From contig JANQHK010000127.1 in NCBI GenBank assembly GCA_028282685.1, positions 1 through 64,000 on the forward strand: a DNA stretch of 64,000 nt. Reading direction: 5' to 3'. The notes under the pieces are model-generated. The model was not told the DNA's origin and did not search any database. It saw nothing but the letters and a program-made list of their open reading frames with translations. The position numbers were made by a program, and so were the translations under genes. The DNA comes from Phycisphaeraceae bacterium (lineage in GTDB: Bacteria > Planctomycetota > Phycisphaerae > Phycisphaerales > Zrk34). Positions 1-64,000 of the stretch are shown in pieces. Numbering within the stretch: the stretch's first letter is position 1; every line of letters starts with the position of its first letter.

Positions 1-1
1 C

Positions 2-3000
2 GGCCGCAGCGCCGTCGTCGGTGGTGAGGGTGCCGAGCGGCGCGGCGCCGCCGACACCACCGAGACCACCGTGCTCAACACCACGGCCCTGTCCGCGGCC
101 CGATTCCTGTTCAACGATCCGGTCGAGATTGCGGTCGGCACCGCGGCCACGCCGAACACCGGTACGGTGACCCTCACCGCTTCCAGCGAAGAAGGCAACG
201 TCGCGGTCGAAGCGCCCGGCGCGGACACCGACGACGCCGTGGCCTTCAACAACTACCTCAACAGCTTCGAGGGCGAGTTGAATCGTCTGGTCGTCAACAC
301 CACCGCCGGCGGCCTGGGCGGCACGACCCGCTTCGGCAACGGCACGGGTGACGACTTCATCGGCGCCGGGGTCGACGGCATTGCCGGCAATGCCGAAGAC
401 GATCGCCTGGCGCACCTGGAAACCAACGCCAACGGCGTCACGCATATCCGCACCACCACTATTCTCATCGATGGCGCTTCGGTCACACACGACGACCCGG
501 TCGTCCTGTTCACCGATGTGCTTTACGACGAGGACGATCCGGACGGCGTGATCACCTTCAACAACACCGTCGACAGCGACGGCACCCCGCGTGACCTGAC
601 CATCACCACCGCCGGCGGCGAAGGCGCCGGTGCGGACGATCCCACGCTCGACGTCACCACCGTCTTCAACGGCGTTGTTGGCGGCGCCTCGCCGCTCGAC
701 GTGCTCACCGTCAACCACGATGGCGCCGGCGTCGGCACTGTGCCTTCCGGCACCGACCCGGGCGGCGACGTGACGCTGATCAGCGCCGACATTTCCGCCG
801 ACACCATGGACTTCTACGACAACGTCCAGATCGGCGACGATATCACGCTGACCGGCGTGGATTCGGCCGTGGATGGCACGACCGTCACGTTCCACGCGCT
901 GCTCGACTCCCAGCCCACCGAAACCAACGATCTGACCGTCAACGCCGTGACCACGCAGTTCAAGGAAGACGTTGGCTCCATCGAGCCGCTGGACACGGTG
1001 ACCACCGATGGCGGCGGGACGCACACCACCATCCTCGGTGACAACGGCGATGCCGATGACGCCGAAACTGTGACGATGGAGGCCGACCGGTTCATCTTTG
1101 AGGACGATGTGGTCCTCGAGGACGACATCCAGGTCACGGGCAACGAAAACGGTGACGGCGGCGATGCGACGACGATCGCCATCGACTTCCGGGAAGACGT
1201 TGACAGCGACGGCGTCCTGGGGCGCGATCTGACATTGATCACGTCCGACGGCGGACTGACCCGCATCGGCGATGCTTCGGACGACTTGGTCGGCGGCGAC
1301 GATCCGCTGGACGTGCTCAAAGTCGATAACTACGCCCTGCCCGACGGCGGCGACGGCACCACGCTGATCAACGCTTCGGCGATCGATGTGGATACCGAGG
1401 CCACGTTCAACGATAAGGTCGCCATCGGAACCGACGGCGTGACCATCACCGCCGCGTCCGGCGGCAGCGGTTCGACCATCCGCTTCAACAACACGCTCGA
1501 CGGCGAACTGGCCGACGGAGCCAACGCCAACGACCTGACGCTCGACGCCACCACCGTCATCTTCGACGACGACGGTGCCATGGGCGAGGGCGTGCAGGAC
1601 GCCGATACGGCCAACAACGATGCTCTTGATGCCATCGTCGGCGGCGCCACGGCCCTGGGTACGGTGACGGTGGACGGCGCGGTCGATGACGACAGCGAGC
1701 GAACCATCATCAACACCACGGCCATGACGGCCGATGAGTTCATCTTCAGCGATCCGGTGATCGTGGCGGTGGACAAGCCGGGGGTCGATCCCAACGCCGG
1801 CGGCAACGGCGGTGCGGTCACCATCACCGGTAACAACACCACCGGCGCGGACAACCCGACGGTCGTCTTCAACGATACCGCGGACAGTTCCGACAGCGAA
1901 ACCAACGACCTGCTGATCTACACCACCAACGACGGCTGGACGCAGTTCTTCGATGACATCGGCAACCGCTCGGCAGCTCCGACCAGCGCGATCGGCCGTC
2001 TGTACACCAACGCCGACGGCGAAGTCCAGTACATCAAGGGCTCGGCCCAGATCGTCCGGACCAACGGCCTGTCGATCATCCACGACGATCCGGTCGTACT
2101 GTTCAACGACGTCGAGATGATCGAGCACAACGCCAGCGGCGTGGTCTACTTCAACAACACCGTCGACGACAACGTGGACAACACCAACACGCTGACTGTC
2201 ACCACCAACGGCGGACTGACCCGCTTCGGTGACAACTCGGGTACGGATACCGTCGGCGGCGACTCGCCGCTGGCGATGGTGCTCACCCGCGATCTGACCG
2301 ACTCGCCCGGCACCGACATCACCGAGGTCAACGCCGACATGTTCGCCGACATGCTCCAGTTCGATGACAAGGTCCGCCTCGGCGCCGATGCCGTGGGCGA
2401 CGGCGTCATCCGCATGTCGGCCTCCAACGCCAACGATTCCAATACCTCCGTCACATTCAACTCGACGGTCAACAGCGTGGAGGACCTCGAAGCCAATCTG
2501 ACCATCGATTCGCTGGCTACCACGTTCAGCGACGGCCTGGACTCCACCGGCGCCGCCGATGCGACGGCCGACCGTGTGGGCGCCCGCGTCGATGACGGCG
2601 TGGGCACCGACGGCGCCCTCGGCCGCCTGTACACTACTGCGGCCGGCGGCACCGAAACCACCACGGTCGATACCGACGTGGTGATGGCCAATCAGATGGA
2701 GTTCGATTCCGATGTGATCGTCGAGACCGCCGAAGTCAGCTTCATTGGTCTGGCCGACGACGCCACCGCCGGAGACGACGTCCCGGCCACCGGCAGCGAT
2801 GACGGCCTGGGTGACGGCATCGGCGATGCGATCATCTTCAACGGCACGCTCTCCAGTGCTGCTAACGAGTTTAACGATGTGAACCTCGATACCGTCAACG
2901 GCGGTCATGTATGGATCAACAACCGCGTGGGGACGCTGGATACGGCCACGGCCGCGGCGACAGTCGCCCAGCCCGCCAGTGCCGCCGGTCTGGAAGGCGA

Positions 3001-5203
3001 AGAACTCGGCACCTTCCGTACGGACAACCCGGCCAACCCGCTGGTGGATGAAGGCCACTTCCTCGTGGACATTTCGCCGCACGACGCGGCCGGCGATCTC
3101 GTGGCCAACGGCATCACCCACATCAACACCGACGTGATCAAGGCCGGTGGTGCGTTACCTGCAACCATCCACTTCTACGATGCGATCAACCTCACCTTCG
3201 ACGGTGGCGTGACCTACATCAGTGACTTCGGCGACGGCATCTTCTTCCACAACACGCTGGACAGCGAGGAAGACGAAAACAACGACGTGACGTTCTACGC
3301 CCCGAGCTTCTTCGGTGACGGCAACATCATGTTCGGCGATGCCGGCGAATCCGACACCGTCGGCGATAAGGATCTCGACGGCGACACCACCAACACGCGC
3401 CTCGGCGATGTGATCATCACCGACGCCTTCAACGTGGTCGCCAACGCCGACTTCACCGCTCGCAGCTTCACGCAGGGCAGCGTGACGGGCGGCTCGGAGG
3501 AAAGCAACGGCCGCAACAACACCTTCTTCCATAAAGCCCTGACCACCGACGGCATCACCGGCGATCCGCATGCCGGCGACATCATCATCGTGGTGGACAA
3601 TAACATCGCGGTGACCAACATCTCCGCCAACGGCTTCGACGGCGAAGGCGGCGACGGCGGCGACATCTATCTGGTGCCCGGCTTCGACCCGGTCGACCTG
3701 GCCGGTGATATCATCGGTCCGGGCGGTGTGACCGAAGGCGCTCCGGCCGCGGCCGACGGCGCCACCCCCGGCGGCCTGATCCTGCTGCAGTCCGATCCGA
3801 CCACGCCGGATGGCGTCACCGGTAACCCCGGCGGCTCGATCACCGCGCTCGGCGGTACCGGCGGCGGCGATGACGGCACGCTCTTCTTCAACGTCAACGC
3901 TCTGCCCGGCGATTCGCCCACCATCGACGGTCGCGATTCCGTGCCCTTCACCGCCACCATCGTCGGCACCGGCTCGACGGACCTGACCAGCGACAACGAT
4001 TTCCGCATCGAGACCGGCCGCGTGGTCTTCGGGCAGAACGAAAAGACCACCATCTTCGGCTCGCTCTTCATCGACACCTCGCTGGGCGAGGGCTTCGCAG
4101 GCACCGACAACCGCTCGGTCTACCTGACCGACACCAACGTCATGAACGACCTGTGGGTCGTGGTGCACGACGACGGTCCGGGCGGCCCGACCGAAATCTT
4201 CCTGCGACGCCGCGATCTGAACGAGGTCCGCGAGTTCACCGGCCTGACCGTGACCGACTTCGGTCTGGACTTCTTCGCCGGCGACCTGATCGGATTCTCC
4301 GAGGTGGCGGAACTGCTGGATACCTACGGCGCGCTGGATGATGTGCCGGTGATCTTCGCCTCCCCGGGCGCCGATCACGACGCCACGCTCTATGCCGGCA
4401 ACCTCTCGTCCTTCATCAACCGCGACTTCGGCGATCAGGACATCCTCTTCTACACCTTCACCGGTGTGACCGATCCGCTCAGCGTCGGACCCACGGCCTA
4501 CAGCATCGACAACACCAGAGGCATCGTGCTGGATCTGACGGCCCAGAAACCGTCCAACGCCGACGTCTCCGAGGCGCTGGCCGGTGCGATCCCGCGTCCG
4601 CAGCAGGCCGGCGATGTCCTGCTCGACACCCTGCCGGGCACCACCCAGCGTGACCTGCTGCGGCAGATCGGCTACGACCTGCAATCGCTGGGCGCCAACG
4701 ACCTGCTCGACTTCCTGGCCGGCCGCGCTCTCTACAACGATGTCACGGCCAACCTGCGTCGGCAGGTCGGCGACGGCCACGAGTTGACCCGCGATCGTCT
4801 GACCTGGGATCCGGTCACCTCCGTGATCGCCACGTACACCCGCCTGTTCCTCTACGAGGACATCGACGACGAAACCGGCGAGCCGGTGCTCAAGAGCCGC
4901 CACGTCTTCCTGCGTGAAGCGCTGACCAAGGCGTACAGCCGGTACATGCAGCAGAGCGGCCGGTTCGATCCGCAGGGCTTCCGCGATTACATCGAGGCCG
5001 GCGGTAATGAGACCGCCCTGGCCTTGGAAACGATCGATGGTCTGCGTGAACTGTTCCGCCGCCTGGAGATCGCCGGCCTGAGCCCGGCGGAAGTGATCTC
5101 GGCCAAGGCGACGGTCCTGCCGCGTGTGCTGCCCGAAGGCATGACGGTCGGCCAGCTCGACGCGACGGTCAACGCCACGAAGACCACCGCCAGTGCGGAG
5201 TAA
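2..5203 (+). CDS. Giant Asp/Thr/Gly-rich repeat protein, 5'-truncated
   Basis: The frame is open to the left edge, so the N-terminus and any export signal lie outside the window; more than 1,730 residues are visible. Most of the protein is a degenerate repeat of roughly 120-130 residues. Each unit runs through a strand like FNNTVDS, then NDLT(I/V), a GGLTRFGD-type turn, VGGDDPLDVLTV, and a strand ending in FIF.DPV. This Asp/Asn-rich pattern with short strands fits a secreted beta-solenoid or filamentous haemagglutinin-like adhesin, perhaps binding Ca2+. The last 230 or so residues are different: non-repetitive and helix-rich, with charged stretches such as YSRYMQQSGRF. I see no autotransporter barrel, LPXTG or PEP-CTERM anchor. 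Function as a surface or extracellular protein is inference; the repeat architecture is seen directly. Confidence 0.85.
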   Translation, partial: GRSAVVGGEGAERRGAADTTETTVLNTTALSAARFLFNDPVEIAVGTAATPNTGTVTLTASSEEGNVAVEAPGADTDDAVAFNNYLNSFEGELNRLVVNTTAGGLGGTTRFGNGTGDDFIGAGVDGIAGNAEDDRLAHLETNANGVTHIRTTTILIDGASVTHDDPVVLFTDVLYDEDDPDGVITFNNTVDSDGTPRDLTITTAGGEGAGADDPTLDVTTVFNGVVGGASPLDVLTVNHDGAGVGTVPSGTDPGGDVTLISADISADTMDFYDNVQIGDDITLTGVDSAVDGTTVTFHALLDSQPTETNDLTVNAVTTQFKEDVGSIEPLDTVTTDGGGTHTTILGDNGDADDAETVTMEADRFIFEDDVVLEDDIQVTGNENGDGGDATTIAIDFREDVDSDGVLGRDLTLITSDGGLTRIGDASDDLVGGDDPLDVLKVDNYALPDGGDGTTLINASAIDVDTEATFNDKVAIGTDGVTITAASGGSGSTIRFNNTLDGELADGANANDLTLDATTVIFDDDGAMGEGVQDADTANNDALDAIVGGATALGTVTVDGAVDDDSERTIINTTAMTADEFIFSDPVIVAVDKPGVDPNAGGNGGAVTITGNNTTGADNPTVVFNDTADSSDSETNDLLIYTTNDGWTQFFDDIGNRSAAPTSAIGRLYTNADGEVQYIKGSAQIVRTNGLSIIHDDPVVLFNDVEMIEHNASGVVYFNNTVDDNVDNTNTLTVTTNGGLTRFGDNSGTDTVGGDSPLAMVLTRDLTDSPGTDITEVNADMFADMLQFDDKVRLGADAVGDGVIRMSASNANDSNTSVTFNSTVNSVEDLEANLTIDSLATTFSDGLDSTGAADATADRVGARVDDGVGTDGALGRLYTTAAGGTETTTVDTDVVMANQMEFDSDVIVETAEVSFIGLADDATAGDDVPATGSDDGLGDGIGDAIIFNGTLSSAANEFNDVNLDTVNGGHVWINNRVGTLDTATAAATVAQPASAAGLEGEELGTFRTDNPANPLVDEGHFLVDISPHDAAGDLVANGITHINTDVIKAGGALPATIHFYDAINLTFDGGVTYISDFGDGIFFHNTLDSEEDENNDVTFYAPSFFGDGNIMFGDAGESDTVGDKDLDGDTTNTRLGDVIITDAFNVVANADFTARSFTQGSVTGGSEESNGRNNTFFHKALTTDGITGDPHAGDIIIVVDNNIAVTNISANGFDGEGGDGGDIYLVPGFDPVDLAGDIIGPGGVTEGAPAAADGATPGGLILLQSDPTTPDGVTGNPGGSITALGGTGGGDDGTLFFNVNALPGDSPTIDGRDSVPFTATIVGTGSTDLTSDNDFRIETGRVVFGQNEKTTIFGSLFIDTSLGEGFAGTDNRSVYLTDTNVMNDLWVVVHDDGPGGPTEIFLRRRDLNEVREFTGLTVTDFGLDFFAGDLIGFSEVAELLDTYGALDDVPVIFASPGADHDATLYAGNLSSFINRDFGDQDILFYTFTGVTDPLSVGPTAYSIDNTRGIVLDLTAQKPSNADVSEALAGAIPRPQQAGDVLLDTLPGTTQRDLLRQIGYDLQSLGANDLLDFLAGRALYNDVTANLRRQVGDGHELTRDRLTWDPVTSVIATYTRLFLYEDIDDETGEPVLKSRHVFLREALTKAYSRYMQQSGRFDPQGFRDYIEAGGNETALALETIDGLRELFRRLEIAGLSPAEVISAKATVLPRVLPEGMTVGQLDATVNATKTTASAE

Positions 5204-5236
5204 ACGGGGCTCACGGGAAAAGCCCGAACGCATACC

Positions 5237-5265
5237 GCCCCCGGCTCATGCCGGGGGCTTTTTTT
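5237..5265 (+). terminator. Rho-independent terminator of the giant repeat gene
   Basis: A perfect 9-bp stem (GCCCCCGGC / GCCGGGGGC) with a TCAT loop is followed by seven T. It starts 33 bases after the stop codon of the repeat protein. Confidence 0.9.
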
Positions 5266-5282
5266 CATGGGGCCGGCGCACG

Positions 5283-5309
5283 AAAAAGCCGTCCCGTGCG
5301 GGACGGCTT
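5283..5309 (-). terminator. Rho-independent terminator of the small lipoprotein gene
   Basis: Read on the minus strand, a 10-bp stem (AAGCCGTCCC / GGGACGGCTT) with a 4-base loop ends in a T run. It lies downstream of the minus-strand lipoprotein gene, so two terminators face each other in this convergent gap. Confidence 0.85.
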
Positions 5310-5373
5310 GTGATGGTCGGGGAGGCGGCCGAACTCGGTCGACCGCTCGCCGGGGTGACCGGGGTTTCCTGGT

Positions 5374-5754
5374 TTATTCAAACTTGGTCGGGTCGACCTC
5401 TTCGCTGCTTTCTTCGACGCCGGCGATGGCCGTGTCGGGCGAAGTGGTCGGCGTGGTGTCGGTCGGGGCGTTGAGCGCTTCGGCTTCGGCGCGGGCGAAG
5501 GCGTCTTTGGCGCCACGCAGCATCGCATACTGGCTGCGAACCACGTCCGGGCCGAACAGCTGGTAGCCCAGCGAGTCGGAAGCGGCAAGCACGTGTCCGC
5601 CGCCGCTCATCGCCAGGAAGTCCTGCGTCAGCGATTCCTGGGCCTGGAGTTGCCATGCGGGCGTCTTCTGGACGGTGTAGTGTCCGCATCCGCCGAGCAC
5701 GCAGGCGATCAATCCGCCGGCCAACATCAGTTTCAGGGTTTGCTTCATGCTCAT
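5374..5754 (-). CDS. Small predicted lipoprotein, unknown function
   Basis: The 126-residue product begins MSMKQTLKLMLAGGLIACVL and continues GGC, a type II signal peptide with the lipobox cysteine near residue 22. The start at 5754 is supported by a GGAGG six bases upstream; an in-frame extension further upstream lacks a signal sequence. The mature part is short, mildly acidic and Ser/Thr/Pro-rich at the C-terminus (PTDTTPTTSPDT), with no domain I recognise. It is transcribed alone, convergent with the giant repeat gene and ended by its own terminator. Confidence 0.75.
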   Translation of the reverse strand: MSMKQTLKLMLAGGLIACVLGGCGHYTVQKTPAWQLQAQESLTQDFLAMSGGGHVLAASDSLGYQLFGPDVVRSQYAMLRGAKDAFARAEAEALNAPTDTTPTTSPDTAIAGVEESSEEVDPTKFE

Positions 5755-6104
5755 CAGAAACCTCCAGTCATCTTGGGGCCATTGCGGCCCGGTTCCCCCG
5801 ACGTCCGCTGATCGTGTTGCCGTACATAGAGGACGTCGGTCGTTTGTTTCCGTCGCTTTACGTCCGTGCGCTGCATCTTTTTGCATCGGACGCGGTGTTT
5901 TCCGCGGGTAACGCACCCGCAAATCAACCGAGAGCAACGGAAGATATAAACCATGGGGACGCAACGGAGTTTGGAGGGTTTTTCCGTTGCCCGGTTTGTC
6001 GAGCCGGTAGAACCCTCACAACCGTTACAATCCCAACGGCGCCATGCGGTATGAGGTGATTGCCGATAGAATCGCAGCAGAATTTTCACCCCGGTGGAAT
6101 TGTC
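5755..6104. other. Intergenic region between two divergent genes
   Basis: About 350 bases separate the lipoprotein from the mutarotase. A GCGGGT/ACCCGC hairpin lies near 5908-5924 and an AT-rich patch (GATATAAACC) near 5943, so promoters for both directions are probably here. I see no further gene. Confidence 0.5.
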
Positions 6105-7016
6105 ATGCACACCGATTTGACTCACCTGAATGAACGTTTTTCCATCGATTCGCGCCTGACCTTCGCCGAAGGACCGGGCGGACTGCCCACGGCCCACATC
6201 GCCAGCCCGTACTGCCGTGCATCGATCTGTCTCTATGGCGGCCACGTGCTCCACTGGGAGCCCGTCGGCTGCGATCCGGTGATCTTTCTCAGCGAGCGGA
6301 GTTCCTTCACGCCGGGTCAGCCGATTCGCGGTGGGATTCCGATTTGCTGGCCCTGGTTCGCCGATCATCCCGATCGGCCCGATCTGCCGTTACACGGGCT
6401 GGTGCGCACGCGATTCTGGCAGGTGATCGATACCGCCGAGTTGCCCGACGGCTCCGTCGTCGTGGCGCTGGAGATCACCGACGATGACTCCACGCGCAAA
6501 CTCTGGCCGCATCCGTTCCGACTGGAGCTGACGGCGACCTTTGGAATCGTGTTCGATCTCGAACTGGTGACCACCAATCTGTCCGATTCCACGCTGCGCC
6601 TTACCGAAGCGCTGCACAGTTATTTCCGGGTGGCCGATGCCGAGCGCGTCCGCGTCCGTGGCCTGGATGGAGCGGTGTATATCGATAAGGCGGACGCATT
6701 TACCCGCAAGACGCAAGTCGGGCCGGTTGAACCTGTGACCTCGTCCGATAGCGTCTATCTCAATAGCGAGCAGGCCTGTCTGATCGAGGATCCGTCAGGG
6801 GGCCGCCGGATCTGCATCGCCAAGCGGGGCAGCCGATCGACGGTCGTGTTCAATCCCGGGCCGGAATGCGCGCGTGACATGACGGACCTGACCGATACCG
6901 CCTGGCGTCAGATGGTCTGCGTGGAAACGGCCAACGCACTGGACAACATGGTGGAAATAGAGGCGGGGCAGTTGCACCGTCTCGGCGCCACCATTGCCCT
7001 GGAACCGCAGGAATGA
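6105..7016 (+). CDS. D-hexose-6-phosphate mutarotase (aldose-1-epimerase superfamily)
   Basis: Expected to interconvert alpha and beta anomers of hexose 6-phosphates in the cytoplasm. The 303-residue product has the YeaD/Ymr099c family layout: YGGHVLHWEP, then LSERSSFTPGQPIRGGIPICWPWF, a typical signature of this family, then HGLVRTRFW and an ALHSYFRV segment carrying the second conserved histidine. I chose the ATG at 6105 because GGTGGA precedes it and the family usually begins close to this point; a TTG at 6060 would add 15 unmatched residues. The stop overlaps the start of the glycoside hydrolase by four bases (ATGA), so the two are probably translated together, linking the enzyme to saccharide catabolism. 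Confidence 0.88.
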   Translation: MHTDLTHLNERFSIDSRLTFAEGPGGLPTAHIASPYCRASICLYGGHVLHWEPVGCDPVIFLSERSSFTPGQPIRGGIPICWPWFADHPDRPDLPLHGLVRTRFWQVIDTAELPDGSVVVALEITDDDSTRKLWPHPFRLELTATFGIVFDLELVTTNLSDSTLRLTEALHSYFRVADAERVRVRGLDGAVYIDKADAFTRKTQVGPVEPVTSSDSVYLNSEQACLIEDPSGGRRICIAKRGSRSTVVFNPGPECARDMTDLTDTAWRQMVCVETANALDNMVEIEAGQLHRLGATIALEPQE

Positions 7017-8662
7017 ACGGACGAACCTTCTCTTGGTTGCCGTGGCTTGGGCTGACGTTGTGCTGCGCGGCAACCTGGGCCGGTCCACCGAAGTTCGAGA
7101 AAGCCAATCCGCTCAAGCTCGTGGGCATGCGGGGCTTTCCGCCCGCGGCCGATGTGGATCGACTCAAAAAGCAAGGCAAGGATTTCTTTCCGTTCATCGA
7201 TGCCTTCGGCCAATACGCGCACCGCGACTGGCCGGGAAAGACCCACAGCAAAGAAGACATCCAGCGCCAGGCCGCCGAAGAAGCCGAAGACCTCAAAGCC
7301 CGTTGGGGCCCGCCGCAGCGCAACGGTTACGGCGGGTGGACCGGGGGACCGAAACTGCGGGCCAGTGGATTCTTCCGCGTGGACAAGCACGAGGGCCGCT
7401 GGTGGCTGGTCGATCCGGAAGGGCGGCTGTTCTGGTCGCACGGCATCGACTGCGTGCACGGGTACAACGCCGTCACCCCCATCAGCCACCGCGAGAACTA
7501 TTTCGAGCTGCCGCAGGACAAGCCGCCGTTCGATCGTTTCTTCGGCCACGGCAGTTGGGCGCCGCACGGCTTCTACAAGGACAAGGGCAGGTACCGCGCG
7601 TTTAATTTCACCGCCCTGAACCTGTATCGCAAGTATGGCGAAGACTGGAAGCAGCGCATGACCGACACCGTCCACGATCGCCTGCGCAGCTGGGGGATGA
7701 ACACAATCGGCAACTGGTCGTCCCAGACGGTCTATCTCAAGCGCCGCACGCCCTACGTGGCGACGATCGGTTTCCGCTCACCGCCGATCGCCGGCAGTTC
7801 CGGTTACTGGGGCCAGTTCCCCGATCCGTTTCACCCCGATTTTCGCAGCAATCTCCGAAAGCGTCTCGACAGGCAAAAGGGAAAAGCGGTCGGCGATCCG
7901 TGGTGCATCGGCTACTTCGTCGGCAACGAGTTGAGTTGGGGTAAGGAACGGTCTCTGGCCGTGGCCGTACTCAAGAGTCCGCAGGACCAGCCGGCCAAGC
8001 GGCTGTTCATCGAGAAATTAGAAGCGAAGTACGGAAAGATCGATAAGCTCAACCGCGCCTGGGCCGCCAAGCATAAAGACTGGAACGCCCTGCTGCGCCA
8101 TAGCAACGCCCCTGATCGCAAGCGTGCGCGTGACGACCTGGCCGCCTTCGAGCAGCAATTGCACGAGATGTTTTTCCGCGTCTGCCGGGAGGAAGTGTCC
8201 CGCGCCGCGCCGCAGCAGCTCTACCTGGGTTGCCGTTTCGCCTGGAGAAACGATTCGGCGATCCGTGCTGCGGCGAAATACTGTCATGTCGTCAGCTTCA
8301 ACCGGTACCACGATGACCTTTCCGGTTTCGAGTTGCCCAAGGGAATCGACAAGCCGATCATCATCGGGGAGTTTCACTTCGGCGCGCTGGATCGCGGACT
8401 GTTTCACACGGGCATGCGCAGCATGGCCGACCAGGCCCGGCGCGCCCAGGCCTACCGCCGATATGTCCACTCCGCCCTCGATCACCGGTTGATTATCGGG
8501 ACGCACTGGTTCCAGTACGGCGACCAGGCTGCCACCGGTCGCGGTGACGGGGAGAATTATCAGATCGGTTTTGTCGACGTCTGCGATCGGCCCTATCCGG
8601 AAATGATCGAAGCCGCCCGCGCCATCGGCGCGGAAATGTACCAGCGGCGTGCGAAGCAATAG
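7013..8662 (+). CDS. Secreted clan GH-A glycoside hydrolase, possibly GH50/agarase-like
   Basis: This 549-residue protein has a signal peptide (WLPWLGLTLCCAATWAG) followed by a TIM-barrel hydrolase. In clan GH-A the acid/base glutamate follows Asn at the end of strand 4 and the nucleophile lies on strand 7. Here the candidates are E306 in GYFVGNELSWG and E453 in PIIIGEFHFG. The N-terminal SGFFRVDKHEGRWWLVDPEGRLFWSHGID segment is typical of GH50-like and related (agarase, beta-galactosidase-like) enzymes. Family placement and substrate are inference: a marine galactan or similar polysaccharide is plausible. It overlaps the upstream mutarotase by four bases. Confidence 0.75.
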   Translation: MNGRTFSWLPWLGLTLCCAATWAGPPKFEKANPLKLVGMRGFPPAADVDRLKKQGKDFFPFIDAFGQYAHRDWPGKTHSKEDIQRQAAEEAEDLKARWGPPQRNGYGGWTGGPKLRASGFFRVDKHEGRWWLVDPEGRLFWSHGIDCVHGYNAVTPISHRENYFELPQDKPPFDRFFGHGSWAPHGFYKDKGRYRAFNFTALNLYRKYGEDWKQRMTDTVHDRLRSWGMNTIGNWSSQTVYLKRRTPYVATIGFRSPPIAGSSGYWGQFPDPFHPDFRSNLRKRLDRQKGKAVGDPWCIGYFVGNELSWGKERSLAVAVLKSPQDQPAKRLFIEKLEAKYGKIDKLNRAWAAKHKDWNALLRHSNAPDRKRARDDLAAFEQQLHEMFFRVCREEVSRAAPQQLYLGCRFAWRNDSAIRAAAKYCHVVSFNRYHDDLSGFELPKGIDKPIIIGEFHFGALDRGLFHTGMRSMADQARRAQAYRRYVHSALDHRLIIGTHWFQYGDQAATGRGDGENYQIGFVDVCDRPYPEMIEAARAIGAEMYQRRAKQ

Positions 8663-8715
8663 CTTCGATTCGCCGTGTGGCCGCGATCCGCGGGGCAGCG
8701 CGCATTTGCGACCGT

Positions 8716-9159
8716 TTACAGAATCATCGCCACCGCCAGGGCGCAGCGGACGGTCCACATCCCGGCCCGCAGCCAGTTGCTCAGCACCAGTTGATTGACC
8801 ACGCGCTCGTCGTAACCGTTTTCCAGTTGACGATGGCAGGGCGCCTGCACAATCGCCGTGGACAGCCAGATGCCCAGCAACAGCGCGACGGCGATGCTGT
8901 TCAGAAAGATCAGATCGGGCGGTCCGGCCCGGAAAGCACGATACACCAACAGTCCCGCCGTCGCGGCTTCAACCAGCATCGCCGGGACGACGATCCACGT
9001 GGTGCGCCGAATGTGTTTCCGCTCATACGCAGCAAACGACTCCGGCCCGACCTGGTGCAGCAACGGGTAATGCGCCACCTGCACGAACCAGATCAAACCG
9101 GTCAGGAACGTGGTCGCCATCAGGTGGATCAGCAGAATCGGGTCATTCACGAACGGCAC
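8716..9159 (-). CDS. Four-helix integral membrane protein, DUF1772-like
   Basis: The 147-residue protein has four hydrophobic helices and little else. The first helix is followed by a Gln/His-containing WFVQVAHYPLL segment, and a conserved-looking CHRQLENGYD loop precedes the last helix, a layout I associate with DUF1772-type membrane proteins. A GTG start at 9159 is supported by GGAGGG a few bases upstream. It is convergent with the glycoside hydrolase and 27 bases downstream of the lipoprotein gene on the same strand, so the two may be co-transcribed. Function unknown. Confidence 0.65.
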   Translation of the reverse strand: MPFVNDPILLIHLMATTFLTGLIWFVQVAHYPLLHQVGPESFAAYERKHIRRTTWIVVPAMLVEAATAGLLVYRAFRAGPPDLIFLNSIAVALLLGIWLSTAIVQAPCHRQLENGYDERVVNQLVLSNWLRAGMWTVRCALAVAMIL

Positions 9160-9186
9160 GGTTGGCCCTCCACGCGACCGTTGCGC

Positions 9187-10878
9187 TCATTGCGGTCGAA
9201 TCGACTGGATGCGTTCATCGCCGAGGTAGACTTCCAGGGGCTCATCCGCCGTTTCCCCGACCGGACGGCAGAAGATCAGTCGGCATTGCGTCTGACCGCG
9301 TTTGAGCAGCATGCGCCCGCGCGCCACGCTGTTTAAGCCCGACAGCACGACGACCGACCGATCCGCCATATCCGCCGAGCCGATCAGTTCCACCATCACG
9401 CGCCCGTGATCCAGCAACGCGCCTTCGACGAACAACTGCTGAATTCCGCCCTCGGCATCCACCAGCCGAACACGGTTGAGCTGCTCGGCGTGATTGCCGG
9501 TGGTCGGGAAGGGCTGCCAGGCAAACAGTCCCGGCGCGCTGCGATCGTCGGCGTCGAAAAGCACGATCTGCAAACCGAGTGTCTGTCCTGCACCGCCGGT
9601 TATGCCCAGTGTTTGCCAGGGCAGCAGCAGCTCCATCAGGTAACCGTTGCGCGCCAGGTGGCAATCGCCGCGCGCCGCGCCGGCGACGATGCGCCAATCC
9701 TTCTCACCTTCCCGCCGCACCGCCTGGCGCAGCGCGATCCGACCGGCGAGCATTGAGGGCGCAGCCGTCAGCGCATGCCGCTCGCCGTACCTGGAATCGC
9801 TTTCCGCCACGAGGCGCACCGCGTCGCGCCGTGTCAGGGGAACCCGCGCGTCGGCCGCGGTCCGTTCAACGAGCATCACATCGTCCAGCACCTCCGCGAT
9901 CATCACGATGCCGCGATCGTCCCAGCCCAGTTGCGCACGGCATTGGCAATCGCCGGGATTCACTGGCGCGCCGCGCGCGGGGACCAGTTTCCCAATCGCC
10001 AGGCCCCGGTCGGCCCAGTCGTCGTCCTTGCCGTCGAGTACGATGTTGTTCACGCGCGGCAGATCGATGCGATGATGGCCTCCCGCCCCGTGGATCGCCT
10101 GGAAATCCAGCACCGGTCCCAGAAAAGGTCGATCCCGCAACCGGCCGAACTCAAGTCCGCCCCCGCCTGCGGTGATGTAACGCACCCCGTCGCGCACCGG
10201 CAAGTCCGTGAACTGGCTCCAGCGACCGGCGATGACCGTCGCTCCGTGCGCCTTGGCCAGTTCCGGATGAATCTTCCGTTCCCATTCGTTCAGTCCGTCG
10301 TTTGAAACCTCCTCCCACAGCGGCTCGGCGATGAAAACGTACAGCCGTTCCCGTTGGCCCCGTTGCTCAACCTGGCGGGCCAGGAAACGGACCTGCTTTT
10401 CGGAGAAGCGTTGGCCGGGTGTGGAGCTTTGCGAACACAGCGCGACGAATCGGTTGTTCTTGTATGTCCAACTCCGCCACATCGGGCCGAATCGTTTCTC
10501 CCAGGCGCGCCGGGAGGTGTCGCGGATCACGGCGTCGACTCCGGGCACAAAAAACCGCGGCATGCGCAAGCTGCCGAATTCCCGCCTGGCCTGCTCCATG
10601 GCCTGTGTGGTTTGGTCGGTGTTGATCCAGGCGGGATCGCACACGCCGCCGAGCACCACCACGAAATCGCACATCGCGGCGTTGATTCGTCGCAGCATCG
10701 GCGCCAGGCGCTGGTCGGGATCGGCCAACATCCCCGCCGTCTCACCAAGCACCACCACGTGGAAATCCTTCGAGCCGTCCTCGACCAGCTCGACGGGCTT
10801 GGGTTTGGGCCGACACCCCCAGACCAGCAGTGCGGCCAACCCCACCGCCAGCATGCGATGCGTTCCCGGGCCGATCAT
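9187..10878 (-). CDS. Lipoprotein with eroded metallophosphoesterase fold and CBM9-like domain
   Basis: The 563-residue product starts with a lipoprotein signal (MLAVGLAALLVWGC, cysteine near residue 22). Residues 40-260 follow the calcineurin-like phosphoesterase plan: a VVVLGE strand, VVVLGGVCDP, FVPGVDA, then VFIAEPLW. However, the metal ligands expected in the D-x-H, GD, GNH(D/E) and H motifs are mostly replaced, so catalysis is doubtful. Residues 300-520 carry VNNIVLDGKDDDWADRG and a long beta-rich stretch typical of CBM9/DOMON-like carbohydrate-binding modules. The start at 10878 is a compromise (10854 is possible); neither has a strong ribosome-binding site. It is divergent from the sugar isomerase gene and sits among carbohydrate genes, suggesting a surface sugar-binding role. 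Confidence 0.65.
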   Translation of the reverse strand: MIGPGTHRMLAVGLAALLVWGCRPKPKPVELVEDGSKDFHVVVLGETAGMLADPDQRLAPMLRRINAAMCDFVVVLGGVCDPAWINTDQTTQAMEQARREFGSLRMPRFFVPGVDAVIRDTSRRAWEKRFGPMWRSWTYKNNRFVALCSQSSTPGQRFSEKQVRFLARQVEQRGQRERLYVFIAEPLWEEVSNDGLNEWERKIHPELAKAHGATVIAGRWSQFTDLPVRDGVRYITAGGGGLEFGRLRDRPFLGPVLDFQAIHGAGGHHRIDLPRVNNIVLDGKDDDWADRGLAIGKLVPARGAPVNPGDCQCRAQLGWDDRGIVMIAEVLDDVMLVERTAADARVPLTRRDAVRLVAESDSRYGERHALTAAPSMLAGRIALRQAVRREGEKDWRIVAGAARGDCHLARNGYLMELLLPWQTLGITGGAGQTLGLQIVLFDADDRSAPGLFAWQPFPTTGNHAEQLNRVRLVDAEGGIQQLFVEGALLDHGRVMVELIGSADMADRSVVVLSGLNSVARGRMLLKRGQTQCRLIFCRPVGETADEPLEVYLGDERIQSIRPQ

Positions 10879-10981
10879 GTCGGCCAGTATACCGGCAAGT
10901 GCCCGAATGGGGAGGGTTTGTGATTCGTCGCCGAATCGCTGATAATGATCGGGTTCAATTTCAAAGCGGGAGGCCACGAAC

Positions 10982-11830
10982 ATGTACTTTTCCGGTATCG
11001 CCGACGAGGCGGGCAAAGACCTGGACACCCAGATCCGCGCCCACAAGGAGTTGGGCTGGAGCCACATCGAGATGCGCACGGTCGACGGTGTGCAATTCAC
11101 CGATCTGCCCGACGACCGGTTCGAGCAGGCCGTTGCGAAGCTCGATGCCGCAGGCCTGAAGATTTCCTGCTACGCTTCGGCGATCGCCAACTGGGCGTCG
11201 AAGATCACCGATCCGCTGGAGCGCGATATCGAGACTCTCGAGCGGGCGATTCCTCGCATGAAGCGCACCGGCACGCCGTTCATCCGCGTGATGGGCTGGC
11301 CCAACGACGGCTTTTCCGATGAGCAGTGGCGCGATGAGGCCTTGCAGCGCATGCGCAAGCTCGTGGAGATCGCCGAACAGGGCGGCGTGCAGCTCGTTCT
11401 GGAAAATTGCGAAGGTTGGCCCTGCCAGTCGATCGAGAACACCCAGTGGTTTTTCGATCAGATATCCAGCCCCGCCTTCCGCGCCGTCTACGACACCGGC
11501 AATCCCGAGCAGCACGGCCACACCAACACCTGGCAATGGTACGAGGTCTCCAAGCCGTACATCAGCTACGTGCACATCAAGGTGTACACCGGCGGGGAAA
11601 ATGGCAAGTTCGTCTTTCCCGATGAGCCCAGCCCCTGCCACGTGCAGGAAACGCTGCGCGATCTGTTCCAGTGCGGGTACGATGGGGGCATCTCGATCGA
11701 GCCGCACCTCGAGTCGGTCATCCACGCCGGCCAGGGCATCTCCGACGCCGCCGCCGCCTACCAGAGCTACATCGAATACGGCCAGCGCCTGATGAAGCTC
11801 GTCGAACAGACGAAGATGTTCGGATGGTGA
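10982..11830 (+). CDS. Sugar phosphate isomerase/epimerase (AP endonuclease 2-type TIM barrel)
   Basis: The 282-residue protein has the xylose isomerase-like TIM-barrel plan. Metal-site candidates are E141 (LVLENCEGW), D171 (VYDTGNP), H198 (SYVHIKVY) and E240 (SIEPH), matching the E-D-H-E set used for Mn2+/Co2+ binding in this family. GGGAGG precedes the ATG at a good distance. The exact sugar substrate cannot be read from the sequence. The gene is divergent from the CBM9-like lipoprotein and fits the surrounding carbohydrate theme. Confidence 0.85.
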   Translation: MYFSGIADEAGKDLDTQIRAHKELGWSHIEMRTVDGVQFTDLPDDRFEQAVAKLDAAGLKISCYASAIANWASKITDPLERDIETLERAIPRMKRTGTPFIRVMGWPNDGFSDEQWRDEALQRMRKLVEIAEQGGVQLVLENCEGWPCQSIENTQWFFDQISSPAFRAVYDTGNPEQHGHTNTWQWYEVSKPYISYVHIKVYTGGENGKFVFPDEPSPCHVQETLRDLFQCGYDGGISIEPHLESVIHAGQGISDAAAAYQSYIEYGQRLMKLVEQTKMFGW

Positions 11831-11839
11831 GTTGGTTGA

Positions 11840-11900
11840 CTCGTTGATTCGTTAACTGGTTAATTGGTTTAAGCCGGGTGCGTAACGAGCGCAGCGCGTG
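11840..11900. repeat. Intergenic GTTAA/GGTT-type low-complexity repeat
   Basis: Just after the isomerase stop there is a run of related words (GACTCGTTGATTCGTTAACTG, then GTTAATTGGTT). A similar stretch (GTTAATCAGTTGATCC...CAGTTAATCC) occurs at 41868-41897 inside the rnf operon, so this is probably a dispersed repeat family. Confidence 0.5.
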
Positions 11901-11960
11901 AAGCCCCGGGCAGGTTCGTTAATGCGTAGGTGTGGCTTGAATGTAATCGGCATATCACGC

Positions 11961-11996
11961 ATCACTGGATACCCGCTTGCACGGGAATGACAGACG
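11961..11996. repeat. REP-like element, CCCGC-type hairpin followed by GGGAATGAC
   Basis: The stretch ATCACTGGATACCCGCTTGC continues ACGGGAATGACAGACGG. It resembles the abundant proteobacterial-type repeat GGAT-(C)CCCGC...GCGGGAATGAC. A short CCCG/CGGG hairpin is visible. It lies between convergent genes, the usual place for such elements, and may act as a terminator for either. Confidence 0.6.
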
Positions 11997-11998
11997 GA

Positions 11999-12871
11999 TC
12001 AATCCAACCGTATGCCTTTTTGCTGGAGGAAGTCTTTGAGGTCGCCCATCTGGGTGTCGAAGACTTCGTTGTCGTAATCGCTTTCCAGTTTTTCGATGTG
12101 TTCGAGCAGGTCGGGGTGTTCTTCCAGGGCTTCGGTCAACCGTTTTTCCCAATGTTCGCTGGACTGTTGCAGGTCATCCAGGTCCAGCGAGTTGAAGCCG
12201 AGGATGGAAGCGACGCGCCGAACCATCGACTCGATGGACAGCGGATTGGTTCCGTGCACGTAGGCCGGGACTTCGGCGACGAGCGCGGCCATCGCCAGGC
12301 CGTGATTGCGCGCGCGGGTCATCAGGTAGGTGACGAAGTGGGCCGGGCCTTCGTAGTTGGTCGGTCGCGCGCCGGCTTCGGTGAGCATCGGCAGTATGGC
12401 CGGGTCGTTGACCGAGCAGAACAGTCGGCATCGCCGCGAGTGCGGCACCGCCCCGCCGACGCTGCCGAGAAACAGAATGCGCTCGATCCCGGCGACCTCG
12501 GCGACTTCCAGGATCGCATCGGCGAATCGCTGCCACTCGAAGTTCGGCTCCTTGCCGAGGAAGAGCATCAATCCGTGGCGTGGCGCGGCGAAGAAACGGT
12601 TCGAGGGCGGCTCGAAACTTTTGATCAGGCCGTCTTCGATTTGCGCGCTGGGGCGGAACAGGGCGCTGATCTCCATCGAGCCGGGGAAGTTGTAGATGTA
12701 GAATCGGCGGGGATCGATCTGCGCGCAGGGACGGGCCTCGGTGGCGCCGATCAGCCAATCGATCGTGCCGGTGGAGACATCGCCGCCGTCCATCCAGCCG
12801 TCGAATCCGAGTAGCAGCGTACCGCCCTTGAGGTTGACGCGGCTGTGGAAGGTGACGGGATTCTCGATCAT
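11999..12871 (-). CDS. PAC2 family protein
   Basis: The product (290 residues from the ATG at 12871) matches the PAC2 (PF09754) family: LLLGFDGWMDGGDVSTGTID near the start, then RFYIYNF and GLMLFLGKEPNFEW, then ILFLGSVGGAVPHSR in the middle and a GLAMAALVAEVPAYV strand. The bacterial and archaeal members are related to proteasome assembly chaperones, but most have no assigned reaction. The C-terminal 60 residues form a charged coiled-coil-like helix (HWEKRLTEALEEHPDLLEHI). A TTG at 12895 would add eight residues; neither start has a clear ribosome-binding site. Confidence 0.8.
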   Translation of the reverse strand: MIENPVTFHSRVNLKGGTLLLGFDGWMDGGDVSTGTIDWLIGATEARPCAQIDPRRFYIYNFPGSMEISALFRPSAQIEDGLIKSFEPPSNRFFAAPRHGLMLFLGKEPNFEWQRFADAILEVAEVAGIERILFLGSVGGAVPHSRRCRLFCSVNDPAILPMLTEAGARPTNYEGPAHFVTYLMTRARNHGLAMAALVAEVPAYVHGTNPLSIESMVRRVASILGFNSLDLDDLQQSSEHWEKRLTEALEEHPDLLEHIEKLESDYDNEVFDTQMGDLKDFLQQKGIRLD

Positions 12872-12961
12872 GATGTACTCGAAAAAGATTCGCAACGCCG
12901 GCTGCTCGGCGGGTTTGGCTGTACCGGGACCTTAGTGAGCGTGCCGGTGGCTTGTCAAACG

Positions 12962-12989
12962 AAAACAGCCCGTCCTGCCGAACGGGCTG
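12962..12989 (-). terminator. Rho-independent terminator of the coiled-coil secreted protein gene
   Basis: An 8-bp stem (CAGCCCGT / ACGGGCTG on either strand) is followed on the minus strand by TTTT. It sits about 65 bases beyond the stop at 13053. Confidence 0.75.
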
Positions 12990-13052
12990 CGTTGATCATC
13001 CGTCGACGCTGCGTATGCCCCATAGCTCCCGCCGAGCGCCGAGTGTTTCGGA

Positions 13053-14291
13053 TCAATCGTTCACGGTGTGCGTTCTTGCCTTGCCCTGGCGTGCCCTCTG
13101 GGCTGATCTCGCCTTGCCCTGGCGCGCCTGATCGGCCTGGTTGGTGTTGGCTTTGCGCGCGGTTTGGGAGGCGTTGGTCTGGGCCTTGTTGGCCACGCCC
13201 TGGCGTGCCTGCTGAGCCCCGCGTCCGCCGCCTTCGGCCTGCTGTCGATCCTGCTCGACATCCTGGTTTTCTATTTTCTCCAGATTTTGCTGGGTTTCGG
13301 ATTCGATGGCCTGGCCTTCCTCTTTCTCCCGATGTTGCATTTTTTCCGTTTCGATGTTCTGCTGATCTAAATTTTCGCGAGCATGCCGATCGATCGTCTC
13401 GCTTTTCTGATGCTCGATCTTTTCGATCGCCTGGTGATCGAGCTTCTCGATGATGGCCCGCTGGTTGGAACCGCCGCGGGAAACACCGCCGCCGTGCGAG
13501 CCGCCGCCCCCCGCCACGACCACCGGTCGGCTGGCGCCTAGGTCTTCCTTGGCCTGGGCCACCTGTTTGCTGTCGGGGAAGTTTTTGACGAACTTGCCCA
13601 ATTCGCGACGACGTTCCAGTTCATCGTCGATGCTGCGGATTTCCTGGAACACCTCATTGGCGATGGTCTGGCGGCCATCCCGCGCATCGGCGATCAGACT
13701 GCTCGGTCGCCACTGGATGATGAATATTTTCAGTTTGTTGGCGCGCTCGGTGCGGTCGGCCACCCCCATCGCGGCGTCGAACTGCGGCTTGGCCTGCGCA
13801 TCGTAGCCGGCCAGTGCTTCCTTGCAGGCGGGGGCGGGGATGCCGATCCACTTGACCAGGAACGTGCGCACCGGATAGCGCGGGTACGGATCGGGCTTGG
13901 TCATGATCTGATTGAATTCGGCGCGGGCATACGGCTCCACCGCCTTGACCACTTCGGCCGTGCAGTCGGACGGCTGCCAGTCGCGGATGAAGGCGATCAT
14001 CTTCGTGGGATCGGAACTGGCGGCGACCTTCGCGGCCTCGGTGCGCCCCTGGGCCTGGGCCTGCTCGAGAACCTTCGCGGCCTTCTCGGCTGATTCCGAG
14101 CCGGCCTCGGCCAACGCGCTGACTTGGCGGGCCTGCTGGTATGCCACAGCCCACTGCGCGCGCGCGACGGCCTGGTCCATCGCCCGTTCCGTGGCAAGCA
14201 GTGTGGAGTTCTTTTCAGCGAAGCCCGACTGGGCGATCGCAAGAATCGCAACCACCATGCAGACCGGAACGATTGTCAGTTGTGATTTCAT
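13053..14291 (-). CDS. Secreted protein with Gln/Glu coiled-coil and basic low-complexity tail
   Basis: The 412-residue product begins with a Sec signal peptide ending AQSGFA (about residue 25); the ATG at 14291 has GGGG upstream and is preferred to an earlier in-frame start without a signal sequence. Residues 30-260 are helical, with aromatic turns such as IAFIRDWQPS and IFIIQWRPSS that look like two related copies. A Gly/His linker (GGGGSHGGGVSRGG) follows. The last 130 residues are a heptad-like Glu/Gln/Ile/His coiled coil (EKIEHQ, ENLDQQ) and then a basic tail with several RQGKAR-like repeats. No known domain is recognised. A structural or nucleic-acid/polyanion-binding role of the tail is a guess. 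Confidence 0.7.
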   Translation of the reverse strand: MKSQLTIVPVCMVVAILAIAQSGFAEKNSTLLATERAMDQAVARAQWAVAYQQARQVSALAEAGSESAEKAAKVLEQAQAQGRTEAAKVAASSDPTKMIAFIRDWQPSDCTAEVVKAVEPYARAEFNQIMTKPDPYPRYPVRTFLVKWIGIPAPACKEALAGYDAQAKPQFDAAMGVADRTERANKLKIFIIQWRPSSLIADARDGRQTIANEVFQEIRSIDDELERRRELGKFVKNFPDSKQVAQAKEDLGASRPVVVAGGGGSHGGGVSRGGSNQRAIIEKLDHQAIEKIEHQKSETIDRHARENLDQQNIETEKMQHREKEEGQAIESETQQNLEKIENQDVEQDRQQAEGGGRGAQQARQGVANKAQTNASQTARKANTNQADQARQGKARSAQRARQGKARTHTVND

Positions 14292-14359
14292 AGCAGCCCC
14301 ATTGCACGTTGGTAATCCGACATTGCTGAGAATACGAATCCGCGTCTCCAAGCCCATGT

Positions 14360-14365
14360 ATTATA
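14360..14365 (-). promoter_or_regulatory. -10 element (TATAAT) for the secreted coiled-coil gene
   Basis: A perfect TATAAT on the minus strand sits about 70 bases upstream of the ATG at 14291. The -35 is weak (TTAGTT-like), and the surrounding stretch is unusually AT-rich for this genome. Confidence 0.55.
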
Positions 14366-14477
14366 TAAGCTGGGATCGTCCAGAACTAATATTAATAACG
14401 TATGATGTCGCGTTCCGTTTCAGCGGAGGAAAAAATATCTCGGGCGAGCGGTGATTCCCTGTGGCGGCTGAAGGCGA

Positions 14478-14506
14478 TTGGCGACAGGTGTTTTTTTCGC
14501 TAACAT
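14478..14506 (+). promoter_or_regulatory. Sigma70-like promoter for the kinase-like gene
   Basis: TTGGCG and TAACAT are separated by exactly 17 bases. Transcription would begin near 14513, almost at the TTG start codon at 14516, so the mRNA may be nearly leaderless, or translation may begin at the ATG at 14558. Confidence 0.5.
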
Positions 14507-14515
14507 GAGTGTTCA

Positions 14516-15817
14516 TTGGCTGTTACAGAAACCAACCCGTTCCTGGATCCTCCCCGGATGCCCGCCATCAGTCCGGCGGGGCGTCGGTTGTTTGGCCGCC
14601 TGACCGATAAGGTCTTCGCCTTCGATCCGGAATATCTCTACCAGCGTGATCTGCAGGCCCACCTGGCTCCCGGGGCGGAGGCGAACATGCTGATGCTCTG
14701 CGGCGAGCAGGAGCACGATCCGGGGAAGGTGTTCGATCGGCTGCGCTGGGGGGGCGTGGCGGTCTATGCGGGCTACCAGGAAGCGCCCGTGCGCCGTTTT
14801 GCCGAGGCGCTGGCGCAGTGCGGCTTCGTCATCGAACGGTTGGCGCGTCGGATCACCGTGCCGCGGGTCGGCCTGTCTCTGCCGGGCATCGGCCGCACCG
14901 GCTATTACCTGGTGGCGCGCAAGGTGCGCATCGTCAAGCCCGGCGAGTTCAGTGATCGTTTCACCTACGATGTCTATCTGCGCCGTGCACCGGAACACGA
15001 GCAGCGTTACGTGGTCGTCAAGAAGGTGCCCGATCTGGCCGACCTGATGCACCGTCTGCGCGATCGACTGAACACGGACGACGAAGCCGAGATCCACCAG
15101 CAGGCGCGCAAGATGATCGATCACGTGTTTCCCGTCTTCCTGACGCGCGAGGCGGCGTTTCTCAAGTTACTCAGCAAGTATCTGCCGGTTCGGATGCAGA
15201 AGCGGGTGCCTCGGCTGATCGGTCTGGAGCGCGACGATCGCGGCTTCGCCACGCGAATCGAGATGAGCTGGCTGCGTCGTTCCACGCGCCCGCTCAGACA
15301 AATTGATTTTGCCATCCAGGCCGCGGAACTGCTCGACCGCATCCACGCATACGCGCGCATCATTCATCTCGATCTTCGCCTGGACAACATGGTCATCACG
15401 CCGCAGGGCGTGGGATTCGTCGATTTCGGCTCGGCGGCGCGCATCGGCGAAGACATGATGCAGAACCCGATGCTCAGCGAATTGTTCGGCCAGATTCTCA
15501 GAACCAGCCAGATCCAGGTGATGCTCGGCAAGCTGCAGTCGCTGGGGTTGGTCACCAACGAAACGTTGACGCGCTCACACCGGAAGATCGATCCGGCGGC
15601 GGACCTGTTCTACCTGGCGCTGCAGATGGCCAAGCCGCACAGCCAGCCGTGGATTCGCGAGCAGGTGCGATACGATGCCGACAGCCAGGAAGCCAAGCGC
15701 ATCGCCCGGCTGACCACGCAGGTGCTGCGCCCGGAAAGCCCGGCCAATCCCCGCTTCACCACCGCATGCCAATTGCTCGAAGAACTGCACCGGATCAAGA
15801 ACAAGTTGGAGGGGTGA
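14516..15817 (+). CDS. Protein kinase-like (lipopolysaccharide kinase-type) protein
   Basis: The 433-residue product carries a kinase-like C-terminal half. Its catalytic loop reads HLDLRLDNMVI (Asp at HLD, Asn at DNM) and the metal-binding motif VDFGSA replaces DFG-x. This resembles the small-molecule/lipopolysaccharide kinase group (WaaP/RIO-like) more than Hanks Ser/Thr kinases, although no clear glycine-rich loop is visible. The N-terminal 150 residues (MLMLCGEQEHDPGKVFDRLRWGG) look like a separate alpha/beta domain, perhaps methyltransferase-derived. The TTG start at 14516 is uncertain. The gene stands alone with its own promoter. Confidence 0.7.
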   Translation: MAVTETNPFLDPPRMPAISPAGRRLFGRLTDKVFAFDPEYLYQRDLQAHLAPGAEANMLMLCGEQEHDPGKVFDRLRWGGVAVYAGYQEAPVRRFAEALAQCGFVIERLARRITVPRVGLSLPGIGRTGYYLVARKVRIVKPGEFSDRFTYDVYLRRAPEHEQRYVVVKKVPDLADLMHRLRDRLNTDDEAEIHQQARKMIDHVFPVFLTREAAFLKLLSKYLPVRMQKRVPRLIGLERDDRGFATRIEMSWLRRSTRPLRQIDFAIQAAELLDRIHAYARIIHLDLRLDNMVITPQGVGFVDFGSAARIGEDMMQNPMLSELFGQILRTSQIQVMLGKLQSLGLVTNETLTRSHRKIDPAADLFYLALQMAKPHSQPWIREQVRYDADSQEAKRIARLTTQVLRPESPANPRFTTACQLLEELHRIKNKLEG

Positions 15818-15985
15818 GTCGGCTGCACGCCACCCCGTTCATCTCACGGGTGCACGATCAGCATAATCAGGTATGCGCTGGCTCATTCACAGATCAGCAT
15901 GGCGCAGAAGAGGTATCGCAGCTCCCCGTGATCGGCAGCGGTGAAGCATGGGTTGTCCCCACACGGGTTGGGCATGTTTTCAGCG

Positions 15986-16753
15986 CTACTTCTGCATGAA
16001 CACGCTGTACTTGCAATCGCAGGGATCGAGCGTCACCGACAGCGCGGCCGGCTCTTCCTCCGTGCCCGGCGTGATGGTCATTGCACTGACCGGACCGGTC
16101 ACGACCATTTTGGCGCCGTTCGGTATCTTGGCTACTTTGTCTGTTTGATCGGCTTTGAAGACGGCGGCCAGTTGCAGGCGGGCGAATCGGGTCGGCCCCC
16201 AGCGGAAGGCGTGCGACTCGGTGATGCTCAGCTTGGCGCGCTTGCCTTCCTGGGAAACCCCGTTGCATTTCAGCGTGTATTGAACGACCTTGCCTTTCAG
16301 ATCGTTGGCGATGTGCTTGTTGATCCATTCCATCGCGCGGCCGGCGGTCAGGTCGTTCCAGTCGCTGCCCGGAGGCGGCTGCAGTTCCCGGGGAAGAGCG
16401 GACAGCAGGGTGTCTTCGACCATGAGCGTGGTGCTGGTCAGGTAGGCCATCTTCTGCTCGAGTTCACTGACCTTGGCGTTCTGCTTTTCGAGCAGGACTT
16501 TGGTGTCGGCCACCTTCTTGCGCTTGATGGGAATCTCGCGGAGATAGCCCTTGCTTCTCACGTAGGCGTACTGGGCTTCGGCTTTCTTCAACATGCCTTC
16601 GTAGCGTTTCTGGTAGGCCTTGGCCGAGCGAAGCTGCGTGTTGATCTTGTGGATTTCTTTGGTGCGGTCGACCGGTTTGACCGGCTCGGCAACCGCCTGC
16701 CCGAGCAGAATGCAAAGGACCATGCCGATCAGGGTGATGTGGCGTCCGTTCAT
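15986..16753 (-). CDS. Secreted coiled-coil protein, unknown function
   Basis: The 255-residue product has a signal peptide (ITLIGMVLCILLGQAVA) and a basic coiled coil of about 90 residues (KKAEAQYAYVRSKGY, KKVADTKVLLEKQNAKVSEL). A beta-rich C-terminal half follows, with a CDCKYSVF ending. No family is recognised. It lies downstream of the M48 peptidase gene on the same strand with 74 bases between, so co-transcription is possible but not required. Confidence 0.65.
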   Translation of the reverse strand: MNGRHITLIGMVLCILLGQAVAEPVKPVDRTKEIHKINTQLRSAKAYQKRYEGMLKKAEAQYAYVRSKGYLREIPIKRKKVADTKVLLEKQNAKVSELEQKMAYLTSTTLMVEDTLLSALPRELQPPPGSDWNDLTAGRAMEWINKHIANDLKGKVVQYTLKCNGVSQEGKRAKLSITESHAFRWGPTRFARLQLAAVFKADQTDKVAKIPNGAKMVVTGPVSAMTITPGTEEEPAALSVTLDPCDCKYSVFMQK

Positions 16754-16827
16754 GATGTTTCCCCAACTGAAGTCATCGGTGAGTTTTCAGTATAGCACCA
16801 TGGGATTGAAAAACCACGAGAAGAAAG

Positions 16828-18759
16828 CTAATCCGATGTGTCGGACAGGATCGGCGGGACGGGCACGCCCATCGCGTCGGCCACGGCGCGGAATAACTCC
16901 GCTTCCAGAGGGGTGATGTGCCGATCGGCGCCGATTGTCGCGGCGGCGGCACGCAGGATTGTCTGCTTGAGCCGGGCCGGTGCGGCGCCCAGCGTGTCCA
17001 AGGCCCGATCCAGGTTGTCCAGTGAACAGGCCGAGGCCTTGGTCGGTTTCAGGTCCGCCAGGCCCAGCACGTTTCCACCCTGCTCGAACGCTTGCTGATT
17101 TTCCTGCGCATCGCGGGAACCGACCCGCGCCAGCAAGGTCAACAGCAAGGCCGATTCCTCCCGCACATCGGACAAGCCGGCGCTGCGCGCCGCGGCTCGC
17201 TTCTTCGGTTTGTGCCGCGCGCCCAGATGGTGCAGCAGGATTTTCTGCAGAACCCATTCGAACAGTTCGATTTTGGAGTCGGCCTGAACCAGATGATGCA
17301 CGTTGGCCTGGAAGGCCGCGGACTGATCGGCGGTCATGGATCGCAGCGCCGGCAGCGCCAGGTCGATCAGGGGCAGTCGCGCCGAACGTTCCACTCGTTG
17401 CATGTGCGGCGCCAGTTGCATCGTCTCGTTGACCACATCCGGCTCGGCGTGGGCGCGCAAGCGAGTGTATTGTTCCTGCCGAATGTTGTTGTCGTCATCG
17501 AGCAGCAGGGAGTAAATCACCGCGCGGGCGCCGTAGGGCTCGCGGGCGGCGTCACGCACGGGGGTGGGCAGGGCATCGATCAATTGCCGCGCCCGGTCGA
17601 CGTGTCGCTGTGAGGGCTGGCCGATCGCATCAAACACCGAGGCGGTGATGATCAACTCGGTCATCTGCCGCGCCCGATCCTGCGGCGTGGCGGGCGGTGC
17701 GGTGGGTTTGGGTTCAATCCGCCGGGCTTTCTCCGACACGTCGGTCAGGTCGCCGTCCCAGTCGGGCAGGATGCGCTGGATGCGCTGCGGCAGGGGGGGG
17801 TGCGTGGCGAAGAGCTGGCTGAATCCGGACACCGCCTGTCCGAAGAACATGTGGCTGGCTTCCGCGGCGTTCGGATTGCGCATGCTTGAACCGTGCATCC
17901 GTGCGGCGATGGCCTTCAGCGCGCCGCCGATGCCGTTCGGATTACGCGTGAACTGCACGGCCGAGGCGTCGGCGAGAAACTCGCGCTGCCGGCTCACCGC
18001 GGCCTTGATCAGCGATCCGAAAAACTGCCCGACGAACCCGATGGCGATCAGGGCCACGGCAATGGCGATGATGGCGAGAATCGCTCCACCGCCCTCGCGA
18101 TTGCGCGATCGTCCCATTGCCGAATATCGCAGCGAGTAGAGAATGTACGTGCCGATGATGGCGATGATGAGGATGCCGTGGATGGTGCCCATCAAGCGGA
18201 TGTTCAGTCGCATGTCGCCGTTGAGGATGTGGCTGAACTCGTGCGCGATCACGCCCTGCAACTGCTCGCGCGTCAGTTGCTCTGCCGCGCCGCGCGTCAC
18301 GCCGATCACCGCGTCGGAAGGCGAAAAGCCCGCGGCGAAGGCGTTGATGCCTTTTTCCTGGTCCATCATGAAGACCGGCGGCACGGGCGTGCCCGAGGCG
18401 ATGGCCATCTCTTCCACGACGTTGAGCACCTTGCGCTCGAGCGGATCGCTGCTGCCGGGGATGAGTTGGCGTCCGCCGAGCGATTCGGCCACACCTTGTC
18501 CTCCGCCGGATGACAACTGCGAGACCTTGTACATCGATCCGCCGCCGACCACGAGCACCACGAACGCCGCCACCACCGCGCCGATCTTGAGGTGCATATC
18601 GATCGGCAATTCGGTGATGGGCTGTTTCAGGGCGAACTCGGCAACCAACAGCGCCGCGCCGTACAGCGCCGCGATGATCATGGCCACCGCCGCGATGAAC
18701 AACACCACCAGGCGACCGGTCTGCTTGCGTGCAACGTCCTGACGTTCAAAAAAATTCAT
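16828..18759 (-). CDS. Membrane M48 (HtpX-like) zinc metallopeptidase with C-terminal TerB-like domain
   Basis: A 643-residue inner-membrane protease. Two transmembrane helices lie at residues 17-42 and 58-75. The zinc motif is H173-EFSH-177, and the third ligand is likely the Glu in QREFLADASAVQF, both typical of M48B/HtpX enzymes acting in membrane protein quality control. Two more hydrophobic helices (LMGTIHGILIIAIIGTYIL and AILAIIAIAVALIAIGF) sit between them. The C-terminal half, about 290 residues, has two segments that resemble TerB-type helical modules (LKQTILRAAAATIGADRHIT, PLEAELFRAVADAMGVPVPP). HtpX itself is about 290 residues, so this is a fused form. It is downstream of lemA, the usual partner. 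Confidence 0.88.
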   Translation of the reverse strand: MNFFERQDVARKQTGRLVVLFIAAVAMIIAALYGAALLVAEFALKQPITELPIDMHLKIGAVVAAFVVLVVGGGSMYKVSQLSSGGGQGVAESLGGRQLIPGSSDPLERKVLNVVEEMAIASGTPVPPVFMMDQEKGINAFAAGFSPSDAVIGVTRGAAEQLTREQLQGVIAHEFSHILNGDMRLNIRLMGTIHGILIIAIIGTYILYSLRYSAMGRSRNREGGGAILAIIAIAVALIAIGFVGQFFGSLIKAAVSRQREFLADASAVQFTRNPNGIGGALKAIAARMHGSSMRNPNAAEASHMFFGQAVSGFSQLFATHPPLPQRIQRILPDWDGDLTDVSEKARRIEPKPTAPPATPQDRARQMTELIITASVFDAIGQPSQRHVDRARQLIDALPTPVRDAAREPYGARAVIYSLLLDDDNNIRQEQYTRLRAHAEPDVVNETMQLAPHMQRVERSARLPLIDLALPALRSMTADQSAAFQANVHHLVQADSKIELFEWVLQKILLHHLGARHKPKKRAAARSAGLSDVREESALLLTLLARVGSRDAQENQQAFEQGGNVLGLADLKPTKASACSLDNLDRALDTLGAAPARLKQTILRAAAATIGADRHITPLEAELFRAVADAMGVPVPPILSDTSD

Positions 18760-18778
18760 CGGGTCACAAAATCAGAAT

Positions 18779-18921
18779 GAACCACACAGACACAACAGAC
18801 GCAGAGAAAACCGGGCCGGATCACTGAAGATGCAATGGATCGTTTCTTGTTGTTCCGCCCATCCGGTTCATCCTGTTTTTTAGTTCATTTTCTGTGTCGC
18901 TGCGCCTCTGCGGTAATGGTT
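18779..18921. repeat. Dispersed repeat pair: ACAGACACA..GACGCAGAG and its inverted copy
   Basis: The gap between lemA and the peptidase gene holds GAACCACACAGACACAACAG near 18779 and, about 100 bases on, the inverted relative TTTCTGTGTCGCTGCGCCTC followed by TGCGG. This matches the common bacterial intergenic word family (CTCTGTGTCTCTGCGCCTCTGCGG). Confidence 0.6.
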
Positions 18922-18939
18922 CAAAAAGCGTTCTCGCCA

Positions 18940-19536
18940 TCAGAACGACACTTTCGGTGCTTCCTGGATTTCCTTGTGGTCTTCAAATTCGAGCGGGGCG
19001 GCGTCGGTGGCGTGGCCGAACATGCCCGCGAAGATCACCGCCGGGAAGCTCTGGCGGTAGGTGTTGTACTGCATGACGGTGTCGTTGTAGGCCTGGCGCG
19101 AGAAGGCGACGCGGTTTTCCGTGCTCGTCAACTCCTCGGACAGTTGCATCATGTTCTGGTTGGCCTTGAGATCGGGGTAGGCCTCCATGACCGCGAAGAG
19201 TCGGCCCAGCGCTCCGCCGAGCGCCCCTTCGGCGCCGCTGAACTGCTTGACGATCTCGGCGTTGGCCGGGTCGGCCGCGGCCTTGGCCAGCAGGTCCTGG
19301 GCTTGGTTGCGTGCGGAGATGACGGCCTCAAGCGTCTCGCGCTCGTGGCTGAGGTAGCCCTTGGCGGTCTCGACGAGATTGGGGATCAGGTCGTGCCGCC
19401 GCTTGAGCTGAACCTGGATTTGGGCGAAGGCGTTCTTGAACCGCTGGCGCAGGGCGACCAGCTTGTTGTAAATGCCCACGACAACCACGATCAGAATCAG
19501 CAGGATCACGCCCATGACGATCAAAGCAATCAACAT
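18940..19536 (-). CDS. lemA: LemA family protein
   Basis: The 198-residue product has one N-terminal transmembrane helix (LIALIVMGVILLILIVVVVG) followed directly by the LemA signature YNKLVALRQRFKNAFAQIQVQLKRRHDLIPNLVE, then long helices and a SFPAVIFAGMFGH segment. LemA proteins are membrane-anchored, mostly helical, and often adjacent to M48 peptidases or TPM proteins, as here. The ATG at 19536 is preceded by AAGGGAA; upstream in-frame extension lacks similarity to the family. Precise role unknown. Confidence 0.92.
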   Translation of the reverse strand: MLIALIVMGVILLILIVVVVGIYNKLVALRQRFKNAFAQIQVQLKRRHDLIPNLVETAKGYLSHERETLEAVISARNQAQDLLAKAAADPANAEIVKQFSGAEGALGGALGRLFAVMEAYPDLKANQNMMQLSEELTSTENRVAFSRQAYNDTVMQYNTYRQSFPAVIFAGMFGHATDAAPLEFEDHKEIQEAPKVSF

Positions 19537-19794
19537 GGCAATTCCCTTCGGGACGGAGTGAATCGATCCGGTGCGCACGGGTCGCACCGCCTGCTTTATA
19601 CCTGAAATTCGGGAACATCGAAATGGAATGGGCCGGGCTCCGTTCCACGGCTGTGGAGGGGTTACCGCAGCGTTTCGATCGGCCGATGGCGATTCCAAGG
19701 GCCGGAAAGAACGTGCTTTATGAGTTTTTTGTTAATGGGTTGCGGCTTTCGCAAACAACAAGGACACTATGGGTTAACACAGGAGAAACCAGCC

Positions 19795-20553
19795 ATGGCA
19801 GCGACTCGAAAAACCGCCAAGGCGCGCCGCAGTACGCGCGCCGCCGACCTGGCCGAGCCGGCGTCTCGTGGGCATGTGTTGGTCGTTGAAGATGAGCACG
19901 ATCTTCAGGACCTGCTCCGCTACAACCTGGAGCGTGAGGGATTTCGCGTGACCGTGGCCGGGCGGGGTGAAGAAGCGCTGCAACTGGCCGCCACCGAAGC
20001 GCCGGACCTGGTGTTGCTCGATCTGATGCTGCCGGGCATCGACGGACTGGAGGTCTGCCGGACGTTGCGCAACGACGGTTCGACCTCCACCATGCCGATC
20101 GTGATGCTCACGGCCAAGGGGGAGGAGGCGGACATCGTGACGGGCTTGGAACTGGGCGCCGACGATTACATCACCAAGCCGTTCAGCCCGCGGGTGCTGG
20201 TGGCGCGGTTGAAAGCGGTGATGCGGCGTCGCGGCGAAACGCCGTCGCGCTCGGAAGATGCGTCGATTCGTGTGGGCGAGTTGGTGGTCGATCCGCAACG
20301 GCACGAAGTCCGCGTTTCGGGCGAACCGATTTCCCTGACGCTGACCGAATTCCGCATCGTACAGACGTTGGCGCGGCGGCGGGGCCGGGTTTTCACACGC
20401 AACCAGATCGTTGAGGCCGTCCAAGGCGACCGCGTCGCGGTCACCGATCGCTCGGTCGATGTGCATGTGGTCTCCTTACGCCGTAAACTGGGCAGCGCCG
20501 GCCGCTATATCCAGACGGTGCGCGGTGTCGGCTATCGCCTGGAAGAAACGTGA
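19795..20553 (+). CDS. phoB: PhoB/OmpR-family phosphate response regulator
   Basis: The 252-residue protein has a receiver domain (acidic pocket E32-D33, phosphoacceptor D76 in LVLLDLMLPG, and ITKPFSP with the conserved Lys) and a C-terminal winged helix (SLTLTEFRIVQTLARRRGRVFTRNQI...VRGVGYRLEE). When phosphorylated it should activate phosphate-starvation genes. A basic 20-residue N-terminal extension (ATRKTAKARRSTR) precedes the receiver; the ATG at 19795 has AGGAG upstream. The next two genes are a PhoR-like kinase and PhoU, which supports the phosphate assignment. No pst transporter genes are in the window. Confidence 0.88.
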   Translation: MAATRKTAKARRSTRAADLAEPASRGHVLVVEDEHDLQDLLRYNLEREGFRVTVAGRGEEALQLAATEAPDLVLLDLMLPGIDGLEVCRTLRNDGSTSTMPIVMLTAKGEEADIVTGLELGADDYITKPFSPRVLVARLKAVMRRRGETPSRSEDASIRVGELVVDPQRHEVRVSGEPISLTLTEFRIVQTLARRRGRVFTRNQIVEAVQGDRVAVTDRSVDVHVVSLRRKLGSAGRYIQTVRGVGYRLEET

Positions 20554-20564
20554 GCTGACACAAC

Positions 20565-22388
20565 ATGCTCGGTCGTCGTCTGACCTGGAAGGTTGCCCCG
20601 CTCTACCTGTTGGTGATCGGGCTGTGCACGGTGGCCATCGCCTGGTTCGCCGGGGACGCCCTGCGCGATTACGACCAGCGACTCAACCAAACGACATTGA
20701 CGCGTCACGCCCAAGTCATCGCGCCGCGGATCGCACAGCTGCTGGCGGAGGATCGCGCTGCGGAGATACCGGAATGGTGTCGCCAGTTCACCGCCGACAA
20801 CGGCACGTACTGCACCGTGCTGGATACCGACGGCCGACTGCTCGGCAACACCTCGCACGAAACCGAACAAGCCCTGCTTTTCGCCGAGCGGCCGGAGTTC
20901 GAGCAAGCCCTGCAGGGGCAAACCGGTACGGATATTCGCGCCGACGCCGTGGATGACCAATCCATGATGTACGTGGCCCTGCCGGTGAAGCGGGCCGGCA
21001 AACTCGTGGCCGCGGTGCGCATTGGCGCTGTGTCCAACCTCTCCGGCGCGATCGTCGGACGTTTCTACGGAAGGGTCGCGCTGATCGGAGTGGTGACGGC
21101 GCTGGTGGCCCTGGCGTTGACGGTCTGGGTGTTTTCCCGGCGGGTGATCCGTCCGTTGCGCCGTTTGCAGATCGGCGCGCAGCGCTTCGCCGCCGGCGAT
21201 CTCGGCCATACGCTGGAAGCCCCGGCCTCCGAGGAGTTTGTCGAGCTGACCGAGGTGCTCAACACCATGGCCCATCAGCTCGATGACAAAATCCGCACCA
21301 TCACCAGCCAGTCCAAGGAGCGCCAGGCGATTCTGGCCTCGATGATCGAAGGCGTGTTCGCCGTCGACCAGGAACAGCGCGTGATCTCGCTGAACGCCGC
21401 CGCCGCCCAATTGCTCGGCGTGGATATCGATACGGCGCGCGGACGCGACATCATGGAAGTCGTGCGGAACCTGGAGTTGCAGAAGTTCGTCGCCCGCACC
21501 CTGGAATCCGATAAACCGCTGGAACAGACGATCACGCTGCGGGTCGATAACGCCGAGCGCATCTGCCAGGTGTACGGCTCGCAGTTGCGCGATGTGCAGC
21601 AGCGCGGCGAGGGTGCGGTGATCGTGCTGCACGACCAGACGCGCATCCGCCAGCTCGAGCAGGTGCGCCAGGAGTTTGTCGCCAACGTTTCGCACGAACT
21701 GAAGACGCCCATCACCGCGATCAAGGTGTCCGTGGAGACGCTTCTGGCCGAGCGCGATCCCGAGGACGATTGGCCGGCCTGGCGCTTCATCCACACCATC
21801 GAGCGCCAGGCCGATCGTCTGGGCGCGATCATCGAGGACCTGTTGACGCTGGCGCGCCTCGAACAGGAAGACCGCGAAGGCGAGATCGCGTTGAAGCCCG
21901 GCTCGATCCAGATGGTGGTCCGCGCCGCCTGCGAGACCTGCCAGGCCGACGCCGCCGCCAAGCAGATCGACATTATCTACGAGGTGGATTCGGAATTGCG
22001 CACGCGCATCAACGCCACGCTGGTCGAGCAGGCCGTGGTGAACCTGCTCAACAATTCGATCAAGTATTCGGCGCCGCAAACGTCGGTCAACGTGACGGCG
22101 GAGCGGCGCGGCAACGAGGTGGTGATCGAAGTGACCGATCAGGGGCCGGGTATCGAGCCGGAATACCTGCCGCGATTGTTCGAGCGTTTTTACCGCACCG
22201 ACAAGGCGCGCAGCCGGGCGATGGGCGGCACGGGTCTGGGGCTGTCGATCGTCAAACACGTGGCCAATGCGCACGGCGGGCGCGTCAGCGTCGTCTCCGT
22301 CGCCGCGCCCGATCCGAATCACGGCTCGACGTTCGGCATCCACCTGCCCGGCATGTTCTCGGATGAGGCGATCGAATCGAAAGCGTAA
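20565..22388 (+). CDS. phoR: PhoR-like sensor histidine kinase
   Basis: A 607-residue membrane kinase. Transmembrane helices flank an extracytoplasmic sensor domain of about 130 residues (helix 1 near 11-30, helix 2 near 172-190). HAMP, then a PAS domain (about 250-360), then HisKA with H377 (FVANVSHELKTP) and a HATPase domain (NLLNNSIKYS, DQGPGIEPEYLPRLFERFYR, GGTGLGLSIVK). It begins 12 bases after phoB, so the pair is one transcript. The PAS and the sensor domain make it longer than E. coli PhoR (431 residues) and closer to the Gram-positive PhoR/WalK type. Confidence 0.88.
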   Translation: MLGRRLTWKVAPLYLLVIGLCTVAIAWFAGDALRDYDQRLNQTTLTRHAQVIAPRIAQLLAEDRAAEIPEWCRQFTADNGTYCTVLDTDGRLLGNTSHETEQALLFAERPEFEQALQGQTGTDIRADAVDDQSMMYVALPVKRAGKLVAAVRIGAVSNLSGAIVGRFYGRVALIGVVTALVALALTVWVFSRRVIRPLRRLQIGAQRFAAGDLGHTLEAPASEEFVELTEVLNTMAHQLDDKIRTITSQSKERQAILASMIEGVFAVDQEQRVISLNAAAAQLLGVDIDTARGRDIMEVVRNLELQKFVARTLESDKPLEQTITLRVDNAERICQVYGSQLRDVQQRGEGAVIVLHDQTRIRQLEQVRQEFVANVSHELKTPITAIKVSVETLLAERDPEDDWPAWRFIHTIERQADRLGAIIEDLLTLARLEQEDREGEIALKPGSIQMVVRAACETCQADAAAKQIDIIYEVDSELRTRINATLVEQAVVNLLNNSIKYSAPQTSVNVTAERRGNEVVIEVTDQGPGIEPEYLPRLFERFYRTDKARSRAMGGTGLGLSIVKHVANAHGGRVSVVSVAAPDPNHGSTFGIHLPGMFSDEAIESKA

Positions 22389-22553
22389 TCGCGTCTGTTT
22401 GCAACGATCGACGTCGTGGTGGATAATCCAATTTGACATTGACCGAGCATGCCGCGACGATTCGAGCGGGGTTGCCGATCCGACGGTCGGCCGTCAATCC
22501 GCATTTTCGGTTATCGCCAACCCTGCGTTTTTACCGCTGCGGAGTATTCATTC

Positions 22554-23219
22554 ATGCCCCTGCACCTGACGCGACAAATCGACAAACTGAAAAAAATGAT
22601 TCTCCAGCTCGGCGCCATGGTGGAGGAATCCTTTCAGAATTCGGTGGCCGCCGTGCGCAATGCCGATGAAAATCTGGCTGAAAAGGTGATCGCCGGGGAC
22701 GACCAGATCGACGAGATGGAAATCGAGATCGAGGAAGAATGCCTGCACACGTTGGCGTTGCACCAGCCGGTGGCCTACGACTTGCGCTTTGTCATCGCCG
22801 TGCTGAAAATCAATTCCGATCTGGAGCGCATTGCCGACCTGGCGGTGAACGTGGCGGAGATGGCGATCCTGCTCGGAGGCAAGCAGAAGAATATCGAGTG
22901 GGCTATCGATATCGACACCATGACCGAAAAGGTGCAATCGATGGTCAAGCGTGCGCTGGACGCGCTGGTGAATCTCGATGCGGACCTGGCCGAAACGGTC
23001 CGAAAGACCGATGACGAAGTGGACGAACTGCATCGCGCCACCTACGGCGAGGTCGAGCGGCGCATGAAAGCCGACCCGACCCACGTGTATGAACTGGTCA
23101 ACTGCCTGACGATCAGCCGTCACCTGGAGCGCATCGCCGATCACGCGACGAACATTGCCGAGGACGTCCTGTACATGGTGTGCGGCGAAATCCAGCGCCA
23201 CCGCACCGCGCAGGAATGA
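22554..23219 (+). CDS. phoU: Phosphate signalling and transport regulator PhoU
   Basis: The 221-residue product contains two PhoU repeats, with the metal-binding E/D motifs RIADLAVNVAE and RIADHATNIAED at equivalent positions. PhoU dampens the Pho signal by linking the transporter with PhoR. The ATG at 22554 follows GGAG and matches the usual N-terminus (LTRQIDKLKKMIL). The 165-base gap after phoR may hold its own promoter (a TTGACA is visible at 22433), but no good -10 follows. Confidence 0.92.
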   Translation: MPLHLTRQIDKLKKMILQLGAMVEESFQNSVAAVRNADENLAEKVIAGDDQIDEMEIEIEEECLHTLALHQPVAYDLRFVIAVLKINSDLERIADLAVNVAEMAILLGGKQKNIEWAIDIDTMTEKVQSMVKRALDALVNLDADLAETVRKTDDEVDELHRATYGEVERRMKADPTHVYELVNCLTISRHLERIADHATNIAEDVLYMVCGEIQRHRTAQE

Positions 23220-23312
23220 TCGCCCAGGATTCCTGCTGGCGGGCTGCGGGAGGCCGGAAAATTTCAGTTGCTTTGTCGGTGCTTCCGAAATACTATTAAG
23301 CTGTATTTTGTA

Positions 23313-23341
23313 TTGATAAGAGTAATACACTAGTGTATTAC
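23313..23341 (+). promoter_or_regulatory. Promoter of the MerR-HicB/HicA operon overlapped by a 20-bp palindrome
   Basis: TTGATA (23313-23318) and TATTAC (23336-23341) are 17 bases apart. A perfect palindrome, GTAATACAC-TA-GTGTATTAC, occupies 23322-23341, covering the spacer and the -10. MerR-family regulators bind palindromes in this position, so autoregulation by the fused antitoxin is likely. The antitoxin starts 25 bases downstream. Confidence 0.7.
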
Positions 23342-23365
23342 AGGGGCCATTGCCTGGAGGCATTC

Positions 23366-24019
23366 ATGGAAATCCTGCTTTCGACCAAACAGGTGGCTGC
23401 GTTAGCCGGGGCCAGCGTTCGGCAGGTTGGCTATTGGGCGGATACGGGATTGGTCCGTCCAAGCGGCAAATCCGCTTCGGGCAAGGGCACCCGGCGACTT
23501 TTTACTTTTATCGACCTCGTAGCGATAAAAACCATTGCAGGTTTGCGCGAGCGACGATGTCCACTCCAGAAAGTGCGCAAGGCGATTCGATACTTGAAGG
23601 CCCACTATTCCGATGTGCAGGATCAACGATGGCTGTCCCGTCTGACGCTATTGACCGATGGGCAGCAGGTTTACATGCTTACCGATGCCAAGCAGGTTAT
23701 GGAGGTACTTTCACGACAAACGGTCTGGTCGGTTCCATTGGGGATGTTCATCCGACAATCGCAAGAGCAGGTTGAAAAACTGCCCTTGGAGTGGACTAAA
23801 AGCGTTCGGGTGACTGGCCGTACATTTAGTCTGAGGATTACGCGCGATATTGAGAATGGAGGTTACGTCGTACAGTGCCGGCAGTTGCCGGGGGCACTGG
23901 AACAAGGCGATACCATTGAGGAGGCGGTCAACAACGGCAAACAGGCCATTCGGTCGGTTTTGTCATTCCGCAACAAGCAGCGACTCGGGGGGGCGACTGG
24001 GCATGTCAGGACTGGCTAA
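23366..24019 (+). CDS. Fused MerR-type HTH / HicB-like antitoxin
   Basis: A 217-residue two-part protein. Residues 4-78 are a MerR-type winged helix (STKQVAALAGASVRQVGYWADTGLV...GKGTRRLFTFIDLVAIKTI). Residues 150-200 are a HicB fold (FSLRITRDIENGGYVVQCRQ, LPGALEQGDTIEEAVNNGKQAI). A linker of about 70 residues joins them. Classical HicB antitoxins carry their DNA-binding region at the C-terminus as ribbon-helix-helix or HTH, so an N-terminal MerR domain is unusual. The toxin gene overlaps its 3' end by 17 bases. GTG/ATG alternatives upstream add residues without similarity; the ATG at 23366 follows GGAGG. Confidence 0.85.
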   Translation: MEILLSTKQVAALAGASVRQVGYWADTGLVRPSGKSASGKGTRRLFTFIDLVAIKTIAGLRERRCPLQKVRKAIRYLKAHYSDVQDQRWLSRLTLLTDGQQVYMLTDAKQVMEVLSRQTVWSVPLGMFIRQSQEQVEKLPLEWTKSVRVTGRTFSLRITRDIENGGYVVQCRQLPGALEQGDTIEEAVNNGKQAIRSVLSFRNKQRLGGATGHVRTG

Positions 24020-24224
24020 CGCCAATGTTCGCACCAAGGTTGTCCGAGCGCTGCGACGGGCGGGCTTTGAAGACCATGAAGGCGCCCATCACACAATCAT
24101 GGCGCATCCCGACGGTCGTTATACGACTCTTCCCCGTCATCGACGTATCAAGCCATTGTTGCTGAGAAAAATTATCAAGCAATGCGAATTGCGCGAAGAA
24201 GAATTCTTGAAGCTTGACAAGTAG
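24003..24224 (+). CDS. hicA: HicA-type mRNA interferase toxin
   Basis: The 73-residue product has the HicA double-stranded-RNA-binding-like fold: VRALRRAGFEDHEGAHHTIMAHPDGRYTTLPRH then LLLRKIIKQCELREEEFLKL. H29/H30 in GAHH hold the catalytic histidine position of this family. Expected to cleave mRNA when freed from the antitoxin. Overlap with the antitoxin gene (17 bases) and toxin-second order imply translational coupling. The length is that of typical HicA proteins. Confidence 0.88.
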   Translation: MSGLANANVRTKVVRALRRAGFEDHEGAHHTIMAHPDGRYTTLPRHRRIKPLLLRKIIKQCELREEEFLKLDK

Positions 24225-24250
24225 ATCAGGTCTTTTCTGATTGGTTCCCC

Positions 24251-25000
24251 ATGCTCTTTGGATTTCTTACCCGCCGTCGTCGCCGAAAAATCCGGGAGCA
24301 ACCGTTTCCCGCTGCGTGGGAGGAAATTCTCGAGCGCAACATCACCCTGTATGGTCAACTGGATCGCTGGCAGCGCCGGGAATTGTGTTCCTGCGTGATG
24401 GTGTTTCTCGCTGAGAAGCGCTTCTACAGCACCGACGGTCTGGAACTCACCGATGAAATCCGCGTCACCATCGCCGGCGGGGCCTGCCTGCTGCTGCTGG
24501 AAATCGAGCACGATTACTACCGCAACGTCCGGGAAATCATCGTCTGGCCGACGGTCCGCCGGGTCGAACACGGTCAAGGATACGTCCACAGATCTCTGGC
24601 CGTGCTGGGACAGGCGCACGATGGCGGGCCCGTCCAGTTGGCGTGGGATGCGGCGAAGCACGGTCTGTACGATCCCAAAGACGGGCGCAACCTGATTTAC
24701 CACGAGTTCGCGCACAAGCTGGACATGCTGGACGGCATCGTCGACGGCACGCCGCCGATTCGCTGCCCGGTGCTGTTCGCGGATTGGGTAAAAGTGATGA
24801 CGAATGAGTACGAGAAATTGTGCCGGTCATCCGGTCGCAAGACGTTACTGGATCCTTACGGCGCAACGAATTCGGCGGAGTTCTTCGCCGTGGCCACGGA
24901 GTGCTTTTTCGAAAAAGCACAGGCCATGCTGTCGCAACACCCCGCACTTTATGATCTGATGAAACGGTTCTACCGACAAGACCCGGCCTTGCGCAGATGA
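24251..25000 (+). CDS. MtfA-like zinc-dependent peptidase (M90)
   Basis: The 249-residue protein carries H151-EFAH-155 and a downstream SAEFFAVATECFFE with the third ligand glutamate, as in MtfA, the E. coli aminopeptidase linked to Mlc and glucose uptake. The N-terminal RWQRRELCSCVMVFLAEKRF and TIAGGACLLLL segments also fit the family. It starts 26 bases after hicA and may be read through from the same promoter. The physiological partner here is unknown. Confidence 0.88.
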   Translation: MLFGFLTRRRRRKIREQPFPAAWEEILERNITLYGQLDRWQRRELCSCVMVFLAEKRFYSTDGLELTDEIRVTIAGGACLLLLEIEHDYYRNVREIIVWPTVRRVEHGQGYVHRSLAVLGQAHDGGPVQLAWDAAKHGLYDPKDGRNLIYHEFAHKLDMLDGIVDGTPPIRCPVLFADWVKVMTNEYEKLCRSSGRKTLLDPYGATNSAEFFAVATECFFEKAQAMLSQHPALYDLMKRFYRQDPALRR

Positions 25001-25145
25001 ATGCAGAAAGGCGCGGTCGGCTCGCCGAAAATTTATTGATCGGAAAGCCCCCTTTTTGTTTCCTCCGGGGTGGGATCGGGAATATACTTTATGCAGCGTG
25101 GGTGATGTCTTCGAACCGTTCTCATGATCAGCCGGGGACCATCCC

Positions 25146-27233
25146 GTGACGGAGACCTCCTCTCCATCCCGCAGTGATACGACGACGCGTATCTGGGTCC
25201 TGATCGTGGAAGACGATCAATCCCATCGGCAGGTGCTCAGCGACCTGGTGCTCGGTGAGGGTTACCACCCCATGGCCTGCGGATCGGCCGCCGAAGCCCT
25301 GCGCGTGATCGACACCCGGCCGTTCGTCGTCGCCATTCTCGATCAACGCCTGCCCGATGTGTCCGGCACCGATTTGCTGCAGAAGCTGCGTCAGCGCGGC
25401 AAAGACCTGCGCGTCATCATCCACACCGGGTACGGTTCGTTTGAGTCGGCTCGAGATGCGGTGAATTTCAACGCCTTCGCCTACGTGGAGAAGCTGTCCA
25501 ATCCCGAGCAGTTGATCAGCCAGCTCCACCGCGCCGTGCAGGACCACACCGCCGAAGCCCTGCGGCGAAGTGAATCGGAATTGACGTCGGTGATGGAGCA
25601 TGCGCCGGATGTGATCTGTCGGCTCGATCGGCACGGCATCATTGAATTCATCAATCACGGCGAGCCCGGCGCCGAGTCCGAGCAGGTCGTCGGCAGCCCC
25701 GCGGAGGATTGGATCGATCCTTCGCAGCGCCTGGCGTTCCGCCGCGCCTTGGAAAGCGTGTTGATGACCGGCCGCGCCCAGGCGATCGAAATCCAATCGA
25801 CGAACTCCGGCCGATGGTATTCCTGCCACCTCGGGCCGATCCGGGAAAACGACCGGAGCGAAAGCATCATCTTCATCGCGCACGAAATCACCGATCGCAA
25901 AGCCGCTGAGATCACCCTGCGCCGGCACCAGGAAGAACTCGAACAGCGGGTACACCAGCGCACCGCCGAACTGCGACAGCGGGAGAGCCAGGAGCGCTGG
26001 TTCCATGAGAAACTAACGTGCTTGTCTCTGGTCAGTAACCGCCTGACGTCCAGCTCGACGGTAACGGAGCTTTGCCGTAATGCCGTGGAGTTGGGGTGCC
26101 AGGCCATGGACCTCGACCGCATGCGTATCTGCCTCTACGATCCGGGCGACAATCGCCTGCGCGGTACCTGGGGCATCGACGAGCAGGGCCGACTCCGTGA
26201 TGAATCCTCCTACGCCCAGCCGCTCCCCGACGAGCAGCGTCAAGGCGTGCCGGGTCATTGTTGCATTGAGCACGATGTGGAGCTGACCGATCCGGCGGGC
26301 CAACCGGTCGGCCGCGGCAGCCGCTGTACGTTCTGGATGTTCGAGGGCGATCATTTGTTCGGGCGGATTTTTGCAGACAACCTGCTGACCGGCAATCTGC
26401 TCACCGACAACCATTGCGAATTACTGAGTCTGTACGCCGGTACGCTGGCGCATCTGATTCGACGCATCCGTGCCGAAGCGCGGGCCTCGCGCCATCACGA
26501 AGCATTATCGCGGGTCTCCCGACTGGCGACGCTGGGCGAGATGGCCACGGGTTTTGCGCATGAGCTGAACCAGCCGCTCTCGGCCATCGTCAATTTCATC
26601 CAGGGTACGATCCGCCGGGTCAACAGCGGTCGGCTCGATCAGGCCGAGCTGAACCAGGTGCTGGCGCGTACCGCCGACCAGGCGCTGCGCGCCGGTAAGA
26701 TCATCCAGCGGCTTCGCGGTTTCGTTCGCCCGCAAGAGGCCGGGGGAGAGGCGGTGAACCTTCAGCAGGCCATCCATGACTCGCTGGGGCTCTTGGAAGG
26801 GCAGCTGGCCCAGGCCGGCGTTCGCACGCGGGTATCCTGTCCCGACCCCGCTCCATCGATCCGAGGCGATACCATCCAGATCGAGCAGGTCCTGATCAAC
26901 CTGATCCTCAACGCCATCGATGCCATGGACCGGACGGAACTGGCCCACCGCCTCCTGACGATTCGTGTGCTGATCCAAGGTGATCACGTGCATGTGCGAT
27001 TGACCGACCGTGGATGCGGTTTGCCCCCACAAACCACCCCGATTTTTGAACCCTTTATCTCCACCAAGCCCAATGGGATGGGGATGGGGCTTTCGATCAG
27101 CCGGTCCATCATTCAGGCCCACCGGGGTGAATTATTTGCTAAGCCCAGTCCCTCGGGCGGAGCGGAGTTTATATGCGTATTACCCATTGTGGAAAATAAA
27201 GATAAAACAGACGCCGACGAGCGCCCCGGTTGA
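25146..27233 (+). CDS. Hybrid sensor histidine kinase: receiver-PAS-GAF-like-HisKA/HATPase
   Basis: A 695-residue cytoplasmic kinase without transmembrane segments. Order: receiver domain (D66 in AILDQRLPDV, residues 15-130), PAS (about 140-250), coiled coil, a GAF-like domain (about 290-440), HisKA with H472 (ATGFAHELNQPLSAI), and HATPase (IEQVLINLILNAIDAM, DRGCGLPP, GMGMGLSISRSII). The FAHELNQPLSAIVNF box is that of FixL/DctB-type kinases. It is followed by a FixJ-type regulator, so the two form a phosphorelay pair. The PAS lacks an evident heme histidine, so oxygen sensing cannot be claimed. Confidence 0.85.
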   Translation: MTETSSPSRSDTTTRIWVLIVEDDQSHRQVLSDLVLGEGYHPMACGSAAEALRVIDTRPFVVAILDQRLPDVSGTDLLQKLRQRGKDLRVIIHTGYGSFESARDAVNFNAFAYVEKLSNPEQLISQLHRAVQDHTAEALRRSESELTSVMEHAPDVICRLDRHGIIEFINHGEPGAESEQVVGSPAEDWIDPSQRLAFRRALESVLMTGRAQAIEIQSTNSGRWYSCHLGPIRENDRSESIIFIAHEITDRKAAEITLRRHQEELEQRVHQRTAELRQRESQERWFHEKLTCLSLVSNRLTSSSTVTELCRNAVELGCQAMDLDRMRICLYDPGDNRLRGTWGIDEQGRLRDESSYAQPLPDEQRQGVPGHCCIEHDVELTDPAGQPVGRGSRCTFWMFEGDHLFGRIFADNLLTGNLLTDNHCELLSLYAGTLAHLIRRIRAEARASRHHEALSRVSRLATLGEMATGFAHELNQPLSAIVNFIQGTIRRVNSGRLDQAELNQVLARTADQALRAGKIIQRLRGFVRPQEAGGEAVNLQQAIHDSLGLLEGQLAQAGVRTRVSCPDPAPSIRGDTIQIEQVLINLILNAIDAMDRTELAHRLLTIRVLIQGDHVHVRLTDRGCGLPPQTTPIFEPFISTKPNGMGMGLSISRSIIQAHRGELFAKPSPSGGAEFICVLPIVENKDKTDADERPG

Positions 27234-27264
27234 CGCCTCCCTCGGTTTTGCCCAAAATGCAGCA

Positions 27265-27282
27265 GGAAATGACCTGATTTCC
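27265..27282. promoter_or_regulatory. Inverted repeat upstream of the FixJ-like gene
   Basis: GGAAAT and ATTTCC flank a 6-base centre (GACCTG), about 85 bases before the regulator start. This is a possible binding site for the regulator itself or another factor. Confidence 0.35.
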
Positions 27283-27367
27283 ACTAAAGATGAATACTAT
27301 TTGTTCATCCAGACGGTCCCGTGCAGTGCGGTATAGCCGCAACGCAGATTTCCAGGGGAGGCGATGC

Positions 27368-27988
27368 ATGCCCAATAAAAGACCGACCGTGTATGTAGTC
27401 GATGACGATCCGGCGATGCGCGATTCGCTGCGCTGGCTGATCGAATCGGTTGACCTTAACGTGGAAACCTACGATTCCGCACACGCGTTTCTGCAGAATT
27501 ACGATCCGTCGCAGCCCGGCTGTATCGTGCTCGACGTGCGGATGCCCGGAATGAGCGGCCTGGAAGTCCAGGAAAAAATCGCCAGCCACACACTACGCAA
27601 TCCCATCATCATCATCACCGGCTACGGCGATGTGCCCATGGCGGTTAAAGCCATCAAGTCGGGCGCCGTCGATTTCATCGAGAAACCTTTCTCCGACCAG
27701 GTGCTTCTGGATCGCATCCACAGCGCATTGGAGATCGATGAAAACGACCGCGGGCACATGGAGATGAACGCCGATCTGAAACAGCGCTACGCGCGACTGA
27801 CCCCGCGCGAACGCGAGGTGATGCACTGGGTCGTCGAAGGTTTGTCGAACAAGCAAATCGCCGCGCAACTGGGCATCAGCGAAAAAACCATCGAAGCCCA
27901 CCGCGCACGCGTCATGGACAAGATGGAAGCCGGCTCTCTGGCGGAACTGGTCCGCATGTCGGTGGTCTGTGAACCCGTCGACGAATAA
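27368..27988 (+). CDS. FixJ/NodW-family response regulator
   Basis: The 206-residue product has a receiver domain (D12-D14 acidic pocket, D56 phosphoacceptor in CIVLDVRMPG, IIITGYGDVPMAVKAIKSGAVDFIEKPF) and a LuxR-type HTH (LTPREREVMHWVVEGLSNKQIAAQLGISEKTIEAHRARVM). The VPMAVKA.K.GA.DF.EKPF pattern is diagnostic of the FixJ/TodT group. GGGAGG precedes the ATG at 27368. It should be phosphorylated by the adjacent kinase. Target genes are not evident. Confidence 0.9.
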   Translation: MPNKRPTVYVVDDDPAMRDSLRWLIESVDLNVETYDSAHAFLQNYDPSQPGCIVLDVRMPGMSGLEVQEKIASHTLRNPIIIITGYGDVPMAVKAIKSGAVDFIEKPFSDQVLLDRIHSALEIDENDRGHMEMNADLKQRYARLTPREREVMHWVVEGLSNKQIAAQLGISEKTIEAHRARVMDKMEAGSLAELVRMSVVCEPVDE

Positions 27989-27999
27989 AGCGCCGCGAC

Positions 28000-29313
28000 T
28001 CAGCGCCGTTTCGTTCGCTGTCGGACGAAGCGATCCACCTCCCGCCCGATCGCGGCCGGATCTCCGAAGTGTAGTTCAAACTCATTTCGCAGCGTCGATT
28101 CATTGAGCCGACCGGGCTTTTGCGATCGCTTATAGAAGCAGTACCGGCGCAGCGCCTGCGGTTTCTGACGGTAAAGGTAGACAAACAGCGCCCACGATTG
28201 CGCGTATGCCGAGCCGATCATCGATTCACTTTCGGTGGGCGGGGTGGCCTGGCCGACGAACGTGCTGTAATCCAACAATCCACCGTTGTCGGCTTCCTTG
28301 AGGAAGGCGGCTCGGCGGTGGGGGTTGTCCTGCATCGGTCCGAACGGCGCCGCCGGGGCGATCGTCTCGAAACTCGTGGCCAAACCCTCGGCAAACCACA
28401 TCGGATACATCACGCCGCGCTTCTGGATGCCGGTGTTGAACGCCAACTGGTGTGTCGCTTCGTGGATGGCGTGGGTGATGTTGGTCAAGCCGCGCACCTG
28501 TTTCCAGCGCGCGCGCTCTTCGGCCAGCTGGCGCTGCACCAACCGCCGGGCATTACCCAGCCGCGCCGCCAGCGCGGTGTCACCGGTCGCCTCGGCCCGG
28601 GCAGTTTGCTCGTTCAACTGCGCCATGCGCCGTTCGAGCCGGCCCACGCCCTGGGATTTCTCTTTCAGTCTGGGATCGCTCTGCACATCGAAAAACGCGA
28701 TGCGGTTGGTCCGGCTGGAATAGTATCCTCTGAACCAATCGCCTTTTTGCCTATCGATGCGGCGCGCGTAATTCATGAAATCGTCGTACCGCGCGAAAGA
28801 CAGGCAGACCAATCGTTCCCCCAGAGGCAGCGGGCGATAATCCGCCCGGCTGAGCACGCCGAGAAATCGCTTGCGCGTCAGTTCCAGCATCCGCGCACGA
28901 CTCGCCGCCCACGCCCTCGGCCGATCGTGCACCACCAGAAAATGATCCGATTCATACAAACCGAACGATGGGCCGAACTCGCGCTGCAACGCCTGGTCGC
29001 GCTGGGGTGTGTCGAGCAGGCCGTGCGCCAATGTCAGTTGCATCAGCCGGTCGTAGGCCTGCTCGTGCATCGGATCCAGATTCAGGAGAATGTGACGGTA
29101 TGCTTGGCACGCTTTTTCCCACGACTTCTGCTTCTCCAAGAAGCGCGCGGCCCCCATCACATACGCTGGATCGCTCAGCGCACGCCGACGATGCTCTTTC
29201 AAACGCGCGCCGTTAACAGGCCCTCCCTGCCCACCCGCGACGCTTTGCGCAATAACCGGTCCGGCGAGGAGTAAAGCGACCGCGAAGATTCTCGTGATGC
29301 ACAGCATGCTCAT
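28000..29313 (-). CDS. Secreted DUF1570 HExxH protein
   Basis: The 437-residue product has a signal peptide (ITRIFAVALLLAGPVIA) and a peptidase-like motif H284-EATH-288 in NITHAIHEATHQLAFNTGI, followed by a WFAEGLATSFE segment that probably provides the glutamate zinc ligand. This is the DUF1570 (gluzincin-like) pattern, common in Planctomycetota. Expected to sit outside the inner membrane. It is in the same direction as the DUF1501 and DUF1800 genes upstream of it in transcription; a hairpin separates it from them. Enzyme activity is inference. Confidence 0.8.
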   Translation of the reverse strand: MSMLCITRIFAVALLLAGPVIAQSVAGGQGGPVNGARLKEHRRRALSDPAYVMGAARFLEKQKSWEKACQAYRHILLNLDPMHEQAYDRLMQLTLAHGLLDTPQRDQALQREFGPSFGLYESDHFLVVHDRPRAWAASRARMLELTRKRFLGVLSRADYRPLPLGERLVCLSFARYDDFMNYARRIDRQKGDWFRGYYSSRTNRIAFFDVQSDPRLKEKSQGVGRLERRMAQLNEQTARAEATGDTALAARLGNARRLVQRQLAEERARWKQVRGLTNITHAIHEATHQLAFNTGIQKRGVMYPMWFAEGLATSFETIAPAAPFGPMQDNPHRRAAFLKEADNGGLLDYSTFVGQATPPTESESMIGSAYAQSWALFVYLYRQKPQALRRYCFYKRSQKPGRLNESTLRNEFELHFGDPAAIGREVDRFVRQRTKRR

Positions 29314-29323
29314 AGCATAACAA

Positions 29324-29347
29324 CGAACCGGTGAACGGGCCGGTTCG
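29324..29347 (-). terminator. Weak hairpin between DUF1501 and DUF1570 genes
   Basis: An 8-bp stem (CGAACCGG/CCGGTTCG) is followed on the minus strand by TTGTTATG, a poor T run. It may be a terminator of the DUF1501 transcript or an mRNA processing site just before the DUF1570 start at 29313. Confidence 0.4.
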
Positions 29348-29373
29348 CGCGAAAAATGATTTGTTGTGGCGGA

Positions 29374-30666
29374 TCAGATGTTCTTCGTATCCAGCACCGG
29401 GGCGGGCTTGAATTTGCCGCGGAGGATTTTTTCGCTGTCGGCCTTCATCCAATGCTCCAGCGCCGCGGCGTAGATTTGCCGGAAATCGGTGTGGTAGATC
29501 AGATCGCCCTTGTCCAACTTGCTCAGAGACGGATGCGGACCGTGCACGCCGGGCCTGACCATATCACCGATGACGAACATCGGAGCGGCCGTGCCGTGAT
29601 CGGTGCCGCGCGACGCGTTTTCCTTGACCCGTCTTCCAAACTCACTGAATGTGAGAATCAGCACGCGCTGGTGATTGCCCTGATCTTTCAGGTCACGGTA
29701 GAACGCGCGGATCGATTCGGCGTACTGCTTCAACAGGTTGGCGTGGCGATACTGCTGGCCGGCGTGGGTGTCGAACCCGCCCATCGTGGCGTAGTACACG
29801 CGCGTGGTCAGGCCGGAGCGGATCATGGCGCCGATCATCTTCAACTGCCGCGCCAGGGCGGAGCCGGGATACGAAACCTCGGCGCGTCGGGCGACCGCTT
29901 TGCGAATCTTGTCACTGGAGATCTGCGCGTCCAGGGCGGTGCGCATCAGGAACGAGGTGTTGGTTTGGTCCGGCTTCAATGCGCCGGTCGGCGACCCGCC
30001 GCGGTTGATCTTCTGATAGGTTTCGCCGAGCTCGTCGTGCAAATCCTCCCCGGCCCAGCGGAACAGCCGCGCGCTTTCAAAACTGATCGCCTTGGCGGTC
30101 TTGCCCATCGTGGCGATGGGGGCTTCGCGCCCGATGGCGATGCACCGGTCGGCCTGCGGGGAGCCGGCGCAGGTATTGTCAAAGTAGCGGCCGAGCCACC
30201 CGGTGCCCTGGCCGTTCGGCACGTCGGCGGTGTGCCAGATGTCCATGCTTTTGAAGTGCGAGCGGTTGGGATTGGGATACCCCACCCCCTGGCAGATCGC
30301 CACCACACCCTCGTCGTACAGTTCTTTCAGCGCAGCCAGGTTGCCGTGCAAACCGATGCCTTGCCCCTCATCGACCACCAGCGCATCCTGTTGCCGGACG
30401 GCCAGGGTCGGCCGATTCGTATAGTAATGACTGTCGCCGAATGGGATGACGGTGTTGAGTCCATCGTTGCCGCCGCCGAGCTGGATGACCACAAGAATGC
30501 GATCTTCCGGGACGCCGGGCTGCTGGGCCGTGGCGCGGCGGTCGCGCGGGTCGTTGATGCCGAACGCCGAACGCTGCAGAAACAACGGCAGCGTGGCCGC
30601 GGTCGAAACCATCGTCAGCCCGTTCTGCAGAAAAGCACGCCGTGTCCAGGGGTGGTGTTCGCTCAT
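29374..30666 (-). CDS. DUF1501 protein, Tat-exported
   Basis: A 430-residue protein of the DUF1501 family (sulfatase/alkaline phosphatase-like fold). The N-terminus WTRRAFLQNGLTMVSTAATLPL is a Tat signal with the twin arginine. IQLGGGNDGLNTVIPFGD, then GFDTHAGQQYRHANLL and LILTFSEFGRRVKENASRGTDHGTAAP, are the family's conserved blocks; the DHG and FSEFGR residues would form the metal site. It follows the DUF1800 gene by 10 bases, the classic pairing in Planctomycetota. Biochemical role not established. Confidence 0.93.
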   Translation of the reverse strand: MSEHHPWTRRAFLQNGLTMVSTAATLPLFLQRSAFGINDPRDRRATAQQPGVPEDRILVVIQLGGGNDGLNTVIPFGDSHYYTNRPTLAVRQQDALVVDEGQGIGLHGNLAALKELYDEGVVAICQGVGYPNPNRSHFKSMDIWHTADVPNGQGTGWLGRYFDNTCAGSPQADRCIAIGREAPIATMGKTAKAISFESARLFRWAGEDLHDELGETYQKINRGGSPTGALKPDQTNTSFLMRTALDAQISSDKIRKAVARRAEVSYPGSALARQLKMIGAMIRSGLTTRVYYATMGGFDTHAGQQYRHANLLKQYAESIRAFYRDLKDQGNHQRVLILTFSEFGRRVKENASRGTDHGTAAPMFVIGDMVRPGVHGPHPSLSKLDKGDLIYHTDFRQIYAAALEHWMKADSEKILRGKFKPAPVLDTKNI

Positions 30667-30676
30667 GAGGGACTCC

Positions 30677-32149
30677 TCAACACAACTGGTACTCGGGCAT
30701 GGCGGTGATCAACAGCAACATCGCGATGATGCTGTCGTTGGCAATTTTGTCCTTGCGATCAGTCAGAAACTGGCGCAGTTGCGCGCGTCGATTCGAATTC
30801 GCCGCCGCGCCGAGCAGCAGGTCGGTCAGGTGCGTCACGGCGGCCTCGGGGGTGCGATTCGGCAGGTCCCGCAACAGCGCCATGGCATCGTACGGCTGAG
30901 ACCGTGCCCTGTATCGGCCGCGATCGGGCCGATGCCCGGTGATCAGGTACGTTGCCAGATTTTGCCGGACGAAAAGCGTGGAGGTGTTGATCCACGCGCG
31001 GCCGCCGGGCCAACCCGCCACGTTCGGCGGATTGAAAAGATCCTGGCCCATCATCCGCAACGCATCCAGAACCGGTTTCTCTTCGTAGTCGCCCGGCTCG
31101 AGCGTGCGGATCAATTCGATCGTCAGTTCCACCGGGCTCTTGATCTTCGCCCCCATCACCGCGGCGCTGTAAAAGTGCTTGCTGGAAAACAGCGCCTTCA
31201 GCGCGGGCTTCAAATCGTAGCGGCTGCGACGGATCACCTCGGCCAGCGCAGCGATGACCTTGTCGCGATCGGACGGGGCGGGGTCGGTCAGGTCCATCAC
31301 GAAATGGTCGTACAGCTTGGCGGCGATGAATCGCGAACAGGCTGGCTGTTTCAACAACAGCGAGACAAATGAATCGCCATCGTATGCGCTGCGCGTTCCG
31401 AGAATCTGCTTGTTGCCGGTATCGTGCTGGCGCCGGTTGAAGGCGAAATCGTTGTCCCGACGGGTGTAGCCGGTCAGGGCGCGGGCGCCTTCCTTGATAT
31501 CGTTTTCGGTGTAATGGCCGACGCCCAGCGTGAACAGCTCCATCAGTTCACGGGCCAGATTTTCGTTGGGACGGCCCTTCCGGTTGCGGTCGTTATTGAG
31601 GAAGATGAGCATCGCCGGATCGTGCACGATCCCTTTGGCCAGGGCGGCGAATTGCATGGCGTGTTTGCGGAAGAATTCGTTCTGCTTGTGCAGCAGATAG
31701 CTGTCTTTCACGCCGCGGTAATTCACCGCGAAATGTCCCTGCCACAGCAGGACCAGTTTTTCCTCGAGGGGGCGCGGCGATTCGGCCAGGCGCCGCAGCC
31801 ACCAGCGCTGCAACAGACGGGCCTGCTTGCGATCCTCGCGGTCGGACTGCTGCCGGATTTTCTTCAAGCGTTCGAGTTCTTCGGCGTCGTTGTCTTTTCT
31901 TGCCTGACGCCAGGCCGCGCGTTCTTCGGCGGTGGGAGGGCGTTTGAGGTCGGCATCGAATGTCTCTTGCGGCGCATCCCAATCAATCCGCGAGTACTCC
32001 ACGAGATGGTCCACCGCACCGTCGATACCCTGGCGTTGGAGCATGGCAACCTGCTCGGCACGACCCCCGAACCCGGCGCGTCGCAGCAGGTGTTGTGCTT
32101 CGGTGAAACCGAATTGTTCATCGTTGATTGGTTGAAGGATCCGATTCAT
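30677..32149 (-). CDS. DUF1800 protein
   Basis: The 490-residue product fits DUF1800: AQHLLRRAGFGG near the start, then WWLRRLAESPRPLEEKLVLLWQGHFAV, NENLARELMELFTLGVGHYTENDIKEGARALTGY, and FNPPNVAGWPGGRAWINTSTL. The ATG at 32149 matches the family start and has GAAGGCGAC upstream; a longer in-frame reading from 32269 has no similarity. It is the first gene of a two-gene unit with DUF1501. Function unknown, probably at the cell envelope. Confidence 0.92.
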   Translation of the reverse strand: MNRILQPINDEQFGFTEAQHLLRRAGFGGRAEQVAMLQRQGIDGAVDHLVEYSRIDWDAPQETFDADLKRPPTAEERAAWRQARKDNDAEELERLKKIRQQSDREDRKQARLLQRWWLRRLAESPRPLEEKLVLLWQGHFAVNYRGVKDSYLLHKQNEFFRKHAMQFAALAKGIVHDPAMLIFLNNDRNRKGRPNENLARELMELFTLGVGHYTENDIKEGARALTGYTRRDNDFAFNRRQHDTGNKQILGTRSAYDGDSFVSLLLKQPACSRFIAAKLYDHFVMDLTDPAPSDRDKVIAALAEVIRRSRYDLKPALKALFSSKHFYSAAVMGAKIKSPVELTIELIRTLEPGDYEEKPVLDALRMMGQDLFNPPNVAGWPGGRAWINTSTLFVRQNLATYLITGHRPDRGRYRARSQPYDAMALLRDLPNRTPEAAVTHLTDLLLGAAANSNRRAQLRQFLTDRKDKIANDSIIAMLLLITAMPEYQLC

Positions 32150-32262
32150 CGTGTCGCCTTCATCGGTTGAATAACGCGCTGGGTAGAAGTAAAACGTCCG
32201 ATTGATCGGTCTATTGCGGCATCTAAATATCATAGCCATTCTCCCGATTCGAGCGATGGAAT

Positions 32263-32291
32263 TTGACAATTTTGGTATGATCGCCTATTAA
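32263..32291 (+). promoter_or_regulatory. Strong sigma70-like promoter for the XRE gene
   Basis: A consensus TTGACA and TATTAA separated by exactly 17 bases. Transcription from about 32298 gives a leader of about 125 bases before the GTG at 32425. The element also lies in the upstream region of the divergent DUF1800 gene. Confidence 0.7.
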
Positions 32292-32344
32292 CTATTCGCA
32301 TGCGTATATTGCTTTTTCGTTGTAATGACAGGTAGTTACGGGGG

Positions 32345-32378
32345 CCGCGAATCCAAGAACGATCGCGGTTTTCTTTTT
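32345..32378 (+). terminator. Attenuator-like hairpin in the XRE leader
   Basis: A 6-bp stem (CCGCGA/TCGCGG) with a 12-base loop is followed by TTTTCTTTTTC. It lies inside the transcribed leader, so it could cause premature termination before the XRE gene. Confidence 0.5.
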
Positions 32379-32424
32379 CTACCAAACCTGCCGGTTTTGT
32401 TTATCCGGAAAAAGGAGATGCCAG

Positions 32425-32880
32425 GTGCCGAATTTGATGACTGTGCTCAAACAGGAGATCCGACGATTGGCGCGCAGCGAAGCGCGCAGCGAAACCGGGG
32501 TGCTCAAGCGTAGCAGCGCGCAGCACCGTCGCGATATTGCCGCGCTGAAACGCGAGGTGGCACAGCTTCAGAAGAAGGTGGCGTTCCTTGAAAGGCAGGA
32601 GCGTCAGCGCGTCAGCCGGCCGGCCAACCAAGTCAGCGAAGCGCAGGCCGATTCCGTGCGTTTCTCCGCCGCTTGGCTGCGCAAGCACCGGACCAAGCTC
32701 GGGCTCTCGGCGCACGATTATGCCAAACTCGCCGGCGTCAGTGCCCAGTCGATTTACCACTGGGAACAGGAAAAGAGTCGGCCTCGCCAGTCCCAGGTCG
32801 CCGCGCTGGCTGCGATACGAGGTCTGGGCAAGCGCGAAGCGCTGCAACGCCTGGAAGTGCTCGAAGGCCAGAGTGCTTGA
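32425..32880 (+). CDS. XRE-family HTH protein with N-terminal coiled coil
   Basis: The 151-residue product starts MPNLMTVLKQEIRRLARSEA (GTG start preceded by GGAG). A charged coiled coil spans residues 25-65 (DIAALKREVAQLQKKVAFLE). An XRE-type helix-turn-helix lies at 78-125 (LRKHRTKLGLSAHDYAKLAG VSAQSIYHWEQEKSRP), then a short helical tail. This MPNLMTVLK...HTH arrangement recurs in Planctomycetota and Proteobacteria. Its targets are unknown. It has its own promoter, leader hairpin and terminator. Confidence 0.82.
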   Translation: MPNLMTVLKQEIRRLARSEARSETGVLKRSSAQHRRDIAALKREVAQLQKKVAFLERQERQRVSRPANQVSEAQADSVRFSAAWLRKHRTKLGLSAHDYAKLAGVSAQSIYHWEQEKSRPRQSQVAALAAIRGLGKREALQRLEVLEGQSA

Positions 32881-32905
32881 TCGATTGGATTTTCGCCGAT
32901 CATAT

Positions 32906-32938
32906 AAAACACCCCTGCGATGGCAGGGGTGTTTTTTC
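32906..32938. terminator. Bidirectional terminator between XRE and mscS genes
   Basis: A stem of at least 10 bp (ACACCCCTGC/GCAGGGGTGT) with GATG loop has A runs before and T runs after. It can terminate both converging transcripts. Confidence 0.9.
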
Positions 32939-32960
32939 GTATCGTGTGATGATTGTTGAT

Positions 32961-33806
32961 TTATACCAGCGCCTTGTCCAGGTGCACGTCCATCTGCGGG
33001 AACGGAATGCCGATGTCGGCCTGGTCCAGGGCCAGCTTGACGGCGCGTGTCAGTCGTTCTCGCACGGCCCAGTAATCGTCCGTCGCCGACCAGACGCGCA
33101 CCGCCCAATTCACCGAGGAATCGGCCAGTTCCGCGAGATAGATCACCGGCTCCGGTTCGCAGAGCACGCCTTCGATACCCTGCACGGCCTCGGTGAGCAC
33201 CTGGCGCGTTCGGTCCATATCCGCCGGATATTCCACGCCGACCGCCACATCCACGCGGCGCGTGTCGTGGTGGGTGATGTTTTGGATCGTGGAGCCGAAT
33301 ATCGACCCGTTGGGAACGATGATGCGCCGGTTGTCGGGCGTATCCAGCGTGGTGCTGATCAGATCGATCTCGAAGACTTTTCCGGTTTCGCCCGCGATGG
33401 TGACTACATCCTCGACCTTGAACGGCCGAAAGACCAGCAGCATGACACCGGCGGCGAAGTTACTCAGCGTACCCTGGAAGGCCAGTCCGACCGCCAGTGC
33501 CCCGCCGCCGATGACCGCAGCGAAGCCGGTTGTCTGCACGCCGAAGTAACTGAGGATCGACAGCAGCGCCAGAATGAGCACCACCCAGCGCGTGATCTTT
33601 CCCAGGAAACGCGCCAGCATGATGTCCACCTTCGAGCGTTCGCATCCGCGCCGAACCAGCGCCCCGGCCCATCCCGCCACGATGAAGGCCACGATCAGCA
33701 TTACCAGCGCGGCCACGGCAGGGACGGCGTAGGTTTCAATCAGTCGCAAGGCCCGATCGGATACCTGCATTGCGCCTTCGGGGTTCGCCTTAGCGAGTGT
33801 GAGCAT
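32961..33806 (-). CDS. mscS: MscS-type small-conductance mechanosensitive channel
   Basis: A 281-residue channel with three transmembrane helices (about 28-50, 70-92, 95-125). The third carries the Gly/Ala-rich pore pattern AAVIGGGALAVGLAFQGTLSNFAAGVMLLVFRPF. The cytoplasmic beta and alpha/beta domains follow (VEDVVTIAGETGKVFEIDLISTTLDTPDNRRIIVPNGSIFG). It releases solutes on hypo-osmotic shock. AGGAGAG precedes the ATG. Length and layout are those of E. coli MscS (286 residues). Confidence 0.95.
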   Translation of the reverse strand: MLTLAKANPEGAMQVSDRALRLIETYAVPAVAALVMLIVAFIVAGWAGALVRRGCERSKVDIMLARFLGKITRWVVLILALLSILSYFGVQTTGFAAVIGGGALAVGLAFQGTLSNFAAGVMLLVFRPFKVEDVVTIAGETGKVFEIDLISTTLDTPDNRRIIVPNGSIFGSTIQNITHHDTRRVDVAVGVEYPADMDRTRQVLTEAVQGIEGVLCEPEPVIYLAELADSSVNWAVRVWSATDDYWAVRERLTRAVKLALDQADIGIPFPQMDVHLDKALV

Positions 33807-33836
33807 GGAGTTCTCTCCTGTGGTTGGTGTTATGTG

Positions 33837-33871
33837 AAAACCGGCGCGACGGTGTGTTCCGCCGCGCCGGT
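33837..33871 (-). terminator. Terminator of the DUF11 lipoprotein gene
   Basis: A 13-bp stem with one mismatch (ACCGGCGCGACGG / CCGCCGCGCCGGT, 6-base loop) ends in TTTT on the minus strand. It separates the lipoprotein gene from mscS. Confidence 0.85.
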
Positions 33872-33896
33872 GAGGTTGTGTCTTACGTTACCGACT

Positions 33897-35675
33897 TTAC
33901 TGATAGAAGTTGGTGGCTTCGGTTTCCTCGACCGGCCGACCGATCTGATTGCTGGTCATGGAGACCTTGAATCGAACGTCGCCGGGTTTTTCGGCCTTGA
34001 CCTTCACCTGCCATGTGGCCTTGGCCTTGGGCGCCAGCGAGGCCAGTGGAGCGAAGGTGACGGTCCTGTCCGCGGCGGTGCTGCGCGTCGCGCCGCCCGA
34101 GGAGACGTGCGACATTTCCGGCTCAAGCGTGCAGACGATCTTGATGTTGGTGTCGGTCGCCGAGCCCTGGTTGGTCACGGTGATCACGTAGGTTTCGGTA
34201 TCGCCGACCTGGATCGGGTCTTCCACGTCGATGACCTCGAGCAGAATGGCCGGGATGCCTTCGACCTTGGTGGTGACCTTGTCGCTGACGTCCGTAGCGC
34301 ACTTGGCGCTGGCCTTGGCGACATTGGTGTACGTGCCGATGTTGGACGGGTTGACCGTCACGGACACGGTCCGGGACTGCCTGGGCTGCAAGTTGCCCAG
34401 ATTCCAGGTGACGCGCCGGCCGTTGGCGGTTCCGCCCGCGGTGGCGCTGACGAAGCTGGCGCCGGTCGGGATGGTGTCGACCAGCGTGGCGCCCGCCGCC
34501 ACACCGTCGCCGGTGTTGGTCACCTTGATCGTGTAGGTGATCTTGCCGCCGAGGAAGAGCTTGGCCGGGCCGGTCTTGTCAATGGTCAGCACGGGCTGAC
34601 GCACGGTGACCGAATCCTTCGCCGAGGCCTTGAGGTTGCCGTCGGCGGCGGCGTTGGCGGTGTTGTCGAAGCGGCCGGTCTTGCCGGCCTTGAGGGTGGC
34701 GGCCAGTTTACGCGACTGCCCCGAGCCCAGCGTACCGACGTGGAAGGTCAGGGTCTGCTGGCCGTCGGTCGACTTCAGCCCGGCCGGCAGCGTGTCGGTG
34801 ACCTTCACGTTGGTGGCGTTGCCGGTGCCGGTGTTGGTGACCACCAGCGTCATCGGAATCGTATCGCAGATCAGGACCTCGTTGGGCAATTGCTTGGAAA
34901 GTTTCAAAGACGGCTGCACGGCCACCTGCGTGACGCAGGCGGTCAGAATGCCGCTGCCGGTGGCGCAATGGGTGACTTCGGTGGCCTCGCCGAGCGAACC
35001 GCGAACCGTCAGGGCCTTCTTCTGGCGCGGCGCGAACGAGCCCAGGTCCCAGTTCAGGTAACTCTGGTCGCGCTGGGCTTGCGGTGAGGTGCCGGCGAGC
35101 TTGAAGCCATCGGGCATCTTGTCGGTGACCTTGACGTTCTTGATTTCCTGATCGACCAGACTGGTCGCGGTGATGATGTATTCAAACTCGTTGTCGACCT
35201 GGATCAGCCGCGGAGCGGACTTTTCAATCCAGAGGAAGCTGCTGTTGCGGTAACCGCTGGGGTAATACATGCTGCTGCGGACCATGCCGGCGACGGGCGC
35301 GGGCGCCGGTTTCGGAGCGGGCGCAGGAGCCGGGGCGGGCGCTTTGGCGGTCCGCGGCCATTGGTGCGTATTCTCTACATGATGCCAGGGGGTCCAGCCG
35401 CCGCCGGGGTAGGCATGGCGGTGGTAGTTGTCGTCGCGGAGTTGGGTGTGTCCGAAGGAAATGCTGTCGTATTCACGGATGATCTTGGCGCCGTCCTTGG
35501 GGGGGTTGGCCGGATCGACCACGATGGGAACATTGCTGCGCCCGCCCAGGTTGTTCATGGGAGCGGTCTTGTAGCTTTTACCGTGATCCGCGGTTTGCGT
35601 TCCTTGGCATCCAGCCATCACCATCAGACCGACCATCATGATCGGCGCCAGCACGTGAATCGTCGTTCTTCTCAT
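33897..35675 (-). CDS. Large lipoprotein with four DUF11 repeats
   Basis: The 592-residue product begins with a lipoprotein signal (PIMMVGLMVMAGC). A Pro/Ala spacer (KAPAPAPAPAPKPAPAP, about 107-123) precedes four DUF11-type Ig-like repeats of about 110 residues: VDNEFEYIITATSLVDQEIKNVKVTDKMPDGF, ICDTIPMTLVVTNTGTGNATNVKVTDTLPAGL, LGGKITYTIKVTNTGDGVAAGATLVDTIPTGA, and QVGDTETYVITVTNQGSATDTNIKI. Such lipoproteins are expected at the outer membrane or surface and resemble OmcB-type cysteine-rich envelope proteins of PVC bacteria, though this one has few cysteines. GAAAGGCAG precedes the ATG at 35675. Confidence 0.88.
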   Translation of the reverse strand: MRRTTIHVLAPIMMVGLMVMAGCQGTQTADHGKSYKTAPMNNLGGRSNVPIVVDPANPPKDGAKIIREYDSISFGHTQLRDDNYHRHAYPGGGWTPWHHVENTHQWPRTAKAPAPAPAPAPKPAPAPVAGMVRSSMYYPSGYRNSSFLWIEKSAPRLIQVDNEFEYIITATSLVDQEIKNVKVTDKMPDGFKLAGTSPQAQRDQSYLNWDLGSFAPRQKKALTVRGSLGEATEVTHCATGSGILTACVTQVAVQPSLKLSKQLPNEVLICDTIPMTLVVTNTGTGNATNVKVTDTLPAGLKSTDGQQTLTFHVGTLGSGQSRKLAATLKAGKTGRFDNTANAAADGNLKASAKDSVTVRQPVLTIDKTGPAKLFLGGKITYTIKVTNTGDGVAAGATLVDTIPTGASFVSATAGGTANGRRVTWNLGNLQPRQSRTVSVTVNPSNIGTYTNVAKASAKCATDVSDKVTTKVEGIPAILLEVIDVEDPIQVGDTETYVITVTNQGSATDTNIKIVCTLEPEMSHVSSGGATRSTAADRTVTFAPLASLAPKAKATWQVKVKAEKPGDVRFKVSMTSNQIGRPVEETEATNFYQ

Positions 35676-35992
35676 GATCTGCCTTTCGGGAAAACGTTTC
35701 TGGTTCGCTCCCTGCGAACCGGGGAATGTTCCGGTGATGCCATACAATCACCACAGCAACACCGCCGTTGCAAACTGATTGGTTAGCTTTCTCCTGCCTC
35801 GGCCAAACGACAGAAGGGACTGCTTGGCCCGTCTTTCAAACCCTGATTCTCACAACTGTATTCCTCGGTATCGCGGGAATCAATTGGCAGGTCGAAATAA
35901 TTGGGTTTTTTTTCACGCCAATATTCGGTGCATGGTGTCAGGGGCCGATGGGCTGGGGCATCTGGCACAACGGCGGCATGATTCATGAGGAG
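35676..35992. other. Intergenic region upstream of the DUF11 gene
   Basis: About 317 bases between the DUF11 gene start and the mraZ-unit terminator. It presumably holds the DUF11 promoter. A frame on the plus strand runs through here but crosses the terminator hairpin and shows no family similarity, so no gene is called. Confidence 0.4.
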
Positions 35993-36029
35993 AAAAACCC
36001 CGTTTACAGTGGAGAGACCGTAAACGGGG
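35993..36029 (-). terminator. Strong terminator of the mraZ unit
   Basis: A perfect 10-bp stem (CCCCGTTTAC/GTAAACGGGG) is followed on the minus strand by TTTTT. It ends transcription from mraZ and the small frame behind it. Confidence 0.9.
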
Positions 36030-36085
36030 CGGAGGAGGAGAATGAGCAGTCGGTTGTTATGGGCGGGCGAGCAATTCCCGCGATA

Positions 36086-36289
36086 TCATGTGACGTCCAG
36101 CGTTTTCAAGCGGCGCCGGGCGTCGTCGGAGAAATCAATCATCGCGAAGGGGCCGCCCAGGCGTTGCACCATCTCCAGCCGGCTCCGAAGCTCAATGAGC
36201 TCCCGATCGCTGATCTCGGCCGGATGCCAACGCGCAACCGACCCCTCCCTGGGTCGGTTGTCGCTTTGGACGGGGTGAATGGACGCCAT
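36086..36289 (-). CDS. Possible small protein downstream of mraZ
   Basis: A 67-residue frame (MASIHPVQSDNRPREGSVAR then a helical ISDRELIELRSRLEMVQRLGG) lies between the mraZ stop and the terminator on the same strand, 55 bases after mraZ. The amphipathic helix pattern is plausible, but I recognise no family and the ribosome-binding site is poor. It may be an untranslated 3' region instead. Confidence 0.35.
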   Translation of the reverse strand: MASIHPVQSDNRPREGSVARWHPAEISDRELIELRSRLEMVQRLGGPFAMIDFSDDARRRLKTLDVT

Positions 36290-36344
36290 GGGCGGCTTTA
36301 CTCCGTTATCCTTCGCGGCACATACGTGGTTCTTCCGTGAACCG

Positions 36345-36827
36345 TCACGCATCCCTGCGCTTCCGCCTGATCACTTTCCGGGGGTTGCGCAGCATGTCGG
36401 GCAGATTTTTCAGCAGCCGTGCTTCGTAATCGTCCCACCGATCGCGATTATGGATCTCCAGGTGATCCTTGACGCCGACGAGCACCACGCGGCTGCCCGG
36501 ATCGGCGATCTTCAACAACCGTTCGGGCAGGCGCACCCGCCCCTGCTTGTCCATCTCGACCCGGCGGGCCAGCGAGAACAACGCCCGCTCGTATTCCAGG
36601 ACTTCCTCGGCATCGACCTCGGAATCGTCGAGCTGCTCGGCGCGCTTGGTGAAAGCGGCCTGGGTGTAAAGGCAGAGCGTGGGGCCTTCACCGATACACA
36701 CGTAAAAACAGCTTCCATCCCGCGGCTCATCCAACTGCTCGCGGATCTCAGCAGGGATGGCCAGCCGCAGCTTGGAATCGATCGTGTGTTCGTAGGTGCC
36801 GGTGAAGAGCAACTCATTTGACCCCAT
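36345..36827 (-). CDS. mraZ: Transcriptional regulator MraZ
   Basis: The 160-residue product contains two SpoVT/AbrB-like half-barrels: LLFTGTYEHTIDSKLRLAIPAEIREQLD and RVEMDKQGRVRLPERLL, with the DxKgRl..P pattern in each. MraZ normally heads the division and cell wall cluster and represses it. Here no rsmH, ftsL or mur genes follow; transcription ends after at most one small frame. Two MraZ boxes lie upstream. Confidence 0.95.
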   Translation of the reverse strand: MGSNELLFTGTYEHTIDSKLRLAIPAEIREQLDEPRDGSCFYVCIGEGPTLCLYTQAAFTKRAEQLDDSEVDAEEVLEYERALFSLARRVEMDKQGRVRLPERLLKIADPGSRVVLVGVKDHLEIHNRDRWDDYEARLLKNLPDMLRNPRKVIRRKRRDA

Positions 36828-36865
36828 GCGCCTCCGTGCGCCGGTTGACCTTTTATGGTCTTTTA

Positions 36866-36880
36866 CCCCACTTCACCCCA
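36866..36880 (-). promoter_or_regulatory. MraZ-binding repeats upstream of mraZ
   Basis: On the minus strand TGGGG-TGAAG-TGGGG gives two TGGGN boxes with the 5-base spacing known for MraZ operators, about 40 bases before the mraZ start. This indicates autorepression. Confidence 0.75.
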
Positions 36881-37165
36881 CAATGCAACACCTTATCCCA
36901 AATTTATTAAAGTTTTTCCCCCGCGATGCCCCGGTTTCTGTGCTGGCCGAGCCGGTCCGGTCGAATGCGCGCACACCGTCGGCCGCGCAACTCTTGCGCG
37001 GGTGCTTATCCTTGTGTGGTCAAAGGGCCTTTCGTGCGGCCGCTGAGTTGGTTTTTTCTGTTGCTGATCTGTCAGTCGTTCCTTGATAATTCCGATGTCC
37101 GAAACGGGGTCATGGCAGGAGGTCATGGCTTTGGCGTATGTCATCAAACTTTTGTGGAGAAGGCC
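36881..37165. other. Intergenic region between mraZ and a divergent small-protein gene
   Basis: The first 60 bases are AT-rich (TTTATTAAAGTTTTTCCC) and probably hold divergent promoters. A long-range CAACTC/GAGTTG pairing ending in TTTTTT lies at 36988-37057 and could be a leader terminator. I see no gene. Confidence 0.4.
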
Positions 37166-37684
37166 ATGAAGGGCAGACTCATCTGGTTCGGAATCGCGAT
37201 CGTGATCGGTGTCGCAGTCAGCATCTTCACCGTCTCGTCGGGGGAGGTGGGAAGGTTTAACGACAAGCTGGTCGATCTTGCCATGAACACCGATTCCGCT
37301 TTCACCGGCTACGTGCAACTGCTGGAGCGATACATCTCCGGTGAGTCGGTTGATCCGACGGCGATGGCTGGCGAGCAAAAAAAGCTGATGGACGTGGTCG
37401 AGAAAAACCAGAAGGAAGTGGTGGACGTGGGTGTGCCCGACTGCGATCTCTGTCGTCAATTCCGCGCCGGCGTCACGGAGTACCTGGCCAACTCGCATCA
37501 GATTGTCGAGCAATACGCCAAGATCAATGCCTACGCGGCGCAGCACATGCCGGCCAGCCAGGCCGACGTGTCGCATGTGGAGGGGCTGCTTGCGGCTTTA
37601 CAGGCCGAAGATGAGGCGCTGTTCAATCAGGTCGGTCAATTGCAGAAGAAGATGGCCGATGAATACGACCTGGAACTGGAATGA
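37166..37684 (+). CDS. Membrane-anchored helical protein, unknown function
   Basis: The 172-residue product has one N-terminal helix (IWFGIAIVIGVAVSIFTVSSG) and a helical body. Two cysteines lie close together in VPDCDLCRQF, which could be a redox or metal pair. GGAGAAGG precedes the ATG at 37166. It converges on rnfB with only 12 bases between stop codons. No family recognised. Confidence 0.65.
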   Translation: MKGRLIWFGIAIVIGVAVSIFTVSSGEVGRFNDKLVDLAMNTDSAFTGYVQLLERYISGESVDPTAMAGEQKKLMDVVEKNQKEVVDVGVPDCDLCRQFRAGVTEYLANSHQIVEQYAKINAYAAQHMPASQADVSHVEGLLAALQAEDEALFNQVGQLQKKMADEYDLELE

Positions 37685-37696
37685 CGCCGACTTCAT

Positions 37697-38620
37697 TCAC
37701 CCGCGCCACTCGGTCTTGTCGACGGTGGTTTCAAATTCGTCGGTGATGCGGTCCGGCAGTTCTTCATCGGCGACAGCGGCCAGGTCCTTTTCGCTCGGCT
37801 TGCCGACGTAGGTCATCGCTTCCATCGGGCACTTGCCCAAGGCCGCGTCGCGCATGTCGGCGTCGGCCGGTTCGTACTGCTCGTAGTCGATTTCCGCCAG
37901 GCCGTCGGCGATCTTGAACATTTCCGTGATGCGTTGGCAGGCCTTGCAGCCGATGCAGCCGACCTCGCAGACTTTCTTGGTGTCCGGTCCGGAGTCGCTG
38001 TTGGAGCAGGCGACGACGAGCATCTGCTCGGTCTTGAACGGCACGCGCGAGATGATGTGGCGCGGGCAGGCGGTGATGCAGGCGCCGCAGCCGGTGCACT
38101 TAGCGTAATCGACGGTCGCCAATCCTTCGACCACGTGGATCGCATCGAAATCGCAGACGCGCACGCAATCGCCCAGCCCCAGGCAGCCGTAGGTGCATCC
38201 CTGGTACCCGGCGACGAGATTGGCCGCGGCGCAGGTTGGCTCGCCCCGGTATTCCACACCGCCTTTTCGCTGGTGCGATTTGGCGGCGCAGTGGACGACC
38301 GCGCGGTAAGGCCAGCTCTGCGTCACTTCCACGCCGAGGATGTCCGCGATCTGCTTGGCGCAGCTTTCCCCGCCGGGCGCGCACAAGGTGACGGCGACGT
38401 TCTGCGGATCTTCGGCCAGCGCCTCGGCGTAGTCGTTGCACCCGATGTACCCGCATCCGCCGCAGTTGGCGCCGGGCAGCGCACCGTTGAGCTTCTCCAC
38501 GCGCGGATCGACTTCCACGTGAAAGGCCTGGTTCGCCCAGCCGAGGATGAAGCTCATCATCACGGCCAGCAGCACCATCGTCGCTGCGGCCAGCAATAAC
38601 ACAACGACGGTCAGACTCAT
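37697..38620 (-). CDS. rnfB: Rnf electron transport complex subunit B
   Basis: A 307-residue iron-sulfur subunit. One N-terminal transmembrane helix is followed by the four-cysteine domain ([18 protein letters not shown] ... LCAPGG) and two ferredoxin-like sections ([31 protein letters not shown]), plus a further [13 protein letters not shown] cluster. It probably accepts electrons from ferredoxin. The start overlaps the rnfA stop by four bases. Last gene of the operon. Confidence 0.95.
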
Positions 38621-39456
38621 GAGGCGCCTCCTCGGTGCCAGTCCGAAACCCGAAGTCCGCAATCCGAAATCGAAGCCGATTGCCGTGTTTCGGTATTCGG
38701 ATTTCTGGTTTCGGGTTTTTCGATCGATGCCGATTGTTCTTCTTTTTCTACGGATGACTCCGTGGTTGTTGGCTCAGCAGTCAGCGCCTTCTTGATGTTC
38801 TTGCCCATGCCGGCGAAGCCCATGAAGCCCATGGACATGATGCCGGCGACGATGAACGCGATCGCCGGGCCTTTGAATGCCTTGGGCACGTCGGCCAGGT
38901 CCAGTTCCTCGCGGATCCCGGCCATGATGACAATGGCGATCGTGAAACCGATTCCGGCAAAGACCGCCAGCACCAGCGCTTCGACCAGTCCCCACTGCGC
39001 CGGGCCGGTGACGTTTTTCAGAATCTCCAGGCAGGCAAAGAGGATCGCGCAGTTGGTCGTGATCAGCGGCAGGAATACGCCGAAGCTCTTGTAGAGTGCG
39101 GGGAAGAACTTGCGCACGTACATCTCGACGAACTGCACGCTCGATGCGATGACGAAGATGTAGACGATGTAGCTGAGGACGGACAGGTCGACGACCCGGT
39201 TCGGGTCGCCGCCGAGCGATGTCCAGACGGCGGTGCTCAGCGAAGCGCCCGGTTGCAGGATGAAATACGTGAAAATCCAGCTCAGCGTGGCGGCGATGGA
39301 GATCACGAACGTCACCGCGCAGCCCATGCCGAACGCCATGTCGGTTCGCCGGGAGACGCCGATGAACGGGCAGATGCCGACAAAGTAGGTCAGCACGAAG
39401 TTGTTGATCAGCGCGGCGCCGATGGCGATCAGAATGAGTTCGGTCAGGTATTGCAT
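38617..39456 (-). CDS. rnfA: Rnf complex subunit A with repeat-derived C-terminal extension
   Basis: The first 215 or so residues are a standard RnfA/NqrE: six transmembrane helices, [18 protein letters not shown] and [15 protein letters not shown] with the two half-channel cysteines that bind the membrane [2Fe-2S] cluster. RnfA is normally about 190-200 residues. The extra tail ([20 protein letters not shown], then [21 protein letters not shown]) is encoded by a dispersed intergenic-type repeat at 38640-38730. The stop still overlaps rnfB. Confidence 0.93.
38640..38730. repeat. Dispersed (T)CCGAAA/TTTCGG-type inverted repeat inside rnfA 3' end
   Basis: CCGAAACCCGAAGTCCGCAA is followed by TCCGAAATCG and, about 25 bases on, by the inverted relatives TTTCGGTATTCGGATTTCTG and GTTTCGGG. 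This is the widespread element whose translation often reads like NPKSEIRNPK. It is translated here as the RnfA tail. Confidence 0.65.
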
Positions 39457-39499
39457 ACGTTCGTTCCGGCTGGCTGCCGTCTTGGTGGCGGCGGAAGCA

Positions 39500-39526
39500 C
39501 GTCGATCTACGATCGACCGTTAAACG
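39500..39526. repeat. Hairpin repeat (GTCGATC-TAC-GATCGAC), copy 1
   Basis: A 7-bp stem with a 3-base loop plus the flank CGTTAAAC, in the gap between rnfE and rnfA. See copies at 40194, 40799 and 58977. Confidence 0.85.
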
Positions 39527-39536
39527 TTTGATGCCT

Positions 39537-40157
39537 CTACGCGGCGGTTTTCTTTTTGCGTTGATCGTTCCAGTTGACCAATCCCAGCAGCAGGCCGAGC
39601 GTGATAAACGCGCCCGGCGGCATGATCATCAGCACCCAGCCGGGGAACCCTTTGCCCAGCAGCGTGATGCCGAAAAACTGCCCCGTGCCGAGAATCTCGC
39701 GGACACCGGCCACCGCGCCCAGCGCGATCAAAAAACCCAGCGATACGCCGAACGCATCGGCCACCGCCGTCGGCAGCGATTGCTTGGATGCACAAATCTC
39801 GCACCGGCTGATGATCATGCAATTGACGATGATCAGCGGGACATAAGGCCCGAGCAACTCGCTCATGCCCGGCATGAACGCGGCGAGAAAACGATCGGCA
39901 ATCGTGACAAACGTTGCGATCGTCAGCGTGAACACGAGAATGCGCAGGTGCGGTTTGAGCAGCGGGCGGATCAACGCCACGATGATGTTCGCCATGATCA
40001 ACACGAACGCGGTGGCGCCGACCATCGTCATCGCCGGGGCCATCGCGCCGGTCACGGCCAGCGTCGGGCACAGGCCGAGCAACTGGCGCAGCACCGGATT
40101 TTCCGGGATGATTCCCTGGATGAACCGTTCGCCTGCGGTGGGTCCGGTGTCGGGCAT
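39537..40157 (-). CDS. rnfE: Rnf complex subunit E
   Basis: A 206-residue RnfE/NqrD: FIQGIIPENPVLRQLLGLCPTLAVTGA near the start, then NCMIISRCEICASKQS with the conserved cysteine, and at least five transmembrane helices. With RnfA it forms the membrane electron path around the [2Fe-2S] cluster. GGAAGAAC precedes the ATG. Confidence 0.95.
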   Translation of the reverse strand: MPDTGPTAGERFIQGIIPENPVLRQLLGLCPTLAVTGAMAPAMTMVGATAFVLIMANIIVALIRPLLKPHLRILVFTLTIATFVTIADRFLAAFMPGMSELLGPYVPLIIVNCMIISRCEICASKQSLPTAVADAFGVSLGFLIALGAVAGVREILGTGQFFGITLLGKGFPGWVLMIMPPGAFITLGLLLGLVNWNDQRKKKTAA

Positions 40158-40193
40158 TGATGTTCTTCCTGTTCGCCGCCAAGGTTCGTTTCG

Positions 40194-40219
40194 CGTCGAT
40201 CTTCGATCGACCGCTAAAC
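40194..40219. repeat. Hairpin repeat, copy 2
   Basis: GTCGATC-TTC-GATCGAC with flank CGCTAAAC, between rnfG and rnfE; one loop base and one flank base differ from copy 1. Confidence 0.85.
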
Positions 40220-40223
40220 CTGG

Positions 40224-40778
40224 TTAATTCAGTTCCTTCAATTTTGGCCGCCATTGTTTGACCGCGCTATTGACGATGTCGCAGACGGCCCGGCTGGACA
40301 CCGTGGCCGCGGTGATCACCTCGATCGCCCCGCCGTCTTTGATCACCGCCAGGGGCTGATCGGTCGACTTGTCGCGGAAGCGATCGCGGAAGTCGGGCGC
40401 CTTGATCTTGTCGCCCAGCGCCGGGGTTTCCTTCTGGGACAGCACGGCCAGTCCGGTGATCTGCGATGCGTCCGGATTCAGGCCGACCAGCAGCTCGATC
40501 TTGTCGGCGTAGCCATCGCCGGCGGCGGGAACCACCCAGCCGATGTGCTTGTCGGTTTCATCGAACGCCTTGTAGACGGTGATGCTTTCGATCTCGACGG
40601 GCTGGGATTTCTCCTTGACCGCCCCGGGGACGACCTGCGGTATCTCGCGCAGCGTTTTGTCCAGCTTGTTCTGTTCGATCTTCGGCGACAGGCCGATGTG
40701 CACACCCGCCAGCGCCGCGCCGAAGCCCAGCGCCAGAAAGATGACCAGCCATGCGTCGAAGAGGTATTTCAGTTTCAT
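40224..40778 (-). CDS. rnfG: Rnf complex subunit G (FMN-binding)
   Basis: The 184-residue product has an N-terminal transmembrane helix (AWLVIFLALGFGAALAGVHIG) and an FMN-binding domain. The flavinylation motif (usually S/D-G-A-T-x-S/T) appears as T-A-A-T-V-S-S with T159 as the candidate for phosphoester-linked FMN. No apbE flavin transferase gene is in the window. Confidence 0.93.
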   Translation of the reverse strand: MKLKYLFDAWLVIFLALGFGAALAGVHIGLSPKIEQNKLDKTLREIPQVVPGAVKEKSQPVEIESITVYKAFDETDKHIGWVVPAAGDGYADKIELLVGLNPDASQITGLAVLSQKETPALGDKIKAPDFRDRFRDKSTDQPLAVIKDGGAIEVITAATVSSRAVCDIVNSAVKQWRPKLKELN

Positions 40779-40798
40779 GACGTTGACTCGACGAAACG

Positions 40799-40825
40799 CG
40801 TCGATCTACGATCGACCGTTAAACG
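40799..40825. repeat. Hairpin repeat, copy 3
   Basis: GTCGATC-TAC-GATCGAC with flank CGTTAAACG, identical in core to copy 1, between rnfD and rnfG. Confidence 0.85.
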
Positions 40826-40853
40826 TTATCGATCGCCGCAGTACGGCGGCGGT

Positions 40854-41861
40854 TCATTTCTTCACCAGCGCGGGCGCCGGGCCGCCCACCGGCGTCGGGA
40901 TCGTCCAGCGGTTGATCAGCGGCGTCAGCGCGTTCATCAGCAGGATGGCGAACGCCACGCCCTCCGGATAGGCGCTGTACTGGCGAATCAGGAACACCAA
41001 CACGCCGTATCCGATTCCGAATATCCACTGTCCGCGCGGCGTGACGGGGCTGGTCACCGGGTCGGTCGCGATGAAGAACGCGCCGAACAGGAATGCTCCG
41101 CCGACCAGGTGTTGCAACATCGTCAAGCTTTGCGGGTCGATCAGTTGTGCGATCAACGAGATCACGGCCAGGCCGAGGACCGAACCGGCCGGGGTGCGCC
41201 ACGCCGCCGATCGCCGCAGGACCATCCACAGTCCGCCGATGATGCATGCCAGCGAGCAGGTTTCACCCAGCGAGCCGTTGACGTTTCCGATGAACAGCGC
41301 CCACAAACCGGGCAGATCGGCGGCGCCCGCGGCTTCTTTGGCGACACTCAATGGCGAGGCCTGCGTGACCACCTCCATCGGCGCATCGTGGACGACGTAG
41401 GCAGCGCTGCCGATGGAAACCGAAAAGCTGATCATCACGAACGTACGACCGACCATGGCCGGGTTGAAGATGTTTTGTCCCAACCCGCCGAAGATGATCT
41501 TGCCGATGCCCATGGCGACCAACGAACCGACCACCCCGGCATACCACGGCGCGTTCCACGGCATCGAAAGCCCGAGGATCGCCCCGGCCACCGCCGCCGA
41601 GCCGTCCAGAATGCTGGCGGGCTTGCCGCGCATGGCGTTGAACATCAGCTCAAAGATCATGCAACTGCCCACGCAGATGCCGACCTGGATCAGCGCGTGC
41701 AGGCCGAAGTAGTACGCGGCCATGACCGTCACCGGCAGCAGGCCGATCAGCACGTCGAGCATCATCCCGCCGGTGGTGGCGGTGGAGGCCAGGTGCGGCG
41801 AGGGCGCAACGTGGAGCTGCGGCTTGGGTGGATCGGCTTGTGCGGGGGCGGGTTCGCTCAT
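40854..41861 (-). CDS. rnfD: Rnf complex subunit D
   Basis: A 335-residue membrane subunit of the NqrB/RnfD family: SPHLASTATTGGMMLDVLIGLLP at the start, a Gly-rich GGLGQNIFNPAMVGR, and about nine hydrophobic helices. The covalent-flavin motif usually read as (S/T)-G-A-T-P-L appears as T-Q-A-S-P-L-S, with Ser169 in place of the expected Thr. Loss or change of the covalent flavin is possible. Confidence 0.94.
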   Translation of the reverse strand: MSEPAPAQADPPKPQLHVAPSPHLASTATTGGMMLDVLIGLLPVTVMAAYYFGLHALIQVGICVGSCMIFELMFNAMRGKPASILDGSAAVAGAILGLSMPWNAPWYAGVVGSLVAMGIGKIIFGGLGQNIFNPAMVGRTFVMISFSVSIGSAAYVVHDAPMEVVTQASPLSVAKEAAGAADLPGLWALFIGNVNGSLGETCSLACIIGGLWMVLRRSAAWRTPAGSVLGLAVISLIAQLIDPQSLTMLQHLVGGAFLFGAFFIATDPVTSPVTPRGQWIFGIGYGVLVFLIRQYSAYPEGVAFAILLMNALTPLINRWTIPTPVGGPAPALVKK

Positions 41862-41863
41862 GG

Positions 41864-41945
41864 GTTCGTTAATCAGTTGATCCGTTCATCAGTTAATCCG
41901 AAGCAATCAGCAATATTTTCTTTGTGCCTTTGTGTCTTTGTGGTT
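41864..41945. repeat. Two dispersed repeat words between rnfC and rnfD
   Basis: A GTTAATCAGTTGATCC stretch resembling the one at 11840, then CTTTGTGCCTTTGTGTCTTT followed by GTGGTT, the common bacterial CTTTGTG repeat. Together they fill the 90-base gap. Confidence 0.6.
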
Positions 41946-41951
41946 CGTCCA

Positions 41952-43307
41952 TCAATCGCGCGGCGCCTGGGCTTTGGCCATGCGGATCAACTGCACCAGC
42001 GGGATACTGGCCGGACATTCGTAGGCGCAGCAGCCGCATTCCATGCACGCCACCATGTGGTAGCGCTTGGCCAGGTCCCACGCCTGGCAGCGCGCCGCCA
42101 AGGCGATCTTCGTCGGCACCAGGTTCAGTGGGCAGACATCCACGCACCGTCCGCAGCGCACGCAAGCGGTTTCCTCGGCTTTGCGCAGGTCCTGCTGCGT
42201 CAGCACCGTCAGTCCGCTGGCGCCCTTGGTGACGGGGGTGTCGAGACTGCCGAGGGTGAAGCCCATCATCGGGCCGCCCGCCACGAGGCGCGCCGCGTCT
42301 TCGGTCAGTCCGCCGCAGAAGTTCACCAGTTCAGTGAACGTGGCTCCGACGGGCGCGAGAACGTTTTTCGGATGGTTAACTCCCGCCCCGGTGACGGTGA
42401 TGACGCGGTGGGTCAGGGGCTTGCCGCGTGCGACCGCGCGCGCGGCCGCCGCTGCCGTGCCCACGTTCATCACCACCACGCCCACGTCCAGCGGCAGGCC
42501 GCCGGTGGGCACGATGCGCTTCAGCGTCGCGAGGATCAACTGCTTCTCGCCGCCCTGAGGGTACTTGGTTTTCACCGCGATCACCTGGACGGCCGTCCCC
42601 TGTACGGCCTGGCGCATCTTGTCGACGGCCTGCGGTTTGTTGTCCTCGATGGCGATGACGATGTTGTCGACCTGCATGGCCCGGGCCGCGGCCAGCGCGC
42701 CGCTGACGATCGCCGCCTGCGCTTCGACCATCAGCCGGTAGTCGGCGGTGAGGTACGGTTCGCACTCGGCGCCGTTGAGCAGTAGCGTGTCGATCGTTTT
42801 TCCCGGAGGCGGTGAAAGTTTCACGTACGTGGGAAACGCCGCGCCGCCCAGACCGACCAGTCCCGCCTCCTTGATTGCTTCGATGATTTCTTTGGGTTCG
42901 CGGTCGGAGTAATCGGTCGGCCAGTCACCGCCGAAGTGATCGTCGTACAGTTCCTCTGCGGACGGCTGTTCTTCGCCGGCTTTGATGGGAATCGCGTTCA
43001 CATGCCTGCCGTTGGGCAGGGTGATGGCCGTGGCGCGGGCGGTCTGCCCGTTGATCGACGCATGGACCGGGGCGCTGATGAAAGCGTCCGACGCGCCGAT
43101 CTTCTGACCGACGGTCACGTCGGTGCGCGGCTTGACGATCAGCGGTTCGTTGGGCGCGCCGGTGTGTTGCAGCAGGGGGATGGTGACCTGGGCCGGCGTG
43201 GGCAGCACTTCGATCGTGCATGCTTCGGCCGGTTTTTTACGATGCGGCGGATGGATGCCGCGCGGGAAGGTGCCCGATCCATGGGGTGCATCGGTCAGGG
43301 TGGTCAT
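41952..43307 (-). CDS. rnfC: Rnf complex subunit C
   Basis: A 451-residue peripheral subunit: GTFPRGIHPPHRK at the start, an NADH/FMN-binding region (GLVGLGGAAFPTYVKL, LLLNGAECEPYLTADYRLM), and two [4Fe-4S] motifs near the C-terminus (CVRCGRCVDVCP, CMECGCCAYECP). It probably carries the NADH site. Its start overlaps the stop of the small upstream gene by four bases. Confidence 0.95.
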   Translation of the reverse strand: MTTLTDAPHGSGTFPRGIHPPHRKKPAEACTIEVLPTPAQVTIPLLQHTGAPNEPLIVKPRTDVTVGQKIGASDAFISAPVHASINGQTARATAITLPNGRHVNAIPIKAGEEQPSAEELYDDHFGGDWPTDYSDREPKEIIEAIKEAGLVGLGGAAFPTYVKLSPPPGKTIDTLLLNGAECEPYLTADYRLMVEAQAAIVSGALAAARAMQVDNIVIAIEDNKPQAVDKMRQAVQGTAVQVIAVKTKYPQGGEKQLILATLKRIVPTGGLPLDVGVVVMNVGTAAAAARAVARGKPLTHRVITVTGAGVNHPKNVLAPVGATFTELVNFCGGLTEDAARLVAGGPMMGFTLGSLDTPVTKGASGLTVLTQQDLRKAEETACVRCGRCVDVCPLNLVPTKIALAARCQAWDLAKRYHMVACMECGCCAYECPASIPLVQLIRMAKAQAPRD

Positions 43308-43600
43308 GGCGTCGCTCCACTGTGGCGGTTGACCCGCCGGACACAGAGCCCGGCCAGCAGCATGCCGCCGACCAACCCCGCCGTGCCGAACAACAGTTGA
43401 TGCACCGGCTCATCCCGGCCGATCCAGGCCCCGGCAATCGCTACGACAAGCGGTCCGAAAAAATAAATCGCCGCGTACATCGCCAGCGATCCGCCCCGCA
43501 ACGGCGCGCCCACAGCGGCGCGCTCGGCCTGCTCGCTGATTGAGCAGTGGTCACAGCGGCCATCGCAGGCGATCGGTTGCTGGTCAGAATGATCGTTCAT
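43304..43600 (-). CDS. Small two-helix membrane protein heading the rnf operon, RseC-like
   Basis: The 98-residue product has a cysteine cluster near the N-terminus (CDGRCDHCSIS) and two transmembrane helices (MYAAIYFFGPLVVAIAGAWIG, LLFGTAGLVGGMLLAGLCV). SoxR-reducing RseC proteins linked to Rnf share Cys-rich N-termini and two helices but are usually longer (about 150), so the match is tentative. GGAG precedes the ATG at 43600. First gene of the operon. Confidence 0.6.
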   Translation of the reverse strand: MNDHSDQQPIACDGRCDHCSISEQAERAAVGAPLRGGSLAMYAAIYFFGPLVVAIAGAWIGRDEPVHQLLFGTAGLVGGMLLAGLCVRRVNRHSGATP

Positions 43601-43644
43601 GAATACTCCGCCCACACACCAATCCGCCGGCGGGGCTCTGCCAC

Positions 43645-43673
43645 AATATAGATTTTTCGGATGGGTTTGTCCA
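43645..43673 (-). promoter_or_regulatory. Sigma70-like promoter of the rnf operon
   Basis: On the minus strand TGGACA and TATATT are separated by exactly 17 bases. The start site near 43638 gives a leader of about 38 bases. The upstream DNA is AT-rich (43674-43740), which may act as an UP element. Confidence 0.65.
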
Positions 43674-43843
43674 CTAGTATAAAAAATCGATAAGTTATTT
43701 TTATAAAATGAATTACAGTTGATATCGCGTCGCTGTAAAAAATCGTACGTTTGGGCGTCTCCGTACTGCCTATCCCTGGCTTTCAATAGACAAAGCCAGC
43801 TTTCGGTGGTGAAGGTTTCACCTAAAAGTCATTGGGCGTCGAG

Positions 43844-43849
43844 TATACT
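43844..43849 (+). promoter_or_regulatory. -10 element placed for leaderless transcription
   Basis: TATACT ends six bases before the ATG at 43856, so transcription would begin at or next to the start codon. No convincing -35 or ribosome-binding site is seen. Confidence 0.4.
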
Positions 43850-43855
43850 GCGGCT

Positions 43856-44161
43856 ATGCAGATCGACCTGGCGGATCGCAGTTGGCGTCTGGAATCGACC
43901 GACATGCCCATCGCGGCGGGCGGTGAGCAATGGACCGGCTGGGCCGACTTCGATCGTCGGGTGCTCTACATCTGGCGCGGCGCCGATCAACCGTTGGTCA
44001 CGCTGTGCCGCCTGGTGGATCGCCTGATGAACGATCCGCGGATGCGCAACAACCAACTGCCGGCGGCGGGCCTGCGATTGACCGAGCCGGACGAGCAAGG
44101 CCGACGCTACGTCATCCGCTTTTACGATTCGCCGGAGGCGCCTGACTTTTCGGCGGATTGA
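43856..44161 (+). CDS. Small conserved-looking protein, unknown function
   Basis: The 101-residue product (MQIDLADRSWRLESTDMPIA, then YIWRGADQPLVTLCRLVDRL) is a compact alpha/beta chain without signal or membrane segments. No family recognised. Its 3' end overlaps the convergent XRE-like gene by 50 bases. Confidence 0.6.
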   Translation: MQIDLADRSWRLESTDMPIAAGGEQWTGWADFDRRVLYIWRGADQPLVTLCRLVDRLMNDPRMRNNQLPAAGLRLTEPDEQGRRYVIRFYDSPEAPDFSAD

Positions 44162-44555
44162 TCGGCTCCACGCCCACGCCGCGTCGCCCGGCGGGCTTGG
44201 CCTTACGTGCCTGCTTCTCGGCCTGGTCCACCAGCTCCGTGAGCAGGTGATGGGCGCGGAGCAATTCCTCCCGGCCCAGTGGCTCGAGCATTTGCAGCAG
44301 CTTCAGGCGCAGTTCCGCTTCCATCGAGCCGTCCCATTCCACCGCGGCCATGCGGATGAATTGATCGTGATCGACGCCGAGCGCGTGCAGCACCTTCTCG
44401 AAGTTGGCCGTGCGCATGGTGGCCATCGGCTCGGCCTCGGCGGCGGAGACGGCTTTATCCGTCAGGCCCGCCGCCCGCGCCAGAGATCGCGCCGAGGGAT
44501 GCTGGCGGCTTCGCAGGGCCTGGAGAGTTCGACCAATGTGGACCATGCCGCCCAT
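44112..44555 (-). CDS. XRE-like HTH protein
   Basis: The 147-residue product carries an HTH of the XRE type near the N-terminus (LQALRSRQHPSARSLARAAG, then LTDKAVSAAEAEP, residues 10-45), then helical segments and a basic Pro-rich tail. The ATG at 44546 is an alternative start. Transcription probably begins in the AT-rich region at 44600-44680. Confidence 0.65.
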   Translation of the reverse strand: MGGMVHIGRTLQALRSRQHPSARSLARAAGLTDKAVSAAEAEPMATMRTANFEKVLHALGVDHDQFIRMAAVEWDGSMEAELRLKLLQMLEPLGREELLRAHHLLTELVDQAEKQARKAKPAGRRGVGVEPINPPKSQAPPANRKSG

Positions 44556-44624
44556 TCAACCGCCGTGCGGCGGTGAAAACAATCGCGCGTGGGCGATCCA
44601 ACAAAAAAATTACCCCGGATTCCC

Positions 44625-44653
44625 TTGCAACAACGCGAGTTCGTATTTATAAT
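44625..44653 (+). promoter_or_regulatory. Near-consensus promoter of the candidate small RNA
   Basis: TTGCAA and a perfect TATAAT with exactly 17 bases between. The -10 overlaps a CGTATT-TAT-AATACG inverted repeat (44642-44656), a possible operator. Confidence 0.7.
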
Positions 44654-44659
44654 ACGTTC

Positions 44660-44847
44660 ATGAGTAATTAAAATTACACTCCCGGGGCGTCCCGTGACGA
44701 CCATTCGGTGTTGGGGACGGCTGGCCTCAGGGCACTTAATGCCGACGGGCGCCCACTGAGCGTGGGCGGTGGGGATAAAACCAGAGGCCCATTGTACCCC
44801 CGGAGCCGGGGGGCACGTCGTGTCACACGGTGTCCCCCGGTCTTTTT
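44660..44847 (+). ncRNA. Candidate structured small RNA, family unknown
   Basis: About 188 bases from the predicted start to a terminator. Helices seen: GGCCTC (44733-44738) with GAGGCC (44784-44789) enclosing GGCA-CTTAA-TGCC and CGCCCAC-TGAG-CGTGGGCG, i.e. a three-way junction. I see no open reading frame of useful length and no match to the conserved words of 4.5S RNA, RNase P RNA, tmRNA or common riboswitches. The size is near that of 6S RNA, but its characteristic central bubble is not established. Alternatively it is an attenuated leader. Confidence 0.5.
44806..44847 (+). terminator. Terminator of the candidate small RNA
   Basis: An 11-bp stem with one G-U pair (CCGGGGGGCAC / GGTGTCCCCCGG) is followed by TCTTTTT. 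No protein gene precedes it on this strand within 600 bases. Confidence 0.75.
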
Positions 44848-44980
44848 ACAGGCAATGGGTCAATTTGCAGAAGACGGCCGCCGTCTCGCCCGCCGTGGTT
44901 GTTTTCCAGCCGAACGGCCGTGCGAATGAAAAAAGCCATGCCCGCTGTTTCGGCTCGTCTCGGGCTTAATTGCACATGGG

Positions 44981-45008
44981 TTGACCGGATCGAGCGGATC
45001 GGTATCCT
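44981..45008 (+). promoter_or_regulatory. Probable rpsR promoter
   Basis: TTGACC and TATCCT are separated by 16 bases, about 65 bases before the rpsR start. A short CCCC-ACATC-GGGG hairpin lies in the leader. Confidence 0.5.
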
Positions 45009-45073
45009 GTGGAGCCGATACATTAACCCCCGTCGCCCCACATCGGGGCTGCAAGCCATGACGGAGATTTACC

Positions 45074-45313
45074 ATGAGTCGATTCGGACGTTTCTCGGGC
45101 CCGCCGGTTAAGGTCATCAGCACCAGTTCCTCGGGCGTTCCGTTTGTCGATTACCGCGATTCCGATTCGCTGCGCCGCATGATGAGCCCCAACGGCAAGA
45201 TTCTCGGCCGCAAGCGCACCGGCCTCAGCGCCGCCGACCAGCGCAAACTCGCCCAGGCCATCAAACGGGCGCGTTACATGTCGCTGTTGCCGTACACCTC
45301 AGCGACGCTTTGA
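45074..45313 (+). CDS. rpsR: Ribosomal protein bS18
   Basis: The 79-residue product has the S18 core: VDYRDSDSLRRMMSPNGKIL then GRKRTGLSAADQRKLAQAIK, RARYMSLLPY. It is a small-subunit platform protein that pairs with S6. It stands alone here, not with rpsF, ssb or rplI. GGAG precedes the ATG and a terminator follows. Confidence 0.9.
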   Translation: MSRFGRFSGPPVKVISTSSSGVPFVDYRDSDSLRRMMSPNGKILGRKRTGLSAADQRKLAQAIKRARYMSLLPYTSATL

Positions 45314-45339
45314 TCCCGGGTTCCATTCTGGAAAGCCCT

Positions 45340-45367
45340 GCCCCCGGTTGCACCGGGGGGGCGTTTT
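45340..45367 (+). terminator. Terminator after rpsR
   Basis: A 9-bp stem GCCCCCGGT/ACCGGGGG(G)GC with a TGC loop and TTTT. Confidence 0.8.
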
Positions 45368-45444
45368 GTAGTTGACAAGCCCTGTCTGGTCACGCAAGAT
45401 TGGTATACGGGTTCGCCAACTTTCCCATCTTGAAGGGGTTCGAC

Positions 45445-45702
45445 ATGACGCAACAGGACACTCCGCAACCCACTCCTCCCCCAGTGCCGCAGGCCGGCGA
45501 GAAGAGTTTTGTTGTCGCCATCCTGCTCTCGTTTTTCCTCGGTGGTTTAGGTGTCGATCGGTTCTACTTGGGCTATGTCGGTTTGGGGGTTCTCAAGCTG
45601 ATCACCCTCGGTGGATGCGGCATCTGGGCCCTGATCGATTTCATCCTGATCGTGATCGGCAAACTGCCTGATGCGCAAGGCAGACCACTCAAGCGTGACT
45701 GA
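45445..45702 (+). CDS. TM2 domain membrane protein
   Basis: The 85-residue product has a Pro-rich N-terminus and the TM2 signature: [45 protein letters not shown], two helices with the DRFYLG turn. The ATG at 45445 follows the rpsR terminator by 78 bases. The next gene overlaps its end by 32 bases, so the two are co-expressed. Role unknown. Confidence 0.9.
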
Positions 45703-45991
45703 TCGTCGGGCGCTGCGGATCCTGATTGGTTACAACCTGCCCTGGCTGTTGTGGACAGTCTGGGCGCTATTCGTCTTCTGCTTCGAGTCGCCGGTTTGGC
45801 GCTGCCAAGTGAAAGCGCTGCTGGGATGGTGTCCCGGCTGCGGATTGACCCGCAGTTACGCCCAGTTGATCGCCGGCCGCGTACCGGATCACCCCCTATT
45901 GCCGATTGTGTTGTTGGGCTTTGTCTTCAACTTCGCCTATTCCGTTTACAAAGCCCGATCGTTGTCCGAGCAGGACCACCCGACGTCTTGA
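45671..45991 (+). CDS. DUF2752 family membrane protein
   Basis: The 106-residue product has two hydrophobic helices and the family motif [16 protein letters not shown] between them. TM2 and DUF2752 genes are often neighbours. A GTG nine codons downstream is an alternative start that would shorten the overlap with the TM2 gene. Confidence 0.8.
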
Positions 45992-46087
45992 TGCTCCGGT
46001 GGCGTCGCAACGCGTTGAAAAAGAATACCCCGTTCGCGCTGTGAGATTGTTATTGCGTTCGCAGTTGTGGCTTATACCGCCTGCTTG

Positions 46088-47233
46088 TTACCCGACCGTC
46101 TGTTTTTCGTGCATCTTGCGGAACGCTCGCGGGGCCATGCCCAAGTGGCGGTGGAAGATCTCCCGCAGGTGCTCGGCATCGCGGAAGCCGCACATCTTGG
46201 CGATCTCGTAACTCTTGTGTTGATTTTCGAGAATCAGATGCTTGGCGCGATCCAGACGCTTGCGCAGGATTTCCTGGGCGGGCGAACGGTTCAAGTGGCG
46301 TCGAAAGGCCTTCTCCAGTCCACGCCGGGTCATGGGGGAGATGGCCTCCACGACGTCGGCCACATCGATCGGGTCTTGAAAATTTTCCCAGATGTACCGC
46401 ACCGCGCGCGCCACACCCAGGTGGCTGATGGCCAGGATGTCACTGCTGGTGCGCTTGACGACCGAGCCCGGCTCCACGCGGATCGGCTCGGACGGCACCG
46501 GATGATGTCGGAGCAATTGGTCCAATTGTCGGGCGGCTTCGTAGCCCCACTGCTCGTAGTTGCCGTCCACACTGGATAAGGCGATCGCGGCATTCTCAGC
46601 GATCAATTCGTGGTTGCCCGCTCCCACCACCGCCACCTGCTCCGGCACCGCCAGTTCCCGTCGGTGGCAGACTTCAATCACTTCGGCGCCGAGGTAATCG
46701 CTGGGACAGAACACTCCCAAAGGTCGGTGTGAGTCGACCAGTTCTTGCCCGAGGCGCTGCCAGGGATCGCCGCCCGGTTGCTCGGGCTCACGCTGCCACA
46801 TCGACAATTCCCGGCATGGATGATTCGACTGGGCGATCCCCTCAAGAAAGCCGGCGATCCGCTGTTGCTCGGACGGCTTGTCTTCCAGAGAAACCGCAAG
46901 GAAGGATTCAAACTGCCGTTCAAGCAGGTGCTCGGCGGCGAGTTGACCGATTCGGTAGTTGTCCTGAATGACGACCGCGACATGCTCGGGAAAGGCGCGC
47001 TGACACATTGAAACGATGGGAAGAGAATGGTCCCGCAAGGCATCGCGGATGCGCTGGTGATCCCACTGGTTGACAATCAGCCCGTCACCCTGCCAGTGGC
47101 TCGGCAGCATGTCCTGCTGCTCACAGGTGCTGGTCAGCTGCCAGTCGGCCTGGCGGGCAAAGCGCGCCACACCCTCGTGCACCTGATGCTGATAACACCC
47201 CAGTGCCAACAGCACGCGCTTGCGCTTGGTCAT
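46088..47233 (-). CDS. XylR-like transcription regulator: LacI-type sensor plus AraC HTH
   Basis: The 381-residue product begins MTKRKRVLLALGCYQHQVHE and has a periplasmic-binding-protein-like sensor (about 5-270, with VIQDNYRIGQLAAEHLLERQF and VAVVGAGNHELIAENAAIALSSVDGNYEQWGYEAARQL). The C-terminal AraC-type domain has two HTHs (residues about 275-375, DVVEAISPMTRRGLEKAFRRHL and YEIAKMCGFRDAEHLREIFHRHLGMAPRAFR). This architecture is that of E. coli XylR and sugar-responsive regulators of Planctomycetota. No sugar operon is adjacent, so the ligand is open. Confidence 0.9.
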   Translation of the reverse strand: MTKRKRVLLALGCYQHQVHEGVARFARQADWQLTSTCEQQDMLPSHWQGDGLIVNQWDHQRIRDALRDHSLPIVSMCQRAFPEHVAVVIQDNYRIGQLAAEHLLERQFESFLAVSLEDKPSEQQRIAGFLEGIAQSNHPCRELSMWQREPEQPGGDPWQRLGQELVDSHRPLGVFCPSDYLGAEVIEVCHRRELAVPEQVAVVGAGNHELIAENAAIALSSVDGNYEQWGYEAARQLDQLLRHHPVPSEPIRVEPGSVVKRTSSDILAISHLGVARAVRYIWENFQDPIDVADVVEAISPMTRRGLEKAFRRHLNRSPAQEILRKRLDRAKHLILENQHKSYEIAKMCGFRDAEHLREIFHRHLGMAPRAFRKMHEKQTVG

Positions 47234-47580
47234 GATGGCCCTAAACTGTGTGTCCACCGGCGTACTCGTTCCCCGGAAACAAACCCGGTCCGTGTACGAT
47301 ATCAATCCATCCCGAATGTCCAGCAATGGGTTTGTAGCATACTTATATGTTCATTGTACGACAACCCCGGAATCATGCAACCTAACATTATGACTGTGCT
47401 GAACTTAACTTGTTTGTGCGCGTAATTTCATGTGCCGTTTCGTTTCTCGCTGTCGTGTTTCCCTCATTGGTATTTAGTTTTTTCACCGTTTTCCCATCCT
47501 GTTTTGAATGTAAGTATCGGCATGGAATTAAGACCAACCTGATTAACCGTCTGGGGATTTCGCCTGTGGGGCCGGTGCTG
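47234..47580. other. Intergenic region upstream of the XylR-like gene
   Basis: About 347 bases, AT-richer than the surroundings. It holds a promoter (see next entry) and otherwise no gene that I can support. Confidence 0.5.
47336..47364 (-). promoter_or_regulatory. Probable promoter of the XylR-like gene
   Basis: On the minus strand TTGTCG and TATGCT are separated by 17 bases, about 103 bases upstream of the start codon at 47233. Confidence 0.4.
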
Positions 47581-52065
<4,485 letters not shown>

Positions 52066-52077
52066 GGCGCCTCAGGC

Positions 52078-54129
52078 ATGGATTTCAGTTACGTCATCAT
52101 CACGTACAACCGACGTGAGCGTCTGCTGTCAACCCTCGAGCGACTGCTTCGACTGACGCCTGCGCCGCGCCGGCGCTGGGAGTTGTTTGTCGTGGACAAC
52201 GCCTCGACGGACGGCTCGGCCGACGCCGTCGAACAACGGTTCGGCAATCAAGTGAATCTCATTCGACTGGACCGCAACCTCGGGATGCCGGCGCGCAACG
52301 CGGCGATCTCCCGGGCCTCGGGACGGTACATCGTGTTGCTGGACGACGACAGCCACCCGCTGGACGACGCCGTCACCTGTTGCGTGCGGTACATGGACCA
52401 ACATGAACGGACAGCGGCGGTCAGCGGGCGCGTGCTGTTGAACGACGGCCGCAGCGAGGCCTCGGCGTTTCCGGGCGTGTTCATCGGGTGCGCCACGGTG
52501 CTGCGCAGCGCGGCGCTGGAGCAGGTGGGACTGTTTGATGAGCGGTTCTTTCGCCAGGCCGAGGAATACGACCTGAGTTTTCGCCTGGTGGCGGCGGGGT
52601 GGCGCATCGAGCGTTTTGAAAATCTGCTGTTTCGTCACGAGAAGCACCTGGGCGGGCGACCCGGAGATTTGGCCGTGCGCATGGATTTGCGCAACAACCT
52701 GCTGCTGACCCAGCGTTACCTCGGCGAGCCGCAGCGCACGATCTACCGGGAAGACTGGACCCAGCGCTACCTGGCGTTGGCGCGCCATGCCGATCAGCGT
52801 GGCGCCGCGGACCAGGCACTGGACGAGTTTGAAGCCATGCGCTCCGACGAGCCGCACCAACCGCTAACCGACAGCGCGTTCGAGGAGCTGTTCCAGTGGC
52901 AACATCAGGCCGAGCACGTTGCGGCATGGGTGAACGAGAACAAAATCCAACGCGTGTTGATCGGCGACCTGGGCAAAAACATCCATGCCACCTGGCGTGC
53001 GTGTCGGCAGGCGGGGCTGGACATCACGGCCATCGCCAGTGGCGCCCCGATGTTTGACGGACTGGATTACCGGGGCACGACGGTCATCAACGACGCCGAG
53101 GCCTTGGCGCCGCGGCCCGACGGCATCGTGATTTCCAACATCAATCCCGCCCAGGTCGGCCCGCGCCTCGAGCAGTTGCGGACACGGTTCGACGGTCCCA
53201 TTCTCACGTTGCGGCAGGGGCGCGACCTGGTCGGCCCGATGCAACCGGGGCAAATGGACAATCCGTTGGTTCCATTCGACCATCGCCACGCTGAAACCTT
53301 TTCTCTCAAGCCCCTCCCGCGCCGACGGTTGTTTCAGTGGGGCCGATTGCCGGATTTTCTTGGAATTGGTGCGCAGAAGGCGGGCACGAGTTGGCTGGCG
53401 AAACACCTCGCCGCTCATCCCCGGGTGCACATGCCGACCAAAGAGATTCACTACTTCAACCAGCGACCGGGCCAGTCGCTCGATCGTTACCGCGCCCTGT
53501 TCGCCAAAGCGCGCCGGCGCCTCTGCGGCGAGTTTACGCCCGGTTACAGCGTGCTGCCGGTTGAGCGTATCCGCCGAATCGCCGAACTGATGCCGCGCGT
53601 TAAGCTGTTGCTGCTGCTGCGCGATCCGGTGGAGCGCGCCTGGTCGCAGGCCTTGATGAACCTGGTCGCCTATTCCGACCGGTCTTACGAGGAGGTCGAT
53701 GATCAGGAGTTCTACCATCATTTTCTGAGCGCGCATTCGCGTCAGCGCACCGATTACCCGGCGATGCTCGATCGCTGGTTGAGCGTGTTTGATGCCGGGC
53801 AACTGTGGATCGGGTTCTTCGAGCAGATTACGACCGAGCCGCGGCAGTTGGTGCGCAGCGCGTTGAAACACATTGGCGTGGATGAGCCGGGTGATCTGGA
53901 TCATCTGCCGCTGGGCGAGGTGGTCAACCGTGGTCCGAACATTGCAATCCCACCCCATTTCCAGCGATTTCTGAGGCATCTTTATGCCGATCAAATCGCC
54001 CAGATGGTCGAACGATTCGGCGAGCGCGTGGCGGGATGGCAAACTTCGCCGGAACATGCGCACCGTGCCGACATCGCCAGACACACCGCCGGTTCGCCGC
54101 TTGAACAGCCCACTGGAGGTCCGTCATGA
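52078..54129 (+). CDS. Trimodular GT2 glycosyltransferase / unknown domain / sulfotransferase
   Basis: The 683-residue protein begins with a GT-A family 2 glycosyltransferase (YVIITYNRRERLLSTLERLL, VVDNASTDGS, metal-binding D89-D91 in YIVLLDDDSHP, residues 1-220). A middle region (about 285-385; VLIGDLGKNIHATWRACRQA) looks like a small Rossmann-like domain. Residues 425-615 are a PAPS-dependent sulfotransferase: PAPS loop FLGIGAQKAGTSWLAKHLAA (430-444) and the 3'-phosphate motif LLLLRDPVERAWSQAL (R515 region). So one polypeptide may add a sugar and then sulfate it. Gap to the upstream gene is 12 bases; it overlaps the next by four. Confidence 0.85.
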   Translation: MDFSYVIITYNRRERLLSTLERLLRLTPAPRRRWELFVVDNASTDGSADAVEQRFGNQVNLIRLDRNLGMPARNAAISRASGRYIVLLDDDSHPLDDAVTCCVRYMDQHERTAAVSGRVLLNDGRSEASAFPGVFIGCATVLRSAALEQVGLFDERFFRQAEEYDLSFRLVAAGWRIERFENLLFRHEKHLGGRPGDLAVRMDLRNNLLLTQRYLGEPQRTIYREDWTQRYLALARHADQRGAADQALDEFEAMRSDEPHQPLTDSAFEELFQWQHQAEHVAAWVNENKIQRVLIGDLGKNIHATWRACRQAGLDITAIASGAPMFDGLDYRGTTVINDAEALAPRPDGIVISNINPAQVGPRLEQLRTRFDGPILTLRQGRDLVGPMQPGQMDNPLVPFDHRHAETFSLKPLPRRRLFQWGRLPDFLGIGAQKAGTSWLAKHLAAHPRVHMPTKEIHYFNQRPGQSLDRYRALFAKARRRLCGEFTPGYSVLPVERIRRIAELMPRVKLLLLLRDPVERAWSQALMNLVAYSDRSYEEVDDQEFYHHFLSAHSRQRTDYPAMLDRWLSVFDAGQLWIGFFEQITTEPRQLVRSALKHIGVDEPGDLDHLPLGEVVNRGPNIAIPPHFQRFLRHLYADQIAQMVERFGERVAGWQTSPEHAHRADIARHTAGSPLEQPTGGPS

Positions 54130-54821
54130 AAATCGCCGTGCAAATTCCGATCAAGGGCCGCGCCTCCACGCGCGTGCCCAACAAGAACTTCCGCGATTTG
54201 GCCGGAAAGCCGTTGAGCTGCTGGCTGCTGGATGAACTGTCCTCCGCGTGTCCGGCGGAATGGGATCTGTACATCGATTCCGAAGAGCCGGCGGTCATGA
54301 ATCAGTTCACCGAGCGCTACGCCGGGCGATACCAATTCCACCAGCGCGATGCGTGGTATGCCAGCGATGCGGCCAACGGCAATCACCTCATCAGCCAGTT
54401 CGCCGCCAAACATCCCCAATACGATCTCTACGCCCAGGCGTACGTCACGGCCGTCACTCTGCCCGGGCGCACCGTGGTGGAATCGATCGGCGCGTTGGTT
54501 GAACAGCAGGATCGGTACGACTCCATGCTGCTGGTGACCGAGGCGTGCGGCTGGTTCTGGTTCGGTGGGCAGGCGGTGAATTACGATCCCACCCGTCCGG
54601 ACGGCCTGCCGCGCTCGCAGGATGCCATGGGCTACCAGGAGACGACGGGCCTGTATGCGATCACGCGCGAAGCGGTGTTGCGCACGGGTTGTCGGATCGG
54701 GGCGAAGCCGCTGTTCTATCCTGTCCCGCGCGCCCATGCCGTGGACATCGACACCATGGAAGACTTCCAACAGGCCCGGGCGATTCTCGCGGCCGGTGTG
54801 CAGGAAGCGGCCGTGGCATGA
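54126..54821 (+). CDS. Acylneuraminate-type cytidylyltransferase
   Basis: The 231-residue product has the nucleotidyltransferase start IPIKGRASTRVPNKNFRDLA GKPL and later YDSMLLVTEA and HAVDIDTMEDFQQA, as in CMP-sialic/legionaminic/Kdo synthetases (NeuA/KdsB group). It would activate an acidic nonulosonic-type sugar as CMP ester. Overlaps both neighbours by four bases. The specific sugar cannot be told. Confidence 0.85.
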   Translation: MKIAVQIPIKGRASTRVPNKNFRDLAGKPLSCWLLDELSSACPAEWDLYIDSEEPAVMNQFTERYAGRYQFHQRDAWYASDAANGNHLISQFAAKHPQYDLYAQAYVTAVTLPGRTVVESIGALVEQQDRYDSMLLVTEACGWFWFGGQAVNYDPTRPDGLPRSQDAMGYQETTGLYAITREAVLRTGCRIGAKPLFYPVPRAHAVDIDTMEDFQQARAILAAGVQEAAVA

Positions 54822-55786
54822 GCGAGGATCATGCCCAGTTGAGACCGATCGTTTTGATCGATGGCTGGTGGGGTTCGGGCAAGAGCGTGTTGCGCGGCCT
54901 GCTCGACGGCCACCGCGAACTGTTCGTCTGTCCGATCCAGGATTCCATCCCCGGCGCGCTGGCGCGCGACTGGGAATCCGGCCCCTGGCTGGATTATCGA
55001 GACACCGAACAACTGCGCAAGCTGCTCGCTTCGCTGAGCCAGTATTACCGCATCGAGCGCTTCGGCTTCAACCGCCGAATGCATCTGGACTTTTCCCGGC
55101 AGGACCGCGCCTACATCGACATCGACCTCGACTTCGCCCGTTTCGATGCGCTGTGGATGGGACGGCTGATCGCAGAGCCGAAGTGGGATTACCAGCTTAT
55201 CGCGCAGCACATTTACGCGGCGCTGCTGGAGTGTTGGAACCGTTATCCGTTCGATCGTGACGCCGTGCGTTATTTCACCACGATGGATAACAACCGCCAG
55301 CCCACGCCGCGGTTCTTCCTCGAACGGTTCGATACGGGCAAGATGTTGTACACGTTCCGTGATGCGGCGGGGATCATCGCCACGCGCGCCGGCCGCACGC
55401 CCGTCAAGGAAGACTTCCGCACGGAGAAATTCGAAACGCTTACCGTCGATGCACTGATCGAGCGGGGCGAAGCCCGCGAAATCACCGAACGTCGCGCCAT
55501 GGTGCGCGATCTTGCCGAGCGGTATCCCGATCGTCTGCTGATTATCGAGTTTGAACCGCTGATCGAAGATACCGAATCGACGATGCGCCGTGTGGCGGAG
55601 TTTCTTCAGATTGAATGGACCGAGTCGCTGGCGGTGTTCAGTCACATGGGCGAGGAAGTGACCACCGGCTCGGGGATGAAATACGTCGGCAAGATTCACG
55701 ACCGCTCCGAAGACCTGCTTACCGCTAACCAGTTGGCGCGGATTGCGAAAGACGTTGAGCTTGGACGAGGCGAGCCGCATGCATAA
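54818..55786 (+). CDS. Sulfotransferase-like P-loop protein
   Basis: The 322-residue product has a P-loop at residues 11-25 (VLIDGWWGSGKSVLRGLLDG) and later helices with RRMHLDFSRQDRAYIDIDLD. The overall pattern is that of sulfotransferase-like proteins in glycan clusters, but the 3'-phosphate motif is less clear than in the neighbours. Overlaps the cytidylyltransferase by four bases and the next gene by eight. Confidence 0.7.
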   Translation: MSEDHAQLRPIVLIDGWWGSGKSVLRGLLDGHRELFVCPIQDSIPGALARDWESGPWLDYRDTEQLRKLLASLSQYYRIERFGFNRRMHLDFSRQDRAYIDIDLDFARFDALWMGRLIAEPKWDYQLIAQHIYAALLECWNRYPFDRDAVRYFTTMDNNRQPTPRFFLERFDTGKMLYTFRDAAGIIATRAGRTPVKEDFRTEKFETLTVDALIERGEAREITERRAMVRDLAERYPDRLLIIEFEPLIEDTESTMRRVAEFLQIEWTESLAVFSHMGEEVTTGSGMKYVGKIHDRSEDLLTANQLARIAKDVELGRGEPHA

Positions 55787-56522
55787 CGTGATTGTGCTGG
55801 GATCGGGCCGAAGCGGTACCTCGCTGGTCGCCGGGACACTGGCCGGGGCCGGTTATCATCTCGGGGACGACTTGGTCGAAGCGCGCCAGTCCAATCCCAA
55901 GGGCTTTTATGAAAGTCGGCGGATCAACGCCATCAACGAATCGTTGTTAGAACCGGCCGTGGCGCAGGCCGGCGACTTGCCGACGGGCATCGGGCGGCGG
56001 CATTACTGGCTGGCGGCACTGGAGGGCGAATTGCCTCTGGCCGACGATCCGCAAACGCATCAGCAGATCGGCGCGGCCTGTTCGCGCACGCCGTTCTGCT
56101 ACAAAGATCCGCGCTTCTGTTACACGCTGGAGGCCTGGCGTCCGCATCTGCCCCAGTCCACGGTATTCGTTTGCGTGTTTCGCGAGCCAGCGGTTACCGC
56201 AGCGAGCATCTGTCGGGAGGTGGAGAGCCAGCGTTACCTGGCGGAGGTGCGGATGAACTTCGCCCAGGCCGTGGATGTCTGGCAGGCGATGTACCGACAG
56301 GTGGTCGATCGGCATCGACACCGGGGGCGGTGGCTGTTTCTGCACGCGGCGCAGTTGCTCGAGCCGGCGGGGCTGGAACGGTTGGCGAGCTTTACCGACG
56401 CATCGATCGATCGGACCTTCCCCGAAAAGCGTCTTCAGCGGACGGTTTGCGACGAGCCGGTCTGCCCGCAGGCGCAACAGTTATTCAGCACGCTGTGCGA
56501 TTTGGCCGATGACCGCGGATAG
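55779..56522 (+). CDS. Sulfotransferase family protein
   Basis: The 247-residue product starts MHNVIVLGSGRSGTSLVAGT, a PAPS-binding P-loop, followed by NPKGFYESRRINAINESLL and the motif FVCVFREPAVTAASICREV, which fits the 3'-phosphate binding strand and loop. Last gene of the cluster; the tRNA-Leu gene follows about 70 bases later. Confidence 0.85.
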   Translation: MHNVIVLGSGRSGTSLVAGTLAGAGYHLGDDLVEARQSNPKGFYESRRINAINESLLEPAVAQAGDLPTGIGRRHYWLAALEGELPLADDPQTHQQIGAACSRTPFCYKDPRFCYTLEAWRPHLPQSTVFVCVFREPAVTAASICREVESQRYLAEVRMNFAQAVDVWQAMYRQVVDRHRHRGRWLFLHAAQLLEPAGLERLASFTDASIDRTFPEKRLQRTVCDEPVCPQAQQLFSTLCDLADDRG

Positions 56523-56590
56523 GAGCTGTCTTGCATCGTGGTGCGACGGTTCTACAATAAGACATTCGCCGCCGGACCGGCGGCTGCCTT

Positions 56591-56676
56591 GCGGATGTGG
56601 CGGAATTGGCAGACGCGCTAGATTCAGGTTCTAGTGGGGGTTACACCCCGTGGAGGTTCGAATCCTCTCATCCGCA
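56591..56676 (+). tRNA. tRNA-Leu(CAG)
   Basis: Acceptor stem GCGGATG/CATCCGC, a class II layout with a long variable arm (TGGGGGTTACACCCCG), anticodon stem CTAGA/TCTAG with loop TTCAGGT (anticodon CAG), and TTCGAAT in the T loop. Discriminator base A; CCA is not encoded. A small amount of the 5' side overlaps no gene. Confidence 0.95.
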
Positions 56677-56683
56677 TTACCCG

Positions 56684-56708
56684 CCCCGAGTTTCGGCTCG
56701 GGGTTTTT
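56684..56708 (+). terminator. Terminator after tRNA-Leu
   Basis: A 7-bp stem CCCCGAG/CTCGGGG with a 6-base loop, followed by TTTTT. Confidence 0.85.
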
Positions 56709-56735
56709 CCTTGGATTTGGATGTGGGATCAAATC

Positions 56736-57278
56736 ATGGATGAGCTGTTTCGTGTTGATGATCGGGTGCGCCACGCCAAGCGGCCGGAGTGGGGTATCGG
56801 CCGGGTGCGCGCCGCCGCGGTGATCGAACACGAAGGCCGGCGCGCCCAGCGCCTGACCGTGGATTTTCCCGATCGCGGGCGCACCACGCTCAACACGGCG
56901 CTGGCCCCGATCGTCAGTGCCGATGTCCCGATTGAAAAGCCGACCGATCTTTCGGCTCTGCCCCCGGAGGTCGATGATCCGTTGTCCGGCCCGTCTGCGC
57001 GCTTGTCTTTGCTGCTCGATCTGTTTCGTTTTACCGCCACGCAGCGCGGCATGATCGACTGGGCGATGATGCAGACCGGTTTACCCGATCCGCTTATCGG
57101 ATACGAACGGCATGAACTGGAATCGGCATTCCGCGCGTTCCTGCAACGCCGCGATCACAAGTTGATTGAGATGATTGGCGAGCTGCGCAAGGCGGATCGG
57201 ATGAACCTCGTGCGCGCGGCGCTGGATGAGCGAGGTGAAACCGTTCGTCGGACCGTGGCCGAAGTGATGAAACGGTGA
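56736..57278 (+). CDS. DUF3553 protein
   Basis: The 180-residue product starts MDELFRVDDRVRHAKRPEWG, then IGRVRAAAV, the DUF3553 beta-strand motif (V.H...PEWG.G.V), also found at the end of UvrD/PcrA helicases. The C-terminal half is helical. The ATG at 56721 is an alternative that adds five residues. No operon partner; the minus-strand lipoprotein is convergent. Confidence 0.75.
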   Translation: MDELFRVDDRVRHAKRPEWGIGRVRAAAVIEHEGRRAQRLTVDFPDRGRTTLNTALAPIVSADVPIEKPTDLSALPPEVDDPLSGPSARLSLLLDLFRFTATQRGMIDWAMMQTGLPDPLIGYERHELESAFRAFLQRRDHKLIEMIGELRKADRMNLVRAALDERGETVRRTVAEVMKR

Positions 57279-57294
57279 TCCGAATCGTCCGCCA

Positions 57295-57822
57295 TCATCG
57301 CCATGCCGGCTTGGGCGCGGGAATGCGCACCAGCCTGGAGCCCTCGCGGACTTTTGTGCCGTTGGGCATGTATTGGATCACCTCGCGCCCGTTGGCCATG
57401 TGGTGCGGAAACTGCGTGCGCAGCTCGATCACCTCAGCGCCGTAGACCGTCTGGCCGGAGTTCGGATCGGTGGCGACCGCGTCGGCGCCGAACACGCCGA
57501 TTGTCACCAGCGAAACGTTCGGGCCGTGGTAGTAATAGGCCTGCTGGCCGTCGTCACGAAGCACCTTCGCGGCCTTCTCCGCGGCCTGACGGAAATCGTT
57601 ACCGAAATTCGCATCGTAATAACCCACCTGCAGCGTGTAAGCGCCCCGGCCCGCCTGCGTGCGCAGATCCAGCCGACTGTCCGCGGCCGAGGTATTCGAC
57701 CGGGCGCGATCGGCGGGGGACGTCTGGAGTTTTGCGGTCTTGTTTTCTTCGCAGCCCGCGATGCCGAAGAAAACCGCCAGGCCGATGCCCATGCCCCACA
57801 AAACAGTTGCTCGCATGTTCAT
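57295..57822 (-). CDS. Lipoprotein with SPOR-like domain
   Basis: The 175-residue product has a lipoprotein signal (GIGLAVFFGIAGC, cysteine near 24). Residues 60-115 (YTLQVGYYDANFGNDFRQAA, then EKAAKVLRDDGQQAYYYHG, SLVTIGVFG) fit a SPOR-type peptidoglycan-binding fold. GGAGG lies 8 bases before the ATG at 57822. It is 43 bases downstream of manC, and is the last gene of the minus-strand run. Confidence 0.75.
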   Translation of the reverse strand: MNMRATVLWGMGIGLAVFFGIAGCEENKTAKLQTSPADRARSNTSAADSRLDLRTQAGRGAYTLQVGYYDANFGNDFRQAAEKAAKVLRDDGQQAYYYHGPNVSLVTIGVFGADAVATDPNSGQTVYGAEVIELRTQFPHHMANGREVIQYMPNGTKVREGSRLVRIPAPKPAWR

Positions 57823-57865
57823 GGTTCGTACCTCCGGTTGGGGTGGTCCATCCGCTCTTTCCACC

Positions 57866-58954
57866 CTAGACGTATTCATCGCCGCACCGTTCCGCGATTT
57901 CCGCGTGCAGTTGCTTGATGCGTTGCTCGTCCTCTTTTCGACAGACCAGCGTCGCCTTCGGCGTGTGAATCACGATCAATCCCTCCACGCCCATCGTGGC
58001 GATCAGGTGGTCGGGATCGCTGCCGGCAACGATGCAATTCCGCGTTTCGTTCAGCAGCGTCTTGACGCCGCCGATCGCATTGTCCGATTCGTCCTGACGA
58101 CAGACCTCGGCGTAACTGGTCCAACTGCCCACATCAATCCATTCAATCGGCAGATCAACCGTCGCCACGCGCCCGGCCCTGCTGGACGGCTCCATCACCG
58201 CGTAATCCACGCTGATCTTGGGCAACAGCGGATATTCTTTGTTCAGCACATCCTGTTGCTCCGCCGTTCCCCAGGCCTCGCGGATTTTCTCCAGGCCCGC
58301 GTGCGCCTGCGGTTGATACTCGGCGATGTATTGCAGCAAGGTGTCGGCACGCCAGACGAACATCCCGCCGTTCCAGAGGTATTCGCCGCTGTCCACGTAT
58401 TGTTTGGCCGTGGCTGCATCGGGCTTTTCCTTGAACTCGATCACGCGGTAGCAGTGCTCGCAATCGGCGATCGCCTCGCCGCGATGCACGTAACCGAAGC
58501 CGGTGCTGGGCTCGGTGGGTGTGATGCCGAACGTCACCAGCATTTCGGGATGGCGCTCCACCAGTTCGTAACCGCGGCGCACCCGATCCTGAAAAATCTC
58601 CACCGGTTTGAAGATCTGGTCGGCGGTGAGCACGGCGATCACGGCATCGGGGTCGGACTTGCCGATGACTGCTGCGGCCAGGCCCACGGCGTTGAGCGTA
58701 TCGCGCCGGGCCGGCTCGCCGAGAATGTGGGCATCGTCAAAATCCGGCAGCGCACGGCGAATCGGTTCGCGCAGCGCTTCGCCGGTTCCGATGTAGCGCC
58801 GGGGTTTTTCGACCAGGCCCTCCAACCGATCCGCCGCCGCTTCGAGCAGCGATTGGCCGTCGAGGAACCGAATCAACTGCTTGGGCTGATCCCTGGTGCT
58901 CATCGGCCACAGCCGCGTGCCCGATCCGCCCGCCATGATCAACGCATGTCGCAT
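57866..58954 (-). CDS. manC: Mannose-1-phosphate guanylyltransferase
   Basis: The 362-residue enzyme makes GDP-mannose from mannose 1-phosphate and GTP. Start: MRHALIMAGGSGTRLWPMST with the nucleotide-binding signature; then LTADQIF, FGYVHRGEAIADCEHCYRVIEFKEKPD, and WNGGMFVWRADTLL. There is no C-terminal phosphomannose isomerase domain, as in single-domain ManC/RfbM forms. GDP-mannose could feed the glycan cluster upstream. Confidence 0.93.
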   Translation of the reverse strand: MRHALIMAGGSGTRLWPMSTRDQPKQLIRFLDGQSLLEAAADRLEGLVEKPRRYIGTGEALREPIRRALPDFDDAHILGEPARRDTLNAVGLAAAVIGKSDPDAVIAVLTADQIFKPVEIFQDRVRRGYELVERHPEMLVTFGITPTEPSTGFGYVHRGEAIADCEHCYRVIEFKEKPDAATAKQYVDSGEYLWNGGMFVWRADTLLQYIAEYQPQAHAGLEKIREAWGTAEQQDVLNKEYPLLPKISVDYAVMEPSSRAGRVATVDLPIEWIDVGSWTSYAEVCRQDESDNAIGGVKTLLNETRNCIVAGSDPDHLIATMGVEGLIVIHTPKATLVCRKEDEQRIKQLHAEIAERCGDEYV

Positions 58955-58976
58955 GTCTTGGTTCCTGTCTCCTGAA

Positions 58977-59002
58977 CGTCGATCTACGATCGACCGCTAA
59001 AC
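58977..59002. repeat. Hairpin repeat, copy 4
   Basis: GTCGATC-TAC-GATCGAC with flank CGCTAAAC, between manC and ruvA, same orientation as the three rnf copies. Confidence 0.85.
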
Positions 59003-59025
59003 AAAGACGGCGTTGCCTTTGTGGT

Positions 59026-59670
59026 TTATTTAACGCCGGATTTGATGCGCAGCGCCGCGGCGATGATCTGCTGGGCATCGTCGAGTTCGGGATTCTGCAC
59101 CATGGCCTGGTCGATCCATGCGGTGGCATTGGCGCGGGATTCGCCCAGTTGCATCAGCACGTCCAGCGCTTCGCGCGGCGGGCCGCCCGGTACGGCGGCG
59201 CGCGCGACCGAACCGTCCCCGGCCGCGACCGCTGCCTCGCCGACAAACTCGTCAACCTTGCCGTGCAGCGTGGCGATGATCGTTTCGGCCATGCGCTTGC
59301 CCACGCCCGGCAGCGTCTGGATCAGTTTCACATCGCGCTCGGCAATCGCCCCCGCCAGTTGGTCGCTGCTGTAGACCAGGCATCCCAGCGCCTTCTTCGG
59401 CCCGATGCCCTTGACGGTCGTGAACAACTCGAAAAACCGTTTGTCGGTTTCGCTCAGGAATCCCGCCAAACGGGGAACGAACGTCGAGCCCTGCGCCGAG
59501 CCCTCCAGAAAGTGCAGCGTGTAGAGCGTGACCGGTTGGCCGTCCAGGCCGGATAACTGCTGCTGAGCCCAGGCGCTCAGGAGAACTTCGTAATGCAGGC
59601 CGTCGCCCATATCCAGCTCGGCCTTGCCGCTTTCGATGCGCTCCAGAATGCCGTGCACGCGACAGATCAT
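59026..59670 (-). CDS. ruvA: Holliday junction DNA helicase subunit RuvA
   Basis: The 214-residue protein has the OB-fold start MICRVHGILERIESGKAELD, the two HhH motifs (FFELFTTVKGIGPKKALGCL, LIQTLPGVGKRMAETIIATL), and the C-terminal helical domain that contacts RuvB. The ruvB gene is not in the window. Confidence 0.95.
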   Translation of the reverse strand: MICRVHGILERIESGKAELDMGDGLHYEVLLSAWAQQQLSGLDGQPVTLYTLHFLEGSAQGSTFVPRLAGFLSETDKRFFELFTTVKGIGPKKALGCLVYSSDQLAGAIAERDVKLIQTLPGVGKRMAETIIATLHGKVDEFVGEAAVAAGDGSVARAAVPGGPPREALDVLMQLGESRANATAWIDQAMVQNPELDDAQQIIAAALRIKSGVK

Positions 59671-59701
59671 GACGGCATTGTAACGGAAGCTGTCAACATT
59701 C

Positions 59702-59786
59702 AGCTATCCGCTTACATCCGCTGCGCCAGCGCAATGCAATCTCACTGTTTTTCATGCTGATAGCTGACGGCCGATAGCGGATAGCT
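59702..59786. repeat. GATAGC repeat element bounded by 10-bp inverted repeats
   Basis: AGCTATCCGC (59702-59711) and GCGGATAGCT (59777-59786) are exact inverted repeats. Three GATAGC words lie at the right end. The element reaches into the ruvC stop codon. It resembles the common GCTGATAGCTGATAG intergenic repeat. Confidence 0.65.
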
Positions 59787-60270
59787 ACAGACATGCAATC
59801 CGCCGCGCGTGACAGGTGGCGATGGCAATGGCATCGGCGACATCCGGCGGGCTCGGCGGCTCGGCCAGTCCGTACAGCGCCGCCACCGCCTGTTGAATCT
59901 GCTGCTTGGAGGCGTGGCCGTGGCCGGTGATCGATTTCTTGACGGATGTGGAGGGCAGGTTCTCCACCGCCAATCCCGCCTGCGTCGCCGCCAGCAGAAT
60001 CACCCCGCGCGCATGCGCCATGAGGATCGCCGTGCGCGGATGTTTGTAATGCGCGTAGAGTTTTTCGACCGCCAGTTGATCCGGTTTCAACTCGTTGATG
60101 ACAGCCGACAGGTCTTCGTGCAACTGCCGCAGGCGATCGACCATCGGAGACCTGGCTTTGAAGCGAAACACCCCCGCTTCAACGAGCTTCGGTTCAGCCG
60201 GCGGCGGGGCGGTTTCCACGCACCCGTAACCGGTGGTCTGCAAGCCGGGATCGATCCCGAGTATTCGCAT
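59785..60270 (-). CDS. ruvC: Holliday junction resolvase RuvC
   Basis: The 161-residue nuclease has its catalytic acids in place: D7 (GIDPG), E69 (AVEKLY), D143 and D146 (PPDVADAIA). The ATG at 60270 matches the family; an ATG three codons earlier is possible. ruvC and ruvA are adjacent but separated by the repeat. Confidence 0.95.
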   Translation of the reverse strand: MRILGIDPGLQTTGYGCVETAPPPAEPKLVEAGVFRFKARSPMVDRLRQLHEDLSAVINELKPDQLAVEKLYAHYKHPRTAILMAHARGVILLAATQAGLAVENLPSTSVKKSITGHGHASKQQIQQAVAALYGLAEPPSPPDVADAIAIATCHARRIACL

Positions 60271-60307
60271 GTTCAACATTCTAACGTGGATCGTTGCCTG
60301 GAGATGA

Positions 60308-61318
60308 TTACCGCACGGTCAGCAGCAGGACAACCTGGACGGGTTGTTGGTTGCGCGAGCCGGTCAGCAGGGCTTGGCCGAGCGGGATGCCCGTGTCGGC
60401 GGCGCGCACCTGGCGGACCGAGCGCACCGAACGGGCGGTCCGCGCCTGTCGGGCGGTGCGATCGGTGGGTGTCGCGGGTTCGTCGGCGTTTGTTTCATCT
60501 GTTTCCTGCTCGTTGACGCCGCCATCCCACCACAACACCCAGATCGTCTCATCCGGCGCTTTGGCGTTGAGCGCCAGTGCGTCGAATGTGGTGCCGTCCA
60601 GCATTTTTTCTGCGGGCTGGCGGGGCATCAGCGAGGCCTTGGGCCCGAAGTGGTGCGGCAGCAGCCGCAGGCGGATGGGGTCGTCCGGATCCATCGGTTC
60701 GATCAACTGCATCAGCATCTGGTATCGGCCGCCGATCAGTTTGACCAGGCGCGACTGGCCCGGCTGCTCGTAGTAGCGCACGCGCTGGGAATTGATCAGG
60801 CGTCCGCTCAGTGCGATGGGCACGGGCGCGTGGCCGGCGGTGGCCTGGTATTGCGCCTTCGCCACGGGGCGCGGCAGGTTGGACATGAGCATCGGTAGCT
60901 TATCGCGCTCGCACCGGCCCCACGCCATGCCGTTGGCGCGCCACAGTTGCAGCGATTCGTCGTCGAAGGGCGGTGTGTCCAGCAGCTTCAGTGCGAAGTC
61001 GACGCGTTGATCGTCGCGTTTGAACAACAGCCGCTCGATGAGCATGCGTTTCATAGTCATCGGCGTATCGGTGTAGCCGGTGCCGCCGGGCGGGGTTGCT
61101 GTGGGGTTGGGCAGGCCGGGCAGGCCCGCGTCGTTGCTGTTGGATCGTCGCCAGTGGGCGGTGCTGACCGGGGCGGGCTGGATGTCCCCGAGCTTGGGCA
61201 GCGGTTCGGCCGGGGTTTCGGTTTGTTGTTCGGCCTCGCATCCGACCAGCGACAACCACGCGACCGCCGCCATCGCTGCGCACAGAATCCGGCATTGTCG
61301 ATACGGAAAACCATTCAT
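60308..61318 (-). CDS. Predicted lipoprotein, unknown function
   Basis: The 336-residue product begins with a lipoprotein signal (CRILCAAMAAVAWLSLVGC). The middle is alpha/beta (QRVRYYEQPGQSRLVKLIGG RY), with a charged Arg-rich repeat (RTARQARTARSVRSVRQVRA) near the C-terminus. No family recognised. It starts 7 bases after argD and may be cotranscribed. Confidence 0.65.
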   Translation of the reverse strand: MNGFPYRQCRILCAAMAAVAWLSLVGCEAEQQTETPAEPLPKLGDIQPAPVSTAHWRRSNSNDAGLPGLPNPTATPPGGTGYTDTPMTMKRMLIERLLFKRDDQRVDFALKLLDTPPFDDESLQLWRANGMAWGRCERDKLPMLMSNLPRPVAKAQYQATAGHAPVPIALSGRLINSQRVRYYEQPGQSRLVKLIGGRYQMLMQLIEPMDPDDPIRLRLLPHHFGPKASLMPRQPAEKMLDGTTFDALALNAKAPDETIWVLWWDGGVNEQETDETNADEPATPTDRTARQARTARSVRSVRQVRAADTGIPLGQALLTGSRNQQPVQVVLLLTVR

Positions 61319-61325
61319 GGCGGGT

Positions 61326-62570
61326 CTATTTCCCAATCGCGTCGATCAATACATCCAGGCCGCGGTCGATTTGTTCATCTGTGACGATCAACGGCGGCGC
61401 CAGACGAATCACGTTACCCTGTACGACGTTCAACATCACCCCCTGTTCCAAACAACGATCGACCACCTGCCTGCCGTTTTCAAACGCGCCGTCGGATTGG
61501 GCGGGGTCCAGCTCGATACCGAGGAACAGCCCGCGTCCGCGGACCTGCCGGATGGCCGGACTCTTTTTCGCCGCTTTCATCAGGCGCGTGGCAATGGTTT
61601 GGCCGAGTTTCGCTGCGCGCTCGACCAGCCCGTCGTGTTCGAGCACCTCGAACATCCGCGCCGCCACGGCCGTGGTCACGCAGTTGCCGCCCAGCGTGGT
61701 GGCGTGGGTCACCCGGCCCATCTTCGTCACGTCGAAAAATGCCGCCGCCCGTTCGTTGGCGCACATCACCCCCAGCGGAAGCCCGCAGCCCACCGCCTTG
61801 CCCAGCGTCATGATGTCCGGCTCAACACCCCAGTGCTGGTAACCGAACCATTTGCCCGTCCGCCCGCAGCCGGTCCACACCTCATCGCAAATCAGCAGCA
61901 TGTCGCGCTCGTCGCACAGCTTGCGCAACCGCGGCAGGTAATTGTCCTCCGGCACGTTCACGCCGCCCTCGCCCTGGATCGGTTCGACGATGATCGCCAC
62001 CGCCGTCTCGTCCAGTTCCGCCTCAATCGCCGGGATGCTGTTGTATTCCACATTCACGAAGCCCGGCAGCAGCGGCTCGAAACCCTGACGCACCGCTTCG
62101 TTGCCCGTCGCGCCCATCGTGGCGAAGGATCGGCCGTGGAAACTGAGCGTGGCGCTGATGATCTTGTACCGTCCCCAGTCGTTGGCGCTGACGCCGGGGT
62201 TGGCCTTGCCGTACAGGCGCGCGAGTTTGACCGCCGCCTCGTTGGCGTCGGCGCCGCTGTGACTGAAGAAACTGCGCCCGCCGAATCCTTTCCGTGCGAC
62301 CTGTTCGGCCAGCAGGGTCTGCGGCTCGGTGTGCAGCAGGTTGCCCACGTGCCACAGCTTGTTCATCTGCTTGGTGCCCGCCGCCACCAGGTCCGGATGG
62401 CAGTGGCCCAGAATCCCCGCCCCGAATCCGCTGAATAGGTCCAGGTATTCCTTACCGTCGGCATCGACCAGCACGCAACCCTGCCCGGAATCGATGGCGA
62501 TCGACCACCGCGGGTAGTTCAGCGTCATCCGCGCATCGTGACGCTCAATAATGGGCTGGGTCTTGGCCAT
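61326..62570 (-). CDS. argD: Acetylornithine/class III aminotransferase
   Basis: The 414-residue PLP enzyme has the class III pattern: DLFSGFGAGILGHCHPDLVA, SHSGADANEAAVKLAR, LICDEVWTGCGRTGKWFGYQHWGVEPDIMTLGKAVGCGLP with K258 as the PLP lysine, and GGNCVTTAVAARMFEVL. ArgD is likely (N-acetylornithine transaminase of arginine synthesis), but related ornithine or other class III enzymes cannot be excluded. Confidence 0.85.
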   Translation of the reverse strand: MAKTQPIIERHDARMTLNYPRWSIAIDSGQGCVLVDADGKEYLDLFSGFGAGILGHCHPDLVAAGTKQMNKLWHVGNLLHTEPQTLLAEQVARKGFGGRSFFSHSGADANEAAVKLARLYGKANPGVSANDWGRYKIISATLSFHGRSFATMGATGNEAVRQGFEPLLPGFVNVEYNSIPAIEAELDETAVAIIVEPIQGEGGVNVPEDNYLPRLRKLCDERDMLLICDEVWTGCGRTGKWFGYQHWGVEPDIMTLGKAVGCGLPLGVMCANERAAAFFDVTKMGRVTHATTLGGNCVTTAVAARMFEVLEHDGLVERAAKLGQTIATRLMKAAKKSPAIRQVRGRGLFLGIELDPAQSDGAFENGRQVVDRCLEQGVMLNVVQGNVIRLAPPLIVTDEQIDRGLDVLIDAIGK

Positions 62571-62634
62571 GCAGGGCATGCTCCGGGGAAACTTCAGGCG
62601 GGGAAAACGACCGCCAATTCTATCAGAGCCGACA

Positions 62635-62720
62635 GGTGAATGTAAATGACGAAATCCTAATGACTAAGAGCGAAACAAGGACCAATAACCAAGGACTAAT
62701 AGCAAAGTAAGAACCAATCA
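62635..62720. repeat. AT-rich dispersed repeat (GACGAAATCCTAATGACTAA type)
   Basis: Words such as AAATGACGAAATCCTAATGA, AACAAGGACCAATAACCAAG and GACTAATAGC recall the common (T)GACGAATGACGAAATCC intergenic family. No coding potential. Confidence 0.5.
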
Positions 62721-62817
62721 ATGTTCAAGTCGAGGCATAGCTCAGCTCGCCGACCTGGTTGTTGAGGGTTGAACCTTAATTTGCCATTGGACAATTGATC
62801 CTTGGTGCTTGCTTGTC

Positions 62818-62846
62818 TTGGCATATTTGTTTTCGCAAGGTATATT
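62818..62846 (+). promoter_or_regulatory. rpsB promoter
   Basis: TTGGCA and TATATT are separated by exactly 17 bases. The start near 62853 gives a leader of about 174 bases. Confidence 0.7.
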
Positions 62847-62852
62847 ATTTGG

Positions 62853-63026
62853 CTCCGATCCGGGTCGGGATCGGCGGTTTTGGGGCGGCGTTCGCCCTGT
62901 GACCGATTTTCACCGGTCGTCGAATGGTTCGACGGCCCATTGCACACCGCCCCAAGCGCCCCTGTGCGAGTGCGGATCGACCCGCCGCAAACGCCGGTGC
63001 CGCTGAACGAGCGAGGATTCCCCATC
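62853..63026 (+). promoter_or_regulatory. Structured rpsB leader
   Basis: A 9-bp helix TTGGGGCGG (62880-62888) / CCGCCCCAA (62947-62955) encloses GACCG/CGGTC (62901-62905 / 62914-62918) and GTCGAA-TGG-TTCGAC (62919-62933). An upstream CCGATCC/GGATCGG hairpin follows the start site. This may be an S2 autoregulatory leader; the inference rests on structure only. Confidence 0.5.

Positions 63027-64000
<974 letters not shown>

Follow-up and report, generated by a model that had tools for sequence, protein, structure and literature searches.

Two overlapping genes on the forward strand of the window (the whole 64,000-nucleotide stretch analyzed here, from a Phycisphaeraceae bacterium) most probably constitute a chromosomal type II hicBA toxin-antitoxin operon with a dimeric antitoxin-repressor. 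The antitoxin carries a MerR-type head, a middle domain resembling the dimerization domain of the repressor CvkR and a C-terminal HicB domain, and its gene is followed by hicA.

Gene pair and domain architecture

The genes and the domains of the antitoxin are located as follows:

23366..24019, + strand: hicB-type antitoxin gene, 217 aa (MerR head, CvkR-like dimerization domain and HicB domain)
23381..23593, + strand: MerR winged helix-turn-helix, residues 6-76 (Pfam MerR_1, structure matches)
23612..23779, + strand: middle domain, predicted CvkR-type dimerization domain plus helix, residues about 83-138 (AlphaFold model on 7xn2)
23789..23989, + strand: predicted HicB domain, residues about 142-208 (family profile on solved HicBs, model on 6u0i/6hpb/6g1c)
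24003..24224, + strand: hicA toxin gene, 73 aa, with conserved His30 (Pfam HicA_toxin E 2.4e-11, fold match to solved HicAs)

The preliminary description had reported two open reading frames with a 17-base overlap and had read them as a MerR-HicB antitoxin with a HicA partner. Both frames were found, sharing 17 bp (23366-24019 and 24003-24224), and Pfam, profile and fold matches agree with that reading. The pair is flanked by phoU on one side and an M90 peptidase gene on the other. In the phoU loci of relatives examined, neither the pair nor the M90 peptidase gene was found beside phoU; the absence of the pair fits a gain of the module in the lineage of the window. The same genome encodes one further hicA, which belongs to a classical hicA-hicB pair with a HicB of 70 aa.

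The HicA assignment exceeded the Pfam cut-off (44 bits versus 27). The predicted structure of the toxin (pLDDT 88) has the dsRBD-like fold of solved HicAs, with matches to 1whz (Z 11.5), 6g26 (8.7), 5yrz (8.4) and 6hpb (8.2). Comparisons with the HicAs of B. pseudomallei, S. pneumoniae, E. coli and Y. pestis gave Z values of 7.0-8.7, versus 4 or less for unrelated chains. His30 is invariant in the alignment of the window HicA with L076, L077 and L079 and lines up with the histidine of other members. Immediately before this conserved histidine, the window HicA reads GAHH, whereas its nearest relatives read GGKH.

At the N terminus of the antitoxin, Pfam MerR_1 matched residues 6-76 (E 4.5e-10, 39.9 bits versus a cut-off of 21.6). 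In the AlphaFold model of the 217-aa protein (six sequences, mean pLDDT 84, pTM 0.73), residues 2-141 superposed on CvkR (Alr3614; 7xn2) with a Z of 14.0 and an rmsd of 2.8 over 134 residues. Runner-up structure matches to the head and middle reached Z 8.5 and lower, mainly via the winged helix. CvkR, which represses type V-K CRISPR-associated transposons, belongs to the MerR type but dimerizes through a distinct beta-sheet domain where MerR proteins usually have a coiled coil (PMC9938897). The long antiparallel coiled-coil dimerization helix of classical MerR proteins does not occur in our model either, and strands and short helices follow residue 82, as in CvkR. Because of this match, head and middle presumably form a dimeric CvkR-type unit. 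Residues about 83-138, previously taken for a linker, are instead predicted by the model and the CvkR match to be a folded dimerization domain. A PADLOC match to mad1 covered the helix-turn-helix alone and is not regarded as a link to MADS.

The C-terminal part of the window protein matched Pfam HicB_lk_antitox weakly (residues 163-198, E 0.0031, under the cut-off) and the HicB-like PHROG 497 with an E value of 1.1e-8. Homologues of the same architecture were over the Pfam HicB cut-off (L017, 8.1e-10; L018, 8.2e-7; L047, 7e-7). Positions 151-206 of the family profile matched the solved HicBs 6u0i (E 5.1e-6), 6hpb (3.6e-5) and 6g1c (6.6e-4). The model has a four-stranded sheet and a long helix at residues 142-208, and its residues 151-208 superposed on the same three structures with an rmsd of 1.7-2.2 over 56 residues and Z values of 6.5-7.0, which are middling by themselves. 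Joined to the sequence evidence, they make a convincing case that the predicted HicB part, with its partial RNase H fold, is real, as had been proposed at the outset. The cognate hicA directly adjoins this HicB-type gene.

Homologues and their neighbor genes

A search with the window protein in 397 genomes of the class recovered ten other full-length homologues, and a search of the phylum Planctomycetota with the homologue profile added five further copies, in family f97. Within these searches, full-length MerR-HicB homologues were present in six families of Planctomycetota. Their occurrence in many independent genomes rules out a sequencing or assembly artefact, which the preliminary description had named as a possible source of the fusion.

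It had also been asked whether MerR-HicB genes always neighbor hicA. They do not: type IIG restriction genes or no partner were also seen. hicA is located directly downstream at ten loci (window, L012 [= L076], L015 [= L079], L016-L021 and L077), with the exact 17-bp overlap in three of them (window, L012 and L077). L013 and L014 have no hicA, and a type IIG restriction-methyltransferase gene starts 15 and 42 bp, respectively, after the MerR-HicB gene (PADLOC REase_MTase_IIG, E 1.4e-47 and 8.8e-15; N6_Mtase in L040, E 3e-17). The arrangement below is the same in L014/L041:

L013/L040, 6713-7372, minus strand: MerR-HicB gene
L013/L040, 3542-6697, minus strand: type IIG gene, following the MerR-HicB gene

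A PDC-M01AB-like candidate defense pair (ATPase plus HNH) was additionally observed near the MerR-HicB and restriction genes of L040.

In a tree of head and middle, the window clustered with L012, L077, L015, L013 and L014 (support 99/97), and the restriction-linked pair was nested in that clade (window, L013 and L014; 89/88). As the pair nests inside the hicA clade, the tree suggests that hicA was replaced by a restriction gene in L013 and L014. A single clade of all HicB fusions was not rejected (AU p 0.14), and one origin is neither shown nor rejected.

At the four f97 loci examined (L047-L050), there was no hicA within about 1.5 kb of the MerR-HicB gene; the HicB part is eroded in L048-L050. 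In genus g102 (L027-L031, L105, L106 and L108), a MerR protein with a much decayed HicB-like tail occurs without hicA, with a LOG/SLOG gene (lysine-decarboxylase-like) on one side and a citrate synthase gene on the other, and may be a domesticated antitoxin. An AIR-synthase-related gene (ThiL-like) directly follows hicA in L016, L018, L020 and L021, in a chromosomal neighborhood common to family f15; Pfam confirms the AIRS domain for L016, L018 and L021.

Related heads without a HicB domain were found in planctomycetes (L022, L024 and L025) and on actinobacterial plasmids (L008-L011), the latter with 31-40% identity to the window protein across head and middle. Rv1830 (ResR/McdR) may be a relative of these HicB-less actinobacterial proteins. 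In the actinobacterial L081 and L082, the MerR head is fused to DUF433, and a PIN_10 gene comes next in L082; thus, MerR heads occur on more than one antitoxin type. Matches of L082 to repeat proteins in the PDB were repeat-driven and were dropped. No relative was detected in protein-pattern scans of viral contigs or in a first genome scan, and a wide alignment contained no stretch conserved enough for use as a scan pattern. A phage collection gave one match, L139 (MT835496.1), an unverified fecal contig on which a ParA-like gene comes after two MerR genes; filed as phage, it looks like a piece of actinobacterial chromosome.

Control region and possible modes of action

The 146-bp gap after phoU holds the following elements:

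23313..23341, + strand: predicted promoter TTGATA-17 bp-TATTAC (second-best score, tentative)
23322..23341, no strand: candidate operator, perfect 20-bp palindrome GTAATACACTAGTGTATTAC (shuffle test; core common to related promoters)

When the intergenic sequence was shuffled 20,000 times with dinucleotides preserved, 2 shuffles produced an ungapped arm of at least 10. The core ACAYNNRTGT was exact in 8 of 12 promoters of hicA- or restriction-linked loci (the window and seven others); its chance frequency of 0.0078 per 120 bp overstates the significance, as the core was derived from the same related sequences that were counted. Four loci (L015, L016, L017 and L020) have no exact core; in two of these, L016 and L020, different strong palindromes occupy the corresponding position. 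The palindrome upstream of L016 is unusually long, running roughly 60 bp (CTACAGGTAAGAGTGTCTTTATAATAACCTATAGG...).

The top-scoring promoter pair in the window has the same -35 element with a 15-bp spacer, and the 17-bp pair TTGATA/TATTAC ranked second. A stricter dedicated scan returned no promoter at 23313-23341, and the promoter elements are weak matches. Among hicA-linked members, the best predicted -35/-10 pairs have spacers of 15-20 bp, mostly 17, and the palindrome lies across the spacer and -10 element or across the -10/+1 region, a placement suited to steric repression.

From the observed gene order, domains, predicted folds, conservation and palindrome, we infer an operon that represses itself and encodes a toxin neutralized by its partner. 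The product of the upstream gene would act as an antitoxin-repressor, dimerizing through its CvkR-like head and middle domain, and the dimer would bind the palindrome over the promoter and keep the operon off. Its C-terminal HicB domain would cover the active site of HicA, a putative mRNA-cutting RNase, so that the toxin encoded by the second, overlapping gene stays inactive. With an excess of HicA or a loss of HicB, repression and neutralization would drop together. As HicB follows directly on the helix that bears the putative effector site of CvkR, HicA itself could be the signal that alters DNA binding; this last step is a guess.

The preliminary description had proposed a different logic, in which a MerR-type activator twists an over-long promoter spacer and, upon effector binding, switches the operon on. 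We consider this improbable for the window. The head is indeed of MerR type, and the cas12k promoter controlled by CvkR has been given a 21-bp spacer. Furthermore, in HicB-less L022, L024 and L025 a TTGAC[A/G] box immediately precedes an AACAAC..GGTTGT-like palindrome, and spacers of 19-20 bp are a possible reading (17 bp scores higher in two of the three); these may be true MerR-type promoters. As their start codons are very close to these elements, their transcripts are perhaps leaderless, as reported for cvkR. However, the mostly 17-bp spacers of the fused, hicA-linked members and the position of their palindrome, on the -10 element or downstream of it, lend no support to promoter twisting. 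In addition, the middle domain matches that of CvkR, a repressor reported without a recognizable effector site, and the window antitoxin has only two, scattered cysteines. Because of the canonical spacing and the palindrome on the -10 region, simple autorepression appears to fit better than MerR-type twisting. A dead or decaying module, with an inactive hicA and an operon kept by chance, is very unlikely: the GAHH of the window HicA would be in line with decay, but the reading frames are intact, His30 and the overlap are conserved, and the predicted fold is good.

A broader reading, compatible with that of an autorepressed hicBA operon in the window, is that MerR-HicB is mainly a regulator of defense or self-harming genes, with hicA as one of several cargos. 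Two close relatives, L013 and L014, fall inside the hicA clade and encode the same protein behind an operator-like core, with type IIG genes downstream; orphan copies occur in f97, and the decayed g102 copy beside citrate synthase and the MerR head-DUF433 fusion before a PIN_10 gene in an actinobacterium point the same way. On the other hand, ten of the sampled intact fusions have kept hicA, the orphans may be merely decayed toxin-antitoxin modules, and only two restriction-linked cases were found. On balance, we regard this reading as possible but tentative. More speculatively still, the union of a CvkR-type MerR head with HicB could serve Planctomycetota as an interchangeable cassette for sensing and repression, coupled with hicA, with type IIG restriction genes or with no cargo at all. 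Its HicB part would signal to the promoter what state the cargo (or an invader) is in, and an antitoxin would have turned into a restriction controller.

Comparison with known systems

The window pair shares with classical hicAB systems (E. coli, B. pseudomallei and Y. pestis HicAB3) the HicA fold, the conserved histidine and the partial RNase H fold of HicB. It differs in its reversed gene order and in having an N-terminal MerR head instead of a C-terminal HTH or RHH domain. A 2024 review of HicAB names only HTH and RHH as DNA-binding heads, both C-terminal. Gerdes 2024 (PMC10865869) distinguished 14 classes of HicA contexts, and the word MerR is absent from its main text. Classes 5 and 6 are nearest to the window; however, their N-terminal head is Phd/YefM, which the window protein does not have, whereas the latter carries a MerR_1 head of MerR/CvkR type and an extra dimerization domain. 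The class 7 HicB (216-233 aa) is like that of the window in length and gene order, but contains two DUF1902 domains and no recognizable DNA-binding domain. As none of the 14 classes was described with a MerR head, the MerR-headed hicBA appears to be novel, and a non-exhaustive literature search found no description of such a head on a HicA-family antitoxin.

CvkR resembles the window antitoxin in its winged helix and dimerization domain and in the half-site ACAT of its published operator, AnnACATnATGTnnT (PMC9938897), which played no part in deriving the core ACAYNNRTGT. The half-sites are separated by 1 bp in the CvkR operator and by 2 bp in the window palindrome. CvkR differs in lacking a HicB domain, in controlling cas12k and tnsB and in its low identity (16%) to the window protein. 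No type V-K CRISPR-associated transposon is adjacent to the pair, the neighboring genes being phoU, hicA and the M90 peptidase gene. Makarova 2009 (PMC2701414) predicted antitoxins of MerR type for PIN toxins. These share the MerR-type head on an antitoxin with the window (compare L082), but the toxin they act on is a PIN nuclease, bound through DUF433 or another small domain.

Overall, the window adds to the HicA systems a DNA-binding head outside the 14 classes, whose best structural match is a repressor of CRISPR-associated transposons. Judging from its restriction-linked relatives, an antitoxin domain may outlast its toxin as the controller of another defense gene, and the fused MerR-HicB resembles an interchangeable regulatory unit for self-harming or defense genes.

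Follow-up and report, generated by a model that had tools for sequence, protein, structure and literature searches.

The interval between the gene of an XRE-like helix-turn-helix protein and rpsR in a Phycisphaeraceae bacterium (genome of 2.94 Mb in 157 contigs) raises the question of whether the promoter and the terminator located there enclose a gene for a small RNA or belong to the control regions of the neighbouring genes. The window analyzed here is a stretch of 64,000 nucleotides (64 kb) of one contig. A lineage-specific orphan intergenic small-RNA gene appears to be the best explanation, to which, judging from the sequence, we would give a slightly better than even chance. A candidate small RNA had been put forward in the original prediction; of that proposal the short non-coding unit, lying outside the known Rfam families and probably distinct from the rpsR leader, was retained, whereas the predicted junction gave weak support. 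As a candidate it is sound but ordinary, i.e., its elements are real, its fold is unremarkable and its homologue was not found in the genomes searched. The coordinates of the features are collected in Table 1.

Table 1. Features of the region from the XRE-like gene to rpsR (positions in the window).
Feature	Position	Strand	Remarks
XRE-like helix-turn-helix protein, 147 aa	44112..44555	-	divergent from the candidate; coding score 0.34
Sigma-70-type promoter TTGCAA-17-TATAAT	44625..44653	+	10/12 consensus match
Palindrome CGTATT-TAT-AATACG over the -10 box	44642..44656		candidate operator; perfect 6-bp arms
Predicted small RNA, ~187 nt	44661..44847	+	promoter to terminator; non-coding score; homologue not found in the genomes searched
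Palindrome GTAATT-AA-AATTAC past the expected start	44664..44677		second candidate operator, or RNA 5' hairpin
Outer closing stem P1	44679-44687 with 44797-44805	+	in the minimum-energy fold; pair probability 0.3-0.4 in the full transcript
Hairpin 1	44688..44719	+	pair probability 0.97-1.0
Stem 2 (GGCCTC/GAGGCC)	44723..44789	+	pair probability 0.87-0.96; encloses hairpins 2a and 2b
Hairpin 2a	44731-44743	+	pair probability 0.63-0.64, moderate
Hairpin 2b	44750-44768	+	pair probability 0.93-0.99
Alternative hairpin CCCCCG-GAGC-CGGGGG	44797..44812	+	predicted to break P1 and the 5' arm of the terminator during transcription
Intrinsic terminator	44806..44847	+	hairpin 44806-44840 (11 outer + 4 inner bp), T5 44843-44847
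Separate rpsR promoter-like site TTGACC-16-TATCCT	44981..45008	+	9/12
Conserved rpsR leader CCGTC-hairpin-TGCAAGCCAT-GACGG-AG	45030..45066	+	masks the Shine-Dalgarno sequence; neighbour, not candidate
rpsR, ribosomal protein bS18	45074..45313	+	PF01084, E 4e-19

The support for a small-RNA gene comes from the promoter and the terminator, each of which stands at the top of its distribution in the window, the two being placed in the right order. The promoter TTGCAA-17-TATAAT was found as originally described and is among only four promoter-like sites with at least 10/12 matches on both strands of the 64 kb (two per strand); the RNA start predicted from it lies at about 44660. The 11-bp terminator with a T run, also claimed from the outset, was confirmed. 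Of the 48 hairpin-plus-T4 sites that the window contains (27 on the plus strand and 21 on the minus strand), no other is as stable as this one (-27.7 kcal/mol), whose hairpin reaches a z-score of -4.06 against shuffled sequences. This terminator was missed by a simple consensus scan, which returned 5 terminator-like sites in 5.5 kb versus 5.6 in shuffles. From the expected start to the end at 44847 the unit measures about 187 nt, practically the approximately 188 enclosed bases that had been claimed.

The fold of the predicted RNA adds less to the argument. The whole unit gave a z-score of -2.99, only 1 of 300 shuffled sequences being as stable, and it is the terminator hairpin that carries this signal; when 160 windows of 187 nt were sampled across the 64 kb, 5 had z-scores of -2.9 or lower. 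When the terminator was left out, the junction fold was no better than chance (z = -1.90; its stability was equalled by 19 of 300 shuffled sequences). The three-way junction of the original prediction is present in the minimum-energy fold, but it is not significant without the terminator and its outer stem is of low probability (Table 1); as support for an RNA gene the junction carries little weight. Elsewhere in the 64 kb, the 187-nt windows at 32801, 35601 and 18001 fold more significantly (z = -5.1, -4.5 and -4.1, respectively, with 20 shuffles each), and strong hairpin-T sites are located near 32932 on the plus strand and near 32909 on the minus strand.

Comparison with known RNA families agreed with the claim that the region belongs to none of them. 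At gathering thresholds, the Rfam scan of the whole window returned one tRNA only and no match for the candidate; a permissive scan of positions 44560-44900 gave nothing below E 0.13, and no known leader was matched. The best permissive match (19.5 bits) was Xoo2 sRNA (RF02241), in which, as in the candidate, a first hairpin precedes a terminator hairpin with a T run; at E 0.13 and with the gathering threshold of 45 bits, the candidate is not a member of this family. 6S RNA (RF00013), likewise a self-contained unit of similar length, was rejected, as the candidate had no match to it up to E 10, and the 6S RNA of this genome lies on another contig (G000:C128:10106-10291, 69.2 bits). More generally, intergenic terminator-ended bacterial small RNAs form the class sought by tools such as sRNAscanner (PMC2916834). 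The candidate resembles this class in having its own promoter-like site, a non-coding unit shorter than 200 nt, an intrinsic terminator and an intergenic position, and differs from it in that no homologue was found, the family genomes searched yielded no Hfq and the RNA is predicted from the sequence alone.

Homologues were sought at several levels of relatedness. The family set comprised eight further genomes and the genome of the candidate itself, and no other species of its genus was among the relatives searched. With positions 44600-44860 as the query, blastn matched 1 of 61 genomes, namely its own. With E values up to 1, matches appeared in 6 of the 9 family genomes, all of them short apart from the locus itself; the best two in other genomes (G008 and G001) were read as chance rather than as homologues, since both flanks look protein-coding and only a short stretch is common. 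Two further weak matches within its own genome, of 19 and 16 nt, are chance-like as well. A mobile or repeated element was rejected, the genome containing only repeats of chance length and the flanks sharing a single pair of 13-mers as their sole direct repeat. A covariance model was built from the candidate sequence together with its fold. Among 201 genomes of the order it hit two, the candidate's own and G038, the E value of the latter (0.037) being one that chance would yield over so many genomes. Relaxed filters gave hits in 2 of the 9 family genomes, the second (G006) at E 0.27; this match and another one in the candidate's own genome (contig C41, E 4.9) were deemed chance, like that in G038, on the E-value alone. 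Because a single-sequence model has little power, a homologue that has diverged far may have escaped it. Phage records gave no match to the candidate, plasmid records gave one match of 13% at E 0.8, taken as chance, and no exact 25-mer of the candidate occurred in viral contigs.

The alternative that survives best, which we consider unlikely but worth serious weighing, is that the transcript is short and functionless. According to it, the promoter would belong to the region controlling the XRE-like gene, with its symmetric -10 box firing both ways, and the terminator would only shield rpsR from read-through. The lack of conservation and the insignificance of the fold without the terminator are consistent with such a transcript; as a homologue was found nowhere among the sequences searched, the RNA cannot be shown to be under selection. 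The symmetry of the promoter points in the same direction, as the palindrome over the -10 box yields an overlapping minus-strand promoter site of 8/12; on the minus strand, the search for a promoter of the XRE-like gene gave nothing above 8/12. On the other hand, the promoter on the plus strand is better than that on the minus strand, and a terminator ranking first of 48 is more than insulation requires.

The relation of the candidate to rpsR was judged from the region following the terminator, in which rpsR has a promoter-like site of its own. Sites of at least 8/12 stand 88-120 nt before rpsR in 20 of 30 loci, the one in the window included, whereas in 60 rounds of shuffling this held for 2.3 loci on average and 6 at maximum; the named rpsR relatives belong mostly to Phycisphaerales, Phycisphaeraceae or other Planctomycetota. 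The distance from the terminator end to the rpsR start, 226 nt, is similar to the whole upstream gap in two family genomes, L100 and L104 (185 and 219 nt, respectively), where a different co-directed gene lies upstream of rpsR. Considering its own promoter-like site with counterparts in relatives, rpsR most likely forms a transcription unit of its own, and since it has its own leader too, the candidate is probably not the rpsR leader; this was rejected as its main reading.

For similar reasons we regard as quite improbable an attenuator or riboswitch-like leader of rpsR, in which P1, an anti-terminator (44797-44812) and the terminator would be mutually exclusive and a ligand would decide on read-through. 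The predicted folding of the growing chain is compatible with such a device: four segments can pair alternately, from P1 through the anti-terminator to the terminator, and the hairpin 44797-44812 is dominant with transcript ends at 44812-44825 and gone at 44840. However, this hairpin is not significant, being equalled in stability in 273 of 3000 shuffles, no Rfam riboswitch family matched the candidate, the candidate element is absent from relatives which keep the rpsR leader, and both the promoter-like site and the conserved leader of rpsR are located past the terminator.

There is little likelihood, in our estimate, that the elements are arranged by chance and not transcribed as a unit. The 10/12 promoter is a mere consensus match and the region was singled out by a reader seeking such units, but the joint occurrence of promoter and terminator is rare: at a spacing of 60-350 nt, only two such pairs exist on both strands of the 64-kb window, the second one at 62818/62907. 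This other pair is situated inside the long leader (62818-63028, plus strand) of an rpsB-like gene, named by eye and starting at about 63028, and is possibly part of an S2 leader. An mRNA for a tiny protein is very unlikely. The sole plus-strand ORF of at least 20 aa wholly inside the candidate is a 21-codon GTG frame (44694-44759) with GGGG a few bases ahead of the GTG; its start is covered by a G+C-rich hairpin, relatives were not found among the genomes searched, and the coding scores of all six frames (-0.32 to -0.52) are far under those of real ORFs (+0.35 +/- 0.20), in keeping with the initial statement that the interval holds no notable reading frame. Least credible of all would be a newly arisen two-part cassette, in which one symmetric promoter palindrome would drive an XRE-like repressor and, in the opposite direction, an RNA; the latter would serve as a ligand-sensing attenuator upstream of rpsR and the S18 leader as a second layer of control.

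The preferred reading, an orphan small-RNA gene, involves a neighbour which is itself nearly an orphan. The XRE-like protein showed weak Pfam matches to HTH_50, HTH_31 and HTH_26, each below the cut-off; of 61 genomes, two gave matches to it, one being its own and the other showing a partial match at 35%, and no relatives were detected in a further set of genome contigs. At 44112-44161 its gene, on the minus strand, converges with a plus-strand ORF of 101 aa without a Pfam match, the overlap being at most 50 bases. In eight relatives, ORFs upstream of rpsR were compared with the proteins of the window, and no match emerged. Since the XRE-like gene and the candidate occupy the place of other genes in relatives, the arrangement looks like a local, lineage-specific one.

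Were the small-RNA gene functional, RNA polymerase would start near 44660 at TTGCAA-17-TATAAT and produce a G+C-rich, well-folded RNA of about 187 nt, stopping at the 44847 terminator before the separate rpsR promoter. The XRE-like protein probably regulates this promoter via the palindromes at the -10 box and just downstream of it. The second palindrome, perfect like the first one, lies at about +4 to +17; when the 45-bp stretch around the promoter was shuffled, two non-overlapping palindromes of that size arose in 0.4% of cases, the test being post hoc. The RNA probably acts in trans without Hfq, its partner being either an mRNA or a protein. Dependence on Hfq is unlikely, since Hfq was found in none of the 9 family genomes, the organism's own included; of the control genomes, 5 of 14 matched.

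As a check, the original prediction had suggested looking for covariance in the interval from the XRE-like gene to rpsR. Covariation does exist there; it was found, however, in the rpsR leader at 45030-45066 and not in the candidate. Of 49 rpsR loci (at least two pairs of which represent one genome from two collections), 43 carry the NACGGA word and 6 do not; 35 leaders were parsed with both stems (33 of them distinct), 5 with P1 of the leader only and 3 without it. In the alignment of 17 leaders, picked out of the 33 distinct ones because their hairpins are of similar length, pairing is seen in 97.3% of 187 cells and 6 of 11 pairs display double changes, the covariation value being 0.301 versus 0.085 in shuffled alignments (0 of 500) and not above 0.088 when slid. 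An earlier MAFFT alignment of 31 leader sequences revealed no more than 4 pairs, of which one showed a double change. The loop on the 3' side ends with CCA and one more base, followed by GACGG which merges into the Shine-Dalgarno GGAG; all but one of the 33 distinct parsed leaders retain the CC of this bulge, and in most of them the bulge is CCA.

A covariance model of the leader (R2), which gives 43.8 bits on 45030-45066, matched 46 of 294 genomes of the phylum at E <= 0.1. Within the order, 10 of the 15 genomes listed matched, each match adjoining rpsR. Outside the order 36 genomes matched, and in none of 20 of these loci tested by tblastn was S18 or S6 found; among the genomes listed from other orders of the same class, 0 of 7 matched. 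Nor did R2 match any of 20 rpsF loci of relatives, and rpsF and rpsR are on different contigs in this genome. Rfam gave no match on 45030-45066, where the overlapping Mu-gpT-DE scores 11.7 of 49 bits. In three family genomes (L078, L085 and L088), rpsF is preceded by CGTTCGG-hairpin-CCGAACG and then AAGGAG, ~80-20 bases before the Pfam match, and so, as judged from these motifs, seems to have a leader distinct from that of rpsR, to which R2 gave no match.

By its form, the element at 45030-45066 resembles the S6:S18 leader, which was described as having a conserved CCG bulge between stem and hairpin and standing before rpsF (PMC10931766; PMC4647458). Common to both are a covarying stem, a hairpin, a 3' bulge with a conserved CC and the Shine-Dalgarno sequence within the stem. 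In contrast to the S6:S18 leader, the element stands before a solo rpsR, with rpsF elsewhere, its bulge is CCA and not CCG, and its type was found in this order only, at the sensitivity used. A paper on 20 newer ribosomal protein leaders gives an S6:S18 motif for Chlorobi, and planctomycetes are unmentioned in its main text (PMC7247131). Our literature search, which covered sources other than the taxon lists of Matelska 2013 and Fu 2014, returned nothing relevant on an rpsR leader in Planctomycetes; neither was a study of small RNAs found for this planctomycete group.

Taken together, the candidate, if transcribed, would be an orphan small RNA of a planctomycete family whose 9 searched genomes yielded no Hfq. 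The rpsR leader may matter more than this candidate, as an S6:S18-type leader standing before rpsR apart from rpsF would allow one to test if the S6:S18 pair controls S18 alone.
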